Positions 1-64,000 of a stretch of DNA of 64,000 nt are shown piece by piece. Under the pieces are notes generated by a model. That model searched no databases and was not told the origin of the DNA. It saw only the letters and a list, made by a program, of their open reading frames with translations. The stretch's first letter is position 1, and each line of letters opens with the position of its first letter. A program made the translations under genes and the position numbers. The DNA comes from Mycobacterium noviomagense (lineage in GTDB: Bacteria > Actinomycetota > Actinomycetes > Mycobacteriales > Mycobacteriaceae): contig NZ_AP022583.1 of the NCBI RefSeq assembly GCF_010731635.1, positions 868,001-932,000 of the forward strand, written 5' to 3'.

Positions 1-22
1 TGTTCCAGACCAATAGCTCAAC

Positions 23-56
23 TGTGCGCGCTGATGGTCGCCTCATCGCGCGCACA
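23..56 (-). terminator. Hairpin downstream of the VWA gene
   Basis: The nine bases at 23-31 and 48-56 are exact reverse complements, and GATG/CATC at 33-36 and 44-47 extend the stem past a one-base bulge. The loop is about seven bases. It lies about 70 bases past the stop codon of the minus-strand VWA gene. There is no U-tract, which is usual for mycobacterial hairpin terminators. The rest of bases 1-126 shows no gene. Confidence 0.45.
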
Positions 57-126
57 TATGACATGAGAATTCTGCGGTCATCCCAGTAAGATATCCGAAT
101 TGGCAAGTGCTAGAAGCTAAGCCAGC

Positions 127-2112
127 CTACCGTCGCCGCCGCCGAGACCGCAGATAGTCGCCGACCACCGCAGCGCCCAGCCCGTCGAGATCCGGCACGA
201 CGACGCGCCCTTCCACCCGCCGCGCGACCTGGTCGATGAACCGCGCCAAACCGGGATCGCTGCCGAGCCTGAAAATCGTTACCTGCGCGCCGAGTCGCGC
301 CATGTCGTCGAATCCCCGCACGGTATGGGCAATGGTCCGCGGATGCGGTGGGTAGTCGAAAAATACGGCCGTGCCGTCGCCGTCGAAGTCTTCCAGGTGC
401 GCCGTTGGCTCACCGTCGGTAACCACCAATACAACCGGCTGCGCGTTAGGGTGTCGCCGCAGATGTCGGCCAGCCAGTGCCAGCGCGTGGTGCAGGTTGG
501 TGCCCTGCTCGTAGACACCCTCCAGACCCATCAACTCGGCGGCTGTCATGGTCCGTGCGTAGCGCCCGAAAGCGATAATCTGCAAGGCATCCGAACGAAA
601 TCGAGTACTCACCAGGTGGTTGAGCGCCAGGGCTGTCCGCTTCATCGGAATCCAGCGGTTTTCCATCACCATGGAGAACGAGGTATCCACCAACAACGCA
701 ACCGCAGCCTGCGTGCGGGTTTCGGTCTCGGAGACTTCGACGTCGTCAACGGTGATCCGGATGGGCCATTCAGCGGTCGCCGTCCCGGCCTGTCGCAGCA
801 CCGCGTTGGTCAGCGTGCGGGTGACGTTCCACGGCTCGGTGTCACCGAACTGCCATGGCCGCGTCGCGCCGGTCAGCTCACCGGCCGCGCCCGCACGCCG
901 ATGGTCGCGCTCGCCCCGTCGCCCCGAAAGCTGTTGGGCCACATCGCGCAGCGCCGTCTCACCGAGCCTGCGCATCGCCTTCGGCGAGAGCCGCCACTGC
1001 CCGTCGGAACCGCGATCGAGAAAGCCTTGGTGGAGCAGCGCACGCTCGAGCTCGGCGAGCGTCTGCGCGTCGATGGCGGCCTGGTCACCGAGCTGGCGGG
1101 CCAGGGCATCGAGATCGACGTCGTCCATGGTGGCGCCCGGATAGCTTTGCGACAGTTGCTCAGCCAGTTGTTCGAGCTCGGCGATGTCGGCCAACGCCTG
1201 GGCGCCCTCGCCCATGCCCAAGGGGTTGTCGCCGGAGAACTCCGAGCTTCCGTACCAGTCCTCCCCCGGACGCGCTGCCTGCAGGTGTGCATCCAACCGC
1301 TCCAACGCCTGCATCAGCGCCGGTGATCCAAAAGCCTGCTGCGCCAACGCGTCCAGCTCGGCGCGCTGCTCAGCGCTCAGGCTGTTGCGGAACCGCTGCG
1401 CGGCGGCGGCCCGCTTGGCCAGTGAATCCAGCAGTTCTTCGACATTGCGCGGGTTCTCCGGAAAGAACTCGCCATGCTTGTTCATGAAGTTGTCGAAATC
1501 TTGCTGCGTGTCCTGGCCGCGGGCATGCTTGTCCAGCAGCTCATTGAGGTCGTCGAGCATCTCGGTGACCCGCCGACGGTCCTCGTCGGTGGCGCCTTCC
1601 AGCGCCCGTTTCATCCCGGCGAAGCGTTGGTCGAGCATTTCGCGTCCGAGCAGATCCTTGATCTGCTCGTATTTTTCGCGGGCCTCGTTGCTGCGCCAGT
1701 TATAGTCCGACAGTTCTTGGATCGCCTTGGCCGGCGACGGCGACAACGACTCCAGTTGCAGCTCGCCGAACCGGGCGTCGTCGTCGATCGCACGGGCCAG
1801 TTCCTTGCGCTCGGCCAGCACTGCCTCGTCGAGCAGCTTTTTGATCTCCTGCAGTGTGCCGTCTAAGTTGTTGCGGCGCAGCAACTCCCGTCGGCGCCGG
1901 TTTGCCTCGGCCGCCAGCCGGTCGGCTCCGGGCAAGTTCTTGGTGCCGCGCCTAAGCAATTCGGACAGGGCCCGTCGCGGCGAGGTGCCGGCCATGACGT
2001 CTTGGCCGATCTGCTCGAGCGCCTCACGCAGGTCCACCGGCGGAGCCAGGGGGTCGGGCCCGCCGGTGTACGCCGAATACCGTAGTTGGTGCGCTCTAAA
2101 AGGTTCAGCCAT
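127..2112 (-). CDS. VWA-domain protein paired with a MoxR-like ATPase (Rv0959-like)
   Basis: A 661-residue cytoplasmic-type protein whose last ~190 residues form a von Willebrand factor A domain. The MIDAS metal site is visible as LVDTSFSM (Asp476), followed by GTNLHH and VTDGEPT. The first ~450 residues are charged, helical and coiled-coil-like. The family usually acts with a MoxR-type AAA+ ATPase as a metal-insertion or protein-remodelling pair, and such an ATPase is encoded directly upstream with an 8-nt overlap (ATGGCTGA), implying translational coupling. I chose the ATG giving MAEPFRAHQ because a longer frame would run through the ATPase gene in an unconvincing sequence. The C-terminus ends in five arginines. 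The substrate is unknown. Confidence 0.85.
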   Translation of the reverse strand: MAEPFRAHQLRYSAYTGGPDPLAPPVDLREALEQIGQDVMAGTSPRRALSELLRRGTKNLPGADRLAAEANRRRRELLRRNNLDGTLQEIKKLLDEAVLAERKELARAIDDDARFGELQLESLSPSPAKAIQELSDYNWRSNEAREKYEQIKDLLGREMLDQRFAGMKRALEGATDEDRRRVTEMLDDLNELLDKHARGQDTQQDFDNFMNKHGEFFPENPRNVEELLDSLAKRAAAAQRFRNSLSAEQRAELDALAQQAFGSPALMQALERLDAHLQAARPGEDWYGSSEFSGDNPLGMGEGAQALADIAELEQLAEQLSQSYPGATMDDVDLDALARQLGDQAAIDAQTLAELERALLHQGFLDRGSDGQWRLSPKAMRRLGETALRDVAQQLSGRRGERDHRRAGAAGELTGATRPWQFGDTEPWNVTRTLTNAVLRQAGTATAEWPIRITVDDVEVSETETRTQAAVALLVDTSFSMVMENRWIPMKRTALALNHLVSTRFRSDALQIIAFGRYARTMTAAELMGLEGVYEQGTNLHHALALAGRHLRRHPNAQPVVLVVTDGEPTAHLEDFDGDGTAVFFDYPPHPRTIAHTVRGFDDMARLGAQVTIFRLGSDPGLARFIDQVARRVEGRVVVPDLDGLGAAVVGDYLRSRRRRR

Positions 2113-3499
2113 AAATGGTTTCGCCTTCTGCGGACACCTTGTCGATACGCTTGGCCAGATACAGCGCCTCCAAAGCCAATTCCAGCGCCGCGGCGCGTTC
2201 GCCCTCGGATTCGGCGCCCAGCCGCTTGGCGATGCTGTCGATGACGGGCAGCTCGGGCAGCGCAGCCAGCACATTCTTGGCCGACACCCGTTCGCCCGTC
2301 GTCACCGCCGAACCTCCCTCCACCGCCGCGACCAGGGAGCCGACGTCGATGCCGCCCAGCACCCTGGACGCGGTGTCGGCGGTGGCCCGACGCAGCAGGT
2401 GTTCGAGCACAGCCTGCTCGCGGCCCTCTTCGCCGGATTCGAATTCCAGCTTGCCGCGCAGCACCTCGATGATCGTGCCGAGGTCGACCACCCGGGCCAC
2501 CGGATCGGTCTCGCCAAGCACCGCGCCGCGATGCCGCGCAGCCGCCGCAACTGTCTCGGCGGCAGCGATCGCGAACCGCGCCGACACCCCCGAGCGCTGG
2601 TCGACCGACTTCGACTCGCGCAGGTAACGCGCGAACCGCGCGAGGATCTGGATCAGATGGTCGGGTACCTGGGCGCTGAGGTGAGCTTCCTGGACGACGA
2701 CGCCCATCTCCGCCTCCAGCTCGAGCGGGTAGTGGGTACGGATCTCGGCGCCGAACCGGTCTTTGAGCGGGGTGATGATCCGTCCGCGGTTGGTGTAGTC
2801 CTCGGGGTTGGCGCTGGCGACCACCAGCACGTCCAGCGGCAGCCGCAACGTGTATCCGCGGACCTGGATGTCGCGTTCTTCCATGACGTTGAGCATCGAC
2901 ACCTGGATGCGTTCGGCCAGGTCGGGTAGCTCGTTGACCGCGACGATGCCGCGGTGTGCGCGCGGGATCAGTCCGTAGGCGATGGTTTCCGGGTCGCCCA
3001 GCGTGCGGCCCTCGGCGACCTTGATCGGGTCGATGTCGCCGACCAGGTCCGCGACGCTGGTATCGGGGGTGGCGAGCTTTTCGGTGTAGCGCTCGCTGCG
3101 GTGTTTCCAGGCGACCGGCAGGGCGTCCCCCAGTTCGGCCGCTCGCCGAATGGACTCAGGAGTGATGGGCGAATAGGGGTGTTCGCCCAGCTCCGCCCCG
3201 GCGATCACCGGCGTCCATTCGTCGAGCAAGCCCACCAGGGCCCGCAGCAGCCGGGTCTTGCCCTGACCGCGCTCGCCGAGCAGCACGATGTCGTGACCGG
3301 CGATCAACGCCCGTTCCAGCTGTGGTAACACCGTGTCGTCGAAGCCCAGAATCCCCGGCCAGATAGCTTCGCCATCTGCGCCTTCGGCGAGGCGTGCCAG
3401 CAAGTTCTCCCGGATCTCGGCTTTGACACCTCGTTCGCGATGCCCGGCGGCGCGCAATTCGCCGACGGTACGGGGCAGATGATTCGGTGCGGTCACCAC
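2105..3499 (-). CDS. MoxR-family AAA+ ATPase, magnesium chelatase-like (Rv0958-like)
   Basis: 464 residues. The Walker A motif GERGQGKT is at residues 75-82, and a Walker-B-like segment (GIVAVNELPDL) lies near residue 210, followed by a sensor region (VVASANPEDYTNRGR). These are hallmarks of the MoxR/ChlI branch of AAA+ proteins, which work with VWA-domain partners. The partner gene overlaps its 3' end by 8 nt. Two consecutive GTG codons begin the frame, and the first is used here. H37Rv annotates the homologue as a possible magnesium chelatase, but no bacteriochlorophyll pathway is visible, so that name is probably only structural. Confidence 0.85.
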   Translation of the reverse strand: MVTAPNHLPRTVGELRAAGHRERGVKAEIRENLLARLAEGADGEAIWPGILGFDDTVLPQLERALIAGHDIVLLGERGQGKTRLLRALVGLLDEWTPVIAGAELGEHPYSPITPESIRRAAELGDALPVAWKHRSERYTEKLATPDTSVADLVGDIDPIKVAEGRTLGDPETIAYGLIPRAHRGIVAVNELPDLAERIQVSMLNVMEERDIQVRGYTLRLPLDVLVVASANPEDYTNRGRIITPLKDRFGAEIRTHYPLELEAEMGVVVQEAHLSAQVPDHLIQILARFARYLRESKSVDQRSGVSARFAIAAAETVAAAARHRGAVLGETDPVARVVDLGTIIEVLRGKLEFESGEEGREQAVLEHLLRRATADTASRVLGGIDVGSLVAAVEGGSAVTTGERVSAKNVLAALPELPVIDSIAKRLGAESEGERAAALELALEALYLAKRIDKVSAEGETIYG

Positions 3500-3563
3500 A
3501 CCACGCTACGACGGCCTGCAACTGGCGTCATAGTGTCCTGGGTTACCGGCGACGTTCGGCGCC

Positions 3564-5147
3564 TTAGTGAGAGAAATGCCGAGCGCCGGTCAGGTACAAG
3601 GTCACACCGGCTTTGGCGGCAGCAGCGGTCACCTCGTCGTCGCGCACCGAGCCGCCCGGGTGCGCGATCGCGGTCACTCCCGCGGCTGCCAACGTCTCGA
3701 GTCCGTCCGGGAACGGGAAGAACGCGTCGGAAGCCGCGACCGCTCCGCGTACCCGGTCACCGCCACGTTCGACGGCCAGCCGCGCCGCGTCCACCCGATT
3801 GACTTGCCCCATGCCGACACCGACCGTGGCCCCGTCGACGGCGATCACGATCGCATTGGACTTGACCGCGCGGCAAGCGCGCCAGGCGAACACCAAATCG
3901 GCCAACCTCTGCGGGTCGGCCGCTGAGCCCGCCGCCAACCTCCAGTTGTCCGGGTTGTCGCCGGACGCGTCGAGGCGGTCGCGTTGCTGCATCAGCAGCC
4001 CACCGCTGACCTGGCGCAGCTCGGTGCCGCCGCGCGGCGGCTCAGAAGCGACCAGTATCCGGATGTTCTTCTTGCGCGCCAGCACATCGACCGCGCCGGG
4101 CGCGTAGGCGGGCGCCACGATCACCTCGGTGAAGATGGTGTTCACGTACTCGGCCATCTCGACGCTGACTTCGGTATTGGCGGCGATCACGCCACCGAAC
4201 GCGCTGAGCGGATCGCACTCGTGCGCCTTGCGGTGCGCATCGGCTACCGAGACCGACGAGACGGCGATGCCGCACGGGTTGGCATGCTTGATGATCGCCA
4301 CGCAGGTCTGCTCGTGGTCGAACGCTGCTCGCCAGGCGGCATCGGCGTCAGTGAAGTTGTTGTAGGACATCTCTTTTCCGTGCAGCTGCTCAGCCTGCGC
4401 GAGCCCCGGCCAGGCGCGGTCGTCGCGGTAGAGCGCCGCCTCTTGGTGCGGGTTTTCGCCGTAGCGCAGCAGCGCTGACCGTCGCCACGTCCCGGCGAAC
4501 CACTCCGGGAACGTGACACCCGACTGTTCGGGCGCAAGCACGGAGTCCATCCAGGTGGCGACGGCGACGTCGTATTCGGCAGTGTGCCGAAAGGCCAGGG
4601 CTGCCAGGCGCTTTCGCTCGGCCAGCGTGAATCCCCCATCGCGGACTGCGGCCAGCACACCCTCATACCCGGACGGGTCGACGACCACCGCCACGCTGGG
4701 ATGGTTCTTGGCAGCGGCACGCACCATCGACGGTCCGCCGATGTCAATCTGCTCGACGCACTCGTCGACTACCGCGCCGGAGTTGACGGTCTCGGTGAAC
4801 GGATACAGGTTGACCACGACGAGCTCGAATGCTGCGATGCCCAACTCATCAAGTGCCGCGGCATGCTCCGCTTTGCGCAGATCCGCCAACAGCCCGGCAT
4901 GCACCCGTGGGTGCAGCGTCTTGACTCGGCCGTCGAGCACCTCGGGAAAACCGGTCACCTCTTCCACAGGTGTGACCCGGACGCCTTGGTTTGCAATGGT
5001 TTTCGCAGTCGAGCCGGTGGACACGATATCGACGCCGGCGGCATGCAGGCCGCGGGCGAGCTCGACCAGCCCGGTCTTGTCGTAGACACTGATCAACGCG
5101 CGGCGGATCGGCCTTTTCTGCGAACCCTGCCCGTCGTCGATGCTCAT
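3564..5147 (-). CDS. purH: Bifunctional AICAR transformylase / IMP cyclohydrolase
   Basis: 527 residues, the usual PurH length. It carries out the last two steps of de novo purine synthesis: formylation of AICAR using 10-formyl-tetrahydrofolate, then ring closure to IMP. The N-terminal MGS-like cyclohydrolase domain begins [13 protein letters not shown]. The transformylase domain carries the Lys-His motif [11 protein letters not shown]. The ATG at 5147 overlaps the TGA of purN as ATGA, so translation is coupled to purN. An upstream in-frame start would overlap purN by 31 nt and is less likely. purN-purH is the conserved mycobacterial arrangement. Confidence 0.97.
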
Positions 5148-5773
5148 CCTATGGTCGCCTTTCGTCCGCTCCACGTCACGCCGCCGGTGGCCACCGCAGC
5201 CACCACATCGGCCAACAGTCGTCGTTCCACCACCTTGATGCGTTCATGCAAGATCGCTTCGTCGTCACCTTCGAGCACCGGGACGGCTTGTTGGGCCAGG
5301 ATCGGTCCGGTATCGGTGCCGGCGTCGATCAGGTGGACCGTGCAGCCGGTGACTTTCACCCCGTGGGCCAGCGCGTCTGCCACCGCATGCGCACCCGGGA
5401 AAGCCGGCAGCAGCGCTGGATGGCTGTTGACGATACGCCCCGAGAAACGTGAGAGAAACTGCCGCCCAAGGATTCTCATGAAGCCGGCGGAGATGATCAG
5501 GTCCGGCGCGTGCGCTGTGGTGGCAGCAGTGATGGCGGCATCCCACGCCTCGCGGTCCGGGTGGTCGGCGGGCCTGACGATGAAGGTGGGCAGCGACGCA
5601 TCATTGGCAATTTCGAGGGCCCGGCAATCGCGGTCCGCGCCGACTGCGACCACCCGGCCGGGGTAGTCGCCGACGGCCGCTTCTAGCAGAGATGCGAGCA
5701 GCGTGCCGGTACCCGACGCCAACACCACCAGCCGTGCCGGTGCGCTCGGGGGCACGCGGAGGGGTTGCTGCAC
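5144..5773 (-). CDS. purN: Phosphoribosylglycinamide formyltransferase
   Basis: 209 residues. It transfers a formyl group from 10-formyl-tetrahydrofolate to GAR, the third step of purine synthesis. The N-terminal Rossmann motif is [12 protein letters not shown]. The catalytic Asn and His lie in [14 protein letters not shown], and the catalytic Asp in [13 protein letters not shown]. The stop overlaps the purH start by 4 nt. The start is the first ATG after the perM stop, which lies 9 nt upstream, so perM, purN and purH may share a transcript. Confidence 0.96.
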
Positions 5774-5782
5774 ACGGCGAGC

Positions 5783-7105
5783 CTAATCTGAATTCTTCGG
5801 CGGCTGGTCGGCGGTTGCGATGCCGATATCGTCGTCTGCGCCGTCGGCTGAAACCAGTCCGGCGTCGTCGGCAGTGTCGGGGACGTCTTCGAACTCCGGT
5901 TGCTCTGCTGCGGCTGGTTCGACGCCGACTTCCTCGGCCGGTTGCGGACTTGGCGCTGGCTTAGGCCTTTTGGGACCGCGCTTGACTCCGTTTGCCATCA
6001 CCGCGGTGATCGCGCCGACGACCGAGAACCACAGGAACGCCGCGATCCCGAACGTGCCTTGATCGACGCCGACGTCGCCGAAGTTACCCAGCCGTCCGCC
6101 GGCGGCGTACCCGAGCAGCGCCATCGTCAACGCCGCCAAAGCCGCGGCCACCAGCACCTTGGCTATCGCCGAAACGAGCGGCAGTGCCCGACGCGCGCAT
6201 TGCTGCCCGAGCGCCACACCCGACGACGCGCCGACGATCAGCAGCGCAACCCACACCGGGCTTAGCGGCGGCGACGGTGCCGCGGCCAGGACCGGCAAAG
6301 CGGGGATGTCGCCGCCGAAGACAGTGAACGAACTGAACGTCGCGAATCCCACGTGCGAACTGGACCCCACCGCGACCGCAGCCGTACCGACGATGACGTT
6401 CGGCGCATACAGCACGGACAGCACCGTCAGACTCAGCTGGCCGAACACCGAACCGGTGATCGCGTAGAGCTCATGCATCGTGGCCCAATGCACGACCAGT
6501 GATGCCGCAGTGACCAGCCCGGACAGCCCGAACAGCGCGAACACGCCCGCAGCTGCGGCGCGAAGTGACCCGCCCACCCAGTCCGGCAGTGGGGAGGCCG
6601 CGAGCGCCCGAGGCCCGACCCGTGATCCCACCCCGATCGCGGCGCCGACGGCATGCACCACAACCACACTGGCGAATGCGCGCAATGCGTTGGGCGTTTG
6701 CAGCTCGGTGAGCACCGACCCTGCATCGTGGATGACGGCCAAAGAAATGGCCGCAAAAAGCAACGGTCCTCCCAGCGCCGACGCCGCAATCCAGCGGATG
6801 ACGAACCACGACGCCGTCGCCGGGGTGGCCAGTGCGGTGGTCCGCGCGGTCCCCCACACCATCAGCAGCACCGGAAGTAGCGGCATGACGCCCAGCTGGC
6901 GACCACCGATCGAGATCGGCACATCATGCACGCCGAGCCACATGCTGGCGATGGCGCCCAGCGCGCCGGTCATGTCGCTGTTGGCGATCAGCAACTGCAG
7001 CAAGGTGACCGCGGCGATGACGACCAACGCCACCAGAGCCGGTCCGAACGCGACCCGTAAAAGGTCACGTGCCTGGTGTGCGCCCGCTGCTCGACTGTCT
7101 TGCAC
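5783..7105 (-). CDS. perM: Polytopic membrane protein PerM (DUF6350)
   Basis: 440 residues with roughly nine to ten hydrophobic segments over the first ~370 residues, then a charged Pro/Glu/Asp-rich cytoplasmic tail. The sequence matches the family of M. tuberculosis Rv0955 (PerM), which stabilises the divisome at low magnesium and is needed for persistence in mice. The N-terminal cytoplasmic stretch [17 protein letters not shown] precedes the first membrane segment. It sits 9 nt upstream of purN, as in M. tuberculosis. Assignment is by context and overall similarity remembered from H37Rv, and no catalytic motif is expected. Confidence 0.85.
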
Positions 7106-7153
7106 CTGCGTCAGTCTTTGCGCACGTGGCTGGCTAGGCGCGGAAGCGCCCGG

Positions 7154-8080
7154 TTAGGACGGTGGTGGGCCTGAGGGGGAGGACGGTGACTGCGGCTGCT
7201 GGCCCTGGCTGTGCTGCTGGCCCTGCCCGGAGGCCCCGTGATTTCCGGAGTTCCCCTGGCCGCTCCCTGAAGAGCCCTGACCCGACCCGGATGACGGCGG
7301 CGGGCCGTAGCTGGGGAAGCCGGTCGGCGGGGTTGGCGGACCCTGCTGCGACGACTGTTGTTGCGGGCCGGTCTGCGGGCCCGACTGCGAGCCTTGTTGC
7401 GAACCCTGCTGGTGACCGACAGCACCGAAGCCGCCGGTGGACGGGCCGGAATAACCGCCGAACTGCGACCCGTAGCCGGAAGGACCGTGTTGCTGGAAGG
7501 GGCTGTGCTGCTGACCCCCGGGCTGGCCGTAGTAACCGCCGGGCTGCCCGTACTGCCCGTACTGCGCGTACTGGTCGTATTTGGGGCGCGGCGCCGGCGG
7601 GGTGACGACACCGGCGTCCAACAAAAGCGCGGCGACGGCGGCAATGGCCTGCAACACAGCGAATGCCAACACAAGCCACAGGCCCCAGCGGATGGAGAAG
7701 CCGCTGGGCTTGCTGAGCGTCTCTTGTATCACCACCAACGCGGCTAACACCGCTATTGCCGCGACGATCGCGTGGTAGCTCTTGGCTTTCGGCAGCAAAC
7801 TCACCGCGGCCAGCAGCCCGGCCAGCAATGCCGCGGCGACGCCGACGCTTCCGCCGCCGCTTGAGATCTCGCCTCCGGCCGGGCCGACATCGGCGTTGAT
7901 GGTCAACATGGGACCGAAACTCGCCAGGTAGGCGGCCAGACCGAGAAACGCGACCGCGATGATCAAGTAGAACGGCAGCTTGCTGGCGGTGTCATCGGAT
8001 TTGGCGAACGACGGGCTAGAGCCTCCGTAGGAGCCGGGCGACTGCGCGGGCTGATATCCGGGACCGGGCGAGTAGGTCAT
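7154..8080 (-). CDS. 34-kDa antigen-like tetraspan membrane protein (DUF5336, Rv0954-like)
   Basis: 308 residues. After a short Gly/Ser/Pro-rich N-terminus there are four hydrophobic segments between about residues 35 and 155. A long low-complexity tail rich in Gln, Gly, Ser and Pro follows, with repeats such as [17 protein letters not shown]. This is the layout of the mycobacterial 34-kDa antigenic protein family. The M. tuberculosis homologue Rv0954 is reported as a divisome-associated phosphoprotein. The ATG is preceded by AGGAGA at a good spacing. Position next to perM, another division factor, supports a shared role at the septum. Confidence 0.85.
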
Positions 8081-8327
8081 TGCTTCTCCTGTGCTTCCAG
8101 TGCCGTTGGGGCGCCACGGTGTTGCGACGCTCTATTCGCCAGGCGCCGCTGGTGCGCGACGCTGCGTGGACCGCTCCATGAACGCCCTGACTTGCCAGCG
8201 CAGGCGTTGCGACGCGATTCGACCATCCACGCTAGCGCACGTTGCAGCGGGGGTGTCGGGGCGATCGGCGTGTCACCGTGGCGCGCGGCCCGCCCGGCGA
8301 ATCACGCCCCCGCTTGCCCACTGAAGG

Positions 8328-8341
8328 TGAAACACGTTCTA
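8328..8341 (+). promoter_or_regulatory. KstR operator
   Basis: TGAAACACGTTCTA fits the KstR consensus TnnAACnnGTTnnA at every fixed position and ends 9 nt before the ATG of the LLM oxidoreductase. KstR represses cholesterol-catabolism genes in mycobacteria. From memory, the H37Rv homologue of the downstream gene (Rv0953c) belongs to the KstR regulon. The remaining ~250 nt up to the divergent gene holds no other feature I can support. Confidence 0.8.
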
Positions 8342-8350
8342 ATTCTCGAC

Positions 8351-9199
8351 ATGGATTACGGGCTTGTGCTTTTCACCAGCGACCGTGGCATCACGCCGGC
8401 GGCAGCCGCTCGGCTCGCCGAGGACCACGGCTTTCGCACCTTCTACGTGCCCGAGCACACCCACATCCCGGTCAAGCGGCAGGCCGCACACCCGACGACC
8501 GGCGACGCGTCGCTTCCCGACGACCGCTACATGCGCACCCTCGACCCATGGGTGAGCCTTGGCACGGCGTGCGCGGTCACCTCACGGGTGCGCTTGTCCA
8601 CCGCGGTGGCCCTGCCTGTCGAGCACGACCCGATTACGCTCGCGAAGTCCATTGCCACACTCGACCACCTGTCGGGCGGCCGGGTGAGCCTTGGTATCGG
8701 GTTCGGCTGGAACACCGACGAACTCGCCGACCACGGAGTGCCATCAGGGCGGCGGCGCACGATGCTGCGCGAATACATCGAGGCGATGCGGGCGTTGTGG
8801 ACTGAAGAAGAAGCTGCCTACCAGGGCGAATTCGTCAACTTCGGGCCGAGCTGGGCTTGGCCGAAGCCTGCGCAAAAGCACATTCCGGTGTTGGTGGGGG
8901 CTGCCGGCACCGAGAAGAACTTCAAGTGGATTGCCCGCAGCGCCGACGGCTGGATCACCACTCCCCGCGATTTCGACATCGACGAACCGGTGAAGCTGCT
9001 GCTAGACGTCTGGGCGAGCGCGGGCCGCCAGGGTGCGCCGCAGATAGTCGCCCTGGATTTCAAACCGGTGCCGGAGAAGCTGGCGCACTGGGCCGAATTG
9101 GGCGTGACCGAGGTGCTTTTCGGGTTACCCGACCGCTCCGAGGAGGAGATCGCCGCCTACGTCGAGCGGCTAGCGGGCAAGCTCGCCGCGTGCGTTTGA
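8351..9199 (+). CDS. LLM-class (F420/flavin-dependent) oxidoreductase (Rv0953c-like)
   Basis: 282 residues with the luciferase-like TIM-barrel pattern: an N-terminal GLVLFTSDRGI strand, YVPEHTHIP, and the middle motif LDHLSGGRVSLGIGFGWN. Members use reduced F420 or FMN to reduce or oxidise organic substrates. A longer frame exists upstream, but the ATG at 8351 gives the family N-terminus and the same length as the H37Rv protein. A perfect KstR box lies just upstream, suggesting induction during sterol catabolism. The substrate is unknown. Confidence 0.88.
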   Translation: MDYGLVLFTSDRGITPAAAARLAEDHGFRTFYVPEHTHIPVKRQAAHPTTGDASLPDDRYMRTLDPWVSLGTACAVTSRVRLSTAVALPVEHDPITLAKSIATLDHLSGGRVSLGIGFGWNTDELADHGVPSGRRRTMLREYIEAMRALWTEEEAAYQGEFVNFGPSWAWPKPAQKHIPVLVGAAGTEKNFKWIARSADGWITTPRDFDIDEPVKLLLDVWASAGRQGAPQIVALDFKPVPEKLAHWAELGVTEVLFGLPDRSEEEIAAYVERLAGKLAACV

Positions 9200-9203
9200 T
9201 GCG

Positions 9204-9261
9204 CGAGCAGACGCAAAAGCCCCCATTTCGGCACGAAAAAGGGCGCTTTTGCGTCTGTTCG
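9204..9261. terminator. Long hairpin between convergent genes
   Basis: A perfect 13-bp inverted repeat (9208-9220 with 9245-9257, CAGACGCAAAAGC) extends outward by four more pairs with one mismatch, and inward through a partial TTTCG/CGAAA stem. It fills the gap between the convergent LLM oxidoreductase and thiolase-like genes, so it can terminate transcription from both sides. The left arm begins CGAGCAGACGCAAAA, a motif I recall as recurrent in mycobacterial intergenic regions. Confidence 0.65.
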
Positions 9262-9263
9262 GC

Positions 9264-10790
9264 CTAGAGACTGCAGCGGTTGCCGTAGTCGAAGGAGCGC
9301 ACGGAGACCGGCTGCCCGAGCGGATCGCCGTCGGTGAGCAGCGCAATCAGCTCGTCGTCCTCGGTGGTCGCAAGGAACCGGCTGTTGTCGGCGTCGAGCC
9401 GACCGATGATGATCCCGGTCAGACGCCCGTTGTCCCGGCGGACGGTGTAGGTCTCGATGGTGGCCGGACCGTCGGCGTGTTCGGTGACAGCCACGGTGGG
9501 CGCCGCGGCGATCTGCGTCTGCAGCTCGGCACTGCGATCGGGTTTCCACTCCACCGGCGTCGTCGAGTAGACGCCGACCGAGTACTTGCTCATGATGCCG
9601 CCGTTCGCGCCGACGAGGCCGAATTGGCCTGGCGCGCTCCGCATTCGGATGACTGTCTCCGCGACGGCGTGCATCGAGTAGTTGTTGCCGGCCCCGCCGA
9701 AGAACGGCAGCCCGCCGGTCAGGGTGAGCCCCCGCGGGTCGTCGGGTGCGATGCCCATACCGTCGCAGATGTTGAACACCGGCACCGGAAAGCAGCTGTA
9801 CAGGTCGAAGGCGGCGACGCCGTCGATCCCGATGCCGGCGACTCTGAGCGCCTCCTGCACCGCCATCACCGCCGAGGGGGCATGTCCGAGATCGGGCCGG
9901 TCCAAAAGACTCTGCTCGGCCAGATCGGCATGGCCGTGCAGATACACCCAGTTCTCCTCCGGCACCCCCAGCCGCTGCGCTGCTCCCACCGACATCAGCA
10001 GCGCGGCGGCCCCCTGGTTCACCTGGTCGCGGGCGACGAGCAGCCGGGGATACGGGTCGGAGATCATCCGGTTGCTTTCGGTGACCGTGATCAGCTCCTC
10101 GACGCTGCGTTCGACGGGCGCGGCCGCGAACGGGTTGGCGGCGGCCACCTTGGTGAACGGCGCGAACAGCTCGCCCATCGATCGCAGGTAGTCGGCCGGG
10201 CTCAAACCGGTGCCGGCCCGTCGGGCGTTTTCCAGCAGCGCGTACTGGGTCGGAGCGTCCACCAGGCCGTGGATCACCGTGTAGCGGCTGATGATTCCTT
10301 CCAGACCGTAGCCGCGGTCTTCCAGCGAGCCCTCGACCGTCTCGGAGAAGTCCGGCCGGTTGTCGGATTCAGCGAAGTAGCGGCTGGTCGAGGTGGCGTC
10401 CGAGCCGAAGATCAGGACCGCCTCGCAGCGGCCCGCGGCGATCTCCGCGGCCAGTTCGTTGATCAGGTGCTGCGGGCCCTGGCCACCGACGATCTCCAGG
10501 ATGGCGCGGCCGGGATCGGCGCCGATGCGCTGAGCCACCGACCGCGGATAGTTGTTCGACTTGCCCAACACCGGCTGAGCCGGCCCGGAGATCTCGAATT
10601 GGCGGACACCGGCCACCGTGTCGATTGCCGCGGCCACCTTGGCGAAATCGGCGCCGCAATCTTCTAGTGCGGCCCGGGCAGCTGCGGCGGCCAACTCCAC
10701 GGCCGACATCGCGCGGTAGTACCGGTCATCGATGCGCTCGGCTGCTTGCCCGACACCGACGACGACGGTCCGGTGCGGATCGACGCTCAT
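9264..10790 (-). CDS. Thiolase-fold protein lacking the nucleophilic cysteine
   Basis: 508 residues with an acetyl-CoA acetyltransferase-like fold: N-terminal TVVVGVGQAAERI, a central ILEIVGGQGPQHLINELA segment where thiolases carry the acyl-accepting Cys, and a C-terminal LPFFGGAGNNYSMHAVAE loop. Gly stands where Cys is expected, so classic thiolytic chemistry is unlikely. A ~90-residue C-terminal extension ends in DYGNRCSL. Related actinobacterial proteins are annotated as acetyl-CoA acetyltransferase or lipid-transfer-like proteins. It lies 5 nt downstream of sucD on the same strand, probably in the sucCD transcript. I do not recall a counterpart at this place in H37Rv. Confidence 0.8.
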   Translation of the reverse strand: MSVDPHRTVVVGVGQAAERIDDRYYRAMSAVELAAAAARAALEDCGADFAKVAAAIDTVAGVRQFEISGPAQPVLGKSNNYPRSVAQRIGADPGRAILEIVGGQGPQHLINELAAEIAAGRCEAVLIFGSDATSTSRYFAESDNRPDFSETVEGSLEDRGYGLEGIISRYTVIHGLVDAPTQYALLENARRAGTGLSPADYLRSMGELFAPFTKVAAANPFAAAPVERSVEELITVTESNRMISDPYPRLLVARDQVNQGAAALLMSVGAAQRLGVPEENWVYLHGHADLAEQSLLDRPDLGHAPSAVMAVQEALRVAGIGIDGVAAFDLYSCFPVPVFNICDGMGIAPDDPRGLTLTGGLPFFGGAGNNYSMHAVAETVIRMRSAPGQFGLVGANGGIMSKYSVGVYSTTPVEWKPDRSAELQTQIAAAPTVAVTEHADGPATIETYTVRRDNGRLTGIIIGRLDADNSRFLATTEDDELIALLTDGDPLGQPVSVRSFDYGNRCSL

Positions 10791-10795
10791 CGGCT

Positions 10796-11698
10796 CTACA
10801 GGCTCTGCAGAGTCTTCCGGGCCAGCGCAGCGGTCTCCGACGGCGTCTTGCCGACCTGGACACCGGCCGCCTCGAGGGCTTCCTTTTTGGCGGCGGCGGT
10901 GCCCGACGAGCCCGACACGATCGCCCCGGCATGACCCATCGTCTTGCCCTCCGGCGCAGTGAATCCCGCGACATAGCCGATGACCGGCTTCGAGACGTTG
11001 GCCTTGATGTAGTCGGCTGCGCGTTCCTCGGCGTCACCGCCGATCTCGCCGATCATCACGATGATCTTGGTCTCCGGGTCCTTCTCGAACGCTTCGATGG
11101 CGTCGATGTGGGTGGTACCGATCACCGGGTCGCCCCCGATGCCGATCGAGGTGGAAAAGCCGAGATCACGCAGCTCGTACATCATCTGGTAGGTCAACGT
11201 GCCCGACTTGGACACCAGACCGATCGGGCCGGGTCCCGTGATGTTTGCCGGGGTTATCCCGACCAGCGACTGGCCGGGGCTGATGATGCCGGGACAGTTC
11301 GGACCGATGATGCGGGTCTTATGGCCGTGCTCGACGTTGTAGGCCCACGCATACGCGGTGTCCTGCACCGGGATTCCCTCGGTGATCACCACCAGCAACG
11401 GGATCTCGGCGTCGACCGCCTCGATGATCGCGTCCTTGGCGAACTTGGGCGGCACGAAGATGATCGACACGTCGGCGCCGGTCTCTTTCATCGCCTCGGC
11501 GACGCTGCCGAACACCGGCAGCTCGACGATCCTGCCGCCCTTGTCCTCGTGGGTGACGGTGGTGCCAGCCTTGCGCGCGTTGACGCCGCCGACGATCTGG
11601 GTGCCCGCCTTGAGCATCCGGGCGGTGTGAACCGTGGCTTCGCTCCCGGTGATGCCTTGGACGATGACCTTGTTGTCCTTGGTCAGAAAGATTGTCAT
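10796..11698 (-). CDS. sucD: Succinyl-CoA ligase alpha subunit
   Basis: 300 residues. With SucC it interconverts succinyl-CoA and succinate with nucleotide phosphorylation in the TCA cycle. The N-terminal CoA-binding domain contains [19 protein letters not shown], and the phosphorylated active-site His is in GHAGAIVSG (about residue 256). Length matches the family. It follows sucC by 22 nt in the usual order sucC-sucD. Confidence 0.97.
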
Positions 11699-11720
11699 CT
11701 GCGCAAGTCCTTTCTGGGCG

Positions 11721-12884
<1,164 letters not shown>

Positions 12885-13019
12885 GGGCTCACTGTCTATG
12901 TGTCGGCCTATATCTCGGCGGCTGTGGTTGAGAACCACGCCTGCGGGGAACTGTATCGACACGACCGCAAAGCTCTGACGCCGCATCCAGCGATGTGGTG
13001 GAGGTCACCGCACGGGTGA

Positions 13020-13035
13020 AGTGATTCGGATCACA
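13020..13035. promoter_or_regulatory. CRP-like binding site between sucC and the M23 peptidase
   Basis: AGTGATTCGGATCACA matches the CRP consensus TGTGA-N6-TCACA at all positions except the first. It lies between divergent genes, ~104 nt before the chosen start of the peptidase and 136 nt before sucC. I recall a predicted CRP site upstream of the H37Rv homologue Rv0950c, which would agree. Confidence 0.6.
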
Positions 13036-13138
13036 ATCCCCGGGCGGATCATCGTCACGGGTTGCCACTGTCCTCGGTAAGTGGTTACCGTCTCAGGGTC
13101 CAGATAACGCTTTGGTTACGACCCGAGGACTTTCCAGG

Positions 13139-14200
13139 TTGACCCAGCATCGACTTGCCCGGTCTCCTGCATCAGGAGCCTCTCGCCGATCCACCCACCG
13201 CTTGTCAGACCTCGATCGCAACGAGATCACCGACATCATCCCCTTCAACGAGTTCGGCAGCCTCGACGACCTGGACTTCAGCGACAACTCCGCCTTCGAC
13301 AAGGAAGTGCAGGTGCTGCGGGCGCCTGAACTCGACGACCTGCACGACACCGACAACCTGACGCCGCTGTGGTTGGCCGCTCCGAGCGAGTTCGAGCCGG
13401 ATCCTGGTATCGAGCGCTGCACCGACGACGACCCGTATCTGGGCTTCGACGGGCTGGATGACGATGCCGACACGACCGCGATCCCGTGGCGGCGCGGCCA
13501 GCATCGCAAGCCGGCGAGCAGTGCGGTAAAAGGCCGGGTACTGATCTCGGCGATGGCGGCGGGTGCCGCGGCCGCGGCCGCGCACTCTGCGACCCATCCG
13601 TCCCACACCGCCAAGACCGAGACGGTGCTGGCCGCTGACGCGTCGTCCATCAACGGCGGGGCCGTGAGCAGCTCGGCGCGCGGGATGCAGATGGTGACCG
13701 TGCGACCGGCCGCCAACGTCGTCGTGCACAACGAGGAACTCGCCAAAGGCGTGGCCTTCGCCCAAGAACGCGCTCAGCGCGAGGCACGACTGCAGCAACC
13801 ACTGTTCGTCATGCCGACCAAGGGCATCTTCACGTCGGGCTTCGGATACCGCTGGGGCGTCCTGCACGCCGGCATCGACCTGGCGAACTCCATCGGCACC
13901 CCCATCCTGGCGGTGTCCGACGGAGTGGTCATCGACGCCGGACCCACCGCCGGGTACGGAATGTGGGTCAAGCTGCGCCACGCCGACGGAACGGTCACGC
14001 TCTACGGTCACGTCAACACGACGTTGGTCAGCGTCGGCCAGCGTGTGATGGCCGGCGATCAGATTGCCACCATGGGCAACCGCGGCGATTCCACCGGGCC
14101 GCACCTGCATTTCGAGGTGCTGCTAGGCGGCACCACCCGCGTCGACCCAGTGCCGTGGTTGGCCCAACGGGGTCTTAGCGTCGGCAACTACGCCGGCTAA
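13139..14200 (+). CDS. M23-family (LytM) cell-wall metallopeptidase (Rv0950c-like)
   Basis: About 353 residues. The acidic N-terminal region is followed by one Ala-rich hydrophobic segment (VLISAMAAGAAAAAA), probably a membrane anchor. A C-terminal M23 domain has the zinc ligands HAGID and HLHFEV, so it is predicted to be an active peptidoglycan endopeptidase outside the membrane. The start is uncertain. The TTG used here is preceded by GAGGA at a 10-nt spacing. An upstream TTG (13112, 362 aa) and a downstream TTG (13202, 332 aa, the length I recall for H37Rv) are alternatives. A CRP-like site lies upstream. Confidence 0.85.
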   Translation: MTQHRLARSPASGASRRSTHRLSDLDRNEITDIIPFNEFGSLDDLDFSDNSAFDKEVQVLRAPELDDLHDTDNLTPLWLAAPSEFEPDPGIERCTDDDPYLGFDGLDDDADTTAIPWRRGQHRKPASSAVKGRVLISAMAAGAAAAAAHSATHPSHTAKTETVLAADASSINGGAVSSSARGMQMVTVRPAANVVVHNEELAKGVAFAQERAQREARLQQPLFVMPTKGIFTSGFGYRWGVLHAGIDLANSIGTPILAVSDGVVIDAGPTAGYGMWVKLRHADGTVTLYGHVNTTLVSVGQRVMAGDQIATMGNRGDSTGPHLHFEVLLGGTTRVDPVPWLAQRGLSVGNYAG

Positions 14201-14271
14201 CCCAGCGACCGAACACAATTCGGCTCGCCCGCGATCCGTCGCGGACTCTGCTCTCACCCGGAGCTGCATTG

Positions 14272-14934
14272 GTGGGTTGGGTCAGCGCACTTCTGGATAA
14301 CCTGGATAGCGACCCACGCAACCGACGGCAGAAAGGCCTTGAGACGACTGCATCAGCCGACGACGACGCCTCAGCCGACTCTGGGGCGTCAGCGCAGCAA
14401 GAGGAACCACGGACGCGGATCATCCGGCGCGCCCCGACGTCACCGCTGCCCCCGGTCACACACCAGCTTCAGACCACCCAGATTCCTCGACGGCCGGATG
14501 CGTGGCAGGGCGCCGCTCGCCCGGGTCAACGCGGGAGCTACGGCGCAGCAGGTGCTGACGCCGGGGATCAGAGCAGCGCTACTACCATCGCCACCACTGC
14601 AGTCAGCTTCGTCAGCGGCTGGGCCACCGCGGTGGTCGCTACCGACCTGATCGGCGGCTGGTGGAGAAGCGACCGGCTGTTCTGCGTCGCCGTGGGCTTC
14701 CTGGCCTTGGTCTTTGCCCTGGCAACCGTCGCGGGCGTGATACTGCTGTTGCAGCGTCGCAGCCTCGGCCGCTATCTGATCGTCGCCGGGGCCGTGGTCG
14801 CGTTGCTCACCTATGGCGGCATCTTCATCGCGGGTGCGCGCGTGGCCTGGATCGTGCACACGCTCCCGATACTGCCGGTCGCCAGCGTGGTGCTGGCGCT
14901 GCACCCGCAGACGAAGCGCTGGCTCGTCGACTAA
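14272..14934 (+). CDS. Four-helix membrane protein of unknown function
   Basis: 220 residues. The first ~105 residues are charged and Pro/Ser-rich, probably cytoplasmic and disordered. Four hydrophobic segments follow (VSFVSGWATAVVATDLI; LFCVAVGFLALVFALA; YLIVAGAVVALLTYGGIF; LPILPVASVVLALH). GTG is chosen over the adjacent TTG because GGAG sits 8 nt upstream. It is in the same direction as the M23 peptidase, 71 nt downstream, and converges on uvrD1. I do not recognise the family. A role linked to the cell-wall peptidase is only inference. Confidence 0.7.
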   Translation: MGWVSALLDNLDSDPRNRRQKGLETTASADDDASADSGASAQQEEPRTRIIRRAPTSPLPPVTHQLQTTQIPRRPDAWQGAARPGQRGSYGAAGADAGDQSSATTIATTAVSFVSGWATAVVATDLIGGWWRSDRLFCVAVGFLALVFALATVAGVILLLQRRSLGRYLIVAGAVVALLTYGGIFIAGARVAWIVHTLPILPVASVVLALHPQTKRWLVD

Positions 14935-14944
14935 GGCGTCCCGG

Positions 14945-17269
14945 TTACAGCTTGGTGAGCGGGGCGTGGTTGTGCATCAGCTTGACGCGCCCGGAGCTGC
15001 CGAAGTCGATCAGCGACATCGCCGATTCGCCAACCCCGGACACTTCCTCCACCCGACCCAGCCCGTACTTGTCGTGGGAGACCCGGTCGCCGGGCTCAAG
15101 CACTAGCAGTGGGCGCTTTCCCGCGGTTGAGCGAGCCGGAGAGGGGCGTGGGGCGCCGAAGCGGCCGGCGCCGCTCACCGGTGCACTGAACGACGGAGTC
15201 GGATCCGTGCGCCGCCAGTCGATGAGCTCTTGTGGGATTTCGCGCAGGAACCGAGATTCGGGGTTGAGCATCGGCTGTCCCCACGACGACCGGATTTTCG
15301 CGCGGCTGACGTAGAGCCGTTGCCGGGCCCGGGTGATGCCGACGTAGGCCAGCCGCCGTTCCTCGGAGAGCTCGGCGGGATCATCCAGCGCCCGCATGTG
15401 CGGGAACATCCCGTCCTCCCAACCGGTAACGAACACCACCGGGAACTCCAGCCCCTTGGCGGTGTGCAAGGTCATCAGCGTCACCACGCCCGCGCTGTGC
15501 TCCGGAATCTCGTCAGCGTCGGCGACCAGCGACACCCGTTCGAGGAACTGCGCCAGCACGCTGGTGTCGGGCACGTCTTCGTCTTCCGGGGTGTGCAACG
15601 ACTCGTCGAGCGCGGCGGCGTTGGCCTGGTCGGTGCTGAATTCGTGTGCGACGCTGACAAGTTCGTTGAGGTTGTCCAGCCGGGCCAAATCCTGTGGGTC
15701 GGTGGAAGCTTCGAGTTCGGCGCGGTAACCAGTCCGGTTCAGCACCGCCTCCACCAGCTCACCGAGGTCGTCGTCGAGGCGGCCGCGCAGATCGTCGAGC
15801 AACTCGACAAAACCCGCGATCGCCTTCTCCGCGCGGGCATTGAGCATCGGGACTTTGCCTTCGGCGGCGGCCTGCAGGGCGTCGGCGAAGCTGGCGCCGG
15901 TGTTCTCGGCGTACACCGCCACACAGGCCTCGGCGCGATCACCGATGCCGCGACGCGGTGTGTTGAGGATGCGTCGCAGGCTGACCGCGTCGCCCGGGTT
16001 GTCCAGCACCCGCAAGTACGCAACGATGTCGCGGATCTCTTTGCGCTCGTAAAACCGCACTCCCCCAACGACTTTGTAAGGGATGCCGGCGCGGATGAAG
16101 ACCTCTTCCAGCGACCGCGAAGAGTTGTTGGTCCGGTAGAAGACGGCCACATCGTTGTAGGTGATCTCGCCGCGCTCGACGAGTGCGTCGATCTCCTCGG
16201 CGACGAACCTGGCCTCGTCGTGTTCGTTGTCGGCGACGTAGCCGACGATCAGCTCGCCACTGCCGGCGTCGGTCCACAGTCGCTTGTCGCGACGCCCGGA
16301 GTTGCGGGCGATCACCGAATTGGCCGCCGACAGAATGTTTTGCGTGGAGCGGTAGTTCTGTTCCAGCAGGATCGTGGTGGCGTCCGGGTAGTCGCGTTCG
16401 AAGTCCTCGATGTTGCGGATGGTGGCGCCGCGGAACGCGTAGATCGACTGGTCGGCGTCACCGACCACACACAACTCGCCGGGAGGGACGTCGTCTTCCA
16501 CGTCGCGGCCGACCAATTCCCGCACCAGCACGTACTGGGCGTGGTTGGTGTCCTGGTACTCGTCGACCAGGATGTGCCGAAACCGCCGCCGGTAGTGCTG
16601 GGCGATCTGAGGGAAAGTCTGCAATATCCCGACGGTCTCCGAAATGAGGTCGTCGAAGTCGAGCGCGTTGGCCGCCCGCAGCCGACGCTGGTATTCGGCG
16701 TAGACGGCGGCAACCGTGCGGGCGAGGTCGTCGGTGCCCTCCGAGACACTGGCCGTGGCCTTTTCGGCGTCGATCAGCTCGTTCTTCAGGTTGGAAATGC
16801 GGTTAGCCAGCAGCCGCGGCGAGTACCGCTTGATATCGAGCCCCATGTCTCTGCCGATCATCTGCAGCAGACGTCGGGAGTCATCGGCGTCATAGATGGA
16901 GAAATTGGAGTTCAAGCCCGGAATGAGCGAGGCGTGGTTGCGCAGGATCCGCACGCACATCGAGTGAAATGTCGACACCCACATGCTGCGGGCGCGCGGG
17001 CCGACCAGCTGCACCACGCGGTCGCGCATCTCCGCGGCGGCCTTGTTGGTGAAGGTGATGGCCAATATCTGCCCGACGCCGACATCGCGCGCAGCCATCA
17101 GGTAAGCGATGCGGCGGGTCAGCACCGCCGTTTTTCCCGAGCCGGCACCGGCGACGATCAGCAGCGGCGAGCCCTCATGCAGCACGGCTTGGCGCTGCTG
17201 CGGGTTGAGGCCGTCGAGGAGCTGCTCTGCCTCCGGGGCTGGCCGGGCGTCGGTCACGCGAATGGTCAT
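14945..17269 (-). CDS. uvrD1: ATP-dependent DNA helicase UvrD1/PcrA
   Basis: 774 residues, a superfamily 1A 3'-5' helicase. Motif I is AGAGSGKTAVLTRR, motif II LVDEYQDTNHAQY, and motif III GDADQSIYAFRGA. Motif IV is QNYRST, and motifs V-VI include TLHTAKGLEFPVVF and YVGITRARQRL. The C-terminal tail ends RVKLMHNHAPLTKL, as in the M. tuberculosis protein, where this region binds Ku and stimulates unwinding. It functions in nucleotide excision repair and reversal of recombination intermediates. ku and ligD are also in this window, though not adjacent. Confidence 0.97.
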   Translation of the reverse strand: MTIRVTDARPAPEAEQLLDGLNPQQRQAVLHEGSPLLIVAGAGSGKTAVLTRRIAYLMAARDVGVGQILAITFTNKAAAEMRDRVVQLVGPRARSMWVSTFHSMCVRILRNHASLIPGLNSNFSIYDADDSRRLLQMIGRDMGLDIKRYSPRLLANRISNLKNELIDAEKATASVSEGTDDLARTVAAVYAEYQRRLRAANALDFDDLISETVGILQTFPQIAQHYRRRFRHILVDEYQDTNHAQYVLVRELVGRDVEDDVPPGELCVVGDADQSIYAFRGATIRNIEDFERDYPDATTILLEQNYRSTQNILSAANSVIARNSGRRDKRLWTDAGSGELIVGYVADNEHDEARFVAEEIDALVERGEITYNDVAVFYRTNNSSRSLEEVFIRAGIPYKVVGGVRFYERKEIRDIVAYLRVLDNPGDAVSLRRILNTPRRGIGDRAEACVAVYAENTGASFADALQAAAEGKVPMLNARAEKAIAGFVELLDDLRGRLDDDLGELVEAVLNRTGYRAELEASTDPQDLARLDNLNELVSVAHEFSTDQANAAALDESLHTPEDEDVPDTSVLAQFLERVSLVADADEIPEHSAGVVTLMTLHTAKGLEFPVVFVTGWEDGMFPHMRALDDPAELSEERRLAYVGITRARQRLYVSRAKIRSSWGQPMLNPESRFLREIPQELIDWRRTDPTPSFSAPVSGAGRFGAPRPSPARSTAGKRPLLVLEPGDRVSHDKYGLGRVEEVSGVGESAMSLIDFGSSGRVKLMHNHAPLTKL

Positions 17270-17304
17270 ATCCGTCCAAACTTACCGCCGTTGGCCGACA
17301 GTTT

Positions 17305-17335
17305 TTGCGTTGGCGCGACCGATAGTGGCTACACT
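17305..17335 (+). promoter_or_regulatory. Possible promoter for the chorismate mutase transcript
   Basis: TTGCGT at 17305-17310 and TACACT at 17330-17335 are separated by 19 nt and would start RNA near 17342. A GTG at exactly that place opens a ten-codon reading frame ending at 17374. Spacing is longer than ideal, so this is tentative. Confidence 0.35.
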
Positions 17336-17370
17336 CGACCCGTGCTCGAAGCGCAGCTTGGTCGACGATC

Positions 17371-17395
17371 GTGACGCATGCGCGTCACCGATTTT
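17371..17395 (+). terminator. Attenuator-like hairpin with T-tract in the chorismate mutase leader
   Basis: GTGACGC and GCGTCAC (17371-17377, 17382-17388) form a 7-bp GC-rich stem with a four-base loop. Three bases later comes TTTTT. This is a textbook intrinsic-terminator shape, rare in mycobacteria, and it lies 105 nt upstream of the coding start. A second stem, GAGCCCCG/CGGGGCTC (17441-17448, 17466-17473), follows before the start codon. Together they suggest a regulated leader. Confidence 0.45.
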
Positions 17396-17499
17396 TCTAC
17401 GGGTACTCCACAGCGGTGCCCGTGGCTTAGCTGCTTCCCAGAGCCCCGTGGTTCGCGTCCGGATCCGGGGCTCGTCGGTTGTGTGAGGCCCGATACCGG

Positions 17500-17802
17500 A
17501 TGAGAGCAGATTCCCCACACAACGAGAATTCGGAGACGAAACCCATGGAAACCGAAGAGCTTCCAGACATTGACGAGCTGCGCCAAGAGATCGACCGCCT
17601 CGACGCCGAGATCCTGGCCGCAGTCAAACGCCGCACCGAGGTCTCCAGAGAAATCGGTAAACGCCGGATGGCGTCAGGCGGCACCCGGCTGGTACACAGT
17701 CGCGAAATGAAGGTCATCGAGCGCTACAGCGAACTCGGTCCCGACGGCAAGGACCTGGCGATGCTGCTGCTGCGGATGGGCCGGGGCCGGCTCGGACACT
17801 GA
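17500..17802 (+). CDS. Chorismate mutase (AroQ type, intracellular)
   Basis: 100 residues. It converts chorismate to prephenate, the first committed step toward Phe and Tyr. The AroQ helical-bundle signature is clear: IDELRQEIDRLDAEIL, Arg/Lys in KRRTEVSREIGKRR, and the C-terminal RMGRGRLGH, which in the M. tuberculosis homologue Rv0948c inserts into DAHP synthase and activates the mutase. The C-terminal half is almost identical to Rv0948c as I remember it. The ATG at 17500 matches the homologous N-terminus; an internal ATG at 17545 is possible. The leader contains hairpins consistent with attenuation. Confidence 0.92.
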   Translation: MRADSPHNENSETKPMETEELPDIDELRQEIDRLDAEILAAVKRRTEVSREIGKRRMASGGTRLVHSREMKVIERYSELGPDGKDLAMLLLRMGRGRLGH

Positions 17803-17829
17803 TCACGCCCGGTCAGGCCGCGGGATCGT

Positions 17830-17937
17830 TGTGCATCCAGGATTTCGAGTGTGCGCTGACGGTGTTGACCGTGCGCTGGCGGTTTCGAGCGTGCGGTGGC
17901 GGCGGCACCTTGGCGATTTTTCCGCCCTGGATGCACA
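17830..17937. repeat. Intergenic element with 12-bp terminal inverted repeats
   Basis: TGTGCATCCAGG at 17830-17841 is an exact reverse complement of 17926-17937. The 84 nt between them contain two imperfect copies of a TTTCGAGNGTGCGNTGGCGG-like unit. The block fills most of the 225-nt gap between chorismate mutase and pgi, where H37Rv has a mycolyltransferase pseudogene (Rv0947c, from memory). I see no protein in it. Confidence 0.4.
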
Positions 17938-18027
17938 GCGGATGGACGACCCCGGCCTGGCTACCCACCTGGGGCTCGGGGCCCACTCATCGGCCTGATC
18001 TGTCTGGCGTGACTATCGTCGGAAAGC

Positions 18028-19692
18028 ATGACCTCCGTCCAACAGATTCCTGACATCACAGCCACCGAGGCATGGCATGCCCTGCGCAGGCATCACGACG
18101 AGATCAAAGACACCCACCTGCGCCAGCTGTTCGCCGACGATCCGGGCCGTGGACGCGAGTTCACTGTCACTGTCGGCGATCTATACATCGACTACAGCAA
18201 ACACCGCATCACCCGCGAGACGCTCACACTGCTGACCGACCTGGCGAGGGCGGCCAACCTGGAACAGCGTCGCGACGAGATGTTCGCCGGTAAGCACATC
18301 AACACCTCGGAGGACCGCGCGGTGCTGCACACCGCGCTGCGGCTGCCGCGAGATGCCGGGCTAGTCGTCGACGGGCAGAACGTCGTGGAGGACGTCCACG
18401 CGGTGCTGGACAGGATGGGTGATTTCACCGATCGTCTACGCAGCGGCGAATGGACCGGGGCCACCGGAAAACGGATCAGCACCGTGATCAACATCGGAAT
18501 CGGCGGTTCGGACCTGGGTCCCGTGATGGTGTATCAGGCACTGCGCCACTACGTCGACGCCGGCATCTCGGCGCGGTTCGTCTCGAACGTCGATCCCGCC
18601 GACTTGACCGCGAAACTGGCCGACTTGGACCCTGCCACAACGCTTTTCATCGTCTCGTCCAAGACATTCTCGACTCTGGAGACACTCACCAACGCGACTG
18701 CGGCCCGACGTTGGCTGACCGATGCGCTCGGCGACGACGCGGTGGCCAAGCATTTCGTCGCGGTCTCCACCAACAAGGAACGGGTGGCGGATTTCGGCAT
18801 CGACACCGCCAACATGTTCGGCTTCTGGGATTGGGTCGGCGGCCGCTATTCGGTGGACTCGGCGATCGGGCTGTCGGTGATGGCTGCCATTGGCCGAGAA
18901 CGGTTTGCGGACTTCCTGTCCGGCTTCCATATCGTCGACGAGCACTTCAAGACCGCGCCGCTAGAGTCCAACGCGCCTGCGCTGCTTGGCCTGATCGAGC
19001 TGTGGTACTCCAATTTCTTTGGCGCACAATCACGAGCGGTGCTGCCCTACGCCAACGACATGGCGCGCTTCGCCGCCTACCTGCAACAGCTGACCATGGA
19101 ATCCAACGGCAAGTCGGTGCGCGCCGACGGCACACCCGTCACCACGGACACCGGTGAAATCTATTGGGGCGAGCCGGGAACCAACGGCCAGCACGCCTTC
19201 TACCAGTTGCTCCATCAGGGCACTCGGCTGATACCGGCCGATTTCATCGGCTTTTCGCAGCCGCTCGACGACCTGCCGGACGCAGACGGCAAGGGCAGCA
19301 TGCACGACCTGCTGATGAGCAACTTCTTCGCCCAGACCCAAGTGCTGGCGTTCGGCAAGACCGCGGAGGAGATCGCCGCCGAGGGCACGCCCGCAGACGT
19401 GGTGCCGCACAAGGTGATGCCGGGCAACCGGCCCACCACGTCGATTCTGGCGACCCGGCTAACCCCGTCGGTGCTGGGGCAGCTGATCGCGCTCTACGAG
19501 CACCAGGTGTTCACCGAGGGTGTGGTGTGGGGCATCGACTCGTTCGACCAGTGGGGTGTGGAGCTGGGCAAGACGCAGGCCAAGGAGCTGCTCCCGGTGA
19601 TCAGCGAGGAGGCCTCACCGGACAAGCAGTCCGACAGCTCCACCGACGCGCTGGTACGCCGCTACCGCGCCGAAAGGGGCCGCAGCGCCTAG
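18028..19692 (+). CDS. pgi: Glucose-6-phosphate isomerase
   Basis: 554 residues, one more than the M. tuberculosis enzyme. It interconverts glucose-6-phosphate and fructose-6-phosphate. Signature segments are [33 protein letters not shown], the catalytic-region [19 protein letters not shown], and the C-terminal [17 protein letters not shown] with the conserved Lys. The ATG start matches the family. Confidence 0.98.
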
Positions 19693-19700
19693 TTCCCTTT

Positions 19701-19762
19701 CGCGAGCGGGCGCACTTGCACAGACTTCTGCGGCGCGTCGTGCACAAAAACGCCCGCTCGCG
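19701..19762. terminator. Bidirectional hairpin between pgi and the SDR gene
   Basis: CGCGAGCGGGCG at 19701-19712 pairs exactly with 19751-19762, and an inner TGCAC/GTGCA pair strengthens the stem. It fills the gap between two convergent genes. The arm resembles that of the hairpin at 9204-9261 (both start CGAGC followed by a purine-rich stretch and CGCA), suggesting a shared repeat family. Confidence 0.6.
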
Positions 19763-19768
19763 CCAGGG

Positions 19769-20518
19769 TTACGCGAAGTATTTCATCAGCGGCGGAGGCA
19801 ATACCCTCATCAACTGGACCATCGGCGCCCAGGGCCACCACGGCACCGCGGCGCGGCCCGGCTCACGCTCGATGGCGCCCACCAACGCGTTGACACCGGT
19901 TTGGTTGTCTACCATGAACAGCGTCGATGCGGATTTCGCGGTCATCTCCGACTCGATGTAGCCGGGCTCGATCACCGACACCTTGATCGGGCCGCTGCGG
20001 TATTCGGCGCGCAGCGATTCTCCCAGCGACCGGATACCGGCTTTGCTGGCGGCATACGCCGCCTTGACGCCCGGCACCCCCTTGGCGCCGAGCACGGAGG
20101 AGATCAGCACCAAATGCCCCGACCCGGCCTGCTTGAACATTTCCAGCGCGGTTTCGATCTGCACCAAGCCCGCCACCAGGTTGGTTTCGATCGTCGCTTT
20201 GTTGGCCCACAGCTTGCCCGAACCCAACGGCGCGCCCTTGCCGATGCCGGCGTTGACGATGATCCGGTCGAGTCCGCCGAGCGTGTCGGAAAGTTCGGCG
20301 AACACTTTCGGCACCTGCTCGTGGTCGTTGACATCCAACTCGGCGACTGCCACCGTGATACCCGGATATTGTTGTGTCAGTTCGTCTTTCAGCTCGTCGA
20401 GCCGGTCGGTGCGACGAGCGCATAGCGCCAGGTCGCGGCCTTTGGCGGCGAATTGCCGCGCCATTCCGGCGCCGAGCCCCGAGCTGGCGCCGGTGATGAG
20501 GATCTTCTGTCGAGTCAC
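19769..20518 (-). CDS. Short-chain dehydrogenase/reductase (Rv0945-like)
   Basis: 249 residues, classical SDR. The cofactor motif is ITGASSGLGAGMA (TGxxxGxG), the structural motif NAGIGKG, and the catalytic region is Ser in LISSVLGAKG with YAASKAG (YxxxK). Arg residues after the first beta strand (CARRTDRLDEL) suggest NADP(H). The substrate is unknown. It is 10 nt downstream of the Fpg-like gene, so the two are probably cotranscribed. Confidence 0.88.
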   Translation of the reverse strand: MTRQKILITGASSGLGAGMARQFAAKGRDLALCARRTDRLDELKDELTQQYPGITVAVAELDVNDHEQVPKVFAELSDTLGGLDRIIVNAGIGKGAPLGSGKLWANKATIETNLVAGLVQIETALEMFKQAGSGHLVLISSVLGAKGVPGVKAAYAASKAGIRSLGESLRAEYRSGPIKVSVIEPGYIESEMTAKSASTLFMVDNQTGVNALVGAIEREPGRAAVPWWPWAPMVQLMRVLPPPLMKYFA

Positions 20519-20527
20519 CTGGGCAGG

Positions 20528-21391
20528 CTACTTGAGCAGCCGTGACATCCGCCGGTCGGCCAGCACCTTGCCGCCGGTCTGGCAGGTCGGGCAGTACTGG
20601 AACGACTTGTCGGCGAACGACACCTCGCGCACGGTGTCGCCGCAGACCGGGCAGGGCAGACCGGTGCGGGCGTGCACCCGCAGTCCGGAGCGCTTTTCGC
20701 CCTTCAACGTGGCGGCCTGTTGACCGACCGAGCGAGTGACAGCGTCAGTGAGCACGGACATCATCGCGTCGTGCAGCGCAACGACCTGGTCGCGCGACAG
20801 TTTCGCGGCGGTGGCGAACGGCGAAATCTGAGCGACGTGCAGGATTTCGTCGCTGTAGGCGTTGCCGATACCGGCGATCACCTTCTGGTCGGTCAGCACC
20901 GTCTTGATCCGCCCGCTCTCCCCGGCCAAAAGACCAGCCAGCTGGTCGGGGCTGACCTCCAGCGCATCGGGACCCAGCGCCGCGATGCCCGGCACCTTCG
21001 CCGCATCGTCGACCAGCCACACCGCCAGCCGCTTCTGCGTGCCAGCCTCGGTCAGATCAAAGCCGGGCGCCTGGCCCGGTGTGCCCAAGTGGACACGCAA
21101 AGCGATCGGCCCTTTACCCGGGCGCAGCGGCGCAGCCGGCAAGTTGTCGGACCACCGTAGCCAGCCGGCCCGCGACAGGTGCGTGAACAACAACAGCTCT
21201 GCGGCCCGCACACCGAGGTATTTGCCGCACCGCTCGGCTCCCGTGACCGTCTGGCCGTGCAGCGCGGTGATCGGCGGATCGAAGGTCTTGAGCACCGAAA
21301 ACGCTGCAACGTCGATGCGGCCGATCCTCATACCGACCGCATGGCGGCGCAGATGGTCGGCCAGCGCTTCGACTTCCGGGAGTTCAGGCAC
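20528..21391 (-). CDS. Full-length Fpg/Nei-family DNA glycosylase
   Basis: 287 residues. MPELPEVE supplies the N-terminal Pro nucleophile and Glu3, the conserved Lys57 is in RCGKYLGV, and IAGIGNAYSDEILH is the helix-two-turn-helix segment. A C-terminal zinc finger has four Cys (CPVCG...CPTC). All catalytic features of a formamidopyrimidine/endonuclease VIII glycosylase-lyase are therefore present. From memory the H37Rv homologue Rv0944 is only ~158 residues and N-terminally truncated, so this is the intact ancestral form. It would excise oxidised bases. The fpg versus nei substrate range cannot be read from the sequence. Confidence 0.9.
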   Translation of the reverse strand: MPELPEVEALADHLRRHAVGMRIGRIDVAAFSVLKTFDPPITALHGQTVTGAERCGKYLGVRAAELLLFTHLSRAGWLRWSDNLPAAPLRPGKGPIALRVHLGTPGQAPGFDLTEAGTQKRLAVWLVDDAAKVPGIAALGPDALEVSPDQLAGLLAGESGRIKTVLTDQKVIAGIGNAYSDEILHVAQISPFATAAKLSRDQVVALHDAMMSVLTDAVTRSVGQQAATLKGEKRSGLRVHARTGLPCPVCGDTVREVSFADKSFQYCPTCQTGGKVLADRRMSRLLK

Positions 21392-21407
21392 CTATCCAGT
21401 GTGCCCG

Positions 21408-21806
21408 TCACCTGCGGGCGCGGCTGACGTCGCGTGCCGCCAGCGACAACAGCCAGCTCACGATCGACAACACGATCGCAGCCCAAATCGCGGTCCACCA
21501 GAAGTGGTCGATATGCAGGCCCCAATGAGTCGTGTGGCGGGTGATCCAGGCCGTGATCCACAACATCAACGCGTTGATCACCACGTGAAACAGGCCCAGC
21601 GTGAGGATGTAGAGCGGGATCGACAGGATTTGCACGATCGGTTTGATGAAAGCGTTGACCAGACCAAAGATCACCGCGACCACGAAGATGATGCCGACCC
21701 TCTCCAACCGGTTGTCGCCGCCGACAAAGCTGATGCCAGGGACAAACAGCGTGACCACCCACAGCGCGAATCCGGTGAAGGCGGCACGGAGGAGAAAAGG
21801 GCCCAT
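21408..21806 (-). CDS. Phage-holin-4-like small membrane protein (YvlD family)
   Basis: 132 residues with four hydrophobic segments: FLLRAAFTGFALWVVTLFV, VGIIFVVAVIFGLVNAFI, PLYILTLGLFHVVINALML and WWTAIWAAIVLSIVSWLL. The central FGLVNAFIKPIVQILSIP motif is typical of the holin 4_2/YvlD family. These proteins are widespread in bacteria, not phage-derived here, and of uncertain function. It is 16 nt upstream of the Fpg-like gene in the same direction. Confidence 0.8.
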   Translation of the reverse strand: MGPFLLRAAFTGFALWVVTLFVPGISFVGGDNRLERVGIIFVVAVIFGLVNAFIKPIVQILSIPLYILTLGLFHVVINALMLWITAWITRHTTHWGLHIDHFWWTAIWAAIVLSIVSWLLSLAARDVSRARR

Positions 21807-21938
21807 GGCGTCAGATCCTGCCAGCGCAGCTATTTCGCCGACCCTGTAATGGGCGCAGGAAAGACCGATTAGGCCACACGCCGGCTACAGGCTCGGCGTC
21901 AAACCGACCGCCAAAACCGTCGCCATAACCGCCAATCC

Positions 21939-22685
21939 TCAATCGGCGGCGCGCAATAAATAGGTGTCCATGATCCAGCCGTGCCGGGCGCGGGCGTCGG
22001 CACGCAGCGAGGCGATCCACTCCCCCACCTCGCCGACCGTGCCGGATACCAGCAGTTCGTCGTCGGTGCCCAGGTAGGCGCCCCACCAAATCCGGGTATC
22101 GGGCGCACACAAGTGAAACGAGCACTCCCCGTCGAGCATGACCACCGCCGAACCCGAGAACCCATGCGCGCGAAGCTGCCGGCCGGTGGTGATCAGAACC
22201 GGTTCGCCCACCTCGTTCAACGGAATGCGATGGCGGGCGGTCAGCGCCTGCACCGCGGTGATGCCCGGGATCACGTCATAGCTGATGTCGATCTCGGCGG
22301 CCACCGCCTCCAGGATGCGCAACGTGCTGTCATACAGCGACGGGTCGCCCCAGGCCAGGAAGGCACCGACGCCCCCGGGTTCAAGCTCGGCAGCAATCGC
22401 GGTAGCCCAGACCCGTGCGCGCGCCGCATGCCAGTCCGACACCGCCTCTCGATAATCGGCACTTCGTGCCCGCGGCGGGTCCGCTAGTTCGACAAACCGG
22501 TAGCCCGGCTCGCGGATGAACCGCGCGCAGATCTCGCGGCGCAGTGCCACCAGATCGCTTTTGGCCTCACCCTTGCCCATCGCGAAGAACACCTGGGCGT
22601 CGTTGAGTGCCTCGACGGCTTGGACGGTGACGTAGTCGGGGTCCCCGGCCCCGATGCCGATGACGTGGATATGCCGACCGGTCAT
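21939..22685 (-). CDS. cobF: Precorrin-6A synthase (deacetylating)
   Basis: 248 residues. It is a SAM-dependent methyltransferase of the aerobic cobalamin pathway that methylates C-1 of precorrin-5 and releases acetate. Visible features are IHVIGIGAGDPDYVTVQA (SAM/tetrapyrrole methyltransferase N-terminus), FLAWGDPSLYDSTLRI, and VIPGITAVQALTARHRIPL. The gene is known to be missing from M. tuberculosis sensu stricto but present in M. canettii and other mycobacteria, between the Rv0943c and Rv0944 homologues. No cobalamin riboswitch was seen nearby. Confidence 0.95.
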   Translation of the reverse strand: MTGRHIHVIGIGAGDPDYVTVQAVEALNDAQVFFAMGKGEAKSDLVALRREICARFIREPGYRFVELADPPRARSADYREAVSDWHAARARVWATAIAAELEPGGVGAFLAWGDPSLYDSTLRILEAVAAEIDISYDVIPGITAVQALTARHRIPLNEVGEPVLITTGRQLRAHGFSGSAVVMLDGECSFHLCAPDTRIWWGAYLGTDDELLVSGTVGEVGEWIASLRADARARHGWIMDTYLLRAAD

Positions 22686-22789
22686 GTCGTCCCTTCTGGT
22701 GTTTGGACTCGGTGTTTCGGCGCATCGCTTCGGGGTAATCTCGGCCCGAGTGCGGGTCGCTCCCCAGCGCGCTGGTGAGGGGAGGAAAT

Positions 22790-24511
<1,722 letters not shown>

Positions 24512-24531
24512 GGTATCCGGTACCAAGGGTA

Positions 24532-24561
24532 TTGACATGTTGGGTAGATGATTCCTACCGT
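24532..24561 (+). promoter_or_regulatory. Promoter and possible operator for the diiron oxygenase operon
   Basis: A perfect -35 hexamer TTGACA (24532-24537) is followed after 18 nt by TACCGT. The -10 region is overlapped by an inverted repeat GGTAG-N7-CTACC, a natural place for a repressor. RNA would begin about 25 nt before the ATG. Confidence 0.5.
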
Positions 24562-24593
24562 CGAGACAACGACATCGACGAAGGAGCGGCGCT

Positions 24594-25496
24594 ATGACCA
24601 CTCCGGTGAAGCCGACCGGGCCCAGTCGCGAAGAGTTCTCCGAGCGCTTGCTGAAGGGATCGGTCAAGAAGTCCTACGCGCCGGTCGTCGACATCGACTG
24701 GGACGCGCCGCTCGACCCGGACAAGTTCTACCTGCCGCCCAAGGTCGTCTCCTTGTACGGAACCCCGATGTGGGACCAGATGTCTCGCGCGCAGCGCATC
24801 GAACTGTCCCGCCAGGAGTTCGTCAACACGCTCTCGGCCGGTATCTGGTTCGAGAACATCCTCAACCAGGCTCTGCTGCGCAAGCTCATGCACGAGGATC
24901 CGACCGCCCGGGAGTCGCATTACGCGCTGACTGAGCTCGGTGACGAAACCCGTCACATGGTCATGTTCGGCAAGGCCATCGAGCGGGTCGGGGCCAAGCC
25001 GGTGCGCCCGCGGCTCTACCACCGGATCATCATCAACGCGCTGCCGCTGGCGTTTCGCGGCGCGATGCTGTGGGTGGCCGCGCTGATCGGCGAGGAGATC
25101 TTCGATTCCTTGCAGCGGCAGATGATGGACGACCCCGAGCTGCAGCCAATGGTTCAGCGGCTGATGCGAATCCACGTCACCGAAGAGGCTCGCCACATCC
25201 AGTTCGCGCGTGACGGGCTGCGCAAGCGGGTGGCCGAGATGCCGCGGCTCAACAGATGGTTCATCGCCAACATCAACGGTCTCGGCGGGCTGTTCTTCCG
25301 CTACCTGTTCAGCAATCCGATCCCGTATGCGCGTGCGGGTCTGAACGTGCGAGAGGCGCGACGCACGGTGCTGAGCAGCGCCCACCGGCACGAAGTTCAG
25401 ATCAGTGGGTTTGCTCCGCTGGCGGCGTTTTTGGCCGAGGTCGGCTTGATGGGGCCGATCGCGCGCCGCCAGTGGAGGCGCAGCGGGTTTCTGTGA
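24594..25496 (+). CDS. AurF-type diiron oxygenase
   Basis: 300 residues of the p-aminobenzoate N-oxygenase (AurF) family, ferritin-like diiron enzymes that oxidise amines or related groups. Iron-ligand motifs are visible: the ELGDETRHMVMF segment (ExxH), LIGEEIFDSLQ and TEEARHIQFARDG (EExxH). Start ATG follows AAGGAG at a good distance. The TGA overlaps the GTG of the next gene (GTGA), so the oxygenase and the flavoprotein are translated together. The substrate is not inferable. Confidence 0.85.
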   Translation: MTTPVKPTGPSREEFSERLLKGSVKKSYAPVVDIDWDAPLDPDKFYLPPKVVSLYGTPMWDQMSRAQRIELSRQEFVNTLSAGIWFENILNQALLRKLMHEDPTARESHYALTELGDETRHMVMFGKAIERVGAKPVRPRLYHRIIINALPLAFRGAMLWVAALIGEEIFDSLQRQMMDDPELQPMVQRLMRIHVTEEARHIQFARDGLRKRVAEMPRLNRWFIANINGLGGLFFRYLFSNPIPYARAGLNVREARRTVLSSAHRHEVQISGFAPLAAFLAEVGLMGPIARRQWRRSGFL

Positions 25497-26740
25497 CGCA
25501 GTCGGCTGATCCCGCTGAGCCGCGGCACGACGTCGTCGTCATCGGCGCGGGAGCGGCAGCAGAGTTCGCACTGACCGCACTAACCGAGGCAGGCAACACC
25601 GGCTTGGCGAATGAAGTCGTCAGCTCGGTCTTCGACGACGACTCCGACACCTGGCGAGTGACCACCAGCGGCGGTGAGGTCCACCGCGCCCACGTCGTGA
25701 TCACCTACAGTCGGCTGTTCGTGCCGTGGTTCCCGAACACCTTGGGACCGAACGAGTTTCGAGGTGTGTGGTTTCATTCGGCGGCACCCGACCACGATTT
25801 CGATCCAGCCGGCAAACGCGTCGCGGTCGTCGGCGCAGACAGCACTGCCGGCCGAGAAATCGATCGGCTCGTCGCGTCGGGGGCGTCGGTCAAGGTGTTC
25901 GCCTATCCGCCGCGCCGGTTCATCCCGATTCTGCTCGGACCCACCGCACGAGCTAAGCGCTGGCTGCGTCGCCACGCAGAGCCCATGCAGCGTGCCGCTG
26001 CGCCGAGGCGGCCTGAACTGGTGCGCTCGGCCATCGACACCGTCACCTCCGAGGGCATCCGCACCTGCGACGGCGAGCACCATGATGTCGACGCAATCAT
26101 CTACGGCACAGGTTTTTGCCTCGCCGATCACGTCGCCGATGACACGTTGGTCGGCGCTGCCGGCATGACGATCCGGCAGGCCTGGCGCGACGGCATGGAG
26201 CCCTACCTCGGTGTTGCCGTGCACCGTTTTCCCAACTACTTCGTGATCACCGGGCCCGATGACGCAGCACAACTGCGCTACATCACCAGATGCCTGAAGT
26301 GGATGACACGCAGGGCCAGCACGCGAATCGAGGTGCGCCACAGTACTCAACAGGTGTTCAACGAACGCGTGCACCTGCGGCCCCCAAAGCAACACCGCCC
26401 GACCTCCGCGTGCGAGCTGTCGTCAAGCGCCGGTGTGGAAGACGACACCTACGACGGGCCGGCAACGCTGAGCATCGCCGGCTCCTCTCGTCAGGTGCGG
26501 GTCCGGCTGACTGGCTACGTCGAGCCGATCGACGGCCAATACCATTGGCAGGGAACGCTTTTCGACAATCTGCCGACGGACCTTCTCAAGCAGGCGCGAG
26601 CGGTGACACTGAGCGTGGGTAAGCGCAGCGCCCCGGCGCGCATCATCGAAGAAACGCCCCAAGGCACCCACACCATTGCCGGCGTGGGACCACCGCCGTT
26701 CACACTCGACAGTGTCGAACTCACCGGTTCCCAGCCGTAA
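25493..26740 (+). CDS. Flavin monooxygenase-like protein with DUF4873 tail, internally shortened (Rv0943c-like)
   Basis: 415 residues. The start (VVVIGAGAAAEFALTALTEAG) resembles the FAD-binding strand of Baeyer-Villiger/FMO-type enzymes, but the sequence then jumps directly to EVVSSVFDDDSDTWRVTT, a strand normally found ~75-80 residues later. The FAD-binding and GxWxxN-type segment is absent, while the reading frame is kept. The second Rossmann motif is VVGADSTAG, weaker than GxGxxA/S. The last ~95 residues match DUF4873. A longer upstream frame overlaps the diiron oxygenase and is rejected. It is probably catalytically impaired, or acts as a partner of the oxygenase. The GTG start is coupled to the upstream gene. 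Confidence 0.75.
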   Translation: MTQSADPAEPRHDVVVIGAGAAAEFALTALTEAGNTGLANEVVSSVFDDDSDTWRVTTSGGEVHRAHVVITYSRLFVPWFPNTLGPNEFRGVWFHSAAPDHDFDPAGKRVAVVGADSTAGREIDRLVASGASVKVFAYPPRRFIPILLGPTARAKRWLRRHAEPMQRAAAPRRPELVRSAIDTVTSEGIRTCDGEHHDVDAIIYGTGFCLADHVADDTLVGAAGMTIRQAWRDGMEPYLGVAVHRFPNYFVITGPDDAAQLRYITRCLKWMTRRASTRIEVRHSTQQVFNERVHLRPPKQHRPTSACELSSSAGVEDDTYDGPATLSIAGSSRQVRVRLTGYVEPIDGQYHWQGTLFDNLPTDLLKQARAVTLSVGKRSAPARIIEETPQGTHTIAGVGPPPFTLDSVELTGSQP

Positions 26741-26837
26741 ACCGGCTAGCCGCCCGAGCGCAACCATCGCGAAGCGCGGTCCACATCTTTTCGGCTCTCG
26801 GAATCTGAGCTAGTTTTGATGGCACGTTCCGAACACA

Positions 26838-26862
26838 GGTTGCCTGCACGCACCGGTGGGTA
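26838..26862 (+). promoter_or_regulatory. SigF-like promoter of the CheB/STAS/CheR operon
   Basis: GGTTG-N15-GGGTA differs at one base from the mycobacterial SigF consensus GGTTT-N15-17-GGGTA. It ends 11 nt before the chosen ATG, predicting a very short or absent leader. It excludes the GTG at 26856 as a start because that codon would overlap the -10 element. Confidence 0.5.
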
Positions 26863-26873
26863 ATCACCAGGCG

Positions 26874-27890
26874 ATGGCGAGCGCAATGGCAGAAGAAGGC
26901 AGCGCACGCAATGTAGTTGCGGTTGGTGCATCGGCGGGCGGGGTCGAGGCGCTCACCCAGTTCGCATCCGGCTTGCCGCCGGATCTGCTGTGTGCCGTTT
27001 TGGTTGTCCTGCACATGCCGGCCGGCGCACCGAGCGTCCTGGCCCGCATCATCGACCGCAACGGTCCACTGCCGGCCGTGACCGCCGAGCATGGCGCGCC
27101 GCTGGAGCACGGCACCATCCACGTCGCGATCCCGAACCGTCATCTGCTGGTGAAGGACCACCGGATCGTCCTGTCGGACGGCCCCACCGAGAACGGGCAC
27201 CGACCCGCCATCAACGCGTTATTCCGGTCGGTGGCGCTGGGTTATGGACCGCGGGCGGTCGGGGTGCTGCTCTCCGGTGTGCTCGACGACGGCGTGCTGG
27301 GATCGGCGGCCATCCGGTCGCGGGGCGGCACGACGATTGCACAATCGCCTTCCGACGCGCTGTTTTCGGCCATGCCGCAGAACGCGATCGATGCGGGCGT
27401 AATCGACACCGAGGTGTCGGCGCCCGAGGTTGGAGGTCTGCTCAAGCAACTGGCAGATCGAGAATTCGAGGGACACGAGATGGAGCCCGACGCGCGTATG
27501 GAGCTGGAGAACCGAATCGCGATGGCGCGACGGTTCTCAACCGATTTCGACACCGAGAAGCTGGGCCCGCCTTCGGGCTATACCTGCCCGGACTGCAACG
27601 GGTCGTTGGTCGCCGTCAGCGACGGCAATTACCGCTGTCAGGTCGGCCACGCGTGGACAGCTGACGCGTTGCTGCGCGCCCGAGACGAGGAGGTCGAGGA
27701 CGCGCTGTGGATCGCAGTGCGCAGCCTGCAGGAGAAAGCCAAGCTTTCTCGCCGCTTGGCCGACCAAGTCACGCCCGGGATGTTGAGCGAGCGCTACCAC
27801 GCGCTCGCCGACGAGGCGGAGCATGCGATGTCGGTACTGGGCAGCCGGCTGACCGAGGCCTACGGAAAACAGGGCACGCCTGGTGAGTAG
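26874..27890 (+). CDS. CheB-like protein-glutamate methylesterase without receiver domain
   Basis: 338 residues. The CheB catalytic triad is present: Ser20 in VGASAGGVEAL, His47 in VVLHMPAG and Asp139 in LSGVLDDG. The usual N-terminal response-regulator domain is missing. The C-terminal ~120 residues contain CPDCNGS...CQVGHAWT, a zinc-ribbon-like pair of cysteines, and a helical tail. CheB enzymes remove methyl groups from glutamates of chemoreceptors, but no chemoreceptor or flagellar gene is visible, so the target must differ. The stop overlaps the next start by 8 nt. Alternative start: ATG at 26886. Confidence 0.85.
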   Translation: MASAMAEEGSARNVVAVGASAGGVEALTQFASGLPPDLLCAVLVVLHMPAGAPSVLARIIDRNGPLPAVTAEHGAPLEHGTIHVAIPNRHLLVKDHRIVLSDGPTENGHRPAINALFRSVALGYGPRAVGVLLSGVLDDGVLGSAAIRSRGGTTIAQSPSDALFSAMPQNAIDAGVIDTEVSAPEVGGLLKQLADREFEGHEMEPDARMELENRIAMARRFSTDFDTEKLGPPSGYTCPDCNGSLVAVSDGNYRCQVGHAWTADALLRARDEEVEDALWIAVRSLQEKAKLSRRLADQVTPGMLSERYHALADEAEHAMSVLGSRLTEAYGKQGTPGE

Positions 27891-28638
27891 GCCGACCAGC
27901 CAGCTGACGATCTACGCGGCGAGGATCGCGGAGGTGCGGCTGCTCACTGTTGACGGCGTGTTAAACAGTTCGACCTACTTGAAGCTGCGCGACACCGTCA
28001 TCAAGGCCGCACTGGACGAGCCGCGTGCTGTCATCGTCGACGTCACCATGCTCGACGTCCCAGCGTCGTCGGCCTGGTCGGTTTTCACTAGCGCACGCTG
28101 GCATGTCAGCACCTGGCCGGATGTCCCGATCATGTTGGTGTGCGGGCATGCGCGGGGACGCAGGACCATCGCGCGCGGCGGTGTCGCGCGATATGTGCCG
28201 GTGTATGCGACGATCGACGCCGCGCTGGAGGCGGCCGCTGACAGCGATCGATTCAACCGGCGCCGGACTCGTGCAGAGTTGCCTGGGTTGGCGACAAGCC
28301 TGCGGCAGGCACGCGAACTTGTCGCCGAGTGGCTGGGCGCCTGGTCGCAATCCGCCCTCATCCCGGTGGCGACCGTGATCGTCAACGTGTTCGTCGAAAA
28401 CGTGCTGCAGCACACGGCCAGTGCCCCGGTGGTAGTGCTCGAAAGCGACGGTACGACGGTCAGCGTGGCGGTCCAGGACAACAGCCCTGCTCCGGCGGTG
28501 CGTTCCGAGGATTCACTGCACGGGCGCGCCGTGCACGGTTTGGCGATTGTGGCCGCGGTATCCCGAGCCTGGGGCAGCACACCGATGCCCTCCGGAAAGA
28601 CGGTGTGGGCTGTCGTTGGCCCCGAAAACCAACTCTGA
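27883..28638 (+). CDS. STAS plus HATPase-like regulatory protein
   Basis: 251 residues. Residues ~15-110 resemble a STAS anti-sigma-antagonist domain (VIVDVTMLDVPASSAW holds the candidate phosphoserine). Residues ~130-250 resemble a GHKL ATPase of the RsbW type, with VFVENVLQHT as N-box. The G1 box is degenerate (VQDNSPAP instead of DxGxG), so ATP binding may be weak. One protein thus carries both sides of a partner switch. It overlaps the CheB-like gene by 8 nt and precedes the CheR-PAS gene, linking methylation-type signalling with sigma-factor control. Confidence 0.7.
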   Translation: MSRPTSQLTIYAARIAEVRLLTVDGVLNSSTYLKLRDTVIKAALDEPRAVIVDVTMLDVPASSAWSVFTSARWHVSTWPDVPIMLVCGHARGRRTIARGGVARYVPVYATIDAALEAAADSDRFNRRRTRAELPGLATSLRQARELVAEWLGAWSQSALIPVATVIVNVFVENVLQHTASAPVVVLESDGTTVSVAVQDNSPAPAVRSEDSLHGRAVHGLAIVAAVSRAWGSTPMPSGKTVWAVVGPENQL

Positions 28639-28686
28639 CCGCGATAGTGTTCAAGTTTGCGACAGGTTGTCGGCAGACGGAACGAT

Positions 28687-30531
28687 ATGAACACCAAGCC
28701 AGACGAATCATTTGAGGCGCTGCTGCGGTACTTGCGGGACGCCCGCGGGTTCGATTTCACCGGGTACAAACGCACGACGCTGATGCGACGCGTTCGCCAC
28801 CGCATGGAACAGGCCGGCTATTCCAGCTTCGAGCAGTACCTCGACGTGCTGCAAGCCAGTTCCGACGAGTTCTCGGCCCTGTTCAACACCATCCTGATCA
28901 ACGTCACCGACTTCTTCCGTGACCCGGGCGCGTGGGAATACGTCTCAGCCGACGTCATTCCGCGCATCCTGGCCGAACGCGGGCCTGATGACCCGATCCG
29001 GGTCTGGAGCGCCGGGTGCGCCTCGGGACAAGAGGCCTACACCCTGGCCATGCTGCTGGCCGAGGCCATCGGCCCCGACGGATTCCGGGACCGGGTTAAG
29101 ATCTACGCGACCGACGTCGACGAGGATGCGCTCAGCGAGGCGCGTGGCGCCACCTACGACGCCAAAGCGATCGAGTCGGTGCCGGGGGAGCTGCTGGAGC
29201 GCTACTTCGAACACCTCAACGGCCGCTACATCTTCCGCAAGGATCTGCGGCGTGGGGTGATCTTCGGTCGCAACGACCTCGTCAAGGATGCCCCCATCTC
29301 GCGAGTCGATCTGCTGGTGTGCCGCAACACTCTGATGTACATGAATGCCGAAACCCAGCGAAACGTGTTGACGCGCCTGCACTTTGCGCTCTCTCATCAG
29401 GGCATACTGTTTCTCGGCCATGCCGAGATGCTGCTGAACCACAGTGATCGGTTCACGCCGCTGAACCTCAAGCACCGAGTCTTTCGCAAGGCGGCCGGGT
29501 CGCATGTCGGCGTGGACCGCTATGACCCCGCGGCCACGATGTATGACCGGCGCGGCGATCTTTCCGGCCCAAACACTGTGCGCGACTTGGCTTTTCGCGC
29601 CAGCCCGGTCGCCCAGATCGTAGTCACCGGTGAAGACACCGTGGCGATGATCAACCAACAAGCGGAGACGATGTTCGGGCTCTCGGCGCGCGACATCGGC
29701 CGCCTGCTGCGTGACCTCGAAGTCTCGTATCGGCCGGTCGAGCTGCGCGCGTACGTCGAGCAAGCCAAGGTGGACCGCCGATCCACTCGGATCCCCGACG
29801 TCAAATGGCAACGCCCCGGCGCGGAAACCGTGTGGTTCGAGATTCACGTGAACCCGCTCGTCGACGCCGAAAACAGGCTACTGGGGATATCGATCGTCTT
29901 CTTCGACGTCACCGCGACCCGCGCGCTGCTGGACAAGGTGGTCGAGACCAACCGCCAACTCGAGGCGGCCTACGAAGAATTGCAGTCCACCAACGAAGAA
30001 CTCGAGACCACCAACGAAGAACTGCAGTCGACCGTGGAGGAATTAGAAACCACCAACGAAGAACTGCAGTCGACCAACGAAGAACTCGAGACGATGAACG
30101 AGGAGCTGCAGTCGACAAACGACGAGCTGCACACCATCAACGACGAGCTGCGCGAGCGCAGCGTCGAACTCGAGGACGCCCGGACGTTCATGGATTCGCT
30201 GATCAACTCGATCCATTTCGGCATGGTGGTGGTCGATCGGGAGATGCGGGTGGTGGTGTGGAACCGCGGCTGCGAAGAACTGTGGGGTATGCGCTCCGAT
30301 GAAACAGTGGGCCAGGCGCTTGCCGGTCTCGACATCGGGCTGCCGGTGGAGGAAGTCCGCCCGCTGATCGGCAACGCGTTCGTCGACCCGCAAAACCCAG
30401 GCGAGACAGTCCTCGACGCCGTCAACCGGCGCGGCCGTCCCATTCGGGTGCGGGTGACGTGTACGGGTTTTCAATCTCCGGCAGAGGGCGGCGTCAACGG
30501 TGCGCTTCTCTTGATGGAGCCTCAGGGCTGA
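28687..30531 (+). CDS. CheR-like methyltransferase with PAS domains and heptad-repeat linker
   Basis: 614 residues. An N-terminal CheR helical domain precedes the SAM-binding motif VWSAGCASGQEAYTLAML (about residues 107-124) and the CheR tail IDLLVCRNTLMYMN. A PAS domain (~300-405) follows. Residues ~425-497 then form a striking coiled coil made of repeating units like EELQSTN and EELETTN. A second PAS domain (~500-612) ends the protein. This CheR-PAS architecture occurs in signalling proteins outside chemotaxis, sometimes joined to CheB and histidine kinases. The ATG at 28687 is chosen, and ten upstream codons are not conserved-looking. It probably completes an operon with CheB and STAS/ATPase genes. 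Confidence 0.88.
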   Translation: MNTKPDESFEALLRYLRDARGFDFTGYKRTTLMRRVRHRMEQAGYSSFEQYLDVLQASSDEFSALFNTILINVTDFFRDPGAWEYVSADVIPRILAERGPDDPIRVWSAGCASGQEAYTLAMLLAEAIGPDGFRDRVKIYATDVDEDALSEARGATYDAKAIESVPGELLERYFEHLNGRYIFRKDLRRGVIFGRNDLVKDAPISRVDLLVCRNTLMYMNAETQRNVLTRLHFALSHQGILFLGHAEMLLNHSDRFTPLNLKHRVFRKAAGSHVGVDRYDPAATMYDRRGDLSGPNTVRDLAFRASPVAQIVVTGEDTVAMINQQAETMFGLSARDIGRLLRDLEVSYRPVELRAYVEQAKVDRRSTRIPDVKWQRPGAETVWFEIHVNPLVDAENRLLGISIVFFDVTATRALLDKVVETNRQLEAAYEELQSTNEELETTNEELQSTVEELETTNEELQSTNEELETMNEELQSTNDELHTINDELRERSVELEDARTFMDSLINSIHFGMVVVDREMRVVVWNRGCEELWGMRSDETVGQALAGLDIGLPVEEVRPLIGNAFVDPQNPGETVLDAVNRRGRPIRVRVTCTGFQSPAEGGVNGALLLMEPQG

Positions 30532-30551
30532 GAATTCGGCCCGCCACTGGC

Positions 30552-30932
30552 TTAACCGGATTGCTTTGTCTGGCTGTCGGCGGCGTCGTCGTGCATTGCT
30601 GCGGCCGAGCGGTGCGCTGCGGCCGCGTCTTGATGGACCTCTGCCTCGATGTCACCGGCAAGTATCGCCGCTTCCTCGTGAGCGGCGGCAGCGCGTCGGT
30701 GTGCCGCGCTGGCTTCGAGGTGTCGTGCGGCGGCGGCCTTGTGCGCCTCTCTGGCTCGCTGCAGCGACTCCTCGGCGCGCAGGCGGGCATGCTCGGCCAT
30801 CGCGACGCTGGTGGGCAAGCCGGCGGCGAGTTCGGCTCTGCGCTGCTGCAGTTCGCTGGCCCTTAGCCGGGCCCGCTCAGCGCGGGTCTCGGCGGAGTCA
30901 GGTTCGGGTGCGTCCTGCCGTGTCGCGGTCAT
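30552..30932 (-). CDS. Ala/Arg/His-rich coiled-coil protein of unknown function
   Basis: 126 residues, almost entirely charged helix with heptad-like spacing (ERARLRASELQQRRAEL; AAARHLEASAAHRRAAAAHE) and no hydrophobic segment or cysteine. The start overlaps the stop of the upstream GAF-ANTAR gene (TGATG), so the two are coupled. I do not recognise the family. It may be a small adaptor or scaffold for its signalling neighbours, which is inference only. Confidence 0.65.
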   Translation of the reverse strand: MTATRQDAPEPDSAETRAERARLRASELQQRRAELAAGLPTSVAMAEHARLRAEESLQRAREAHKAAAARHLEASAAHRRAAAAHEEAAILAGDIEAEVHQDAAAAHRSAAAMHDDAADSQTKQSG

Positions 30933-31705
30933 CAGCCACCGCGCTGTTCAGCCTCGACTAGTTGGCGGGCCACCGCCGCCAGCGGTGTATTCGAACTCTG
31001 CGACAACCGCTTGAGCAGTTCAAATGCCTGCAACGCGTCGATCTTGAACCGCTCCATGAGCATGCCCTTGGCTTGGCCGATGATGTCGCGGGAAGCCAGC
31101 GCGCTGCGAAACTGTTCGTCGCGGCGCACCATGCTCCAGGCAAGTGCGGTATGGGTGGCAAGGATCAAGCCCAGTTCGACGGCGTCGTGGTCGAAGGCAT
31201 TCGGCTGTTCGGCGTAGAAGTTCAGCGCACCCATCGTCCGGTGGTCGGCGAACAACTGGAACGCCAGGACCGACCGAATCGGGGTTTCGTCGATGGCGCC
31301 GCGGCAGTACTCCGGCCAGCGCTGCTCGGCCGCCATGTCGTCGATACGGATGATGTGTTGCTCCCAGGCAGCCGATAGGCACGGTCCCTCGCAGTGACGC
31401 TGCTGTATTTCGTCGAGCAGCGCAGGAAAGCGGTCAGTAGCGCCTACTGTTCGCACTTTGCCGTTGCTGGAGGCGATTGTGATGCCGGCACACTGGGCAC
31501 CGGGCAGGAACTTTAGCGCACTGTGAGTCAACTCGCCGAGCACCGCGTCGACGTCGGTGGCGTGTTCGTCTTGCAAGTGGCACACCAACTCGGCGACTTC
31601 GAGGACGAATCCGGTCCGGCAGTCAGTCGTGATCGCAGGCGCTTCTGTCGAAAGCGGCGACGGAGACGCGGGGTTTGTTTTCCGGTATTGCATGCGGGCA
31701 CCCAT
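30932..31705 (-). CDS. GAF-ANTAR RNA-binding regulator
   Basis: About 257 residues. A GAF-type sensor domain spans roughly 25-190 (with HCEGPCLSAAWEQ, MGALNFYAEQPNAF), and a C-terminal ANTAR domain has the conserved IGQAKGMLMERFKIDALQAFELL. ANTAR domains bind tandem hairpins in RNA and prevent termination. The start is uncertain: ATG at 31705 or at 31693; longer versions run into the KstR-box region. The downstream coiled-coil gene overlaps its stop codon. Confidence 0.85.
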   Translation of the reverse strand: MGARMQYRKTNPASPSPLSTEAPAITTDCRTGFVLEVAELVCHLQDEHATDVDAVLGELTHSALKFLPGAQCAGITIASSNGKVRTVGATDRFPALLDEIQQRHCEGPCLSAAWEQHIIRIDDMAAEQRWPEYCRGAIDETPIRSVLAFQLFADHRTMGALNFYAEQPNAFDHDAVELGLILATHTALAWSMVRRDEQFRSALASRDIIGQAKGMLMERFKIDALQAFELLKRLSQSSNTPLAAVARQLVEAEQRGG

Positions 31706-31733
31706 TTCTTCTGACGCCCAAAGCGCCAGTCGC

Positions 31734-31745
31734 ACCCTTAAGGGT
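31734..31745. promoter_or_regulatory. 12-bp palindrome upstream of the GAF-ANTAR gene
   Basis: ACCCTTAAGGGT is a perfect palindrome 28 nt upstream of the chosen GAF-ANTAR start and ~40 nt from the KstR box, in the divergent promoter region. It could be a repressor site. No matching regulator is known to me. Confidence 0.3.
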
Positions 31746-31782
31746 AGTGCGATTCGGCTGTTCCGCCACGTGTTCGTCAATT

Positions 31783-31796
31783 TGGAACGCGTTCTA
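31783..31796 (+). promoter_or_regulatory. KstR operator
   Basis: TGGAACGCGTTCTA fits TnnAACnnGTTnnA at every fixed base, 42 nt before the start of the LLM oxidoreductase. From memory the H37Rv homologue Rv0940c is in the KstR regulon. The site also sits 77 nt upstream of the divergent GAF-ANTAR gene. Confidence 0.8.
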
Positions 31797-31838
31797 GTCT
31801 GTGGGTCGTCGTCGGCATGTGGAATCGAGGAGGCGGTG

Positions 31839-32705
31839 GTGCGGTTCAGCTACGCAGAGGCGATGACGGACCCGGCGTTTTATGTCCCGCTGGCCAAGGC
31901 CGCCGAAGCGGCCGGCTACTCCGCTATGACGATTCCGGATAGCCTGGCCTACCCATTCGAGTCCGACGCGAAATATCCCTACACGCCCGACGGCAGCCGC
32001 GAGTTCCTGGACGGCAAACCGTTCATCGAGGCGTTTGTGCTGGCTGCCGCCCTCGGCGCGGTGACGACCACGCTGAGGTTCAACTTCTTCGTGCTCAAAC
32101 TGCCTATCCGGCCTCCGGCGCTGGTGGCCAAGCAGGCCGGTTCACTGGCGGCGTTGATCGGCAACCGGATCGGCCTGGGCGTCGGTACCAGCCCATGGCC
32201 AGAAGACTACGAGCTGTTGGGTGTGCCATTCGCCAAGCGCGGCAAGCGAATTGACGAATGCATCGAAATCGTGCGCGGGCTGACCACCGGCGATTATTTC
32301 GAGTTCCACGGCGAGTTCTATGACATCCCCAAGACGAAGATGACCCCCGCGCCCACCAAGCCGATTCCGATCCTCATTGGTGGGCACGCCGATGCCGCGT
32401 TGCGCCGCGCGGCCCGCGCGGACGGATGGATGCACGGGGGCGGCAACCCAGGCGAACTCGACCGGCTGATCGAACGGCTCAAGCGGTACCGGGAGGAAGA
32501 AGGTCGCAGCGGCCCGTTCGAGATCCATGTGATCTCCGCCGACGGGTTCACCCCCGAGGGCGTCAAGCGCCTGGAGGACAACGGCGTCACCGACGTGATC
32601 GTGGGCTTTCGTGTGCCCTACAGCAAAGGACCCGACCCCGAGCCGTTGGAGGCCAAGCTTCGCAACCTGGAGACGTTCGCCGAGAATGTGATCGCGAAGG
32701 TCTAG
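31839..32705 (+). CDS. LLM-class (F420/flavin-dependent) oxidoreductase (Rv0940c-like)
   Basis: 288 residues, identical in length to the H37Rv protein as I recall it. LLM barrel features include TIPDSLAYPFES, a central NRIGLGVGTSPWPEDYELLGVPFAKRG, and IPILIGGHADAALRRAAR. The start is the second of two adjacent GTG codons, five bases after AGGAGG. The longer upstream frame is not homologous. The KstR box upstream points to a role in sterol-derived metabolism, although the substrate is unknown. Confidence 0.9.
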   Translation: MRFSYAEAMTDPAFYVPLAKAAEAAGYSAMTIPDSLAYPFESDAKYPYTPDGSREFLDGKPFIEAFVLAAALGAVTTTLRFNFFVLKLPIRPPALVAKQAGSLAALIGNRIGLGVGTSPWPEDYELLGVPFAKRGKRIDECIEIVRGLTTGDYFEFHGEFYDIPKTKMTPAPTKPIPILIGGHADAALRRAARADGWMHGGGNPGELDRLIERLKRYREEEGRSGPFEIHVISADGFTPEGVKRLEDNGVTDVIVGFRVPYSKGPDPEPLEAKLRNLETFAENVIAKV

Positions 32706-32763
32706 AGGCGATCGCAAGCGCGGCGAAGCCGGGCACAGCGGGTCACCGCCGGAAGTCTAGCCA

Positions 32764-32910
32764 TCACAATGGATCCCATCTCGGAGCGCGTTTTTCCTGG
32801 TGCGCTTTGGCGGCCTCCACCGGGTTGTTGGTGAAGCCACTGATGATCTGTGTGCGGTTCTCGATTTCCTTGGCGTGCCGCAGACTCGGGGCATCGAGCG
32901 CAAGCCTGCC
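32764..32910 (-). pseudogene. C-terminal remnant of an enoyl-CoA hydratase/isomerase-like gene
   Basis: After the stop of the FAH/MBL gene, one minus-strand frame reads ALDAPSLRHAKEIENRTQ, then about 30 more residues ending AHQEKRAPRWDPL and a stop. The pattern of an acidic-helical segment followed by EKRxPRW is the usual end of crotonase-fold proteins. There is no room for the ~200 N-terminal residues, because the frame is closed off by the neighbouring gene. I interpret it as a decayed gene tail. An alternative is chance coding-like sequence. Confidence 0.45.
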
Positions 32911-32916
32911 GGCGCT

Positions 32917-34845
32917 TCAGCTGTGCTTGGCCAACCAATCGGCCTGCAGGACCAGAAGTGCCGTCGGCTCCAGCTGCGGTGTGTCAGGGTCGAGTTCGCG
33001 GTAGCGCCGATACACGTTGGCGACGACGCGTTCGGCGTCCAACCAGTCGGCGTACTCGCCGAGGTCGATGGTGTCGGCGGCCTCGGCGAACGACAGCCCC
33101 TTGCGGTAGGCGGCGTCGGCTTGCTCGGTGATGTGGATGAGGTACCCCTGCACCGCGCGGATCCCCTCCGGGCCGGTGACAGGGCCATGACCGGGCACGA
33201 CAGTCTCGACGCCCAGCGCCAACATCGCCTCACACGCCTTGACCCAGTTGGCAATCGGGCCGGCCCACACGATCGGAGTGCAGCCGATGAACAGCAGATC
33301 CCCGGCGAACAGCACACCGGCGTCGGGCACATGCACCACCGAGTCGGCGGCGGTATGGGCTGGACCCAGGTCCAGCAGGCGGACTTCGCGGCCGCCGACG
33401 TCGATGGTGAGCTCGTCGTCGAAGGTCTGGTCGGCGTTGCGGACGGTGATCCCGCTGAAGTCGAAGGGCCCGAAGCGGTCTCGCGCATAGCGGGTCGCTA
33501 CCGGACCGAAATCGGCGGTCTGGATCATCGCGAACATCTCGGGTGGCATGCCGTGCGCGATCTCCTCGGCGGTGCCCTTGGCGGCGATGATGCGCACGGA
33601 TGCGTCCAGCAGCTGGTTGCCGTGGGTGTGGTCGCCGTTGGAGTGGGTGATCAGCGCGTCGGTGATCGGCGCGCGGTCGGTGATGGGTCGCATCGCGGTC
33701 AGCATTTCGCGGCTCAGCGGCAGGTCGAACAGCGTGTCCACCAGCAGCGACGCGCCATCGCCGGCGATAAGCCCGGCGTTGCTCCGGCCGTATCCGCCAT
33801 CCGGCAGCGTCCAGGCCCACACCTGGTCGGCGACCTGGTGCAGCCCACGGGTGTAGGGCGCTTTTGCCGGTGCCCGGTTAACGCGCGGCTTGTCTGGTTC
33901 GACGTCCGGGTTCGGTCGCGGCGCCAACCGGTGGGGCGCCGGTGTGGCGCGCACGGTTTGGCGGATTTCACCGAGGCCGTTGACCCGCAGGGTGACGACG
34001 TCGCCGTCGCGCAGCCAGCCCGGGAACGATTGCGGGTCGGCGAGATGCTCGACGAGCGTGCAGGTGGGCACGGTGCCCGACCCGAACACGTCACCGGGCA
34101 TCAGCGTCACTCCACGCGATGCATAGGAGATGACTTCACCGAAACTCCAGTCCATCGCCTCGGTGGACCCCGAGCCGATGACCGCGTCGTTGACCAGCGC
34201 GGTCACCTCGAGGCTGAGCTTGCCGTTGCGGTGGTAGGGCTCCAATTCGTCGGCCGTGACCAGATACGGCCCGAGGGTGACCCCGGCGTCTTTTCCTTTG
34301 GCCTGGCCTATGCCCAGCTGACCTTCCAGGCGCTGCAGATCACGGGCGGACCAGTCGTTGAAGATCGTGTAGCCGATGATCGCCGCTTCGGCTTGTTCGA
34401 CCGACAGGTCTTTGCCGGTTTGTCCGATGACCGCGCCGATCTCCAATTCGAAGTCCTGCCAAGCACTTCCGGGCGCAATGGGTACGTCGTCGTAGGGCCC
34501 GAGAACAGTTGCCGGACAGGCGAAGTAGAACGCGGGGATCCGATACCAGACGTCTTTGAGGATCCGCCCGCCCCCGGCGGCCTGCTGGCAATTGCGCATG
34601 TGATCCAAAAAGCACAGGCAGTCGCGGATCGACGGCGGACGCGGAATCGGCGCGGCGAGGCTCACCTCGCCGAGACGGGCCGTGGCCGGTGTACGCAACG
34701 CTTCCTCGCCCGCCGCGCGCAGCCCATCGGCGCCGCGCTGGATCAGGTCAAGCAGCCGCACGCCCACCGGCATCGAGTGAATCTCGTCACCGGAAAGCAC
34801 CCCGGTGCGCTCACCGCCGTCGCCCCGATAGGTCACCCACCGCAT
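32917..34845 (-). CDS. Fumarylacetoacetate hydrolase-fold / metallo-beta-lactamase-fold fusion (Rv0939-like)
   Basis: 642 residues. The N-terminal half (~1-290) is an FAH-family domain (WQDFELEIGAVIGQTGKDL; ITFxx-type acidic metal ligands; MPGDVFGSGTVPTCTLVEH), typical of acylpyruvate hydrolases, isomerases or decarboxylases. The C-terminal half (~320-635) is a metallo-beta-lactamase fold with THSNGDHTHGNQLL (HxxxDH), later VVHVPDAGVLFAGDLLF and VVPGHGPVT. The same fusion exists in M. tuberculosis next to ligD. The start ATG lies 6 nt after the ligD stop, so it is probably in the ligD transcript, though no repair function is obvious. Confidence 0.85.
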   Translation of the reverse strand: MRWVTYRGDGGERTGVLSGDEIHSMPVGVRLLDLIQRGADGLRAAGEEALRTPATARLGEVSLAAPIPRPPSIRDCLCFLDHMRNCQQAAGGGRILKDVWYRIPAFYFACPATVLGPYDDVPIAPGSAWQDFELEIGAVIGQTGKDLSVEQAEAAIIGYTIFNDWSARDLQRLEGQLGIGQAKGKDAGVTLGPYLVTADELEPYHRNGKLSLEVTALVNDAVIGSGSTEAMDWSFGEVISYASRGVTLMPGDVFGSGTVPTCTLVEHLADPQSFPGWLRDGDVVTLRVNGLGEIRQTVRATPAPHRLAPRPNPDVEPDKPRVNRAPAKAPYTRGLHQVADQVWAWTLPDGGYGRSNAGLIAGDGASLLVDTLFDLPLSREMLTAMRPITDRAPITDALITHSNGDHTHGNQLLDASVRIIAAKGTAEEIAHGMPPEMFAMIQTADFGPVATRYARDRFGPFDFSGITVRNADQTFDDELTIDVGGREVRLLDLGPAHTAADSVVHVPDAGVLFAGDLLFIGCTPIVWAGPIANWVKACEAMLALGVETVVPGHGPVTGPEGIRAVQGYLIHITEQADAAYRKGLSFAEAADTIDLGEYADWLDAERVVANVYRRYRELDPDTPQLEPTALLVLQADWLAKHS

Positions 34846-34851
34846 AGGATC

Positions 34852-37155
34852 TCACTCCTCTCGCACCACATCGCCCGGCTGCTTGTCCGGCCGCAGCCCC
34901 CGCCAACTCGGTTGGCGCAGCCGATCATCCGACGTCCACTCGCTGTAGCGCACCTCGCCTACCAGCTTTGGTTCCACGAACGTCACACCCTTGGCATCCT
35001 TCGTGGGAAGCCTTGCGATGAACGGTGATTGGTCGGTTTGCAGCGGCGCCAGGGTCTTCTTGAGGTCGGCCAGGTCGCGCTCGGTGAATCCGGTCCCCAC
35101 CCGTCCGGCGAAATGCAGCCCGCCGTCCGCGGGGATGCCCATCAGCAGTGACCCGATGCCGCTGGTGCGCCCGCCCTCGCCGGCTCGCCAGCCACCGATG
35201 ACCACTTCCTGTGTGCGCCAATGCTTGTCCTTGATCCACGACATCGAGCGGCGGCCCGGCTGGTAGGTCGAGTCACGTTTCTTGGCGACGACTCCCTCCC
35301 AGCCGTGCTTGCGCGACTGTTCCAGCGCCGCTGCGCCGTCGCCGGGCAGCAGCTCGGGCACGATGAGATTGCCGGCGCCCGCCAGGGTTTCCAGCAAACG
35401 ACGCCGGTCCCGGTATTTGGCGCGCAGCAGCGAACGCCCGTCAAGATAAAGCAGGTCGAACGCCCAGAACTCGATACGGGTGGCCCGGACACGGTTTTGC
35501 ATCTCGGAGAAACTCGGCACGCCGGATTCGTCGAGCGCCACGACTTCTCCGTCGAGCACAAGATGGTGGTCGGCGAGATCGGCGGCCAGCGCACGCAGTT
35601 GTGGGTACTCGCCGGTGACGTCGCGCCCGCGCCGAGACCGCACCCGCAGCCGGCCGTGGTCGGCGTCGATGAGCAGCCGGTAGCCGTCCCACTTGCCCTC
35701 GAATGCCCACTGGGCCGCTTTGAGGTTCGCCACCGAGCCTTCCGTGGCCAGCATCGGAGTCAGCTCGTCGAACTCCAAGACCGTCTGGTCTTTCATCCGG
35801 TGCGCCAGCCACTGGTCGCCGTTGGTCTGAATCAGCGCATAGCGTCCGGAAACCCGGTTGCCGTGCAGGTTGACGATGACCTCGTCTTCGCGGAACTTCT
35901 CGGCGTCGTAGGTGCCCGAATCCCAGATGATCACCTTGCCCGCGCCGTACTCGCCTTTGGGGATGGTGCCTTCGAAGGTGGCGTACTCCAACGGATGGTC
36001 CTCGGTGTGCACCGCGAGATGGTTGACCGACGTCGTTTCCGGCAAGTTCTTCGGCACCGCCCACGACACCAAGACCCCGTCGCGCTCCAGCCGGAAGTCG
36101 TAATGCAGCCGGCGGGCGTGGTGCTCCTGAATGACGAACGTATTGTTCTGCCCCGCAGCGGGTCTGGCGTTCGGCACGGGCTCTGGTGTTTTCGACGGGT
36201 CCCGCATGCTGCGGTATTTGGTCAGCCGGTCCACGTTGATATCGGCATCCAGTGGCGCCAGCAGGTCACCGTCGCGGGCCACCCGCTCCAGCACCTCGTC
36301 GTAGCGCAGGTGGCGAAGCTTGGGGTCGTCGAGTTCGTCCCAGCTGCGCGGCGCGGCCACGGTCGGCTGCTCCCGGCCGCGCAGCGAGTACGGTGCGATC
36401 GTTGTCTTCGACTCGTTGTTCTGGCTCCAGTCCACGAACACCTTGCCCGCCCGCAGGCTCTTCGTCATCGTCGACGTGACCAACGTCGGCATCGCTTTTT
36501 CCAGTTGCTGGGCAACGCGTTTGGCCAACACCACGGCGCCCTGGCTGCTCACCGGCTTCTCCAGCGGGGCATACAGATGTATTCCCTTGCTGCCGCTGGT
36601 GAGCGGGAAGGTGGTGAGCCCGATGTCCGCCATCAGATCGCGGATCTCGCGCGCCACGCCGGTCAGCTGGCGCAGCGTCACACCTTCGCCGGGGTCGAGG
36701 TCGAACACCAATCGTGTTGCGGGGCCTTGCTTTAGCTCCTCGCCCTTGCGGGTCCACTCGGCGACGAAGCGCCACTGCGGCACGTGCACCTCCAGCGCGG
36801 CCTGCTGCGCGATCCAGGCCAGCGCGGTGGCGTTGTCGATGATCGGATAGGTCGTCGTTCCAGAGTGGTGCACGAGGCTGGCCCGGGGCAGCCAGTCAGG
36901 CGCTGAGGAGGCCAACTGCTTCTCGAAGAACGACGGCTGGTCCACACCGTTGGGCCAGCGCTTGCGAGTCGCGGCACGCCCGGCGATGTGCGGCACCATC
37001 ACGTCGGCGATGCTGGTGTAGTAGTCGAAGACCTCGGCCTTGGTGACGGGTTTTCGCCGTCGACCCGCCGGAGGGTAGAGCACCTTGTCGGGGTTGGTCA
37101 GCTTCACCCGCGGCCCCGCCGTTGCCCCGGGCGGCCAGACCTGCGGCGAGTCCAT
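34852..37155 (-). CDS. ligD: Multifunctional ATP-dependent DNA ligase D
   Basis: 767 residues with three domains in mycobacterial order. The primase-like polymerase (~1-300) has the catalytic LVFDLDPGEG. The 3'-phosphoesterase (~325-480) has HHARRLHYDFRLERDG and the ATFEGTIPKGEYGAGKV segment. The ligase (~490-760) carries motif I EGKWDGYRLL with the adenylated Lys and motif EGVVAKKRDSTYQPGRRS. It repairs double-strand breaks by non-homologous end joining together with Ku. In H37Rv ku lies next door and divergent, whereas here ~6.5 kb of other genes separate them. Confidence 0.97.
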   Translation of the reverse strand: MDSPQVWPPGATAGPRVKLTNPDKVLYPPAGRRRKPVTKAEVFDYYTSIADVMVPHIAGRAATRKRWPNGVDQPSFFEKQLASSAPDWLPRASLVHHSGTTTYPIIDNATALAWIAQQAALEVHVPQWRFVAEWTRKGEELKQGPATRLVFDLDPGEGVTLRQLTGVAREIRDLMADIGLTTFPLTSGSKGIHLYAPLEKPVSSQGAVVLAKRVAQQLEKAMPTLVTSTMTKSLRAGKVFVDWSQNNESKTTIAPYSLRGREQPTVAAPRSWDELDDPKLRHLRYDEVLERVARDGDLLAPLDADINVDRLTKYRSMRDPSKTPEPVPNARPAAGQNNTFVIQEHHARRLHYDFRLERDGVLVSWAVPKNLPETTSVNHLAVHTEDHPLEYATFEGTIPKGEYGAGKVIIWDSGTYDAEKFREDEVIVNLHGNRVSGRYALIQTNGDQWLAHRMKDQTVLEFDELTPMLATEGSVANLKAAQWAFEGKWDGYRLLIDADHGRLRVRSRRGRDVTGEYPQLRALAADLADHHLVLDGEVVALDESGVPSFSEMQNRVRATRIEFWAFDLLYLDGRSLLRAKYRDRRRLLETLAGAGNLIVPELLPGDGAAALEQSRKHGWEGVVAKKRDSTYQPGRRSMSWIKDKHWRTQEVVIGGWRAGEGGRTSGIGSLLMGIPADGGLHFAGRVGTGFTERDLADLKKTLAPLQTDQSPFIARLPTKDAKGVTFVEPKLVGEVRYSEWTSDDRLRQPSWRGLRPDKQPGDVVREE

Positions 37156-37444
37156 GCTGCCAAGGTACGTCGTTCGACGCCGCGGTCACGGCATGCCGGC
37201 GCAACCGTGGCCAGCTGAGTCCGGCCATGGACCGTTTGCCCGCCTTCGAGCGATTGTTAGCCGACCTAATCGCTCCAAGCTGGGCACAGCGACTACCCCA
37301 ACCCTCAGAGACTCGCGTGACTGGTGTGAAACGCACACCGCCCGCTTCCATGCCGCGGCACGCCACTCGCTGTGGCGCATTTCACCAGGCCGGTTAAACG
37401 CCTGTTGACTGCGGGGATATCGGGGGCTGCGGGTCCAGCTTCGC

Positions 37445-37475
37445 TTGACCAAACTGCGTTCACTCCGGCTATCTT
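37445..37475 (+). promoter_or_regulatory. Possible promoter of the polyol operon
   Basis: TTGACC and TATCTT are spaced by 19 nt and lie just upstream of the first mannitol dehydrogenase ATG. The 329-nt gap to ligD contains no other feature that I can support, and must also hold the ligD promoter. Confidence 0.35.
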
Positions 37476-37484
37476 TGGCGACTG

Positions 37485-39023
37485 ATGCGTTACGCCGACA
37501 GCCTTCCAAGCCGTGTCCCCGAACGCCGCGCCACCGGCGTTCCGCTCAGTAACGCCACCTTGCCCTTGCATTCGCAACGAATCGACGTGCCGAGCTATGA
37601 CAGGTCGGCCCTTCAGCGGGGCGTCGTTCATATCGGAGCGGGCAACTTTCACCGGGCCCATCAGGCTGTTTACCTCGATGACCTTGCCTCCCAAGGTATT
37701 TCGGATCAGTGGGGCGTCACGGCCGTCAGCCTGCATTCCCGGGATGTAAAAGATGTGTTGTCGGCTCAGGACGGGCTTTACACCGTGGTGCAACGCGGCC
37801 ACGACCGCCAAACCGCCCGAGTGGTCGGCTCCATCGGCTCCTACCACTACGCGCCCAACGACAGCGCTGCGGTTCGCCGGGCTTTGGTCGACCCTCAGAC
37901 GCGCGTGGTCAGCCTGACGGTTACCCCCAACGGATACTTCCTCGACCCGGTCACCGGTGAGTTCGATGCCGCTCACCCCGATGTGCAGGCCGACCTGGTC
38001 GCCCCCGATTGCTTTGTCACGGCGTGGGGATACCTCGCGGACGCGCTCGACCTGCGTCGCCGCGCCGGCACTGCCCCGTTTACGGTGCTGTGCTGTGACA
38101 ACATTCCCGGCGACACCCAGGCGGCGCGGACCGCGCTGGTGTCGTTCGCCGCGTTGAAGGATCCGAAGCTAGCCCGCTGGATCGATAGACATGTCGCATT
38201 CCCGTCGACCATGGTGGACCGCATCACCCCGCGGACCTCGGACTCGGAGCGCGAATTCGTCGAGCACACTTTCGGCATTGCCGACAAGTGGCCGGTGCTG
38301 ACCGAACCGTATTCGCAGTGGATCATCGAGGACACGTTCAGCGATAGCCGTCCACCGCTGGAAGAGGTCGGCGCCCAGTTCGTGACCGATGTCAGCGACC
38401 ACAAGCTTGTCAAGACCCGTCTGCTTAACGGAACTCATATCGCGATCGCCTGCCTGGCTACGCTGGCCGGCTACCACCGCACCGATGAAGCGATGAGAAA
38501 CCCGGTCATCTTCGGTTATGTCGAGCAGCTCATGCGCGACGAGATTCAGCCACTGCTGCCGGCGGTGCCGGGAATGAACACACCGGGTTATCGGGAAACG
38601 TTGCTTACGCGGCTCAGCAATCCCCGGATGAGCGACCAGTTGTCGCGATTGGCGCGCCGGGGATCGACGAAGATGTCGTCGTTCCTGCTGCCGTCCTTGC
38701 AGGAGGCGATCGAGCAGGGTAGACCGCACACCCTGTTGATGCTGGCTGTCGCCGGGTGGGCCCGCTACCTGCGCGGCTATGACCGACAGGGTCGCAAGAT
38801 CCGCATCGATGATCCGCACGCAGAACTGCTGACCAAGTTGGCGGCCATGGAATGCAACAACCCGCTGCCATTGCTGCGGCACGAGATCTTCACCGAACTA
38901 CGTTTCGTCCCCGGCTTTGCCGAGCGCCTCGGCCAGATGATCAGGGACATCGATGAGCGCGGCGTGATATCCACACTGCGCCGAGCGTTGCGGAACGACG
39001 CGCGGGAGCTGGTGCTGCTATGA
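37485..39023 (+). CDS. Mannitol 2-dehydrogenase-family polyol dehydrogenase (copy 1)
   Basis: 512 residues. NAD(P)-dependent oxidation of mannitol to fructose, or of a related hexitol or hexuronate. N-terminal cofactor motif is VVHIGAGNFHRAHQAVYLDD. The catalytic Lys, Asn and His are in KTRLLNGTH. FPSTMVDRITPR and YGRxx-type segments agree with the long-chain polyol dehydrogenase family. It is the first gene of a four-gene operon and overlaps the HAD gene as ATGA. No sugar transporter is visible beside it. Confidence 0.88.
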   Translation: MRYADSLPSRVPERRATGVPLSNATLPLHSQRIDVPSYDRSALQRGVVHIGAGNFHRAHQAVYLDDLASQGISDQWGVTAVSLHSRDVKDVLSAQDGLYTVVQRGHDRQTARVVGSIGSYHYAPNDSAAVRRALVDPQTRVVSLTVTPNGYFLDPVTGEFDAAHPDVQADLVAPDCFVTAWGYLADALDLRRRAGTAPFTVLCCDNIPGDTQAARTALVSFAALKDPKLARWIDRHVAFPSTMVDRITPRTSDSEREFVEHTFGIADKWPVLTEPYSQWIIEDTFSDSRPPLEEVGAQFVTDVSDHKLVKTRLLNGTHIAIACLATLAGYHRTDEAMRNPVIFGYVEQLMRDEIQPLLPAVPGMNTPGYRETLLTRLSNPRMSDQLSRLARRGSTKMSSFLLPSLQEAIEQGRPHTLLMLAVAGWARYLRGYDRQGRKIRIDDPHAELLTKLAAMECNNPLPLLRHEIFTELRFVPGFAERLGQMIRDIDERGVISTLRRALRNDARELVLL

Positions 39024-39877
39024 ACCGACATGGCCTGGAGGTTGTGCACGACTTCGATCCCGCACCAATCACGACCTTGCTCTGCGACGCAGATGACAAC
39101 CTCTTTCCTTCCGAGAGACCGGCATTCGCCGCCTCGGTGGAGGTGATCAATCGATTTCTGGCGAGGTTCGGCGTGACGACCCCGTTCAGCGCGGAGGAGC
39201 TGCGCAAGCAAGCGGTCGGAAAAAACTTCCGCAGCACCGCTATTGAGCTTTCGGTGCAGTCCGGAGTGCCCATGGAGCAGACGCTTGCAACCGGTCATCC
39301 GAACGCCGTCGTCGCTTCCGCTTCCGACCTGACAGCCGGGCGCGCGCTGTGCGCCGAGGAACTCGAGGAATGGGTCGGCCGCGAACGCGAGCACGTCACC
39401 GCTCATCTGGCCGCCACCCTACGGCCGGACCCGCAGGTGCTCGCTCCACTGCAAGCCCTCGCATCGCGGTATGCATTGGCAGCGGTCAGCTCCAGCGCCG
39501 CAAAACGGCTGGATGCGTGTTTCGCCACCACCGGCCTTGATCCGCTGATCCCAGCCGCTTTGCGCTTCAGCGCGGAAGATTCCCTTCCCGTGCCGACGAG
39601 CAAGCCCGACCCCGCAGTGTATGTTCATGCCGGCCAGGTAATGGACATCGAAGTCCAGCACGGCCTGGCCATCGAAGATTCCGTGCCCGGCGTCAAATCC
39701 GCAGTAGCGGCAGGATACCTCACCGTCGGCAACCTGATGTTCGTGCCCGCCGATGAACGGTCTTGCCGCAGTGCGGAATTGATTGACGCCGGCGCAGTGG
39801 CGATAACCGACTCGTGGCAAGCTCTCGCTGATAGCCTCATGTTGTCGCCTGTGACAGGTGGAGGTTCTCCCGCTTAG
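39020..39877 (+). CDS. HAD-superfamily phosphatase
   Basis: 285 residues. Motif I is LLCDADDNLFPSE (DxD), motif III Lys in TSKPDPAVYVHA, and motif IV AIEDSVPGVKSA. A helical cap lies between, as in the phosphoglucomutase-like HAD subfamily. Its place between two mannitol dehydrogenases and before a PfkB kinase suggests a sugar- or polyol-phosphate substrate such as mannitol-1-phosphate, but this is inference. Translation is coupled to the upstream gene by an ATGA overlap. Confidence 0.8.
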   Translation: MNRHGLEVVHDFDPAPITTLLCDADDNLFPSERPAFAASVEVINRFLARFGVTTPFSAEELRKQAVGKNFRSTAIELSVQSGVPMEQTLATGHPNAVVASASDLTAGRALCAEELEEWVGREREHVTAHLAATLRPDPQVLAPLQALASRYALAAVSSSAAKRLDACFATTGLDPLIPAALRFSAEDSLPVPTSKPDPAVYVHAGQVMDIEVQHGLAIEDSVPGVKSAVAAGYLTVGNLMFVPADERSCRSAELIDAGAVAITDSWQALADSLMLSPVTGGGSPA

Positions 39878-39890
39878 GAGTTGGGCCATC

Positions 39891-41297
39891 GTGCCTAGTG
39901 CGTTGAAACTGAGCAATGCAGCACTAAAACAGTTACCGATCGCAACGCCAAGCTATGACCGCGGCAGCATCGGCATCGGCATCGCGCATATCGGCGCCGG
40001 TCACTTCCACCGCGCGCATCAGGCCATGTACATCGACCGGTTGCTGGAACAAGGCTTGGCGCGCGAATGGGGCATCTGCGGAGTGGGAGTGCTGCCCTCC
40101 GACTGGCCGATGCGCGACGTCATGCGTGACCAGGACGGGCTGTACACGCTGATATGCGAGTATCCCGACTGCAGCCGGGATGCACGAGTGATCGGCTCGA
40201 TCGTCGACTACCGCTACGCGCCCGATGATCCGGAGTCGGTGATCGAATTACTGGCCGCGGCAACCACCCGGATCATTTCGCTGACCATCACCGAGGGCGG
40301 CTATCGCGACCCCGACGGGCTCGCATTCGGGTTGATCACCGAGGCTTTGGCCAGGCGTCGCGACCGCGGGATCGCCGCACCGACGATCCTGTCGTGCGAC
40401 AACATCGAGAGCAATGGTCGAGTCGCGCGGCAGGCCGTCCTCGCCAATGCCGAAGGCCGGGATCCCGGGCTCGCCGAGTGGGTGGCAGAACATGCCCGGT
40501 TCCCAACTTCGATGGTGGACCGAATCACCCCGGGAACCACGCCGGAGATGGCTGCGGCGGTTCAGCGCGACTTCGGAGTAGCCGACCGGTGGCCGGTGCT
40601 GACCGAGCCGTTCGCCGCCTGGGTCATCGAAGACGACTTCGCCGACGGCAGGCCGCCGTTGGAAAAGGCGGGCGTGCTGCTGGTCGACGATGTCGTCCCG
40701 TACGAGTTGATGAAGCTGCGACTGCTCAACGCCGGGCATCAATGCCTGTGCTACTTCGCCTATCTGTGCGGCTTCGAGTTCGTTCACGACGCGGCCCGCG
40801 ACACGTTGTTCGCCGAATTCCTGCTCGCATATTTCGATTCCGAGGCCATCCCGACGCTGCCACCGGTGCCCGGCATCGATCTGCATGACTACAGCCGCAC
40901 GCTGATCGAGCGGTTCGCCAACCCGGGCGTGGGCGACAAGGTTGCCCGCCTGTGCGCCTACTCGTCGGATCGCATCCCGAAATGGCTGCTTCCCGTCATC
41001 TGCGACAACCTGGCCAGCGACGGGCCGGTCCGGCTGGCGGCGGCAACGGTGGCCAGCTGGGCCCGCTACGCCGAGGGCGTCGACGAGCACGGTGAGCCCA
41101 TCGATGTGGTGGATCAGCTGGCCGACTCGCTGGTCCCGATCGCCCGGACCCAGCGGGACCATCCCACCGCGTTCATCGACACTCCCCTGTTCGGGGATCT
41201 GGCCTGCCAGCCACGCTTCGTCATGGCATACCGCTGGGCGTTGGATTCGTTGCACCGCAAAGGAGCTCGGGCGACACTGGAGGCTCTGGTGCGATGA
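39891..41297 (+). CDS. Mannitol 2-dehydrogenase-family polyol dehydrogenase (copy 2)
   Basis: 468 residues. The same family hallmarks as copy 1: IAHIGAGHFHRAHQAMYIDR, FPTSMVDRITPG, and the catalytic KLRLLNAGH. It is clearly a paralogue but well diverged, so the two probably differ in substrate or cofactor. The GTG start follows TAGGAG at ten bases. A longer GTG frame overlapping the HAD gene is less likely. The stop overlaps the kinase start as ATGA. Confidence 0.88.
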   Translation: MPSALKLSNAALKQLPIATPSYDRGSIGIGIAHIGAGHFHRAHQAMYIDRLLEQGLAREWGICGVGVLPSDWPMRDVMRDQDGLYTLICEYPDCSRDARVIGSIVDYRYAPDDPESVIELLAAATTRIISLTITEGGYRDPDGLAFGLITEALARRRDRGIAAPTILSCDNIESNGRVARQAVLANAEGRDPGLAEWVAEHARFPTSMVDRITPGTTPEMAAAVQRDFGVADRWPVLTEPFAAWVIEDDFADGRPPLEKAGVLLVDDVVPYELMKLRLLNAGHQCLCYFAYLCGFEFVHDAARDTLFAEFLLAYFDSEAIPTLPPVPGIDLHDYSRTLIERFANPGVGDKVARLCAYSSDRIPKWLLPVICDNLASDGPVRLAAATVASWARYAEGVDEHGEPIDVVDQLADSLVPIARTQRDHPTAFIDTPLFGDLACQPRFVMAYRWALDSLHRKGARATLEALVR

Positions 41298-42220
41298 GCC
41301 GCGGCCTGGTGATCGGCGAATCGTTGATCGACATCATCGAGCGCGACGGACGAATCACCGGTGAGCATGTCGGCGGCAGCCCCCTCAACGTCGCGGTCGG
41401 ATTGGCGCGGCTAGACCACGACGTCGACTTCATGACCCACATCGCCGACGATCCCTATGGCCGGCGCATCGCCGAGTACGTGAAAGCGTCAGGGGCACAA
41501 TTAGTTTCGGGAAGCATAACCGCGACTCGGACACCGACCGCCCGGGTCAGCGTGTCCGAACAAGGGCTGCCCGACTACATGTTCGACCTCGACTGGCAGC
41601 TTTCCGGTATCCCAACGGCGGCGCCACCGGTTCTCCTGCACACCGGATCCATCGCAGCAGTGCAGGAACCGGGCTGCCTGGCCCTCGCGGCACTTATCGA
41701 CGCATATCGGGTGTCGGCCACCGTCAGCCTGGATCCCAATGTGCGTCCCGCCCTGATCGTCGACCGAGACGTTGCGTGCGAACGCATCGAGCGCCTGGTG
41801 CAGCGCAGCGATGTCGTGAAGGCCAGCAACGAGGACCTGCGCTGGATGCATCCCGACCGCACGCCCGAGCAAATCGCGCAGACGTGGCTGGCGCTGGGCC
41901 CGTCGATCGTGGTGGTGACGACGGGCGTCAAGGGCGCGTTCGCGGTGTGCGCAGCCGGCCAGGCCGAGGTGCCGGCGCGACCGGTACAGGTGGTAGACAC
42001 GGTCGGTGCCGGTGACGCGTTCATGGTCGGGCTCATCGACTGGCTGTGGCGATCAGGCCTGTTGGGCGCTGACCGGCGCGGAAATCTCCGCCGGATCGGG
42101 CTTGACGCGCTGACCGCGGCCTTGAATGCGGCGACCCTGCTATCGGCGCTGACAATCGCCCGCGCAGGGGCTGATCTCCCGGATCGCTCAGCGCTGCACG
42201 CCGCGGCGCATTTCAGGTAG
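41294..42220 (+). CDS. PfkB-family sugar kinase, probable fructokinase
   Basis: 308 residues. N-terminal substrate-site signature GGSPLNVAVGLARLDHDVDF and the C-terminal catalytic motif DTVGAGDAFMVGL with Asp base. As the last gene of the operon it would phosphorylate the ketose made by the dehydrogenases, most simply fructose to fructose-6-phosphate. Specificity is inferred from context. Confidence 0.85.
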   Translation: MSRGLVIGESLIDIIERDGRITGEHVGGSPLNVAVGLARLDHDVDFMTHIADDPYGRRIAEYVKASGAQLVSGSITATRTPTARVSVSEQGLPDYMFDLDWQLSGIPTAAPPVLLHTGSIAAVQEPGCLALAALIDAYRVSATVSLDPNVRPALIVDRDVACERIERLVQRSDVVKASNEDLRWMHPDRTPEQIAQTWLALGPSIVVVTTGVKGAFAVCAAGQAEVPARPVQVVDTVGAGDAFMVGLIDWLWRSGLLGADRRGNLRRIGLDALTAALNAATLLSALTIARAGADLPDRSALHAAAHFR

Positions 42221-42251
42221 CCGTTTACCTGGTTGAACTGCACTAATGAAG

Positions 42252-42278
42252 GTCACCGCCAGCTAACGTATCGGTGAC
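42252..42278. promoter_or_regulatory. Inverted repeat upstream of the adenylate cyclase
   Basis: GTCACCG and CGGTGAC form exact 7-bp arms with a 13-nt spacer, about 30 nt before the cyclase ATG. It could be an operator or the terminator of the polyol operon. The arm spacing is too wide for CRP. Confidence 0.35.
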
Positions 42279-42306
42279 ACGAGAAACCACCTTGGGGGCA
42301 GCCATT

Positions 42307-43587
42307 ATGCGCGTTGGTTTGCCGTCCTGGCCTCCTCATGGTGCCCATGATGTCGCCGCGTGGGCCGGACGCATCGGTGCCGCGGCGACCGACACAAACG
42401 AAACGGCTCTGCAGAAGCGTCTCGCCGTCGTACTGTGCGCGGGAACCGTGCCGCTCACGGGGCTGTGGAGCGTGATTTATCTTTTGGCGGACGTTCCGTA
42501 TGCCGCAGCAGTACCAGCGTTTTATTCGGTATTCACGTTGCTCAACACCGCATTTTTCGCCTGGAACCGCAATCTCGAAATTTACCGCTTCACCCAACTG
42601 CTGCTGATCCTCATCCTTCCGTGGCTGGTGACGCTCGCGCTGGGCGGTTTCCGGCAGTCCAGCGTAGTCATTATCTGGGCCGCACTATGTCCGCTGGGAT
42701 CGCTTCTGCTCGAAGAGCCCAGGCGGACACTGCTCTGGGTCGTGGGCTTCATCGTGCTGCTAGTTGTCACCGCGTTGCTGCAGCCCCATCTGGTGCCGGC
42801 GGAACTACCCGATAGCTTCATCACCTGGTTCTTCGTGCTCAATGTCGGATCGGTGATCGCGATCGCCTTTGGGCTTCTTTACTACTTCGTCGGCCGCCGC
42901 AACTTCTTCCAGCAAGCCTCGGAGAGGCTGTTGCTCAACATCTTGCCGAAGGAGATCTCTGAAGCGCTGAAGACGGAACCGCACGCGATCGCCGCCCACT
43001 ATGACGGCGCCAGCATCCTGTTCGCCGACATTGTCGAGTTCACTCCGATGGCGGCGGCCATGACGCCGCTTAGCCTTGTAGATCTCCTCAACGAGGTGTT
43101 CGAGTGCTTCGACGTTCTCATCGACAAGTACGACCTGGAGAAGATCAAGACGATCGGCGACTGCTACATGGTCGCCGCCGGAGTACCGCGCCCACGCGAC
43201 GATCACGCCGAGGCTCTGGTGAGCTTCGCGCTGGATATGCGTGCCGAGATCGGTCGGCGGACTTTCGGCGGCCGAAGACTCGCCTTCCGCATCGGGATCA
43301 ACTCCGGCCCGGTGGTTGCGGGCGTAATCGGCCACAGAAAGTTCATCTACGACCTTTGGGGCGAGACCGTGAACATGGCCAGCCGCATGGAGTCGCACGG
43401 ACAAAGCGGCGTAATCCAAATCACGCGCAGCACCTTCGAACTTGTTAGCGGTGAATTCGATTGCGAGGCCTGCGGGCCGATTGACGTCAAGGGGGCAGGC
43501 CGCGTCGAAACGTGGCGTGTGACTGGAAGGAAGCCGGCCCACCGTTCGACCGCGCTAAGCCTAGATCCACCATCTGGTCCGTGCTAA
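42307..43587 (+). CDS. Membrane-anchored class III adenylate cyclase
   Basis: 426 residues. Six hydrophobic segments fill residues ~35-200. The cytoplasmic cyclase domain (~220-410) has both metal Asp residues (FADIVEF and IGDCYM), the adenine-binding Lys (EKIKTIGD) and Asp (YDLWGETVNM), and the transition-state Asn and Arg (VNMASRM), so it should make cAMP. There is no HAMP domain. ATG at 42307 follows GGGGG at nine bases; a GTG at 42274 is possible. cAMP would act through CRP, for which a site exists in this window. Confidence 0.88.
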   Translation: MRVGLPSWPPHGAHDVAAWAGRIGAAATDTNETALQKRLAVVLCAGTVPLTGLWSVIYLLADVPYAAAVPAFYSVFTLLNTAFFAWNRNLEIYRFTQLLLILILPWLVTLALGGFRQSSVVIIWAALCPLGSLLLEEPRRTLLWVVGFIVLLVVTALLQPHLVPAELPDSFITWFFVLNVGSVIAIAFGLLYYFVGRRNFFQQASERLLLNILPKEISEALKTEPHAIAAHYDGASILFADIVEFTPMAAAMTPLSLVDLLNEVFECFDVLIDKYDLEKIKTIGDCYMVAAGVPRPRDDHAEALVSFALDMRAEIGRRTFGGRRLAFRIGINSGPVVAGVIGHRKFIYDLWGETVNMASRMESHGQSGVIQITRSTFELVSGEFDCEACGPIDVKGAGRVETWRVTGRKPAHRSTALSLDPPSGPC

Positions 43588-43657
43588 TCACCGGCGCCCG
43601 CACTGACCCGTCCGCGATGGACGCTTATCTAGGGGCTACTGCGGGCATACTGGCGGT

Positions 43658-44587
43658 ATGCGTTCCATCTGGAAGGGTTCGATCGCCTTCGGGTTAGTGA
43701 ACGTCCCTGTCAAGGTGTACAGCGCCACCGAGGACCACGACATCAAGTTTCACCAGGTCCACGCCAAGGACAACGGACGGATCCGCTACCAGCGGGTGTG
43801 CGAAGTATGCGGTGAAGTCGTCGAATACCGGGATGTGGCGCGGGCTTACGAATCCGAAGACGGTCAAATGGTGGTCATCACCGACGAGGACCTCGCGACG
43901 CTCCCTGAAGAGCGCAGCCGAGAAATCGAGGTGCTCGAATTCGTCCCGGCCAGCGATGTCGACCCGATGATGTTTGACCGCAGCTACTTCTTGGAGCCCG
44001 ACTCCAAATCCGCGAAATCATATGTGCTGCTGGCCAAAACGCTCGCCGAAACCGACCGGATAGCGATCGTGCATTTCACGCTGCGCAACAAAACCCGGCT
44101 TGCAGCGTTGCGGGTCAAGGACTTCAGCAAGCGTGACGTGATGATGGTGCACACCTTGTTGTGGCCCGACGAGATCCGCGACCCGGATTTCCCGGTGCTC
44201 GACAAGAAGGTCGATATCAAGCCGGCAGAGCTCAAAATGGCCGGGCAGGTGGTCGAGTCGATGGCCGACGATTTCGATCCCGACCGCTACCACGACGACT
44301 ATCAGGAACAGCTGCGGGAGCTGGTTGAAGCCAAACTTCAAGGCGGAGAGGCGTTTACCGTCGAAGAGAAGCCCACCGAACTCGACGAGACCGAGGACGT
44401 CTCCGACCTGCTGGCCAAGCTGGAAGCCAGCGTGAAGGCACGTTCCGATGGCGGAAAAGGGCCGGCGAAAAAGACAGCCGCTCAGAAAGCACCTGCGAAG
44501 AAAGCCGCTAAAGCAACGGCCAAGAAAGCACCCGCCAAGAAGGCACCGGCGAAAAAGGCCCGTGCCAAGGCGGCCGCCAAGTCCTGA
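43658..44587 (+). CDS. ku: Non-homologous end-joining protein Ku
   Basis: 309 residues. The Ku core (~1-255) begins MRSIWKGSIAFGLVNVPVKVYSA without interruption and includes VYSATEDHDIKFHQVH. It forms a homodimeric ring on DNA ends and recruits LigD. A C-terminal tail of ~35 residues is built from repeats like PAKKA and AAKAT, so it is strongly basic. The M. tuberculosis protein, 273 residues from memory, lacks this tail, while M. smegmatis-type Ku has one. It faces away from ligD but is separated from it by five genes. Confidence 0.95.
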   Translation: MRSIWKGSIAFGLVNVPVKVYSATEDHDIKFHQVHAKDNGRIRYQRVCEVCGEVVEYRDVARAYESEDGQMVVITDEDLATLPEERSREIEVLEFVPASDVDPMMFDRSYFLEPDSKSAKSYVLLAKTLAETDRIAIVHFTLRNKTRLAALRVKDFSKRDVMMVHTLLWPDEIRDPDFPVLDKKVDIKPAELKMAGQVVESMADDFDPDRYHDDYQEQLRELVEAKLQGGEAFTVEEKPTELDETEDVSDLLAKLEASVKARSDGGKGPAKKTAAQKAPAKKAAKATAKKAPAKKAPAKKARAKAAAKS

Positions 44588-44600
44588 CTACGTCATGCCG

Positions 44601-44969
44601 TCAGCGCTTGAGCTTGCCGTCGCGCACGTCGGTCAACGCGTCCTCGAGCGTCTGGTACAGCGGAAACGCCTCGTCCAGGCCGGTCAACTGAATCGGCCGC
44701 CTGGTTGCCGGGCCACGCGCCACGACTGCGAACGGGGCCGATTTGCTGACTTCCTCATGCGTGGCGGCCAGCAGCCGAAGCCCGGCCGATGCCAGGAATT
44801 CCACCGCAGTGAGGTCGATGACCAGCGCCGCAGGATTGTCGGCGACCACACCACCGATGGCGTCTTCCAACGCCGGAATGGTGACCAGATCGACTTCGCC
44901 GCCGACCGCGAGCACGACGGCGCCCTCGCGGTTCCCTACTGAAATTGTGATCGGATCCGTAGCTGACAA
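44601..44969 (-). CDS. RsbV-like anti-sigma factor antagonist (STAS domain)
   Basis: 122 residues, a single STAS domain. Strand-helix pattern VVLAVGGEVDLVTIPALEDAI followed by VIDLTAVEFLASAGLRLLA, where Ser61 is the expected phosphorylation site. When dephosphorylated by a PP2C phosphatase such a protein frees a sigma factor from its RsbW-type kinase. Both the phosphatase and the kinase domains are in the divergent operon that starts 168 nt away, so it is the likely missing partner of that pathway. Confidence 0.85.
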   Translation of the reverse strand: MSATDPITISVGNREGAVVLAVGGEVDLVTIPALEDAIGGVVADNPAALVIDLTAVEFLASAGLRLLAATHEEVSKSAPFAVVARGPATRRPIQLTGLDEAFPLYQTLEDALTDVRDGKLKR

Positions 44970-45076
44970 CGGCCATCCTTATCTGGCGGTCGATCGCTCT
45001 GTGCTGAACGGTCCGAGCCTAATCCGGGGTGGTTTGGAGTTGGAAAAATCATACTTCAGGCGGTCCCGCGCCGATC

Positions 45077-45086
45077 CTAGCGCTAG
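45077..45086. promoter_or_regulatory. Palindrome in the divergent stressosome promoter region
   Basis: CTAGCGCTAG is a perfect 10-bp palindrome about 50 nt upstream of the rsbR-like start, in the 168-nt region between the divergent STAS gene and the operon. AGGAGG five bases before the ATG is an unusually strong ribosome-binding site. No sigma-specific promoter is convincing. Confidence 0.25.
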
Positions 45087-45137
45087 TCTCTGCAAGGGCT
45101 CGGGGTTTTGCGCAGCGAGCGGAAGCCAGGAGGTTAG

Positions 45138-46040
45138 ATGTCTGATTTGCCGACCGATTTGGCGACCACCACCACCGCCGCCGCGACAGCCGGCATCTCC
45201 AGTGAGGGTCTGCTGCCCCAGCTGGTTCAGCATCTGCGGCAAAATCGGACCGCCCTGCGCGAGGAGTGGGCACGCCGGATCACCGAGGCCGAACTGCTGA
45301 CCGCGATGTCACCGGAGGAACTCTTCTCCGAAGCGACCGCGGTGTACGACAACTACGTCGAGGTGCTCGAGACCGGAAGCGTCGAGGCGCTGCAGGCCTA
45401 CGCCCGCGACCTGTCCGAGCGCATCATTCCGCGGGGCGTGGAGACCGACGAGGTCGTCGGCATCGTGCTGCTCTTGCGTGACGTGCTGGCCCGGTCGCTG
45501 TTCGAGAAGTACCAGTCGGACTTCGACCTGCTGAACCGGGTGCTCGACGCCTACGAGCCGGCCGCCAACCGGATCGCCAACACGGTGGCGGTCAGCTTCG
45601 TGCAGGAGCGCGAGCGGATCATCCGCCAGCAGCAGGAGGCCATCCGCGAGCTGTCCACGCCGGTGCTGCAGGTGCGCGAGCAACTGCTGATCCTGCCGAT
45701 CATCGGCGTCCTGGACAGTCAGCGCGCCCGCCAGCTCACCGAGCAACTGCTTCGGGCCATCCGCAATAACCGCGCCAAGGTGGTGGTCATCGACATCACC
45801 GGTGTGCCGACCATCGACTCCACGGTGGCAAACCACCTGGTGCAGACCGTCGATGCCTCGGGGCTGATGGGCGCGAGCGTCATCATCACCGGCCTGTCGT
45901 CCGAAATCGCGCTGACGTTGGTGACGATCGGGCTGGACCTGTCGAAGATGAACGCGGTCGGCGACCTGCAGGGCGGCATCGAGGAGGCGGAACGCCTGCT
46001 CGGCTACGAGGTCACCCGCACCGGCGAGCAGAGCGCGTAA
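45138..46040 (+). CDS. rsbR: Stressosome scaffold/sensor RsbR homologue
   Basis: 300 residues. The N-terminal ~30-165 is a helical RsbRD_N-type sensor domain, not the globin-like fold of Bacillus RsbRA. A linker helix (RERIIRQQQEAIRELSTPVL) leads to a C-terminal STAS domain. By alignment with Bacillus RsbRA, Ser228 (in TIDSTVAN) replaces Thr171 and Thr260 (in EIALTLVTI) equals Thr205, so both phosphosites are preserved in kind. With RsbS it should form the icosahedral stressosome core. It is the first gene of a tightly packed operon. Confidence 0.88.
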   Translation: MSDLPTDLATTTTAAATAGISSEGLLPQLVQHLRQNRTALREEWARRITEAELLTAMSPEELFSEATAVYDNYVEVLETGSVEALQAYARDLSERIIPRGVETDEVVGIVLLLRDVLARSLFEKYQSDFDLLNRVLDAYEPAANRIANTVAVSFVQERERIIRQQQEAIRELSTPVLQVREQLLILPIIGVLDSQRARQLTEQLLRAIRNNRAKVVVIDITGVPTIDSTVANHLVQTVDASGLMGASVIITGLSSEIALTLVTIGLDLSKMNAVGDLQGGIEEAERLLGYEVTRTGEQSA

Positions 46041-46074
46041 CAGTGCATTCCACCCGGGCTACTGGGAGCCTTGC

Positions 46075-46464
46075 ATGCCAGTACCCATCCTGAAGCAAGG
46101 CCCCATTCTCATCGCGACGGTCCAGGCCGCGCTCACCGACTCGGATACCGAACGGCTCCGCCAGGACCTGATGGAACGGGTCAACCGTTTCCGCGCGCAA
46201 GGCATCATCGTCGACGTCACCGCCATCGACGTAATGGACTCGTTCGCCGCCCGATCGCTGCGCACGATCGCCCACATGACCCGGCTGCGCGGCGCCGACA
46301 CCGTGATCGTGGGGCTGCAGCCCGAAGTTGCCTTCGCGATGGTCCAGCTGGGGCTTGCGTTCGACGGTATGCACACCGCGCTGGATCTCGAAGAGGGACT
46401 TGCCCTGCTCAATGGCCGACTGACGCGTCGAAAAGCGACGATCGGACGTGACGGTGTGGGATGA
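46075..46464 (+). CDS. rsbS: Stressosome scaffold RsbS homologue
   Basis: 129 residues, a stand-alone STAS domain closely following Bacillus RsbS in IVDVTAIDVMDSFAAR, where Ser56 corresponds to the phosphorylated Ser59. The segment VGLQPEVAFAMVQLGLAF and the ending TALDLEEGLALLN also match. It sequesters RsbT until phosphorylated. The 3' end overlaps rsbT by 17 nt. Confidence 0.9.
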   Translation: MPVPILKQGPILIATVQAALTDSDTERLRQDLMERVNRFRAQGIIVDVTAIDVMDSFAARSLRTIAHMTRLRGADTVIVGLQPEVAFAMVQLGLAFDGMHTALDLEEGLALLNGRLTRRKATIGRDGVG

Positions 46465-46864
46465 GATCGTCGTGGACGTGGATCATCCCGACGACATCGT
46501 CATCGCACGCCAGGCAGGGCATCAACTCGCTCGGGATCTCGGATTCTCCTTGACCGACGTCACCATGATCGCCACCGCGATCTCCGAAGTCGCGCGCAAT
46601 ATCACCAGCTACGCGGGCCGCGGGGCGGTTCGGGTGGCGGTGGCCGACCGGGAGGGCCGCAAGGCGTTGGTAGTGCACGCAGAAGACGAGGGACCCGGCA
46701 TTGCCGACATCGCGCGCGCGCTCGAAGACGGATACTCGACTGGTCGTGGGCTCGGCCTGGGCCTGCCTGGTGCGCGCCGCCTGATGGACCGGCTGATCGT
46801 GGAATCCACGCCCGGCCGGGGTACGCACGTCGAGATGTGGAAATGGGTTCCGTCCGGTGCGTAG
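46448..46864 (+). CDS. rsbT: Switch kinase RsbT homologue
   Basis: 138 residues of the GHKL serine kinase family. The N-box is ISEVARN (Glu47, Asn51), the G1 box DEGPGI (80-85), and the G2 box GLGLGLPGARRL. It phosphorylates RsbS and RsbR, leaves the stressosome and activates an RsbU-type phosphatase. The GTG start lies inside rsbS, and the stop region overlaps the next gene by 8 nt. Confidence 0.9.
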   Translation: MTVWDEIVVDVDHPDDIVIARQAGHQLARDLGFSLTDVTMIATAISEVARNITSYAGRGAVRVAVADREGRKALVVHAEDEGPGIADIARALEDGYSTGRGLGLGLPGARRLMDRLIVESTPGRGTHVEMWKWVPSGA

Positions 46865-47483
46865 GCGGGGCCGGCTAGGGCCGATCGAGTGGGCGGCGGC
46901 ACGCCGCCCGCGGCCGGACGAGGAAATCTGCGGCGACTATCCGATTGCGCTCGACCTTGGCGGCAAAGCCGCCCTTTTCGGCGTGCTGGACGGCCTCGGC
47001 CACGGAACAGAAGCCGCAACAGCGGCGATGCGCGCTGCGGACATGATCAGCGACGCGCGCGGGGAACCCCTGGAGATCCTCTTTCAGCTGTGCCATCGCG
47101 CACTGGCCGACACCAGAGGTGTGGCAATGACTTTGGCGCAGCTTGATTTCGCAGCCGCGACGATGCGTTGGATCGGGGTGGGCAACGTCACCGCCAACCT
47201 GGTCGCGAAGGCGGCGAGTGGTGTCGAGGTCCGGTCGTGTGCACTGCTTGCCAGCGGAACGGTCGGCTATCGGCTGCCGGAAGTTTTGCATCCGAATTCG
47301 GTGGGAATTCGGCCCGGTGACCTGCTGATCGTTGCCAGCGACGGCATCTCTGAAGACTATTTGGACAGCATCGACTTCGCCGGCCCAGCCATGACCATCG
47401 CAGAACAAATTCTGGATAAGCACGCCAAGGAAACCGACGACGCGTTGGTGCTTGCCGCGCGTCACCGAGGCTTCTCGTCATGA
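46857..47483 (+). CDS. rsbX: PP2C phosphatase RsbX homologue
   Basis: 208 residues. PP2C/SpoIIE-type metal-binding aspartates are in LDGLGHGTEAA, VASDGISEDYL and TDDALVLAAR. RsbX removes phosphates from RsbS and RsbR to reset the stressosome. It is small, with no sensor domain, as expected for RsbX. Start GTG overlaps rsbT, and the stop overlaps the next gene as ATGA. Confidence 0.85.
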   Translation: MRRRGRLGPIEWAAARRPRPDEEICGDYPIALDLGGKAALFGVLDGLGHGTEAATAAMRAADMISDARGEPLEILFQLCHRALADTRGVAMTLAQLDFAAATMRWIGVGNVTANLVAKAASGVEVRSCALLASGTVGYRLPEVLHPNSVGIRPGDLLIVASDGISEDYLDSIDFAGPAMTIAEQILDKHAKETDDALVLAARHRGFSS

Positions 47484-49681
47484 CCGACCTGGCAGCGGAC
47501 TTCCATGTCCGCTATGCCGCCGCACTGCGCACCCACCTGCAAGCCCGCAACGAGGCCAGCCTGGCGGTCGGTCATGAGCTGGGCCGCCGGGCACTGCAGG
47601 ACCGCATCAGCATGCTCGAGATCATCGAAAACCACTTCCGACTGGTCGAAGATGCGCGACTCGACGGCCCTGCAGCGCTTGAATTCCTGCTGCAAACCCT
47701 CGCCGCACTCGACGTCGCGACTCGCGGATTTCTCGACAGCGCAAAAGGTTACGCGCAACAGCGCGCCCGCGCCGACCAGCTTGCCGACCGCGACGAATTT
47801 CGCACTGCGCTGGTCAATTCGCTGCAGGAGGGGTTTTTCGTCGCCGACCAAGACGGCACCGTCGTCGAGATCAACGACGCGTTCGCCGAGATCACCGGCT
47901 ACCCCGCCGACGGTCTGCCGTACCGGTGGCCGCACCCGTGGTTGGTCGACGTCCAGGCCGCAAATCATCAGCAAGGCCTCCTGGTACAGGGCGGCAGCGT
48001 CCAGTACGAGACGCCGATTCGACATCGCGACGGCCACCTGGCGTGGGTGGCGGTGAGCATCAACGCAGTCACCGACTACGCCGCCGAAAAAGGCATCTAC
48101 GTCGGCACGATTCGCGACATCACCGCACAGCGGGCTTTCGCGGCCCGCGAGAACGCGGTTTTGCGCCTGGCCACCGCCGTGGGAGTGGCCAAGAGCGTCG
48201 CGGAGGTGCTGTCCATCACCCTCGACGAGTGTCGGGTGGCGCTCGACGTGCAGCGGGTCGTGACGGTCATGTGGCCGACCAACGGCGGCGAGCCGACCGT
48301 CCAAGTGGCCGGCGAACCCGCCGACTCCAATTGGCGCGACCTGAATCCGTTGCTGCGCCAGACGTTTGAAACGGCTCGTCATCAGCTGCCGCTGACCGTC
48401 CAGACGGTCGAATGGGCCGATACGCCAGGCAAGTCACGCGGAATCGTCGCTGTGCTCTCCGGCACCGGGGACGTCGCGTTGTGGTTGGAGCTTGCGACAC
48501 CCCGCTGGATCAGCGCCGAGGACCGGCTGCTGATCACCGTGCTTATCGGCCATCTCGGCCTGGCGATACAGCATGTGCGCCAATTCGAAAGCGCACGCGA
48601 GACGTCGCTGACCCTGCAGCGCGCGATGCTTGCGCCCATCGCTCTGCCGTCCGGCTTCGCGGTTCGCTACGAGCCCGCGGTTCCGCCGCTGGAAATCGGC
48701 GGCGACTGGTACGACGTACTGTCGCTCGGCGACCACCGCATCGGGATCGTGGTGGGCGACTGCGTGGGCCGCGGCCTGCCGGCCGCCGCAGTGATGGGCC
48801 AGCTGCGCAGCTCGGCACGTGCCCTGCTGCTGACCGGCGCCGAACCCGCGCTGCTGCTCGAAGACCTCGACGCGGCGGCGGCACTGATCCCGGGCGCCTA
48901 CTGCACGACGGTGTTCTTGGGCATCCTCGACACCGAATCCGGCGAGCTGCGCTACAGCAATGCCGGTCACCCGCCCGCGGTACTGGCCGCGCCCGGGTCC
49001 GGGACCGCACTGCTCGCCGATGCTCATTCGGTGCCGCTGGCGGTGCACCGGGATCACGGCCGCCCCCAGACCACGCAGGTCGTACCGCCGGGTTCGACGC
49101 TGATTGTCTTCACCGACGGCCTCGTCGAGCGCAAGCACGAGCCGATCGACGCCGGAATCAACTGCGTCGCAGAGATTTTGACCCAAAACGCCGATTCGAC
49201 CGTCGGCCAGGTTGCCGACGCGGTGCTTCGCGAGCTTGCCCCGCCAGCCGGATATGACGACGACGTCGCCCTGGTGGTATATCGGCGCCCCCAGACTGCA
49301 CTGCGAATGAAAACCGATGCGAGCGCAGACCAGCTGGCCGACGTGCGGCATCGACTCACCGCATGGCTGGAGTCGTGCGCGGTACCGGGTTCACTGGTCG
49401 CGGACATCGTGCTCGCGGTCTACGAGGCATACGCCAACTGCGTCGAGCATGCCTACCGGGGTGCATGCGCCGGACAGGTGCGGGTCGACGTCGACATCGC
49501 CGGCGGTATCATCCAGGCCCGGGTCGCCGATTCCGGTTCGTGGAAGACACCGCAGCCCGGTCCGGGCGGGCGGGGCCTGAAGCTGATCGACGCCGTGAGC
49601 GACGGAGTTGAGCTGGAGCACGGCCCCTCTGGAACGACGGTCACGATGAGCTTCCGGCTACCGCCAGCCGAGTCAAATTAG
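47480..49681 (+). CDS. PAS-GAF-PP2C-ATPase sigma regulator (RsbU/RsbW hybrid)
   Basis: 733 residues. After a helical N-terminus that may bind RsbT, a PAS domain (~110-220; [17 protein letters not shown]) and a GAF domain (~225-375) precede a SpoIIE/PP2C phosphatase (~385-605; [44 protein letters not shown]). A C-terminal RsbW-like GHKL kinase (~610-730) has [14 protein letters not shown] and a [11 protein letters not shown] box. It resembles Rv1364c without the terminal STAS domain, and the separate STAS protein encoded divergently could fill that role. It closes the operon; a KstR box overlaps its stop codon. Confidence 0.88.
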
Positions 49682-49692
49682 AACGTGTTCCA
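49679..49692 (+). promoter_or_regulatory. KstR operator overlapping the end of the stressosome operon
   Basis: TAGAACGTGTTCCA fits TnnAACnnGTTnnA perfectly. It begins on the TAG stop of the upstream gene and lies 30 nt before the GTG of the SDR gene. This implies that the SDR-reductase pair has its own sterol-responsive promoter. Confidence 0.7.
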
Positions 49693-49722
49693 GAAAGCGG
49701 CCCGGCCTGTTACGGTGTCGCC

Positions 49723-50514
49723 GTGATCCTGGACAATTTTCGACTCGACGACAAAGTCGCTGTCATCACTGGTGCCGGCCGCGGACTCGGCGCGGCCATC
49801 GCCGTGGCATTCGCCGAGGTCGGGGCCGACGTTGTGATCGCGTCGCGGACCCAATCCCAGCTCGAGGAGGTCGCCGAACAGGTCCGTGACACCGGTCGGC
49901 GCGCCCACGTCGTCGCCGCCGACCTGGCCCACCCCGAGGCCACGGCACAGTTGGCCGGCCACGCTGTCGAGGCATTTGGAAAACTAGACATCGTCGTCAA
50001 CAACGTCGGCGGCACGATGCCCAATGCGCTGCTGACCACCTCGACCAAGGACCTCAAAGAGGCATTCACCTTCAACGTCGCCACCGCCCACGCGTTGACC
50101 ATGGCAGCGGTGCCACTCATGCTCGAGCACTCCGGCGGCGGCAGCATCATCAACATCACCTCGACCATGGGCAGGCTGGCCGGACGAGGTTTCGCCGCCT
50201 ACGGCACCGCCAAGGCCGCTCTGGCCCACTACACCCGCTTAGCCGCGCTGGACCTGTGCCCACGGATCCGGGTCAACGCCATCGCGCCGGGCTCGATCGC
50301 CACCTCGGCGCTGGATATCGTGGCCTCCAACGACGAGCTGCGCAAGCCGATGGAAAAAGCGACACCGCTGCGGCGTCTCGGCGATCCGGTCGAGATCGCT
50401 GCTGCCGCAGTGTATTTGGCATCGCCAGCGGGCGGCTACCTGACCGGCAAGACGCTCGAGGTCGACGGCGGCCTCACCTTCCCCAACCTCGACCTACCGA
50501 TCCCGGACCTGTAG
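49723..50514 (+). CDS. Short-chain dehydrogenase/reductase (Rv0927c-like)
   Basis: 263 residues, the same length as the H37Rv protein from memory. Classical SDR motifs: [23 protein letters not shown], catalytic Ser in [10 protein letters not shown] and YGTAKAA (YxxxK). The C-terminal [13 protein letters not shown] is typical of this class. It is 3 nt upstream of the reductase gene, a conserved pair. The KstR box suggests sterol or lipid metabolism. Confidence 0.9.
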
Positions 50515-50517
50515 ACC

Positions 50518-51594
50518 ATGGCCATTCGCGTCGCTGCGATCGGCACCGGCAACGTCGGCGCCCACGCGCTCAAAGCGCTGATCACCAACCCCGAATTCGA
50601 ACTCACCGGCGTGTGGGTGTCCTCTGAGGGCAAGGCCGGCAAGGATGCGGGCGAGCTTGTCGGACTTGAGGATTCGACCGGGGTGCAAGCCAGCACCGAC
50701 CTAAGCGCAGTGCTGGCCACCGGGCCGCAGTGCGCGGTCTACACCGCGATGGCCGACAACCGGCTACCCGAGGCGCTCGACGACTACCGGCGCATCCTGG
50801 CTGCCGGCGTCAACGTCGTCGGCAGCGGCCCGGTCTTCTTGCAGTACCCCTGGCAGGTGATCCCCGAGGAGCTCATCGCGCCGTTGGAAGAGGCTGCGCG
50901 AGAGGGCAATTCGAGCCTGTTCGTCAACGGGATCGACCCGGGCTTCGCCAACGACCTGCTGCCGCTGGCGTTGGCCGGCACCTGCCAGAGCATCGAGCAG
51001 GTGCGCTGCATGGAGATCGTCGACTACGCCACCTACGACAGCCCCGTCGTGATGTTCGACGTCATGGGCTTCGGCAAGCCGCTCGACGAAACCCCGATGC
51101 TGCTGCAGCCGGGCGTGCTGAGCATGGCATGGGGCTCGGTGGTGCGCCAACTCGCTGCCGGGCTTGGCATTTCGCTCGACGAGGTTACCGAGCGCTACAC
51201 CCGCGAACCCGCGCCAGAGGACTTCGACATCGCCTCGGGCCACATTCCCAAGGGCAGCGCCGCGGCGCTGCGGTTCGAGGTGCTCGGCATGGTCGACGGC
51301 CAACCGGCGGTGGTGCTCGAACACGTCACCCGGTTGCGGGAAGACCTACGTCCGGACTGGCCGCAACCGGCGCAGCCCGGCGGTTCCTACCGCATCGAGA
51401 TCACCGGTGAGCCGTCCTATGCGGTGGACGTCTGCTTGGGCAGCCGTCGCGGCGATCACAACCACGCCGGGCTGGTGGCGACCGCGATGCGGATCGTCAA
51501 CGCGATTCCGGCGGTGGTGGCCGCCCCGGCGGGTATCCGCACCACTTTGGACTTGCCTTTGGTCACCGGTCGGGGCCTGTACACGCCGGGCTAA
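50518..51594 (+). CDS. Dihydrodipicolinate reductase-like NAD(P)-binding protein (Rv0926c-like)
   Basis: 358 residues. N-terminal Rossmann motif IRVAAIGTGNVGAHALKAL, then NRLPEALDDYRRILAAGVNVVGSGP, resembling DapB and 2,4-diaminopentanoate dehydrogenase-type proteins. The lysine-pathway dapB is expected elsewhere, so the substrate here is unknown and may be linked to the SDR encoded 3 nt upstream. Confidence 0.82.
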   Translation: MAIRVAAIGTGNVGAHALKALITNPEFELTGVWVSSEGKAGKDAGELVGLEDSTGVQASTDLSAVLATGPQCAVYTAMADNRLPEALDDYRRILAAGVNVVGSGPVFLQYPWQVIPEELIAPLEEAAREGNSSLFVNGIDPGFANDLLPLALAGTCQSIEQVRCMEIVDYATYDSPVVMFDVMGFGKPLDETPMLLQPGVLSMAWGSVVRQLAAGLGISLDEVTERYTREPAPEDFDIASGHIPKGSAAALRFEVLGMVDGQPAVVLEHVTRLREDLRPDWPQPAQPGGSYRIEITGEPSYAVDVCLGSRRGDHNHAGLVATAMRIVNAIPAVVAAPAGIRTTLDLPLVTGRGLYTPG

Positions 51595-51607
51595 CCTAGC
51601 TGGGTTA
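51592..51607. promoter_or_regulatory. Inverted repeat upstream of mntH
   Basis: TAACC-N6-GGTTA begins on the TAA of the upstream gene and ends 25 nt before mntH. The position would suit a manganese- or iron-responsive repressor, but the arms are short and do not clearly match the IdeR consensus. Confidence 0.3.
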
Positions 51608-51632
51608 TTTGAAGACAGCGAAAGTCGGTTAA

Positions 51633-52865
51633 TTGGCGCAGGACACCCGAACGCGGCCGAAAACGGGGTGGTATCTGCTCGGGCCGGCGTTCGTCGCGGC
51701 CATCGCCTATGTCGATCCCGGCAATGTCGCGGCCAACGTCAGCGCCGGGGCCCAGTTCGGCTATCTGCTCCTGTGGGTGATCGTCGCCGCGAACCTGATG
51801 GCCGGACTGGTGCAATACCTGTCGGCGAAACTCGGGCTGGTCACCGGCCACTCGCTGCCCGAGGCCGTTGGCCGGCAGATCAACCGCCCTACTCGGCTCG
51901 CCTACTGGGTGCAGGCCGAGGTCGTGGCGATGGCCACCGACGTGGCCGAAGTGGTCGGCGGAGCGATCGCGCTACGCATCTTGTTCCACCTGCCGCTGCT
52001 GGTCGGCGGTCTGATCACCGGGGTGGTCTCGCTGTTGCTGCTGGCTGTCCGCGACCGCAACGGGCAGCGGTTGTTCGAGCAGCTCATCACCGGGCTGTTG
52101 TTGGTGATCGCCATCGGCTTCACCGCCAGCTTCTTTGTCGCCACACCGCCGCCGGGTGCGGTGCTCGGCGGTCTGGTGCCCCACTTCCACGGCAGCGAAA
52201 GCGTGCTGCTGGCCGCCGCGATCCTGGGCGCCACCGTCATGCCGCATGCCGTCTACCTGCATTCGGGTCTGGCTCGTGACCGACACGGCCAACCGGATGC
52301 GGGACCGCCGCGGCGCTGGCTGCTGCGGGTCACCCGCTGGGATGTCGGGTTGGCGATGACGGTCGCCGGAGGCGTGAACGCGGCGATGCTGCTGGTTGCC
52401 GCGCTCAACATGGCCGGGCGCGGCGGCACCGGTTCGATCGACGGGGCTTACGCCGCGGTGCGCGACACCGTGAATCCTTTGATCGCTGTGTTTTTCGCGG
52501 TGGGGTTGCTGATATCCGGTTTGGCGTCGGCCTCCGTGGGCGCGTATGCCGGCGCCATGATCATGCAGGGATTGCTGTACCGGTCGGTGCCGATGCTGGT
52601 GCGTCGGATGGTCACGCTGACGCCGGCAATTCTGATTCTCGCGTCGGGCTTCGACCCGACCCGGGCGCTGGTGCTGTCCCAGGTGGTGCTGTCGTTCGGC
52701 ATTCCGTTCGCGCTGTTTCCGCTGGTGCGACTGACCAGCAACCGTGCGGTCATGGGCGCCGACACCAACCACCGCGTGACCACCGGCGTCGGCTGGACGA
52801 TCGCCGTGATGATCAGCGTGCTCAATGTGGTGCTGATCTATCTGACCGTGCGCGGAGCGACATAA
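51633..52865 (+). CDS. mntH: Nramp-family divalent metal transporter
   Basis: 410 residues, 11 predicted membrane helices. Metal-site motifs DPGN in AIAYVDPGNVAAN and MPHA in VMPHAVYLHSG are intact, so proton-coupled uptake of Mn2+ or Fe2+ is expected. The start is a TTG placed directly after an in-frame TAA, with only a weak GAAAG upstream. No other in-frame start precedes the first helix, so the N-terminus is shorter than the H37Rv protein as I recall it. Confidence 0.9.
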   Translation: MAQDTRTRPKTGWYLLGPAFVAAIAYVDPGNVAANVSAGAQFGYLLLWVIVAANLMAGLVQYLSAKLGLVTGHSLPEAVGRQINRPTRLAYWVQAEVVAMATDVAEVVGGAIALRILFHLPLLVGGLITGVVSLLLLAVRDRNGQRLFEQLITGLLLVIAIGFTASFFVATPPPGAVLGGLVPHFHGSESVLLAAAILGATVMPHAVYLHSGLARDRHGQPDAGPPRRWLLRVTRWDVGLAMTVAGGVNAAMLLVAALNMAGRGGTGSIDGAYAAVRDTVNPLIAVFFAVGLLISGLASASVGAYAGAMIMQGLLYRSVPMLVRRMVTLTPAILILASGFDPTRALVLSQVVLSFGIPFALFPLVRLTSNRAVMGADTNHRVTTGVGWTIAVMISVLNVVLIYLTVRGAT

Positions 52866-52965
52866 CAGCCGCGCGGTGTCATCAGGCCGGCGTTTCGGAT
52901 GGCTAACATCGGTCGTGTGAGCCCTGGACGCCCTGACCGTAGCCATGCGGTGAGAGGCTGACCTG

Positions 52966-54030
52966 GTGCGCCGCCATGCCTACTTCGCATACGGGTCGAA
53001 TCTGTGTGTGCGTCAGATGGCGCGGCGCTGCCCTGACGCGGCCGAACCGCGCCCCGCGATGCTGGCCGACCACGAGTGGCTGATCAACCAGCGCGGGGTG
53101 GCCACTGTGGACCCGTTCGGTGGAAGCCACGTGCACGGTGTGCTGTGGCAGCTGTCCGATCATGACCTTGCCGCGTTGGACAGCGCCGAGGGTGTCCCGG
53201 TGCGGTACCGCCGCGATCGGCTGACCGTGCACACCGACGACGGCCCCTTCCCCGCCTGGGTCTACATCGACCACCGCGTGACCCCTGGCGCGCCCCGGCC
53301 CGGCTACCTGGAACGCATCATCGACGGCGCGCTACATCACCGGCTGCCCCACCGCTGGGTCGACTACTTGCGCCGGTGGGATCCGTCCCGGTGGCCGCGT
53401 CCGCCTGCGTCGAGTTCGCTTGCGCCGCAGTCTCTTTCAGCGCTACTGGCCGATCCTGGTGTCGTCGAGATGACCCGGCTGCGGTCGCGGTTCGGCTTTC
53501 TGGCCTTTCACGGCGGCGGCTTGGAACAGATGACCGACGTGATCGCCGAACGTGCCGCCGACGCCGCCGACGCTTCGGTGTATCTGGTGCGCCATCCCGA
53601 TCGCTATCCGCATCATCTGTCCTCGGTTCGGTTCCGCCCCGACGAGTCGCCGCGGCTCGCCGAGTTCCTCGACCACGTCGATGTCGCGGTCGCCCTGCAT
53701 GGCTACAGCCGGTTCGGGCGCAGCACACAACTGCTGGCCGGTGGCCGCAACCGCGACCTGGCCACCCACCTGGCCCGCCACCTCGACCTGCCCGGCTATC
53801 ACGTGGTCACCGACTTGGATGCCATCCCGCGCGAGCTTCGCGGCCTGCACCCGGACAACCCGGTCAACCGGGTGCGCGCGGGCGGAGTCCAGTTGGAGCT
53901 GTCGGCGCGGGTGCGCGGCATCAGCCCCCGCAGTCCCCTGCCCGACGACGACGGGCTGTCACCGGTGACCTCCGCTTTGGTGCAGGGTCTCGTGGCCGCG
54001 GGGCGCAGCTGGGAAACACGGTCCAAGTAG
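52966..54030 (+). CDS. Gamma-glutamylcyclotransferase / poly-gamma-glutamate hydrolase-like fusion (Rv0923c-like)
   Basis: 354 residues, two domains. Residues ~1-130 form a GGCT-like domain with YFAYGSNL and the catalytic Glu in LDSAEGVPVRYRR. Residues ~155-345 resemble the YjqB/PF05908 family of phage and bacterial poly-gamma-glutamate hydrolases, with LAFHGGGLEQMTD and VALHGYSR, whose His residues would bind zinc. Both halves act on gamma-glutamyl bonds in known relatives. GTG start follows GAGAGG at eight bases. The substrate in mycobacteria is unknown. Confidence 0.75.
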   Translation: MRRHAYFAYGSNLCVRQMARRCPDAAEPRPAMLADHEWLINQRGVATVDPFGGSHVHGVLWQLSDHDLAALDSAEGVPVRYRRDRLTVHTDDGPFPAWVYIDHRVTPGAPRPGYLERIIDGALHHRLPHRWVDYLRRWDPSRWPRPPASSSLAPQSLSALLADPGVVEMTRLRSRFGFLAFHGGGLEQMTDVIAERAADAADASVYLVRHPDRYPHHLSSVRFRPDESPRLAEFLDHVDVAVALHGYSRFGRSTQLLAGGRNRDLATHLARHLDLPGYHVVTDLDAIPRELRGLHPDNPVNRVRAGGVQLELSARVRGISPRSPLPDDDGLSPVTSALVQGLVAAGRSWETRSK

Positions 54031-54045
54031 ATCGGAATTGGGCTG

Positions 54046-54858
54046 ATGAGCAAGGATTTTCGCTTTTCCATCGGCATCCACGCCGTGAAATCGCGTTCGG
54101 CTCTGCATGAGAAGGCGCGCCGCCTGGAGGGTGTGGGATTCGACGTCTTGTACCTGCCGGACCACCTCGGCGCGCCAGCTCCGTTCCCCGCGCTGACGGC
54201 GATCGCTGCGGCCACCAGCATGGTCCGGGTGGGCACCTATGTGCTCAACGCGTGCTTCTACAAGCCGGCTCTGCTGGCCCGTGATGCTGCGGGAGTCGAC
54301 TTGCTCAGCGATGGCCGCCTCGAAGTCGGGCTCGGCGCCGGCTATGTGCGCGAAGAATTCGAGGCCGCCGAGCTGCCCTACCCCAGTGCGCGACAGCGCG
54401 TCGACTACCTCGAACATGTGACGGCCTACCTCAAAAAGCACCTGCCGAGCGTGCCGATTCTGATCGCCGGCAACGGCGACCGGCTGCTGACCGTGGCCGC
54501 CCGGCACGCCGACATCGTCGGGCTCACCGGCGCCAGCCCGCGCGGCGGCGGTGACCCGCTGGCCGAACGCATTGAGTTCGTCCGCGCCGCCGCCGGCGAC
54601 CGAGATCTCGAACTGAACCTCGCGATCACCGCGGTGCCGGCCGACAGCTCGGGAATGCCCGACCTCTCCTTGACTCGCAGATATGCGCCGGCATTGTCGG
54701 ATGAGGAGCTGCTCGCGCTGCCGGCGGTGCTGAGCGGGTCGCCCCGCGAGATGGCCGACAGGTTGCGCGGGTACCGGGAGACGTACGGGGTGACGTCGTT
54801 CACCGTGCAGGAAAACCACGCGGAGAGTTTTGCCAAGGTGATCGCGGAGCTGCGCTGA
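54046..54858 (+). CDS. LLM-class F420-dependent oxidoreductase
   Basis: 270 residues. FSIGIHAVKSRSALHEKARRLE, LYLPDHLGAPAPFPALTAIA and GRLEVGLGAGYVREEFEAAELP match the F420-binding LLM subfamily. It follows the fusion gene by 15 nt in the same direction. The substrate is unknown. No KstR box lies upstream, unlike the two other LLM genes here. Confidence 0.85.
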   Translation: MSKDFRFSIGIHAVKSRSALHEKARRLEGVGFDVLYLPDHLGAPAPFPALTAIAAATSMVRVGTYVLNACFYKPALLARDAAGVDLLSDGRLEVGLGAGYVREEFEAAELPYPSARQRVDYLEHVTAYLKKHLPSVPILIAGNGDRLLTVAARHADIVGLTGASPRGGGDPLAERIEFVRAAAGDRDLELNLAITAVPADSSGMPDLSLTRRYAPALSDEELLALPAVLSGSPREMADRLRGYRETYGVTSFTVQENHAESFAKVIAELR

Positions 54859-54917
54859 GATTTCAGCGTAAGCTGCCAGCCGGTCCGCCCTCGGGGACCT
54901 GTCCTCATCCGCAGATC

Positions 54918-54946
54918 TGCATCACAGAGTATTCAGTTATGATGCA
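54918..54946. promoter_or_regulatory. VapB-type operator overlapping a -10 element
   Basis: TGCATCA and TGATGCA are exact 7-bp arms around a 15-nt spacer. TATGAT at 54938-54943 overlaps the right arm and predicts RNA starting at the ATG itself (leaderless). Such sites are bound by VapB or VapBC for autoregulation. Confidence 0.55.
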
Positions 54947-54949
54947 AAC

Positions 54950-55180
54950 ATGCGGACCACTGTCGACCTCCCTCCAGCCGTGCACAAACGTGCCGCCCAG
55001 CTCGCCAAGGCGCGAGGCCAGTCGCTGTCCGCGACAGTGGCGGAGCTGGCCGCGCGGGGGCTAAGCCAACTCGACCAACCGCTGCGCATCTCGATCGACA
55101 AGCGCTCCGGTTTCCCGGTGGTAAGCGTCGGCCGGCGGATCACTGCCGAGGATGTCGCCGGCGCGCTGGACGATGAGTGA
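54950..55180 (+). CDS. VapB-like antitoxin
   Basis: 76 residues. The N-terminal MRTTVDLPPAVHKRAAQLAK and following SLSATVAELAARGL are a ribbon-helix-helix DNA-binding fold, and the acidic tail AEDVAGALDDE would block the toxin. The probable transcription start coincides with the ATG. It precedes a PIN-domain toxin by 59 nt. Confidence 0.82.
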   Translation: MRTTVDLPPAVHKRAAQLAKARGQSLSATVAELAARGLSQLDQPLRISIDKRSGFPVVSVGRRITAEDVAGALDDE

Positions 55181-55239
55181 GCGAGCTTGCCGGACGAACC
55201 ATCGACACCTCTCGCCGCTCGCGCCTGTGAGGCGTCCAC

Positions 55240-55635
55240 GTGAGTCCACATCTGCTCGACGCCAGCGTGCTGATCGCGCTCACGGTCGCCGAGCACGAAC
55301 ATCACCAGCGGGTGTCGCGATGGGCGGCAGGCATCGATAGCTTCGCCGTCTGCCCCATCACCGAGGGTGCGCTGATTCGCTTCCTGGTCAGGATCGGTGA
55401 GAGCGCCGCCGCGGCTGCCGATCTGGTACGCGCCGTCCACCGTCGGCCAGGCGTCGAGTTCTGGCCTGACTCAATCTCCTACAGCGACGCCCACCTCACC
55501 CACGTGACGGGCCACCGCCAGGTTACGGACGCCTACCTGGCGAGCTTGGCCGAGGCCAACCAGGGACTGCTCGCCACCCTGGACGAGCCGCTGGCAAAAC
55601 ATTTCCCTAATGCGACTGTGTTGATCCCCCAGTAG
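55240..55635 (+). CDS. VapC-like PIN-domain ribonuclease toxin
   Basis: 131 residues. Acidic active-site residues Asp7 (HLLDASVLIAL), Glu42 (ITEGALIRFL), Asp97 (VTDAYLASLA) and Asp115 (ATLDEPLA) are all present, so it should be an active Mg2+-dependent RNase. GTG start with GAGG about ten bases upstream. The gap from vapB is longer than the usual overlap. The 256 nt after it, up to the tRNA, contain nothing that I can support. Confidence 0.85.
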   Translation: MSPHLLDASVLIALTVAEHEHHQRVSRWAAGIDSFAVCPITEGALIRFLVRIGESAAAAADLVRAVHRRPGVEFWPDSISYSDAHLTHVTGHRQVTDAYLASLAEANQGLLATLDEPLAKHFPNATVLIPQ

Positions 55636-55891
55636 GCGCACACGCCGACGGCGGCAGGGAGTCCATGACCGCTGCTACGGCTAGCCCGAAGACTCCGCAA
55701 GCCTCAACAACACTCGGGCCGAGTGTGTTTATCGCCGTGCCCGCTACACTCAGACCCGACACATCCCGACAACCAGCGAAACAGCCCAGAACGCCATAAG
55801 GACGCCCCAGAACACCACCGGAACCATCCGTGGCCCCGAACGGCTAGGTTTTAGTCGGGTATTCAAAGACGTCCCCAGCCGTTAGCCCCCC

Positions 55892-55964
55892 GCCCTCGTA
55901 GCTCAGGGGATAGAGCACGGCTCTCCTAAAGCCGGTGTCGCAGGTTCGAATCCTGCCGGGGGCA
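55892..55964 (+). tRNA. tRNA-Arg (anticodon CCU)
   Basis: A complete cloverleaf can be drawn: acceptor arms GCCCTCG/CGGGGGC with one G-U pair, D-arm TAGCTCAGGGGATAGAGCA, anticodon stem CGGCT/AGCCG with loop CTCCTAA (anticodon CCT at 55925-55927), and T-arm CAGGTTCGAATCCTG. It reads the AGG codon. CCA is not fully encoded. No integrated element or duplicated 3' end was seen beside it. Confidence 0.95.
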
Positions 55965-55996
55965 CCCATTTCCGCAGGTCAGAGCGGGTATCTTCG

Positions 55997-57493
55997 TCAG
56001 GGAACGCTTGGCTGGTGTGACGACCACGGGTGGGCCGATTCCAGTTGGGAGGCGACCCGAATGAGGACATCCTCTCGACCGTAGGCGGCGGCGAGCTGGA
56101 TGCCGATGGGCAGACCCTCGGCGTTGCGATGCAGGGGAAGGCTGATCGCCGGCTGCCCGCTCAGGTTGAACGCCGGCGTGAACGCGGCGAACCGTCCGGC
56201 GCGGCGTTGCGGTGCCGTCGGGTGCTCGGGGTCGTTCTCGAACTCCGTCAATGGCAGCGGTGGTTCGGCCAGTGTCGGGGTGAGCAGCAGGTCCCAGCCG
56301 TCGGCCCACCACTGCTGCAGGGCGCGCCGGAATGCCCAGCAAGCCTCTTGGGCTGCGGCGTAGTCGACGGCGGTCAGCCGCCGGGCCTGCTCGACGAGCG
56401 CCCAGTTCACCGGCTCCATGTCATTTGCCGTGACCTCGCGCCCCAGTTTCTCGCCGATTCCGCGTGCCGCCACCGCCATTTGCGTGGCCCAGAGCGCCAT
56501 GAACTTGTACACCAACGTGGCGTCGGCAAGGCACTTCGGCCACGCCGGCTCGACGATGTGCCCCAGACCCTCCAGCATCGAGGCCGCGGCGCGCGCCGCC
56601 GCAATGCAGTCGCTGTGCAGGAAGTCGCCGCGCGGATGGACGTCGAGCAGCCCAACGCGCAGCCGGCCAGGATCGGCGACCACCTCGTCGAGGTATGGCC
56701 GTTCGGGCGGTGGCGCGATCACGGTGTCGCCGACCCCGGGACCCCGCACCGCATCGAGCAGTCCTGCCGTGTCGCGCACCGTGCGGCTGACGCACAGCTC
56801 GACCCCAAGCCCCGCCTCCGCGCGCACCGGTCCGGTAGTGGTCCGTCCCTGGCTCGGCTTGAGTCCCACCACACCGCAGCAGGATGCCGGGATGCGGATG
56901 CTGCCGCCGCCGTCCGAGGCATTGGCGAACGGAACCATTCCGGCGGCCACCGCGGCGGCAGCCCCGCCACTGGACCCGCCCGGCGTGCGATCCAAGGCCC
57001 ACGGGTTGTGGGTCGCACCCCAGGCCACCGGCTGCGCCGTCGGCAGACTGCCCAGCTCCGAGGTATTCGTCCGACCCGCGATCACGAGCCCGGCCGCCTT
57101 GAACCGGGCGACCAACGTCGTATCCACTGTGTCGATCTTGGCCGCCTCTTTCAACGCCACATTGCCGTTCGACAGCGTCTGGCCGGCGAAGCTTGTATAC
57201 AGGTCCTTCAGCAGAAACGGGACGCCGCGAAACGGGCCATCGGGAAGGTTTTTATCGGCAGCGACCGAACGGGCGTGGTCGAACCACTCGATGACCACCG
57301 CGTTCAACGACGGGTTCGACCGCTCGATCCGCTGGATCGCCGCCTCCAGCAGCTCCCTGGGCGTGACCTCGCCTTTGGCCACCAGCGTGGCCTGGTCCGT
57401 GGCATCCATCCACCGCGTCTCGTCACCAAGACCACCCATGGCTCCCGGTTCTACCACGACCGACATCATGGGCCCGGGTGCGAATGAGGGCAT
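55997..57493 (-). CDS. Amidase signature-family hydrolase
   Basis: 498 residues. The Ser-cisSer-Lys triad is visible as Lys in FLLKDLYTSF, cis-Ser and nucleophile Ser in TPGGSSGGAAAA and SDGGGSIRIPAS. The C-terminal LSGQPAISLPLHRNAEGLPIGIQ is typical. It hydrolyses a carboxamide, but the substrate cannot be read. The first ATG lacks a ribosome-binding site. ATGs at 57469 or 57439 (the latter after GGGAG) are plausible starts and leave the catalytic core intact. Confidence 0.85.
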   Translation of the reverse strand: MPSFAPGPMMSVVVEPGAMGGLGDETRWMDATDQATLVAKGEVTPRELLEAAIQRIERSNPSLNAVVIEWFDHARSVAADKNLPDGPFRGVPFLLKDLYTSFAGQTLSNGNVALKEAAKIDTVDTTLVARFKAAGLVIAGRTNTSELGSLPTAQPVAWGATHNPWALDRTPGGSSGGAAAAVAAGMVPFANASDGGGSIRIPASCCGVVGLKPSQGRTTTGPVRAEAGLGVELCVSRTVRDTAGLLDAVRGPGVGDTVIAPPPERPYLDEVVADPGRLRVGLLDVHPRGDFLHSDCIAAARAAASMLEGLGHIVEPAWPKCLADATLVYKFMALWATQMAVAARGIGEKLGREVTANDMEPVNWALVEQARRLTAVDYAAAQEACWAFRRALQQWWADGWDLLLTPTLAEPPLPLTEFENDPEHPTAPQRRAGRFAAFTPAFNLSGQPAISLPLHRNAEGLPIGIQLAAAYGREDVLIRVASQLESAHPWSSHQPSVP

Positions 57494-57526
57494 TGCAGAA
57501 AACGGCCGACTAACGCCGACAGCTGG

Positions 57527-58243
57527 TCAATCCCCGCGGGTCTCGACGACCCGCCGCGCAATCTCGGCCAGCCGGATGTTCATGATCTGCGACAGCTCGC
57601 GCAGCATGTCGAACGCGCGCATGGCATCGACGTCGAACCGTTCCATGAGGATGCCCTTCGCCTGGCCGATGACATCCCGGCTGTTCAATGCGGACCGCAG
57701 CTCTTCACCATGCCGGCTGGCCATAATCGCCGCGGCGGCGTGGGCACCGAGCACCGATCCGATGGCTTCCGATTCGGCGTTGAATACGTTGGGCCGCAAG
57801 CCGAAGACATTCAAGGCGCCCGCGCTGCGGTCACCGGCGTAGAGCTTGTAAGAAAGACAGCTGCGCACACCGATCTCGCTGACCGCGCGGGAAAAGTTCG
57901 GCCACCGGGGCTCTTTTGTGAAGTCGTCGGTGCGCAGCATCAGCTCGTCTTCTGCGGCATCGAGACAGGGACCTTCATGGTATTTCGCTTGCAGCTCATC
58001 GACTTTGTAGACAAGGTCGGAGGTACCGAAAAGCGACTGGAACTTGCGCCCGGGCGCGACCAGCAGCACGCCGGCAGTGTCGGCGCCAGGTATCAACTCA
58101 ACCGCCGCGTCTGTTACCCGTACCAAGACGTCGTCGACGTTGCGCGGTGGCGCGATAGAACGGGCCAGCTCCGCCATGCGCAAAGCCAGCTCGTGATTGG
58201 ACAGCTCGGCCACACGCACGGACTTTCCCGAGCTGCGCCGCAT
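57527..58243 (-). CDS. GAF-ANTAR RNA-binding regulator (second copy)
   Basis: 238 residues. A GAF domain spans ~25-180 (YHEGPCLDAAEDELMLRT, GALNVFGLRPNVFN), and the ANTAR domain ~182-235 (SRDVIGQAKGILMERFDVDAMRAFDML). It shares domain order and many residues with the protein at 30932-31705, so the two are paralogues. ATG at 58243 is chosen; a longer frame is low-complexity. It would control RNA termination in response to an unknown signal. Confidence 0.87.
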   Translation of the reverse strand: MRRSSGKSVRVAELSNHELALRMAELARSIAPPRNVDDVLVRVTDAAVELIPGADTAGVLLVAPGRKFQSLFGTSDLVYKVDELQAKYHEGPCLDAAEDELMLRTDDFTKEPRWPNFSRAVSEIGVRSCLSYKLYAGDRSAGALNVFGLRPNVFNAESEAIGSVLGAHAAAAIMASRHGEELRSALNSRDVIGQAKGILMERFDVDAMRAFDMLRELSQIMNIRLAEIARRVVETRGD

Positions 58244-58394
58244 TAAACCGCAGGCAAATAGCACGTATGACGCCGCGACGATGTTTGTCGATCGCCGCCG
58301 AGGGCAATGTGGCTCGAAGGTGGGCGGGTAGGTCGACCTGTCCGTCCACTCAGGTCTCGTCGGTTCAGCCCGAGAGCCGACGGGACCGCCTCCG

Positions 58395-58428
58395 GCCGCG
58401 CCCCGCTCACCCGTGAGCGGGGCGCGGC
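58395..58428 (-). terminator. Strong GC-rich hairpin after the membrane protein gene
   Basis: Sixteen-base arms (58395-58410, 58413-58428) are exact reverse complements with almost no loop. The palindrome begins at the base next to the TAA of the minus-strand gene, so it is well placed as a terminator without a U-tract. The rest of the 185-nt gap shows nothing else. Confidence 0.65.
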
Positions 58429-58860
58429 TTAAACGTCTACTTTCAGCGTCAGTGACGACACCACGGCCCACGCCGAACAGCACACCGCAGCAGCCGTGCC
58501 GGCGGCGCCGACATACAGCCCATAAGCGGCCGACACGGGAGGCTTCACGTTGATGGTGTAGTACCACCACGTCAGCACCCCGATGAGCAGCGAGATGGTC
58601 AGCGCGGCAATCGAGGCGAGTCTGGGCGAGAGGCCACGGCCGACCATCGCGCCCGCCACCACGAGTGTCGAAGACAGCAACACGATCAACTGGCCGGCGC
58701 CGAATCCGGGCGGAAGTCGCAGGCTGCCAATGCTGCCCCCGATCGCGTTGGCCCAGCCGCCGCCGTTGACCGACGTCGTCAGCCACGGCAGCCATGCGCT
58801 GACCGCCACGACCGCCGCGAACAACGCGACCAGCCAACCCGGGCGAAGGCGGCGGCTCAT
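58429..58860 (-). CDS. Small four-helix membrane protein (Rv0912-like)
   Basis: 143 residues with hydrophobic segments at about 8-27, 56-75, 82-102 and 111-136, and a short basic N-terminus (MSRRLRPG). Position and size match the conserved transmembrane gene Rv0912 of H37Rv, from memory. Function unknown. A longer upstream frame is rejected because it overlaps the divergent cupin gene. Confidence 0.75.
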   Translation of the reverse strand: MSRRLRPGWLVALFAAVVAVSAWLPWLTTSVNGGGWANAIGGSIGSLRLPPGFGAGQLIVLLSSTLVVAGAMVGRGLSPRLASIAALTISLLIGVLTWWYYTINVKPPVSAAYGLYVGAAGTAAAVCCSAWAVVSSLTLKVDV

Positions 58861-58980
58861 GGTTGCGACCCTAACTTCCGCCGCCGCGTTCACCGCTCGG
58901 CACACGCTGCAAGCCGCTCGCCCGGTGTTGGTCTCTAGGGTGGAGCCCAAGACCTCGAAGGCAGACATCAAGGCGGTGCG

Positions 58981-59424
58981 ATGACCGAGCTCCCGGATTG
59001 GGCTCGCCCGCTGGACCTGGCGCCCAACCCAGAGGGCGGCTGGTTCCGGCAAACGTGGCGCAGCGATGTGACCGTCAGCCAGTCCGCGTTGCCGCCGGAC
59101 TACACCGGGCCGCGTAGCGCCGGAACGGCGATCCTGCTGCTGCTCATGCCCGGCCAGCACTCGGCGTGGCACACGGTGCGCAGCGCCGAGATGTGGCTGC
59201 ACCACCGGGGTAGCCCGCTGCTGCTCGATGTCGGAAGCGAACGAGACAGCGCCACAACGCATGTGCTGGGCAGCGACATCCTGGCCGGCGAGCGCCCCCA
59301 GGTGCTGGTGCCGCCGCGCCACTGGCAGCGGGCCCGTCCCCGCGACGACGAGCCGAGCCTGGTCAGCTGCGTGGTGGTGCCGGGTTTCGACTACGCCGAC
59401 TTCGGCCTCGGGCCCGCGGAATAG
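58981..59424 (+). CDS. Cupin-fold DUF985 protein
   Basis: 147 residues. LAPNPEGGWFRQTWRSD at the N-terminus, then MPGQHSAWHTVRSAEMWLHHRG and VLVPPRHWQRARP form the double-stranded beta-helix of the DUF985 (cupin_5) family. Members are of uncertain function. It stands alone, divergent from the membrane protein and convergent with the VOC gene 8 nt away. Confidence 0.8.
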   Translation: MTELPDWARPLDLAPNPEGGWFRQTWRSDVTVSQSALPPDYTGPRSAGTAILLLLMPGQHSAWHTVRSAEMWLHHRGSPLLLDVGSERDSATTHVLGSDILAGERPQVLVPPRHWQRARPRDDEPSLVSCVVVPGFDYADFGLGPAE

Positions 59425-59432
59425 CTCGCGGA

Positions 59433-60206
59433 CTAACCCTGCAGCGACGACAGGTTGAACACCGCACCGGTGGGATCGGCGGCCGCCGCCAGCCGACCAT
59501 AGGGGGTGTCTTCGGCCGCGCGCAGCACCGCGCCGCCGTTGTCGGTGATCACCTGCAGGGTCTTGTCGACATGCTGGGCGCCGAAGAAGATGCTCCAGGT
59601 CGACGGCATCTCCGAGGCCAGGCAGCCCGCGCCGTCCATCACCCCGAGCAGCTGCTGATCACCGAATGACGCAGTGGCGTAGCGGAATTCGTCGCTATCG
59701 GAGACCTGCTCAGTCCGCCACGCGAGTACCTTTTGGTAGAAGTCGACAGCCGCGCGGAAATCGCGGGTGGTGAGCTGGTGCCATACCGGTGCGCTGGCTT
59801 CGCCGACCACTTCGAAGCCCTGGTGCTCCAGCGGCTGCCACAGACCGAAAGGCGCTCCTGTCGGGTCGCTTGCCATGCTCATGAAACCCTTGGCAGGCAC
59901 CTCCATCGGCGCAATACACGACGAGCCGCCCGCCGCGGTCAGCGCCGACACCGTGGCCTGGATATCGGCGGTGTGGAAGTAGGTAGTCCAATGGTCGGGA
60001 GACTGCCACTCGGGATTGTTGGCCATCAGCCCGGCGACCGGGTGGCCGTCCTTGGCGGCGTTGATGTAGCCACCGTATTCGGGTCCGGCGGACTCGAACG
60101 TCCAGCCGAAGAGGCTGCCATAGAAGTCTTGGGCGCGGTCGACGTCAGACGACGTCAGATCGATCCACGTTGGGGCGCCCAGCGGCGCGCGGTGACGAAC
60201 TGGCAC
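59433..60206 (-). CDS. Two-domain VOC/glyoxalase-like protein (Rv0911-like)
   Basis: 257 residues, identical in length to the H37Rv protein from memory. Two vicinal-oxygen-chelate modules in tandem: GAPTWIDLTSSDVDRAQDFY (first) and PVWHQLTTRDFRAAVDFYQKV (second), each ending with DPTGAPFGLWQ or DPTGAVFNL. It may bind or modify a small molecule. No substrate is evident. GTG start follows AGGAGG, a strong ribosome-binding site. Confidence 0.88.
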   Translation of the reverse strand: MPVRHRAPLGAPTWIDLTSSDVDRAQDFYGSLFGWTFESAGPEYGGYINAAKDGHPVAGLMANNPEWQSPDHWTTYFHTADIQATVSALTAAGGSSCIAPMEVPAKGFMSMASDPTGAPFGLWQPLEHQGFEVVGEASAPVWHQLTTRDFRAAVDFYQKVLAWRTEQVSDSDEFRYATASFGDQQLLGVMDGAGCLASEMPSTWSIFFGAQHVDKTLQVITDNGGAVLRAAEDTPYGRLAAAADPTGAVFNLSSLQG

Positions 60207-60287
60207 GGTGACCTCCTCGGTAGGCGGGCCCCGTCATCGGGGTCACTGCTACCGACTGCCGCCGAAGCCGAAACTCATCGCGACGAA

Positions 60288-60725
60288 TCAGGTTCCGGCG
60301 AAGACCTTGACGAACTTCTCCAGTGATTCGCGGATGTCGCTCTTGAGCGCGCCGGCAACCAACATTCCGATCGGCCCGAACAGCGCGGGACCGCCGAGGT
60401 GGACGTCGAAGCTGACGACCGAGCCGTCACCCTTGGGTTTGACTTTGGCGAGCAGCTTGACCTTGACACCGCCGACGCCGTCGCCGTTGAGCGTCATCGC
60501 CTCCGGTGGCTTGTAGTGCACGATCGTCCACTTGATCCGGTTGGGCATGCCCTTGACTTCGACGATCGACTCAATCACGGTGCCTTTTTCGAGGTTTTCG
60601 GGCAGCTTGCTGCGCCATACCCGGTGAATGGTCAGCCATTCCTTGTAGCGGGACAGGTCAGAGGCGTGCGCCCACGCCTCTTCTGGCGGCAGTGGTACGT
60701 CGATGGATCCGGAGAGTTTTGCCAT
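60288..60725 (-). CDS. SRPBCC-fold toxin homologue (Rv0910-like)
   Basis: 145 residues of the polyketide cyclase/START-like fold, beginning MAKLSGSIDVPLPPEEAWAH. The H37Rv homologue Rv0910 is reported as the toxin of a pair with Rv0909. Here the protein looks complete, but the gene upstream that should encode the antitoxin is cut to 21 codons. Whether it is still toxic is unknown. Its ATG has only a weak ribosome-binding site and may rely on coupling to the short upstream frame. Confidence 0.82.
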   Translation of the reverse strand: MAKLSGSIDVPLPPEEAWAHASDLSRYKEWLTIHRVWRSKLPENLEKGTVIESIVEVKGMPNRIKWTIVHYKPPEAMTLNGDGVGGVKVKLLAKVKPKGDGSVVSFDVHLGGPALFGPIGMLVAGALKSDIRESLEKFVKVFAGT

Positions 60726-60743
60726 AGTTCAGTTCTGCAGGTC

Positions 60744-60809
60744 TCACACGGCGTCGTCGATGAGGGCATTCTTGGCGAACAGATCTGTGGGCTTGTCCAA
60801 GAAACCCAT
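60744..60809 (-). pseudogene. Truncated antitoxin (Rv0909-like) remnant
   Basis: An ATG with a good AAAGGA site opens a 21-codon frame starting MGFLDKPTDLFAKN and ending IDDAV, 18 nt before the toxin-like gene. The first ~14 residues resemble the start of the Rv0909-type antitoxin (MG-LDK--DL---N), which is ~59 residues long from memory. The rest is missing. It may be a decayed gene kept for translational coupling. Confidence 0.5.
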
Positions 60810-60907
60810 ATGCCGTCCTTTCCGTAGCTGACCCTACCTGGCGGTCGCGTCGTGGCAGAGGGGCGCATCAATCGTTCAGCGGCCCTTCGGTCCTCGTTGA
60901 GCCCACC

Positions 60908-62428
60908 TCAAAACGGTGGTGGATCGTCGTCGTCGGCTGCGGGCGGGGCGGGTCCGAGGTCGAAGTAGCTGAGGCGTTTTTCTCGGTTGGCGATGCGGGC
61001 GTTGTGGTTGTGGCGGCGTTCGGTGGCGATGCGCTGGGCTCGGTCTTGGGCTCGGGTGCGCCGGCGCTTGGGCATCATCGCCGTGCGCTCGGCGCAGTAG
61101 TCAGCCGGCGGCTCGGCTGGCGGCACCGGCGGTTGGCCGGTGGGCCGGCACAGACTCGGGAACAGCAGCGCGCTGCCCGGGGTAGTGACATAGGTGTGCC
61201 CGCTCGGCGCGGTCACGATCAGCGTGCCATCCGGCAGCTGCTGGTCGCGCCAGCCCCAAAACGTCTTCTTCACCAAATGATGCGCGCGGCAATAACATTT
61301 GAGGTTCGACGCATGCGTGGGCCCGCCCGCGGCATAGGGGATCGTGTGATCCAGGTCGCAGTCGAAGGCGGGGCGGTCGCAGCCCGGCCAGCGGCAGGTC
61401 AAATCCCGGCACCGCACAAAATCGGCCAGCGCCGTCGACGGCGCATAGCCGCGCTCCGGTGGGGCATCAGCGGGATGAGCCAGCGCCACCAGCTTGGCCG
61501 ACTTGGCTAGTTCGGCCACCATTTCCGGGGAGATGAGCCCCTCGGCGCCGACCAGCGCCCCGGGCTCGCTTGCCGTGCCGGCGATGGTGGCCTGTTCGGC
61601 GATCACATGAACCACCACCGGCGAGGCGGGCCGCCGATCCCCGGCCACACAATCGGGGCGCGCGCGACACCCCAACCGATCCGCCCCGGCCGCCAACGCC
61701 CCCAGCGCGTCGGCGCGGCGCTGGGCGCGGGTGCGCGGATCGTGCGCGCACACCGTGCCCGCCAACGCGTCCAGCCGCTGGTCCAGCGCCTGGGCGTCGG
61801 TGCTGAACAAGGTGCCGTGAATCTCGGCGGTGCCCTCCACCTCAGCGCCGATCCAGACCTCCCGATCGTCCTGGTACTGCTTGCGCCGGCGCACCGCGTC
61901 GGCATCGGCTGCAGCGACGATCTTGTCGATCTGTCCGGCCAGCCGGCCCTGGGTCAGCGACGGCCAGCGCGCCACCTGGATCGCCAGCTCGGCGTCGACG
62001 GCGGCCAGCACCGCGGGGTCGGTGATCAAATCGGTGCGAAACACGATGGTCTGAAACAGCCGCAACCCGATCTCGCCGGCTTCAAACACCGCGGCCACCT
62101 TGGGTAGCCGCTCCCGCATGGCCCGCGCGTAACGCAGCCGACTGCCCGCGAGCCCGCGGCTGATCCGCAACGCGGCGCCCACCTCGGCGCTCACCGCTTC
62201 TTCGGTGTCGATGGCCCAGTCTTCGGTCTCCGAGCAGCGGGATAGCCGATAGCCAAACAACTCACCAATGGCGACCAACTGCGCGGCCGCGGCCCGGTTT
62301 TCGGCCCGCGCCAAGGCGCAGATCTGATCGATAAGCGCCGCCGACTCGCGCGTGGTCGAGGGATGCCGGCGCTCGAAGAGCTCGTCAAAGCGAGCAATCA
62401 CCTCCGCCCGCGCCGCCTCATCGAACAT
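60908..62428 (-). CDS. DUF222/HNH endonuclease of the 13E12 repeat family
   Basis: 506 residues. A DUF222 region (~40-290) is followed by an HNH nuclease motif, CRWPGCDRPAFDCDLDHTIP ... CRAHHLVK, and a basic C-terminus (PKRRRTRAQDRAQR). This is the 13E12 family, repeated in many mycobacterial genomes and linked to mobile DNA and phage attachment sites. It occupies the place where H37Rv has ctpE and Rv0907. The ATG giving MFDEAARAEV is the usual family start. Confidence 0.88.
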   Translation of the reverse strand: MFDEAARAEVIARFDELFERRHPSTTRESAALIDQICALARAENRAAAAQLVAIGELFGYRLSRCSETEDWAIDTEEAVSAEVGAALRISRGLAGSRLRYARAMRERLPKVAAVFEAGEIGLRLFQTIVFRTDLITDPAVLAAVDAELAIQVARWPSLTQGRLAGQIDKIVAAADADAVRRRKQYQDDREVWIGAEVEGTAEIHGTLFSTDAQALDQRLDALAGTVCAHDPRTRAQRRADALGALAAGADRLGCRARPDCVAGDRRPASPVVVHVIAEQATIAGTASEPGALVGAEGLISPEMVAELAKSAKLVALAHPADAPPERGYAPSTALADFVRCRDLTCRWPGCDRPAFDCDLDHTIPYAAGGPTHASNLKCYCRAHHLVKKTFWGWRDQQLPDGTLIVTAPSGHTYVTTPGSALLFPSLCRPTGQPPVPPAEPPADYCAERTAMMPKRRRTRAQDRAQRIATERRHNHNARIANREKRLSYFDLGPAPPAADDDDPPPF

Positions 62429-62486
62429 GTGTGCGAGTATGCCAGGGTGGCCCGACAAAAATGGTCGCAGCTCGAGGGCAAGCGAC

Positions 62487-63599
62487 TTAGGGACGCCACC
62501 ACGGGATCGGTTCGGCGGGTTCCTCGGCGTCCACGCGCTCACCAGGTTTGGGCACCGCAACCCGAACCTGGGCCGCGTCAGCCGCGGGCAGCAACCGCTC
62601 GATCGGCTCCGCCCACGGATGCGGCGCCAGCCGGAACGTGCCCCAATGGATCGGCACCAATAGCCCGGAGCCTGTGACGTCCCGGTGGGCCTGGACCGCT
62701 TCCTCGGGATTCATGTGGATGTCCGGCCAAGCCTTGTTGTATGCGCCGACCGGCATCAGCGTCAGGTCGAACGGACCGTGGTCGTCGCCCACCTGAGCGA
62801 AGCTCTTGGTATAGCCGCTGTCGCCGGCGAAGTACGCGCGGCGGTTCGGCCCGATCAGCGCCCACGACGCCCACAGCGTGTTGTTACGGCTCAGGAAACG
62901 CCCCGAGAAATGGCGTGCCGGCGTGCAAATCAGGGTCAGCTCGTCGAGCTGGGTGCGCTCGAACCAGTCCAGTTCGATGATCCGTTCCTCCGGGATGCCC
63001 CAGGCGCGAAGATGCGCACCCACCCCCAGCGGCACGACGAATGGGGCCCATTGGCTGTGAGCCAGCGCGATGACGGTGTCGTGGTCGAGATGGTCGTAGT
63101 GGTCGTGGCTGATGACGACGGCGTCGACGGCGGGCAGCGCATCCACCTGCATCGGCGGCGGATGCAGCCGCTCAGGGCCGATCACGTCGGACGGCGAGCA
63201 GCGGTGACTCCACACCGGATCGGTCAGGACGCGGTAACCGTCGATTTCCAGCAGCGCTGTGGCGTGGCCGAACCAGGTGACCGCGAGCCGGCCCGGGCTG
63301 TCGTCGAGCCTCCCCGGTCGGGCCAACGGGATCGGCACGGGTGGCCGCGTGGTTTTCCGTGCGCCGATGATCTCCCGCACGATCAGCTGCTGCTGCTCGC
63401 GGTCGAGGTTGAACAGCGAAGCCGGGTCGAGGTTGACGAAGACGCCGTCCCGGTAGTTCGGTGAACGCTGCGCCACCTCGCGGATCGCGGCCGGGTCGGC
63501 GCCGAGGGCGGCCGGAGCGCCGTGCAGTGCCCGCAGCGCCCATCCGCCGACCGCCAATGTGGCAGTGCCCGCCACCAGCCGCAGTGGTCCGCGAAGCAT
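62487..63599 (-). CDS. Metallo-beta-lactamase-fold hydrolase (Rv0906-like, NAPE-PLD-type)
   Basis: 370 residues. An N-terminal hydrophobic stretch (LRLVAGTATLAVGGWALRAL) may be a signal anchor. VTWFGHATALLEIDGYRVLTD and the zinc motif ISHDHYDHLDHDT (HxHxDH) are followed by FAGDSGYTKSF and LVPIHWGTF. This pattern is shared with UlaG and NAPE-PLD-like phosphodiesterases. ATG at 63599, 4 nt after the echA6-like stop, implies cotranscription. Confidence 0.87.
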   Translation of the reverse strand: MLRGPLRLVAGTATLAVGGWALRALHGAPAALGADPAAIREVAQRSPNYRDGVFVNLDPASLFNLDREQQQLIVREIIGARKTTRPPVPIPLARPGRLDDSPGRLAVTWFGHATALLEIDGYRVLTDPVWSHRCSPSDVIGPERLHPPPMQVDALPAVDAVVISHDHYDHLDHDTVIALAHSQWAPFVVPLGVGAHLRAWGIPEERIIELDWFERTQLDELTLICTPARHFSGRFLSRNNTLWASWALIGPNRRAYFAGDSGYTKSFAQVGDDHGPFDLTLMPVGAYNKAWPDIHMNPEEAVQAHRDVTGSGLLVPIHWGTFRLAPHPWAEPIERLLPAADAAQVRVAVPKPGERVDAEEPAEPIPWWRP

Positions 63600-63603
63600 T
63601 CGT

Positions 63604-64000
63604 TCAGGCTCCCTGGAAGTTCGGTGGCCGTTTCTGTATGCGAGCGACCTGGGCCTCGATCGCGTCCTGGCTGGCCCACGCCTTATCGAACAGCTCCTTG
63701 TGGACCGGCGACGCTTCCTCGATGGCGCCGTCGTCGTTGAGCACTCGCTTGGCGTGCTGCAGCGCCAGAGGCGCCAGCCCGGCGATCTCCGCCGCCCAGG
63801 CCTGCGCATCGGCCACCGTGCCGATCCGGTTGGCCATGCCGGTGGCCAGCGCCACGTCGGCCGGCAGCTTCTCGGCGGCCAGCAGCATCGCCCGCGCGCG
63901 GCCGTGACCTACCAGCGAGCACAGCCGACGGATGCTCCAGTTATCAAGTGCCAGGCCGTATTTCGAGGTGGGGAACTGGAAGAACGCGTCTGGGGCAACG
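63604..64000 (-). CDS. echA6: Enoyl-CoA hydratase-family protein, 3' part (EchA6-like)
   Basis: The C-terminal 132 codons of a crotonase-fold gene that continues beyond the window. [24 protein letters not shown] and the ending [13 protein letters not shown] match the end of EchA6 (Rv0905), which in M. tuberculosis binds long acyl-CoA for mycolate synthesis and lacks hydratase activity. The active-site region lies outside the window. Neighbour order with the Rv0906-like gene supports the assignment. Confidence 0.82.

Follow-up and report, generated by a model that had tools for sequence, protein, structure and literature searches.

A stressosome operon with a fused phosphatase-ATPase output protein, and its probable connection to the SigF partner switch in Mycobacterium noviomagense

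The 64,000-nucleotide stretch of Mycobacterium noviomagense DNA analysed here (the window) carries, at 44601-49681, a block of six genes that most likely constitutes a mycobacterial stressosome together with an output enzyme acting on the partner switch of SigF. The genes encode a divergent STAS protein, RsbR, RsbS, RsbT, RsbX and a 733-amino-acid hybrid, and the joint occurrence of rsbR, rsbS and rsbT marks the block as a stressosome locus. The module is already known in mycobacteria and is not new to them: rsbV, rsbR, rsbS, rsbT, rsbX and rsbUW have been reported in most slow-growing species (Ramesh et al. 2021, PMC8115616), and the RsbRST stressosome of M. marinum (MMAR_5182/5183) has the same gene set, including rsbUW, and a proposed SigF target, while its chromosomal site differs from that in the window. 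Compared with the available part of that paper, the present analysis adds the identification of the divergent STAS protein as RsfB, the mapping of an RsbU_N domain and the description of a series of losses. It joins two literatures, one on mycobacterial stressosomes and one on the RsfB-UsfX-SigF partner switch; the link between stressosome and SigF is a proposal in M. marinum (PMC8115616), and the sensory input of the switch has long been elusive (PMC10950880).

The rsfB orthologue occupies 44601..44969 on the minus strand and encodes a 122-amino-acid STAS anti-sigma-factor antagonist (Pfam STAS, 65 bits), the module's RsbV, with a predicted phosphosite at Ser61. Across a divergent intergenic region (44970..45137), five genes follow on the plus strand. 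The first, rsbR (45138..46040), encodes an N-terminal sensor and a C-terminal STAS domain (56 bits), with an RsbRD_N match of 23.1 bits lying just below the cut-off of 24.3. After a gap of 34 nt comes rsbS (46075..46464), encoding a single-STAS scaffold subunit (52.5 bits), then rsbT (46448..46864), encoding a GHKL serine/threonine kinase (HATPase, 42 bits) predicted to activate the hybrid, and rsbX (46857..47483), encoding a short PP2C phosphatase (SpoIIE, 40 bits) expected to reset RsbR and RsbS. The gene of the hybrid, labelled 'RsbUW', closes the block (47480..49681), and the overlaps are 17 nt for rsbS/rsbT, 8 nt for rsbT/rsbX and 4 nt for rsbX/hybrid. An earlier note, made from the sequence of the window, had described an overlapping operon with a complete RsbRST set, RsbX, a phosphatase/ATPase output protein and a divergent RsbV-type STAS protein, and genes and domains bear this out, Pfam backing each protein. 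The residues that it had called intact are conserved as well: RsbS Ser56 and RsbR Ser228 and Thr260 are the same in 80/80 fetched mycobacterial loci, the tested N, G1 and G2 box residues of the RsbT kinase are unchanged in all 80, and the metal-binding aspartates of RsbX are invariant wherever aligned (79-80 of 80 loci). RsfB Ser61 is present in 80/80 loci.

The six-gene order is kept across these 80 loci, with the hybrid found in 78 and the contigs of the other two ending before it. Across the genus, the module occupies several chromosomal sites, and the site in the window is common to one close relative and is not among the sites of the 80 loci; the usual ponA2-side site is module-free in this genome, and of the 18 flanking ORFs of the window, 16 are unmatched in the 80 loci and the other two have distant matches only (31% and 37%). 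While these features would suit a block that is mobile or was acquired recently by M. noviomagense rather than a native stress pathway, such an origin is unlikely, as the close relative has the same site, the hybrid groups with slow-growing mycobacteria in its tree (support 91/89), and a unit that has moved need not be non-native. A foreign island is likewise unsupported: though the site is unusual, the GC content of the block (~64-68%) is ordinary and like that of its surroundings, where a ~60% stretch at 42-44.5 kb covers cyclase and Ku genes. Comparison with a species-like tree is weak, since the fetched stretches of several key loci lack the ponA2-side genes, and two trees do not separate relocation from transfer.

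The sensor of RsbR looks globin-like and homologous to the N-terminus of Listeria RsbR. In a phmmer comparison, residues 31-293 align with residues 7-274 of the Listeria protein (E 2e-30), and the structural model of RsbR, which is of moderate confidence (pLDDT 71.9, pTM 0.45), matches Listeria RsbR 7b0u by Foldseek (E 1.5e-12) and, weakly, the fold of the globin sensor domain 5ohf (rank 50, E 1.3e-2). An RsbRD_N-type sensor had earlier been set against a globin-like one, and in light of these matches the two are not alternatives.

The hybrid comprises RsbU_N (residues 11-80; 55.9 bits, cut-off 25.5), a linker, PAS (107-214; 34 bits), a GAF-like domain (~216-345), PP2C (418-603; SpoIIE, 143 bits) and HATPase (614-725; HATPase_c_2, 89 bits). 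Of the PAS, GAF, PP2C and ATPase domains proposed before, Pfam thus recovers PAS, PP2C and ATPase, while no GAF domain was found in the hybrid by Pfam at E <= 1e-3, and RsbU_N had gone unlisted. In an AlphaFold model of moderate confidence (pLDDT 76.5, pTM 0.46), residues ~216-345 form an alpha/beta domain, and PAS-GAF phytochromes are among the fold matches of the hybrid; on the model, this domain may be taken as GAF-like. The earlier note had raised the loss of RsbT docking in the hybrid N-terminus as an objection, and the RsbU_N domain suggests at the sequence level that no such loss has occurred. The tested PP2C and ATPase residues are invariant in the 76-77 aligned of 78 copies, save D412 (75 D, 2 E) and R431 (76 R, 1 S), and the GHKL box residues E649, N653, D684, G686, G697 and G699 are kept in all 76 aligned of 78 copies.

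The divergent STAS protein matches over its full length the RsfB of the UsfX-RsfB complex 8ih8 (E 1e-42, 148 bits), a complex presumably from M. tuberculosis, and it shares 68% identity with an M. marinum relative that bears the name RsfB. It had been suggested that the protein could be the RsbV; by similarity, it is assigned as an RsbV-type antagonist and, more precisely, as the RsfB orthologue. The UsfX of the genome matches the UsfX of 8ih8 (E 3e-65) and also 8jzt, named anti-sigma-F factor RsbW. SigB/F/G models have five matches genome-wide, and 0/5 lie inside the window, in agreement with the earlier statement that no sigma factor is nearby and that the target is encoded elsewhere. Because the only SigB/F/G-class sigma factor above the cut-off adjoins the UsfX gene, at another locus, RsfB-UsfX-SigF is the likely target of the module. 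The earlier note would have counted against its proposal the presence, elsewhere, of a dedicated sigma factor and an RsbW/RsbV pair; SigF and UsfX are indeed elsewhere, but their antagonist RsfB sits in the block. The motif GTTT-N14-18-GGGTA, which we take to be a SigF-type promoter motif, occurs in 0/81 rsfB-rsbR intergenic regions (window and 80 relatives), the rest of the window having a single, chance-level occurrence, and autoregulation of the module by SigF was rejected on this ground.

That RsbU and RsbW activities reside in one chain, as previously claimed, is likely for the kinase half, the boxes being kept, and less so for the anti-sigma half. In a true RsbU-RsbW fusion, the ATPase would bind and hold SigF besides phosphorylating RsfB and would be a second anti-sigma factor. 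The HATPase_c_2 domain, in which the N, G1 and G2 boxes are intact, the nearest solved sequence, namely the RsbU-RsbW part of Rv1364c, and the fold match to B. subtilis RsbW (TM 0.90 by target) are what such a fusion would predict; yet it is quite improbable, as a dedicated UsfX adjoins sigF, the surroundings of the module contain no SigB/F/G-class sigma factor, and two different proteins are reported to serve as anti-sigma factor and as RsfB kinase in M. smegmatis, where SigF is bound by RsbW1 only and not by the kinase RsbW2 (PMC7693655). By reading of the sequence, UsfX is without the kinase boxes that the hybrid keeps, and for the hybrid ATPase the role of RsfB kinase is more probable than that of anti-sigma factor. 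Highly unlikely, too, is an output other than SigF, with the STAS protein and the hybrid acting on another partner, e.g., other STAS, PP2C or ATPase proteins, for while 12 STAS matches and several proteins of the PP2C and ATPase kinds are present in the genome, and RsbU_N with RsbT is reported to control a Moorella diguanylate cyclase and RsbU_N histidine kinases to occur in stressosome operons (PMC12143880), the STAS protein matches RsfB at full length with 148 bits, against 86 bits for the paralogue at 3352893 (97-amino-acid domain used), and 8ih8, from its title, pairs RsfB with UsfX.

For the stressosome feeding SigF, we infer the biochemical steps in M. noviomagense, the direction of the switch and the signal from gene content, domains, intact residues, gene order, the similarity of RsfB and UsfX and the average decay of RsbU_N and linker described below. 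RsbR, through its globin-like sensor and STAS domain, and RsbS would form a scaffold holding RsbT. Upon stress, RsbT would phosphorylate RsbS and RsbR and then leave, and the freed kinase may dock on RsbU_N and the helical linker of the hybrid and switch on its PP2C domain, which would strip the phosphate from RsfB Ser61. Dephosphorylated RsfB would bind UsfX, encoded beside sigF, and SigF would be released. The C-terminal ATPase of the hybrid would act as the opposing RsfB kinase, probably not being the anti-sigma factor itself; both directions of the RsfB switch would then lie in one chain, with RsbT choosing between them, and RsbX would reset RsbR and RsbS. RsbR, RsbS and RsbT of M. marinum are reported to interact (PMC8115616), and RsbU to be activated by RsbT via its linker (PMC12143880). 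Cross-talk is possible, since the genome holds 12 STAS, 7 SpoIIE/PP2C (6 above cut-off) and 18 HATPase_c_2 (15 above cut-off) matches, and the main pair of the RsfB/RsbW2 type could be encoded by a second STAS-HATPase operon of this genome (3352398-3353183).

Of 30 loci examined in genomes that lack an rsbR match, 22 retain an rsfB-type gene in divergent orientation to a PP2C-HATPase hybrid, so that RsfB and the hybrid seem to form the core of the system. RsbU_N scores 51-65 bits in ten proteins accompanied by rsbT and 21-39 bits in seven without it, and is undetected in 11 others, while one locus without rsbT, L146, still has 48.5 bits. Mean identities to the window for RsbU_N/linker are 68/71% with the full module, 62/70% with rsbT only, and 49/43% and 9/46% without rsbT, with overlapping ranges between loci with and without rsbT (RsbU_N 55-66% in group C versus 39-58% in group B; linker 54-79% versus 17-62%) and with the loci compared being related by descent. 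Across the same groups, the mean identities of PAS, PP2C and ATPase differ by at most 6 points. On average, RsbU_N and the linker of the hybrid decay where rsbT is lost, and the other domains do not.

Four genomes have an intact rsbT from around which rsbR, rsbS and rsbX are gone. Remnants of rsbR exceed the best of 30 sets shuffled in two-base blocks (E 2e-5) at two of the four, L129 (E 5e-11) and L133 (E 5e-6), and at no others. Weaker remnants (E 4e-4 to 0.07), resting on position and order, concern rsbS at L129 and L131 and rsbX at L129, L130, L131, L132, L143 and L147, the last two coming from a listing without its own shuffle control; the listings also contain chance-like misplaced matches, such as pieces of rsbT (E 0.012 and 0.092), and L120 has no remnant. 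The rsbR scars beside intact rsbT, and the way in which the states nest in the tree, favour loss, at least in some lineages, over a stressosome gained step by step by an ancestral pair of RsfB and hybrid. At the rsbT-only loci, RsbT keeps its kinase residues and the hybrid partner keeps RsbU_N and linker. It could be speculated, tentatively and at somewhat less than even chances, that RsbT outlives the stressosome and works without a scaffold, as a subunit of a single-chain RsfB kinase/phosphatase sensing through PAS and GAF-like domains, with rsbR, rsbS and rsbX deleted on both sides in at least two, probably four, lineages. The stressosome would then be an input that can be removed from a core switch made of RsfB and the hybrid. 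Nature has, in this loss series, run an experiment on the mutual dependence of stressosome parts, and rsbT-only strains let the role of RsbT without a stressosome be tested directly. M. tuberculosis complex members are reported to be without rsbR, rsbS, rsbT, rsbX and rsbUW (PMC8115616), and if RsfB is the stressosome substrate, such module-less RsfB would be the orphan end of a stress-sensing pathway that has been lost.

Like the sigma-B stressosome systems of Bacillus and Listeria, the window has RsbR, RsbS, RsbT, RsbX and an RsbU_N-bearing PP2C protein, and its RsbR resembles Listeria 7b0u over nearly the full length. It differs from them in that the phosphatase is fused to PAS, GAF-like and ATPase domains, the operon has no sigma factor, and the anti-sigma factor is probably a separate protein, UsfX. 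In the RsfB-RsbW2-RsfSR system of M. smegmatis, an RsfB-type antagonist is likewise under an opposed kinase and PP2C phosphatase, upstream of RsbW1/UsfX and SigF, although kinase and phosphatase are described as separate proteins and the input as a two-component system, not a stressosome (PMC7693655, PMC10950880). M. tuberculosis Rv1364c (PAS-PP2C-RsbW-RsbV; 3ke6), the closest solved structure, resembles the hybrid in having PP2C and then HATPase in one chain and differs in its N-terminal PAS and fused C-terminal STAS (PMC12143880). The genome of the window has its own PP2C-HATPase-STAS homologue at 4157535-4158709.

The block at 44601-49681 of the window comprises six genes. The first, on the minus strand, encodes a 122-aa STAS protein (RsfB; Pfam STAS), and the other five, all plus-strand, are in order rsbR (300 aa, Pfam STAS), rsbS (129 aa, Pfam STAS), rsbT (138 aa, Pfam HATPase), rsbX (208 aa, Pfam SpoIIE/PP2C), and a 733-aa hybrid with Pfam domains RsbU_N (11-80), PAS (107-214), PP2C (418-603), and HATPase_c_2 (614-725). 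An earlier note made from the sequence alone had proposed PAS, PP2C, and ATPase domains for the hybrid, which Pfam bears out, but overlooked RsbU_N, the domain by which the hybrid appears tied to RsbT. In the predicted model of the hybrid (pLDDT 76.5, pTM 0.46), four helices make up the N-terminus and confidence is low at 79-113; PAS and a GAF-like domain come next, and a long helix spanning 346-383 leads into PP2C. The model's best fold match was Rv1364c (3ke6), and PAS-GAF phytochromes were also matched. The nearest named hybrid is that of M. heckeshornense (80%), which probably places the species close to M. heckeshornense and M. xenopi. The module is real, ordinary, and already known, and its site is unusual; the available text of PMC8115616 describes both the gene set in mycobacteria and interactions among M. 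marinum RsbR, RsbS, and RsbT. More informative than the module itself is the series of losses among its relatives.

A scan of species genomes confirmed at least 546 places, of which the best 80, nearest by RsbR, were retained; the counts that follow apply to these nearest loci. The order minus-strand STAS, rsbR, rsbS, rsbT, rsbX was kept in all 80, and the hybrid was present in 78, some copies being cut at contig ends, while the other two contigs stop before it. STAS Ser61, RsbS Ser56, RsbR Ser228 and Thr260, and the tested RsbT kinase-box residues were identical in 80/80 loci, and the RsbX metal aspartates wherever aligned (79-80 of 80). The catalytic residues tested in the hybrid were identical in all 76-77 aligned of the 78 copies, excepting D412 (75 D, 2 E) and R431 (76 R, 1 S).

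The genes flanking the module in the window include Ku, PfkB, and mannitol dehydrogenases upstream and Nramp downstream. Sixteen of 18 flank ORFs were without a match in any of the 80 loci, some of which are short, and the other two had distant matches only (31% in two loci, 37% in seven). These flanks are common to one close relative, G185, and the usual ponA2-side site in the M. noviomagense assembly (one contig, 4.78 Mb) holds no rsb gene. Grouping by flanks placed most of the 80 loci at one common site (64 upstream, 65 downstream). With the window and G185 added, the upstream groups number 64, 6, 5, and 2 (window and G185), and another five loci, of which some are on short contigs, stand alone. 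Judged from these flanks, the module sits at several places across the genus, and it moves as a unit, by rearrangement or transfer, with RsfB included, a pattern in favour of RsfB belonging to the system. The STAS protein matched RsfB of the UsfX-RsfB complex 8ih8 (presumably from M. tuberculosis) along its whole length of 122 residues (E 1e-42, 148 bits), and a M. marinum relative named RsfB by its depositor is 68% identical to it. The sole paralogue compared, at 3352893 of the M. noviomagense genome, reached 86 bits against RsfB over a 97-aa domain. By sequence, the module's STAS protein is thus identified as RsfB. In M. arosiense, the usual site carries ponA2-like and metallophosphoesterase genes, a neighbourhood that is also that of rsfB (Rv3687c) in M. 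tuberculosis.

One SigB/F/G-class sigma factor above the family cut-off was found in M. noviomagense (2953070-2953747), directly preceded by a UsfX-like protein (8ih8 UsfX, E 3e-65) that also matches the RsbW chain of 8jzt. By inspection, this UsfX is without the N-box Asn and glycine boxes, both of which the hybrid retains. In M. smegmatis, according to the available text of PMC7693655, RsbW1 binds SigF and is not a kinase, while RsbW2 is an RsfB kinase that does not bind SigF. Given this precedent and the kinase boxes kept in the hybrid and missing in UsfX, we infer that the hybrid would both phosphorylate and dephosphorylate RsfB, leaving the anti-sigma role to UsfX. Convergent with sigF lies a STAS gene (2953784-2954065, minus strand) in which, by inspection, Thr takes the place of Ser at the usual phosphosite position.

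Among 198 genomes drawn from the genus, rsbR was matched at E <= 1e-30 in 64 and the STAS protein in 163. Thirty loci (18 + 12) were taken from the better STAS matches in genomes without an rsbR match, a subset of roughly 100 such genomes. An rsfB-type gene divergent from an uninterrupted PP2C-HATPase hybrid was present in 22 of them, in three states: A, with rsbT absent and RsbU_N not detected (11 loci); B, with rsbT absent from the locus and RsbU_N at 21-39 bits (seven loci); and C, with rsbT adjacent, RsbU_N at 51-62 bits, and no rsbR, rsbS, or rsbX genes in the locus (four loci: L129, L131, L133, and L120). In L146 (genome G030), rsbT is absent, an RsbU_N piece scores 48.5 bits, and the hybrid frame is broken between RsbU_N and PP2C; L117, L142, and L145 have a STAS gene and no hybrid within the stretch examined. 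Genome-wide searches of the first batch (18 genomes) found RsbS at E <= 1e-3 in none, with a control search positive in 6/6 module-bearing and 0/4 state-C genomes, and RsbT at E <= 1e-10 in four, exactly the state-C ones; rsbX was sought within loci only. Retention of rsbT without rsbR and rsbS was not found among the listed titles and abstract openings of papers on mycobacterial stressosomes, most subscription papers being outside that scope. In the remaining loci, L148-L151, the STAS-HATPase operon is of another kind and a PP2C gene lies on the opposite strand, a layout like that described for M. smegmatis rsfB-rsbW2-rsfR; by this resemblance, M. smegmatis RsfB may be paralogous to that of the module. 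A second STAS-HATPase operon also lies in M. noviomagense at 3352398-3353183.

Mean identity to the window hybrid was compared across full-module loci (10 diverse loci of 78), C (4), B (7), and A (11). In that order, it was 68, 62, 49, and 9% for RsbU_N and 71, 70, 43, and 46% for the linker (81-104), compared to 64, 60, 62, and 64% for PAS, 60, 52, 53, and 56% for the GAF-like domain, 67, 62, 63, and 61% for PP2C, and 50, 52, 46, and 50% for the ATPase; these means ignore descent, and the four B loci in the tree form one clade and the nine A loci another. On average, relaxation is limited to the RsbT-docking parts and to loci without rsbT. Single values overlap (RsbU_N, B 39-58 vs C 55-66; linker, B 17-62 vs C 54-79), yet Pfam RsbU_N scores do separate B from C. 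Such decay fits the mechanism in the available text of PMC12143880, in which RsbT acts via the RsbU linker.

The available text of PMC8115616 infers acquisition after slow growers diverged. The rsbR scars described here speak for loss, at least in part of the lineages. L133, collinear with M. tusciae locus L071, retains rsfB, a 46-bp rsbR piece, the entire rsbT (89%), and the hybrid, while rsbS and nearly all of rsbX are gone; L129 has a different, 91-bp rsbR piece plus the first bases of rsbR, then rsbT and the hybrid. At the protein level, the rsbR remnant of L129 (E 5e-11) and that of L133 (E 5e-6) both beat every one of 30 shuffled sets (best 2e-5); those of rsbS and rsbX do not and are only suggestive. 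Codon changes in rsbT against L071 were 24 silent and 7 replacement in L133 and 33 and 12 in L129, compared to 9 and 2 between intact loci L071 and L070; part of the L133 and L129 change is older than the losses. In a hybrid-core tree (36 rows and two outgroups, with non-rsbR loci from the first batch only), rsbR/S/X presence needs at least six changes and rsbT presence at least two. AU tests rejected the C loci, A+B+C, and the full-module loci as single clades, with groups partly named after the tree was seen and two C placements moderately supported (85/78, 91/73). Extra partial or split rsbR matches in genomes G109, G045, and G075 are perhaps further decaying modules.

Residues 31-293 of RsbR align with Listeria RsbR, and its predicted model (pLDDT 71.9, pTM 0.45) had Listeria RsbR 7b0u as top fold match (E 1.5e-12); further down, at rank 50, came a globin sensor domain (E 1.3e-2, TM 0.67 by target). 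The earlier note had an RsbRD_N-type sensor instead of a globin-like one; on these matches, the two are probably not alternatives. Heme binding requires a proximal histidine and looks unlikely for RsbR, since His32 is the sole histidine before residue 150.

A further STAS-domain match lies in the window (27883-28638, 34.8 bits). Elsewhere in the genome, a STAS match at 2395487 is followed about 1.4 kb on by a 1391-aa open frame (2397214-2399643) in which HATPase was matched twice and PP2C once.
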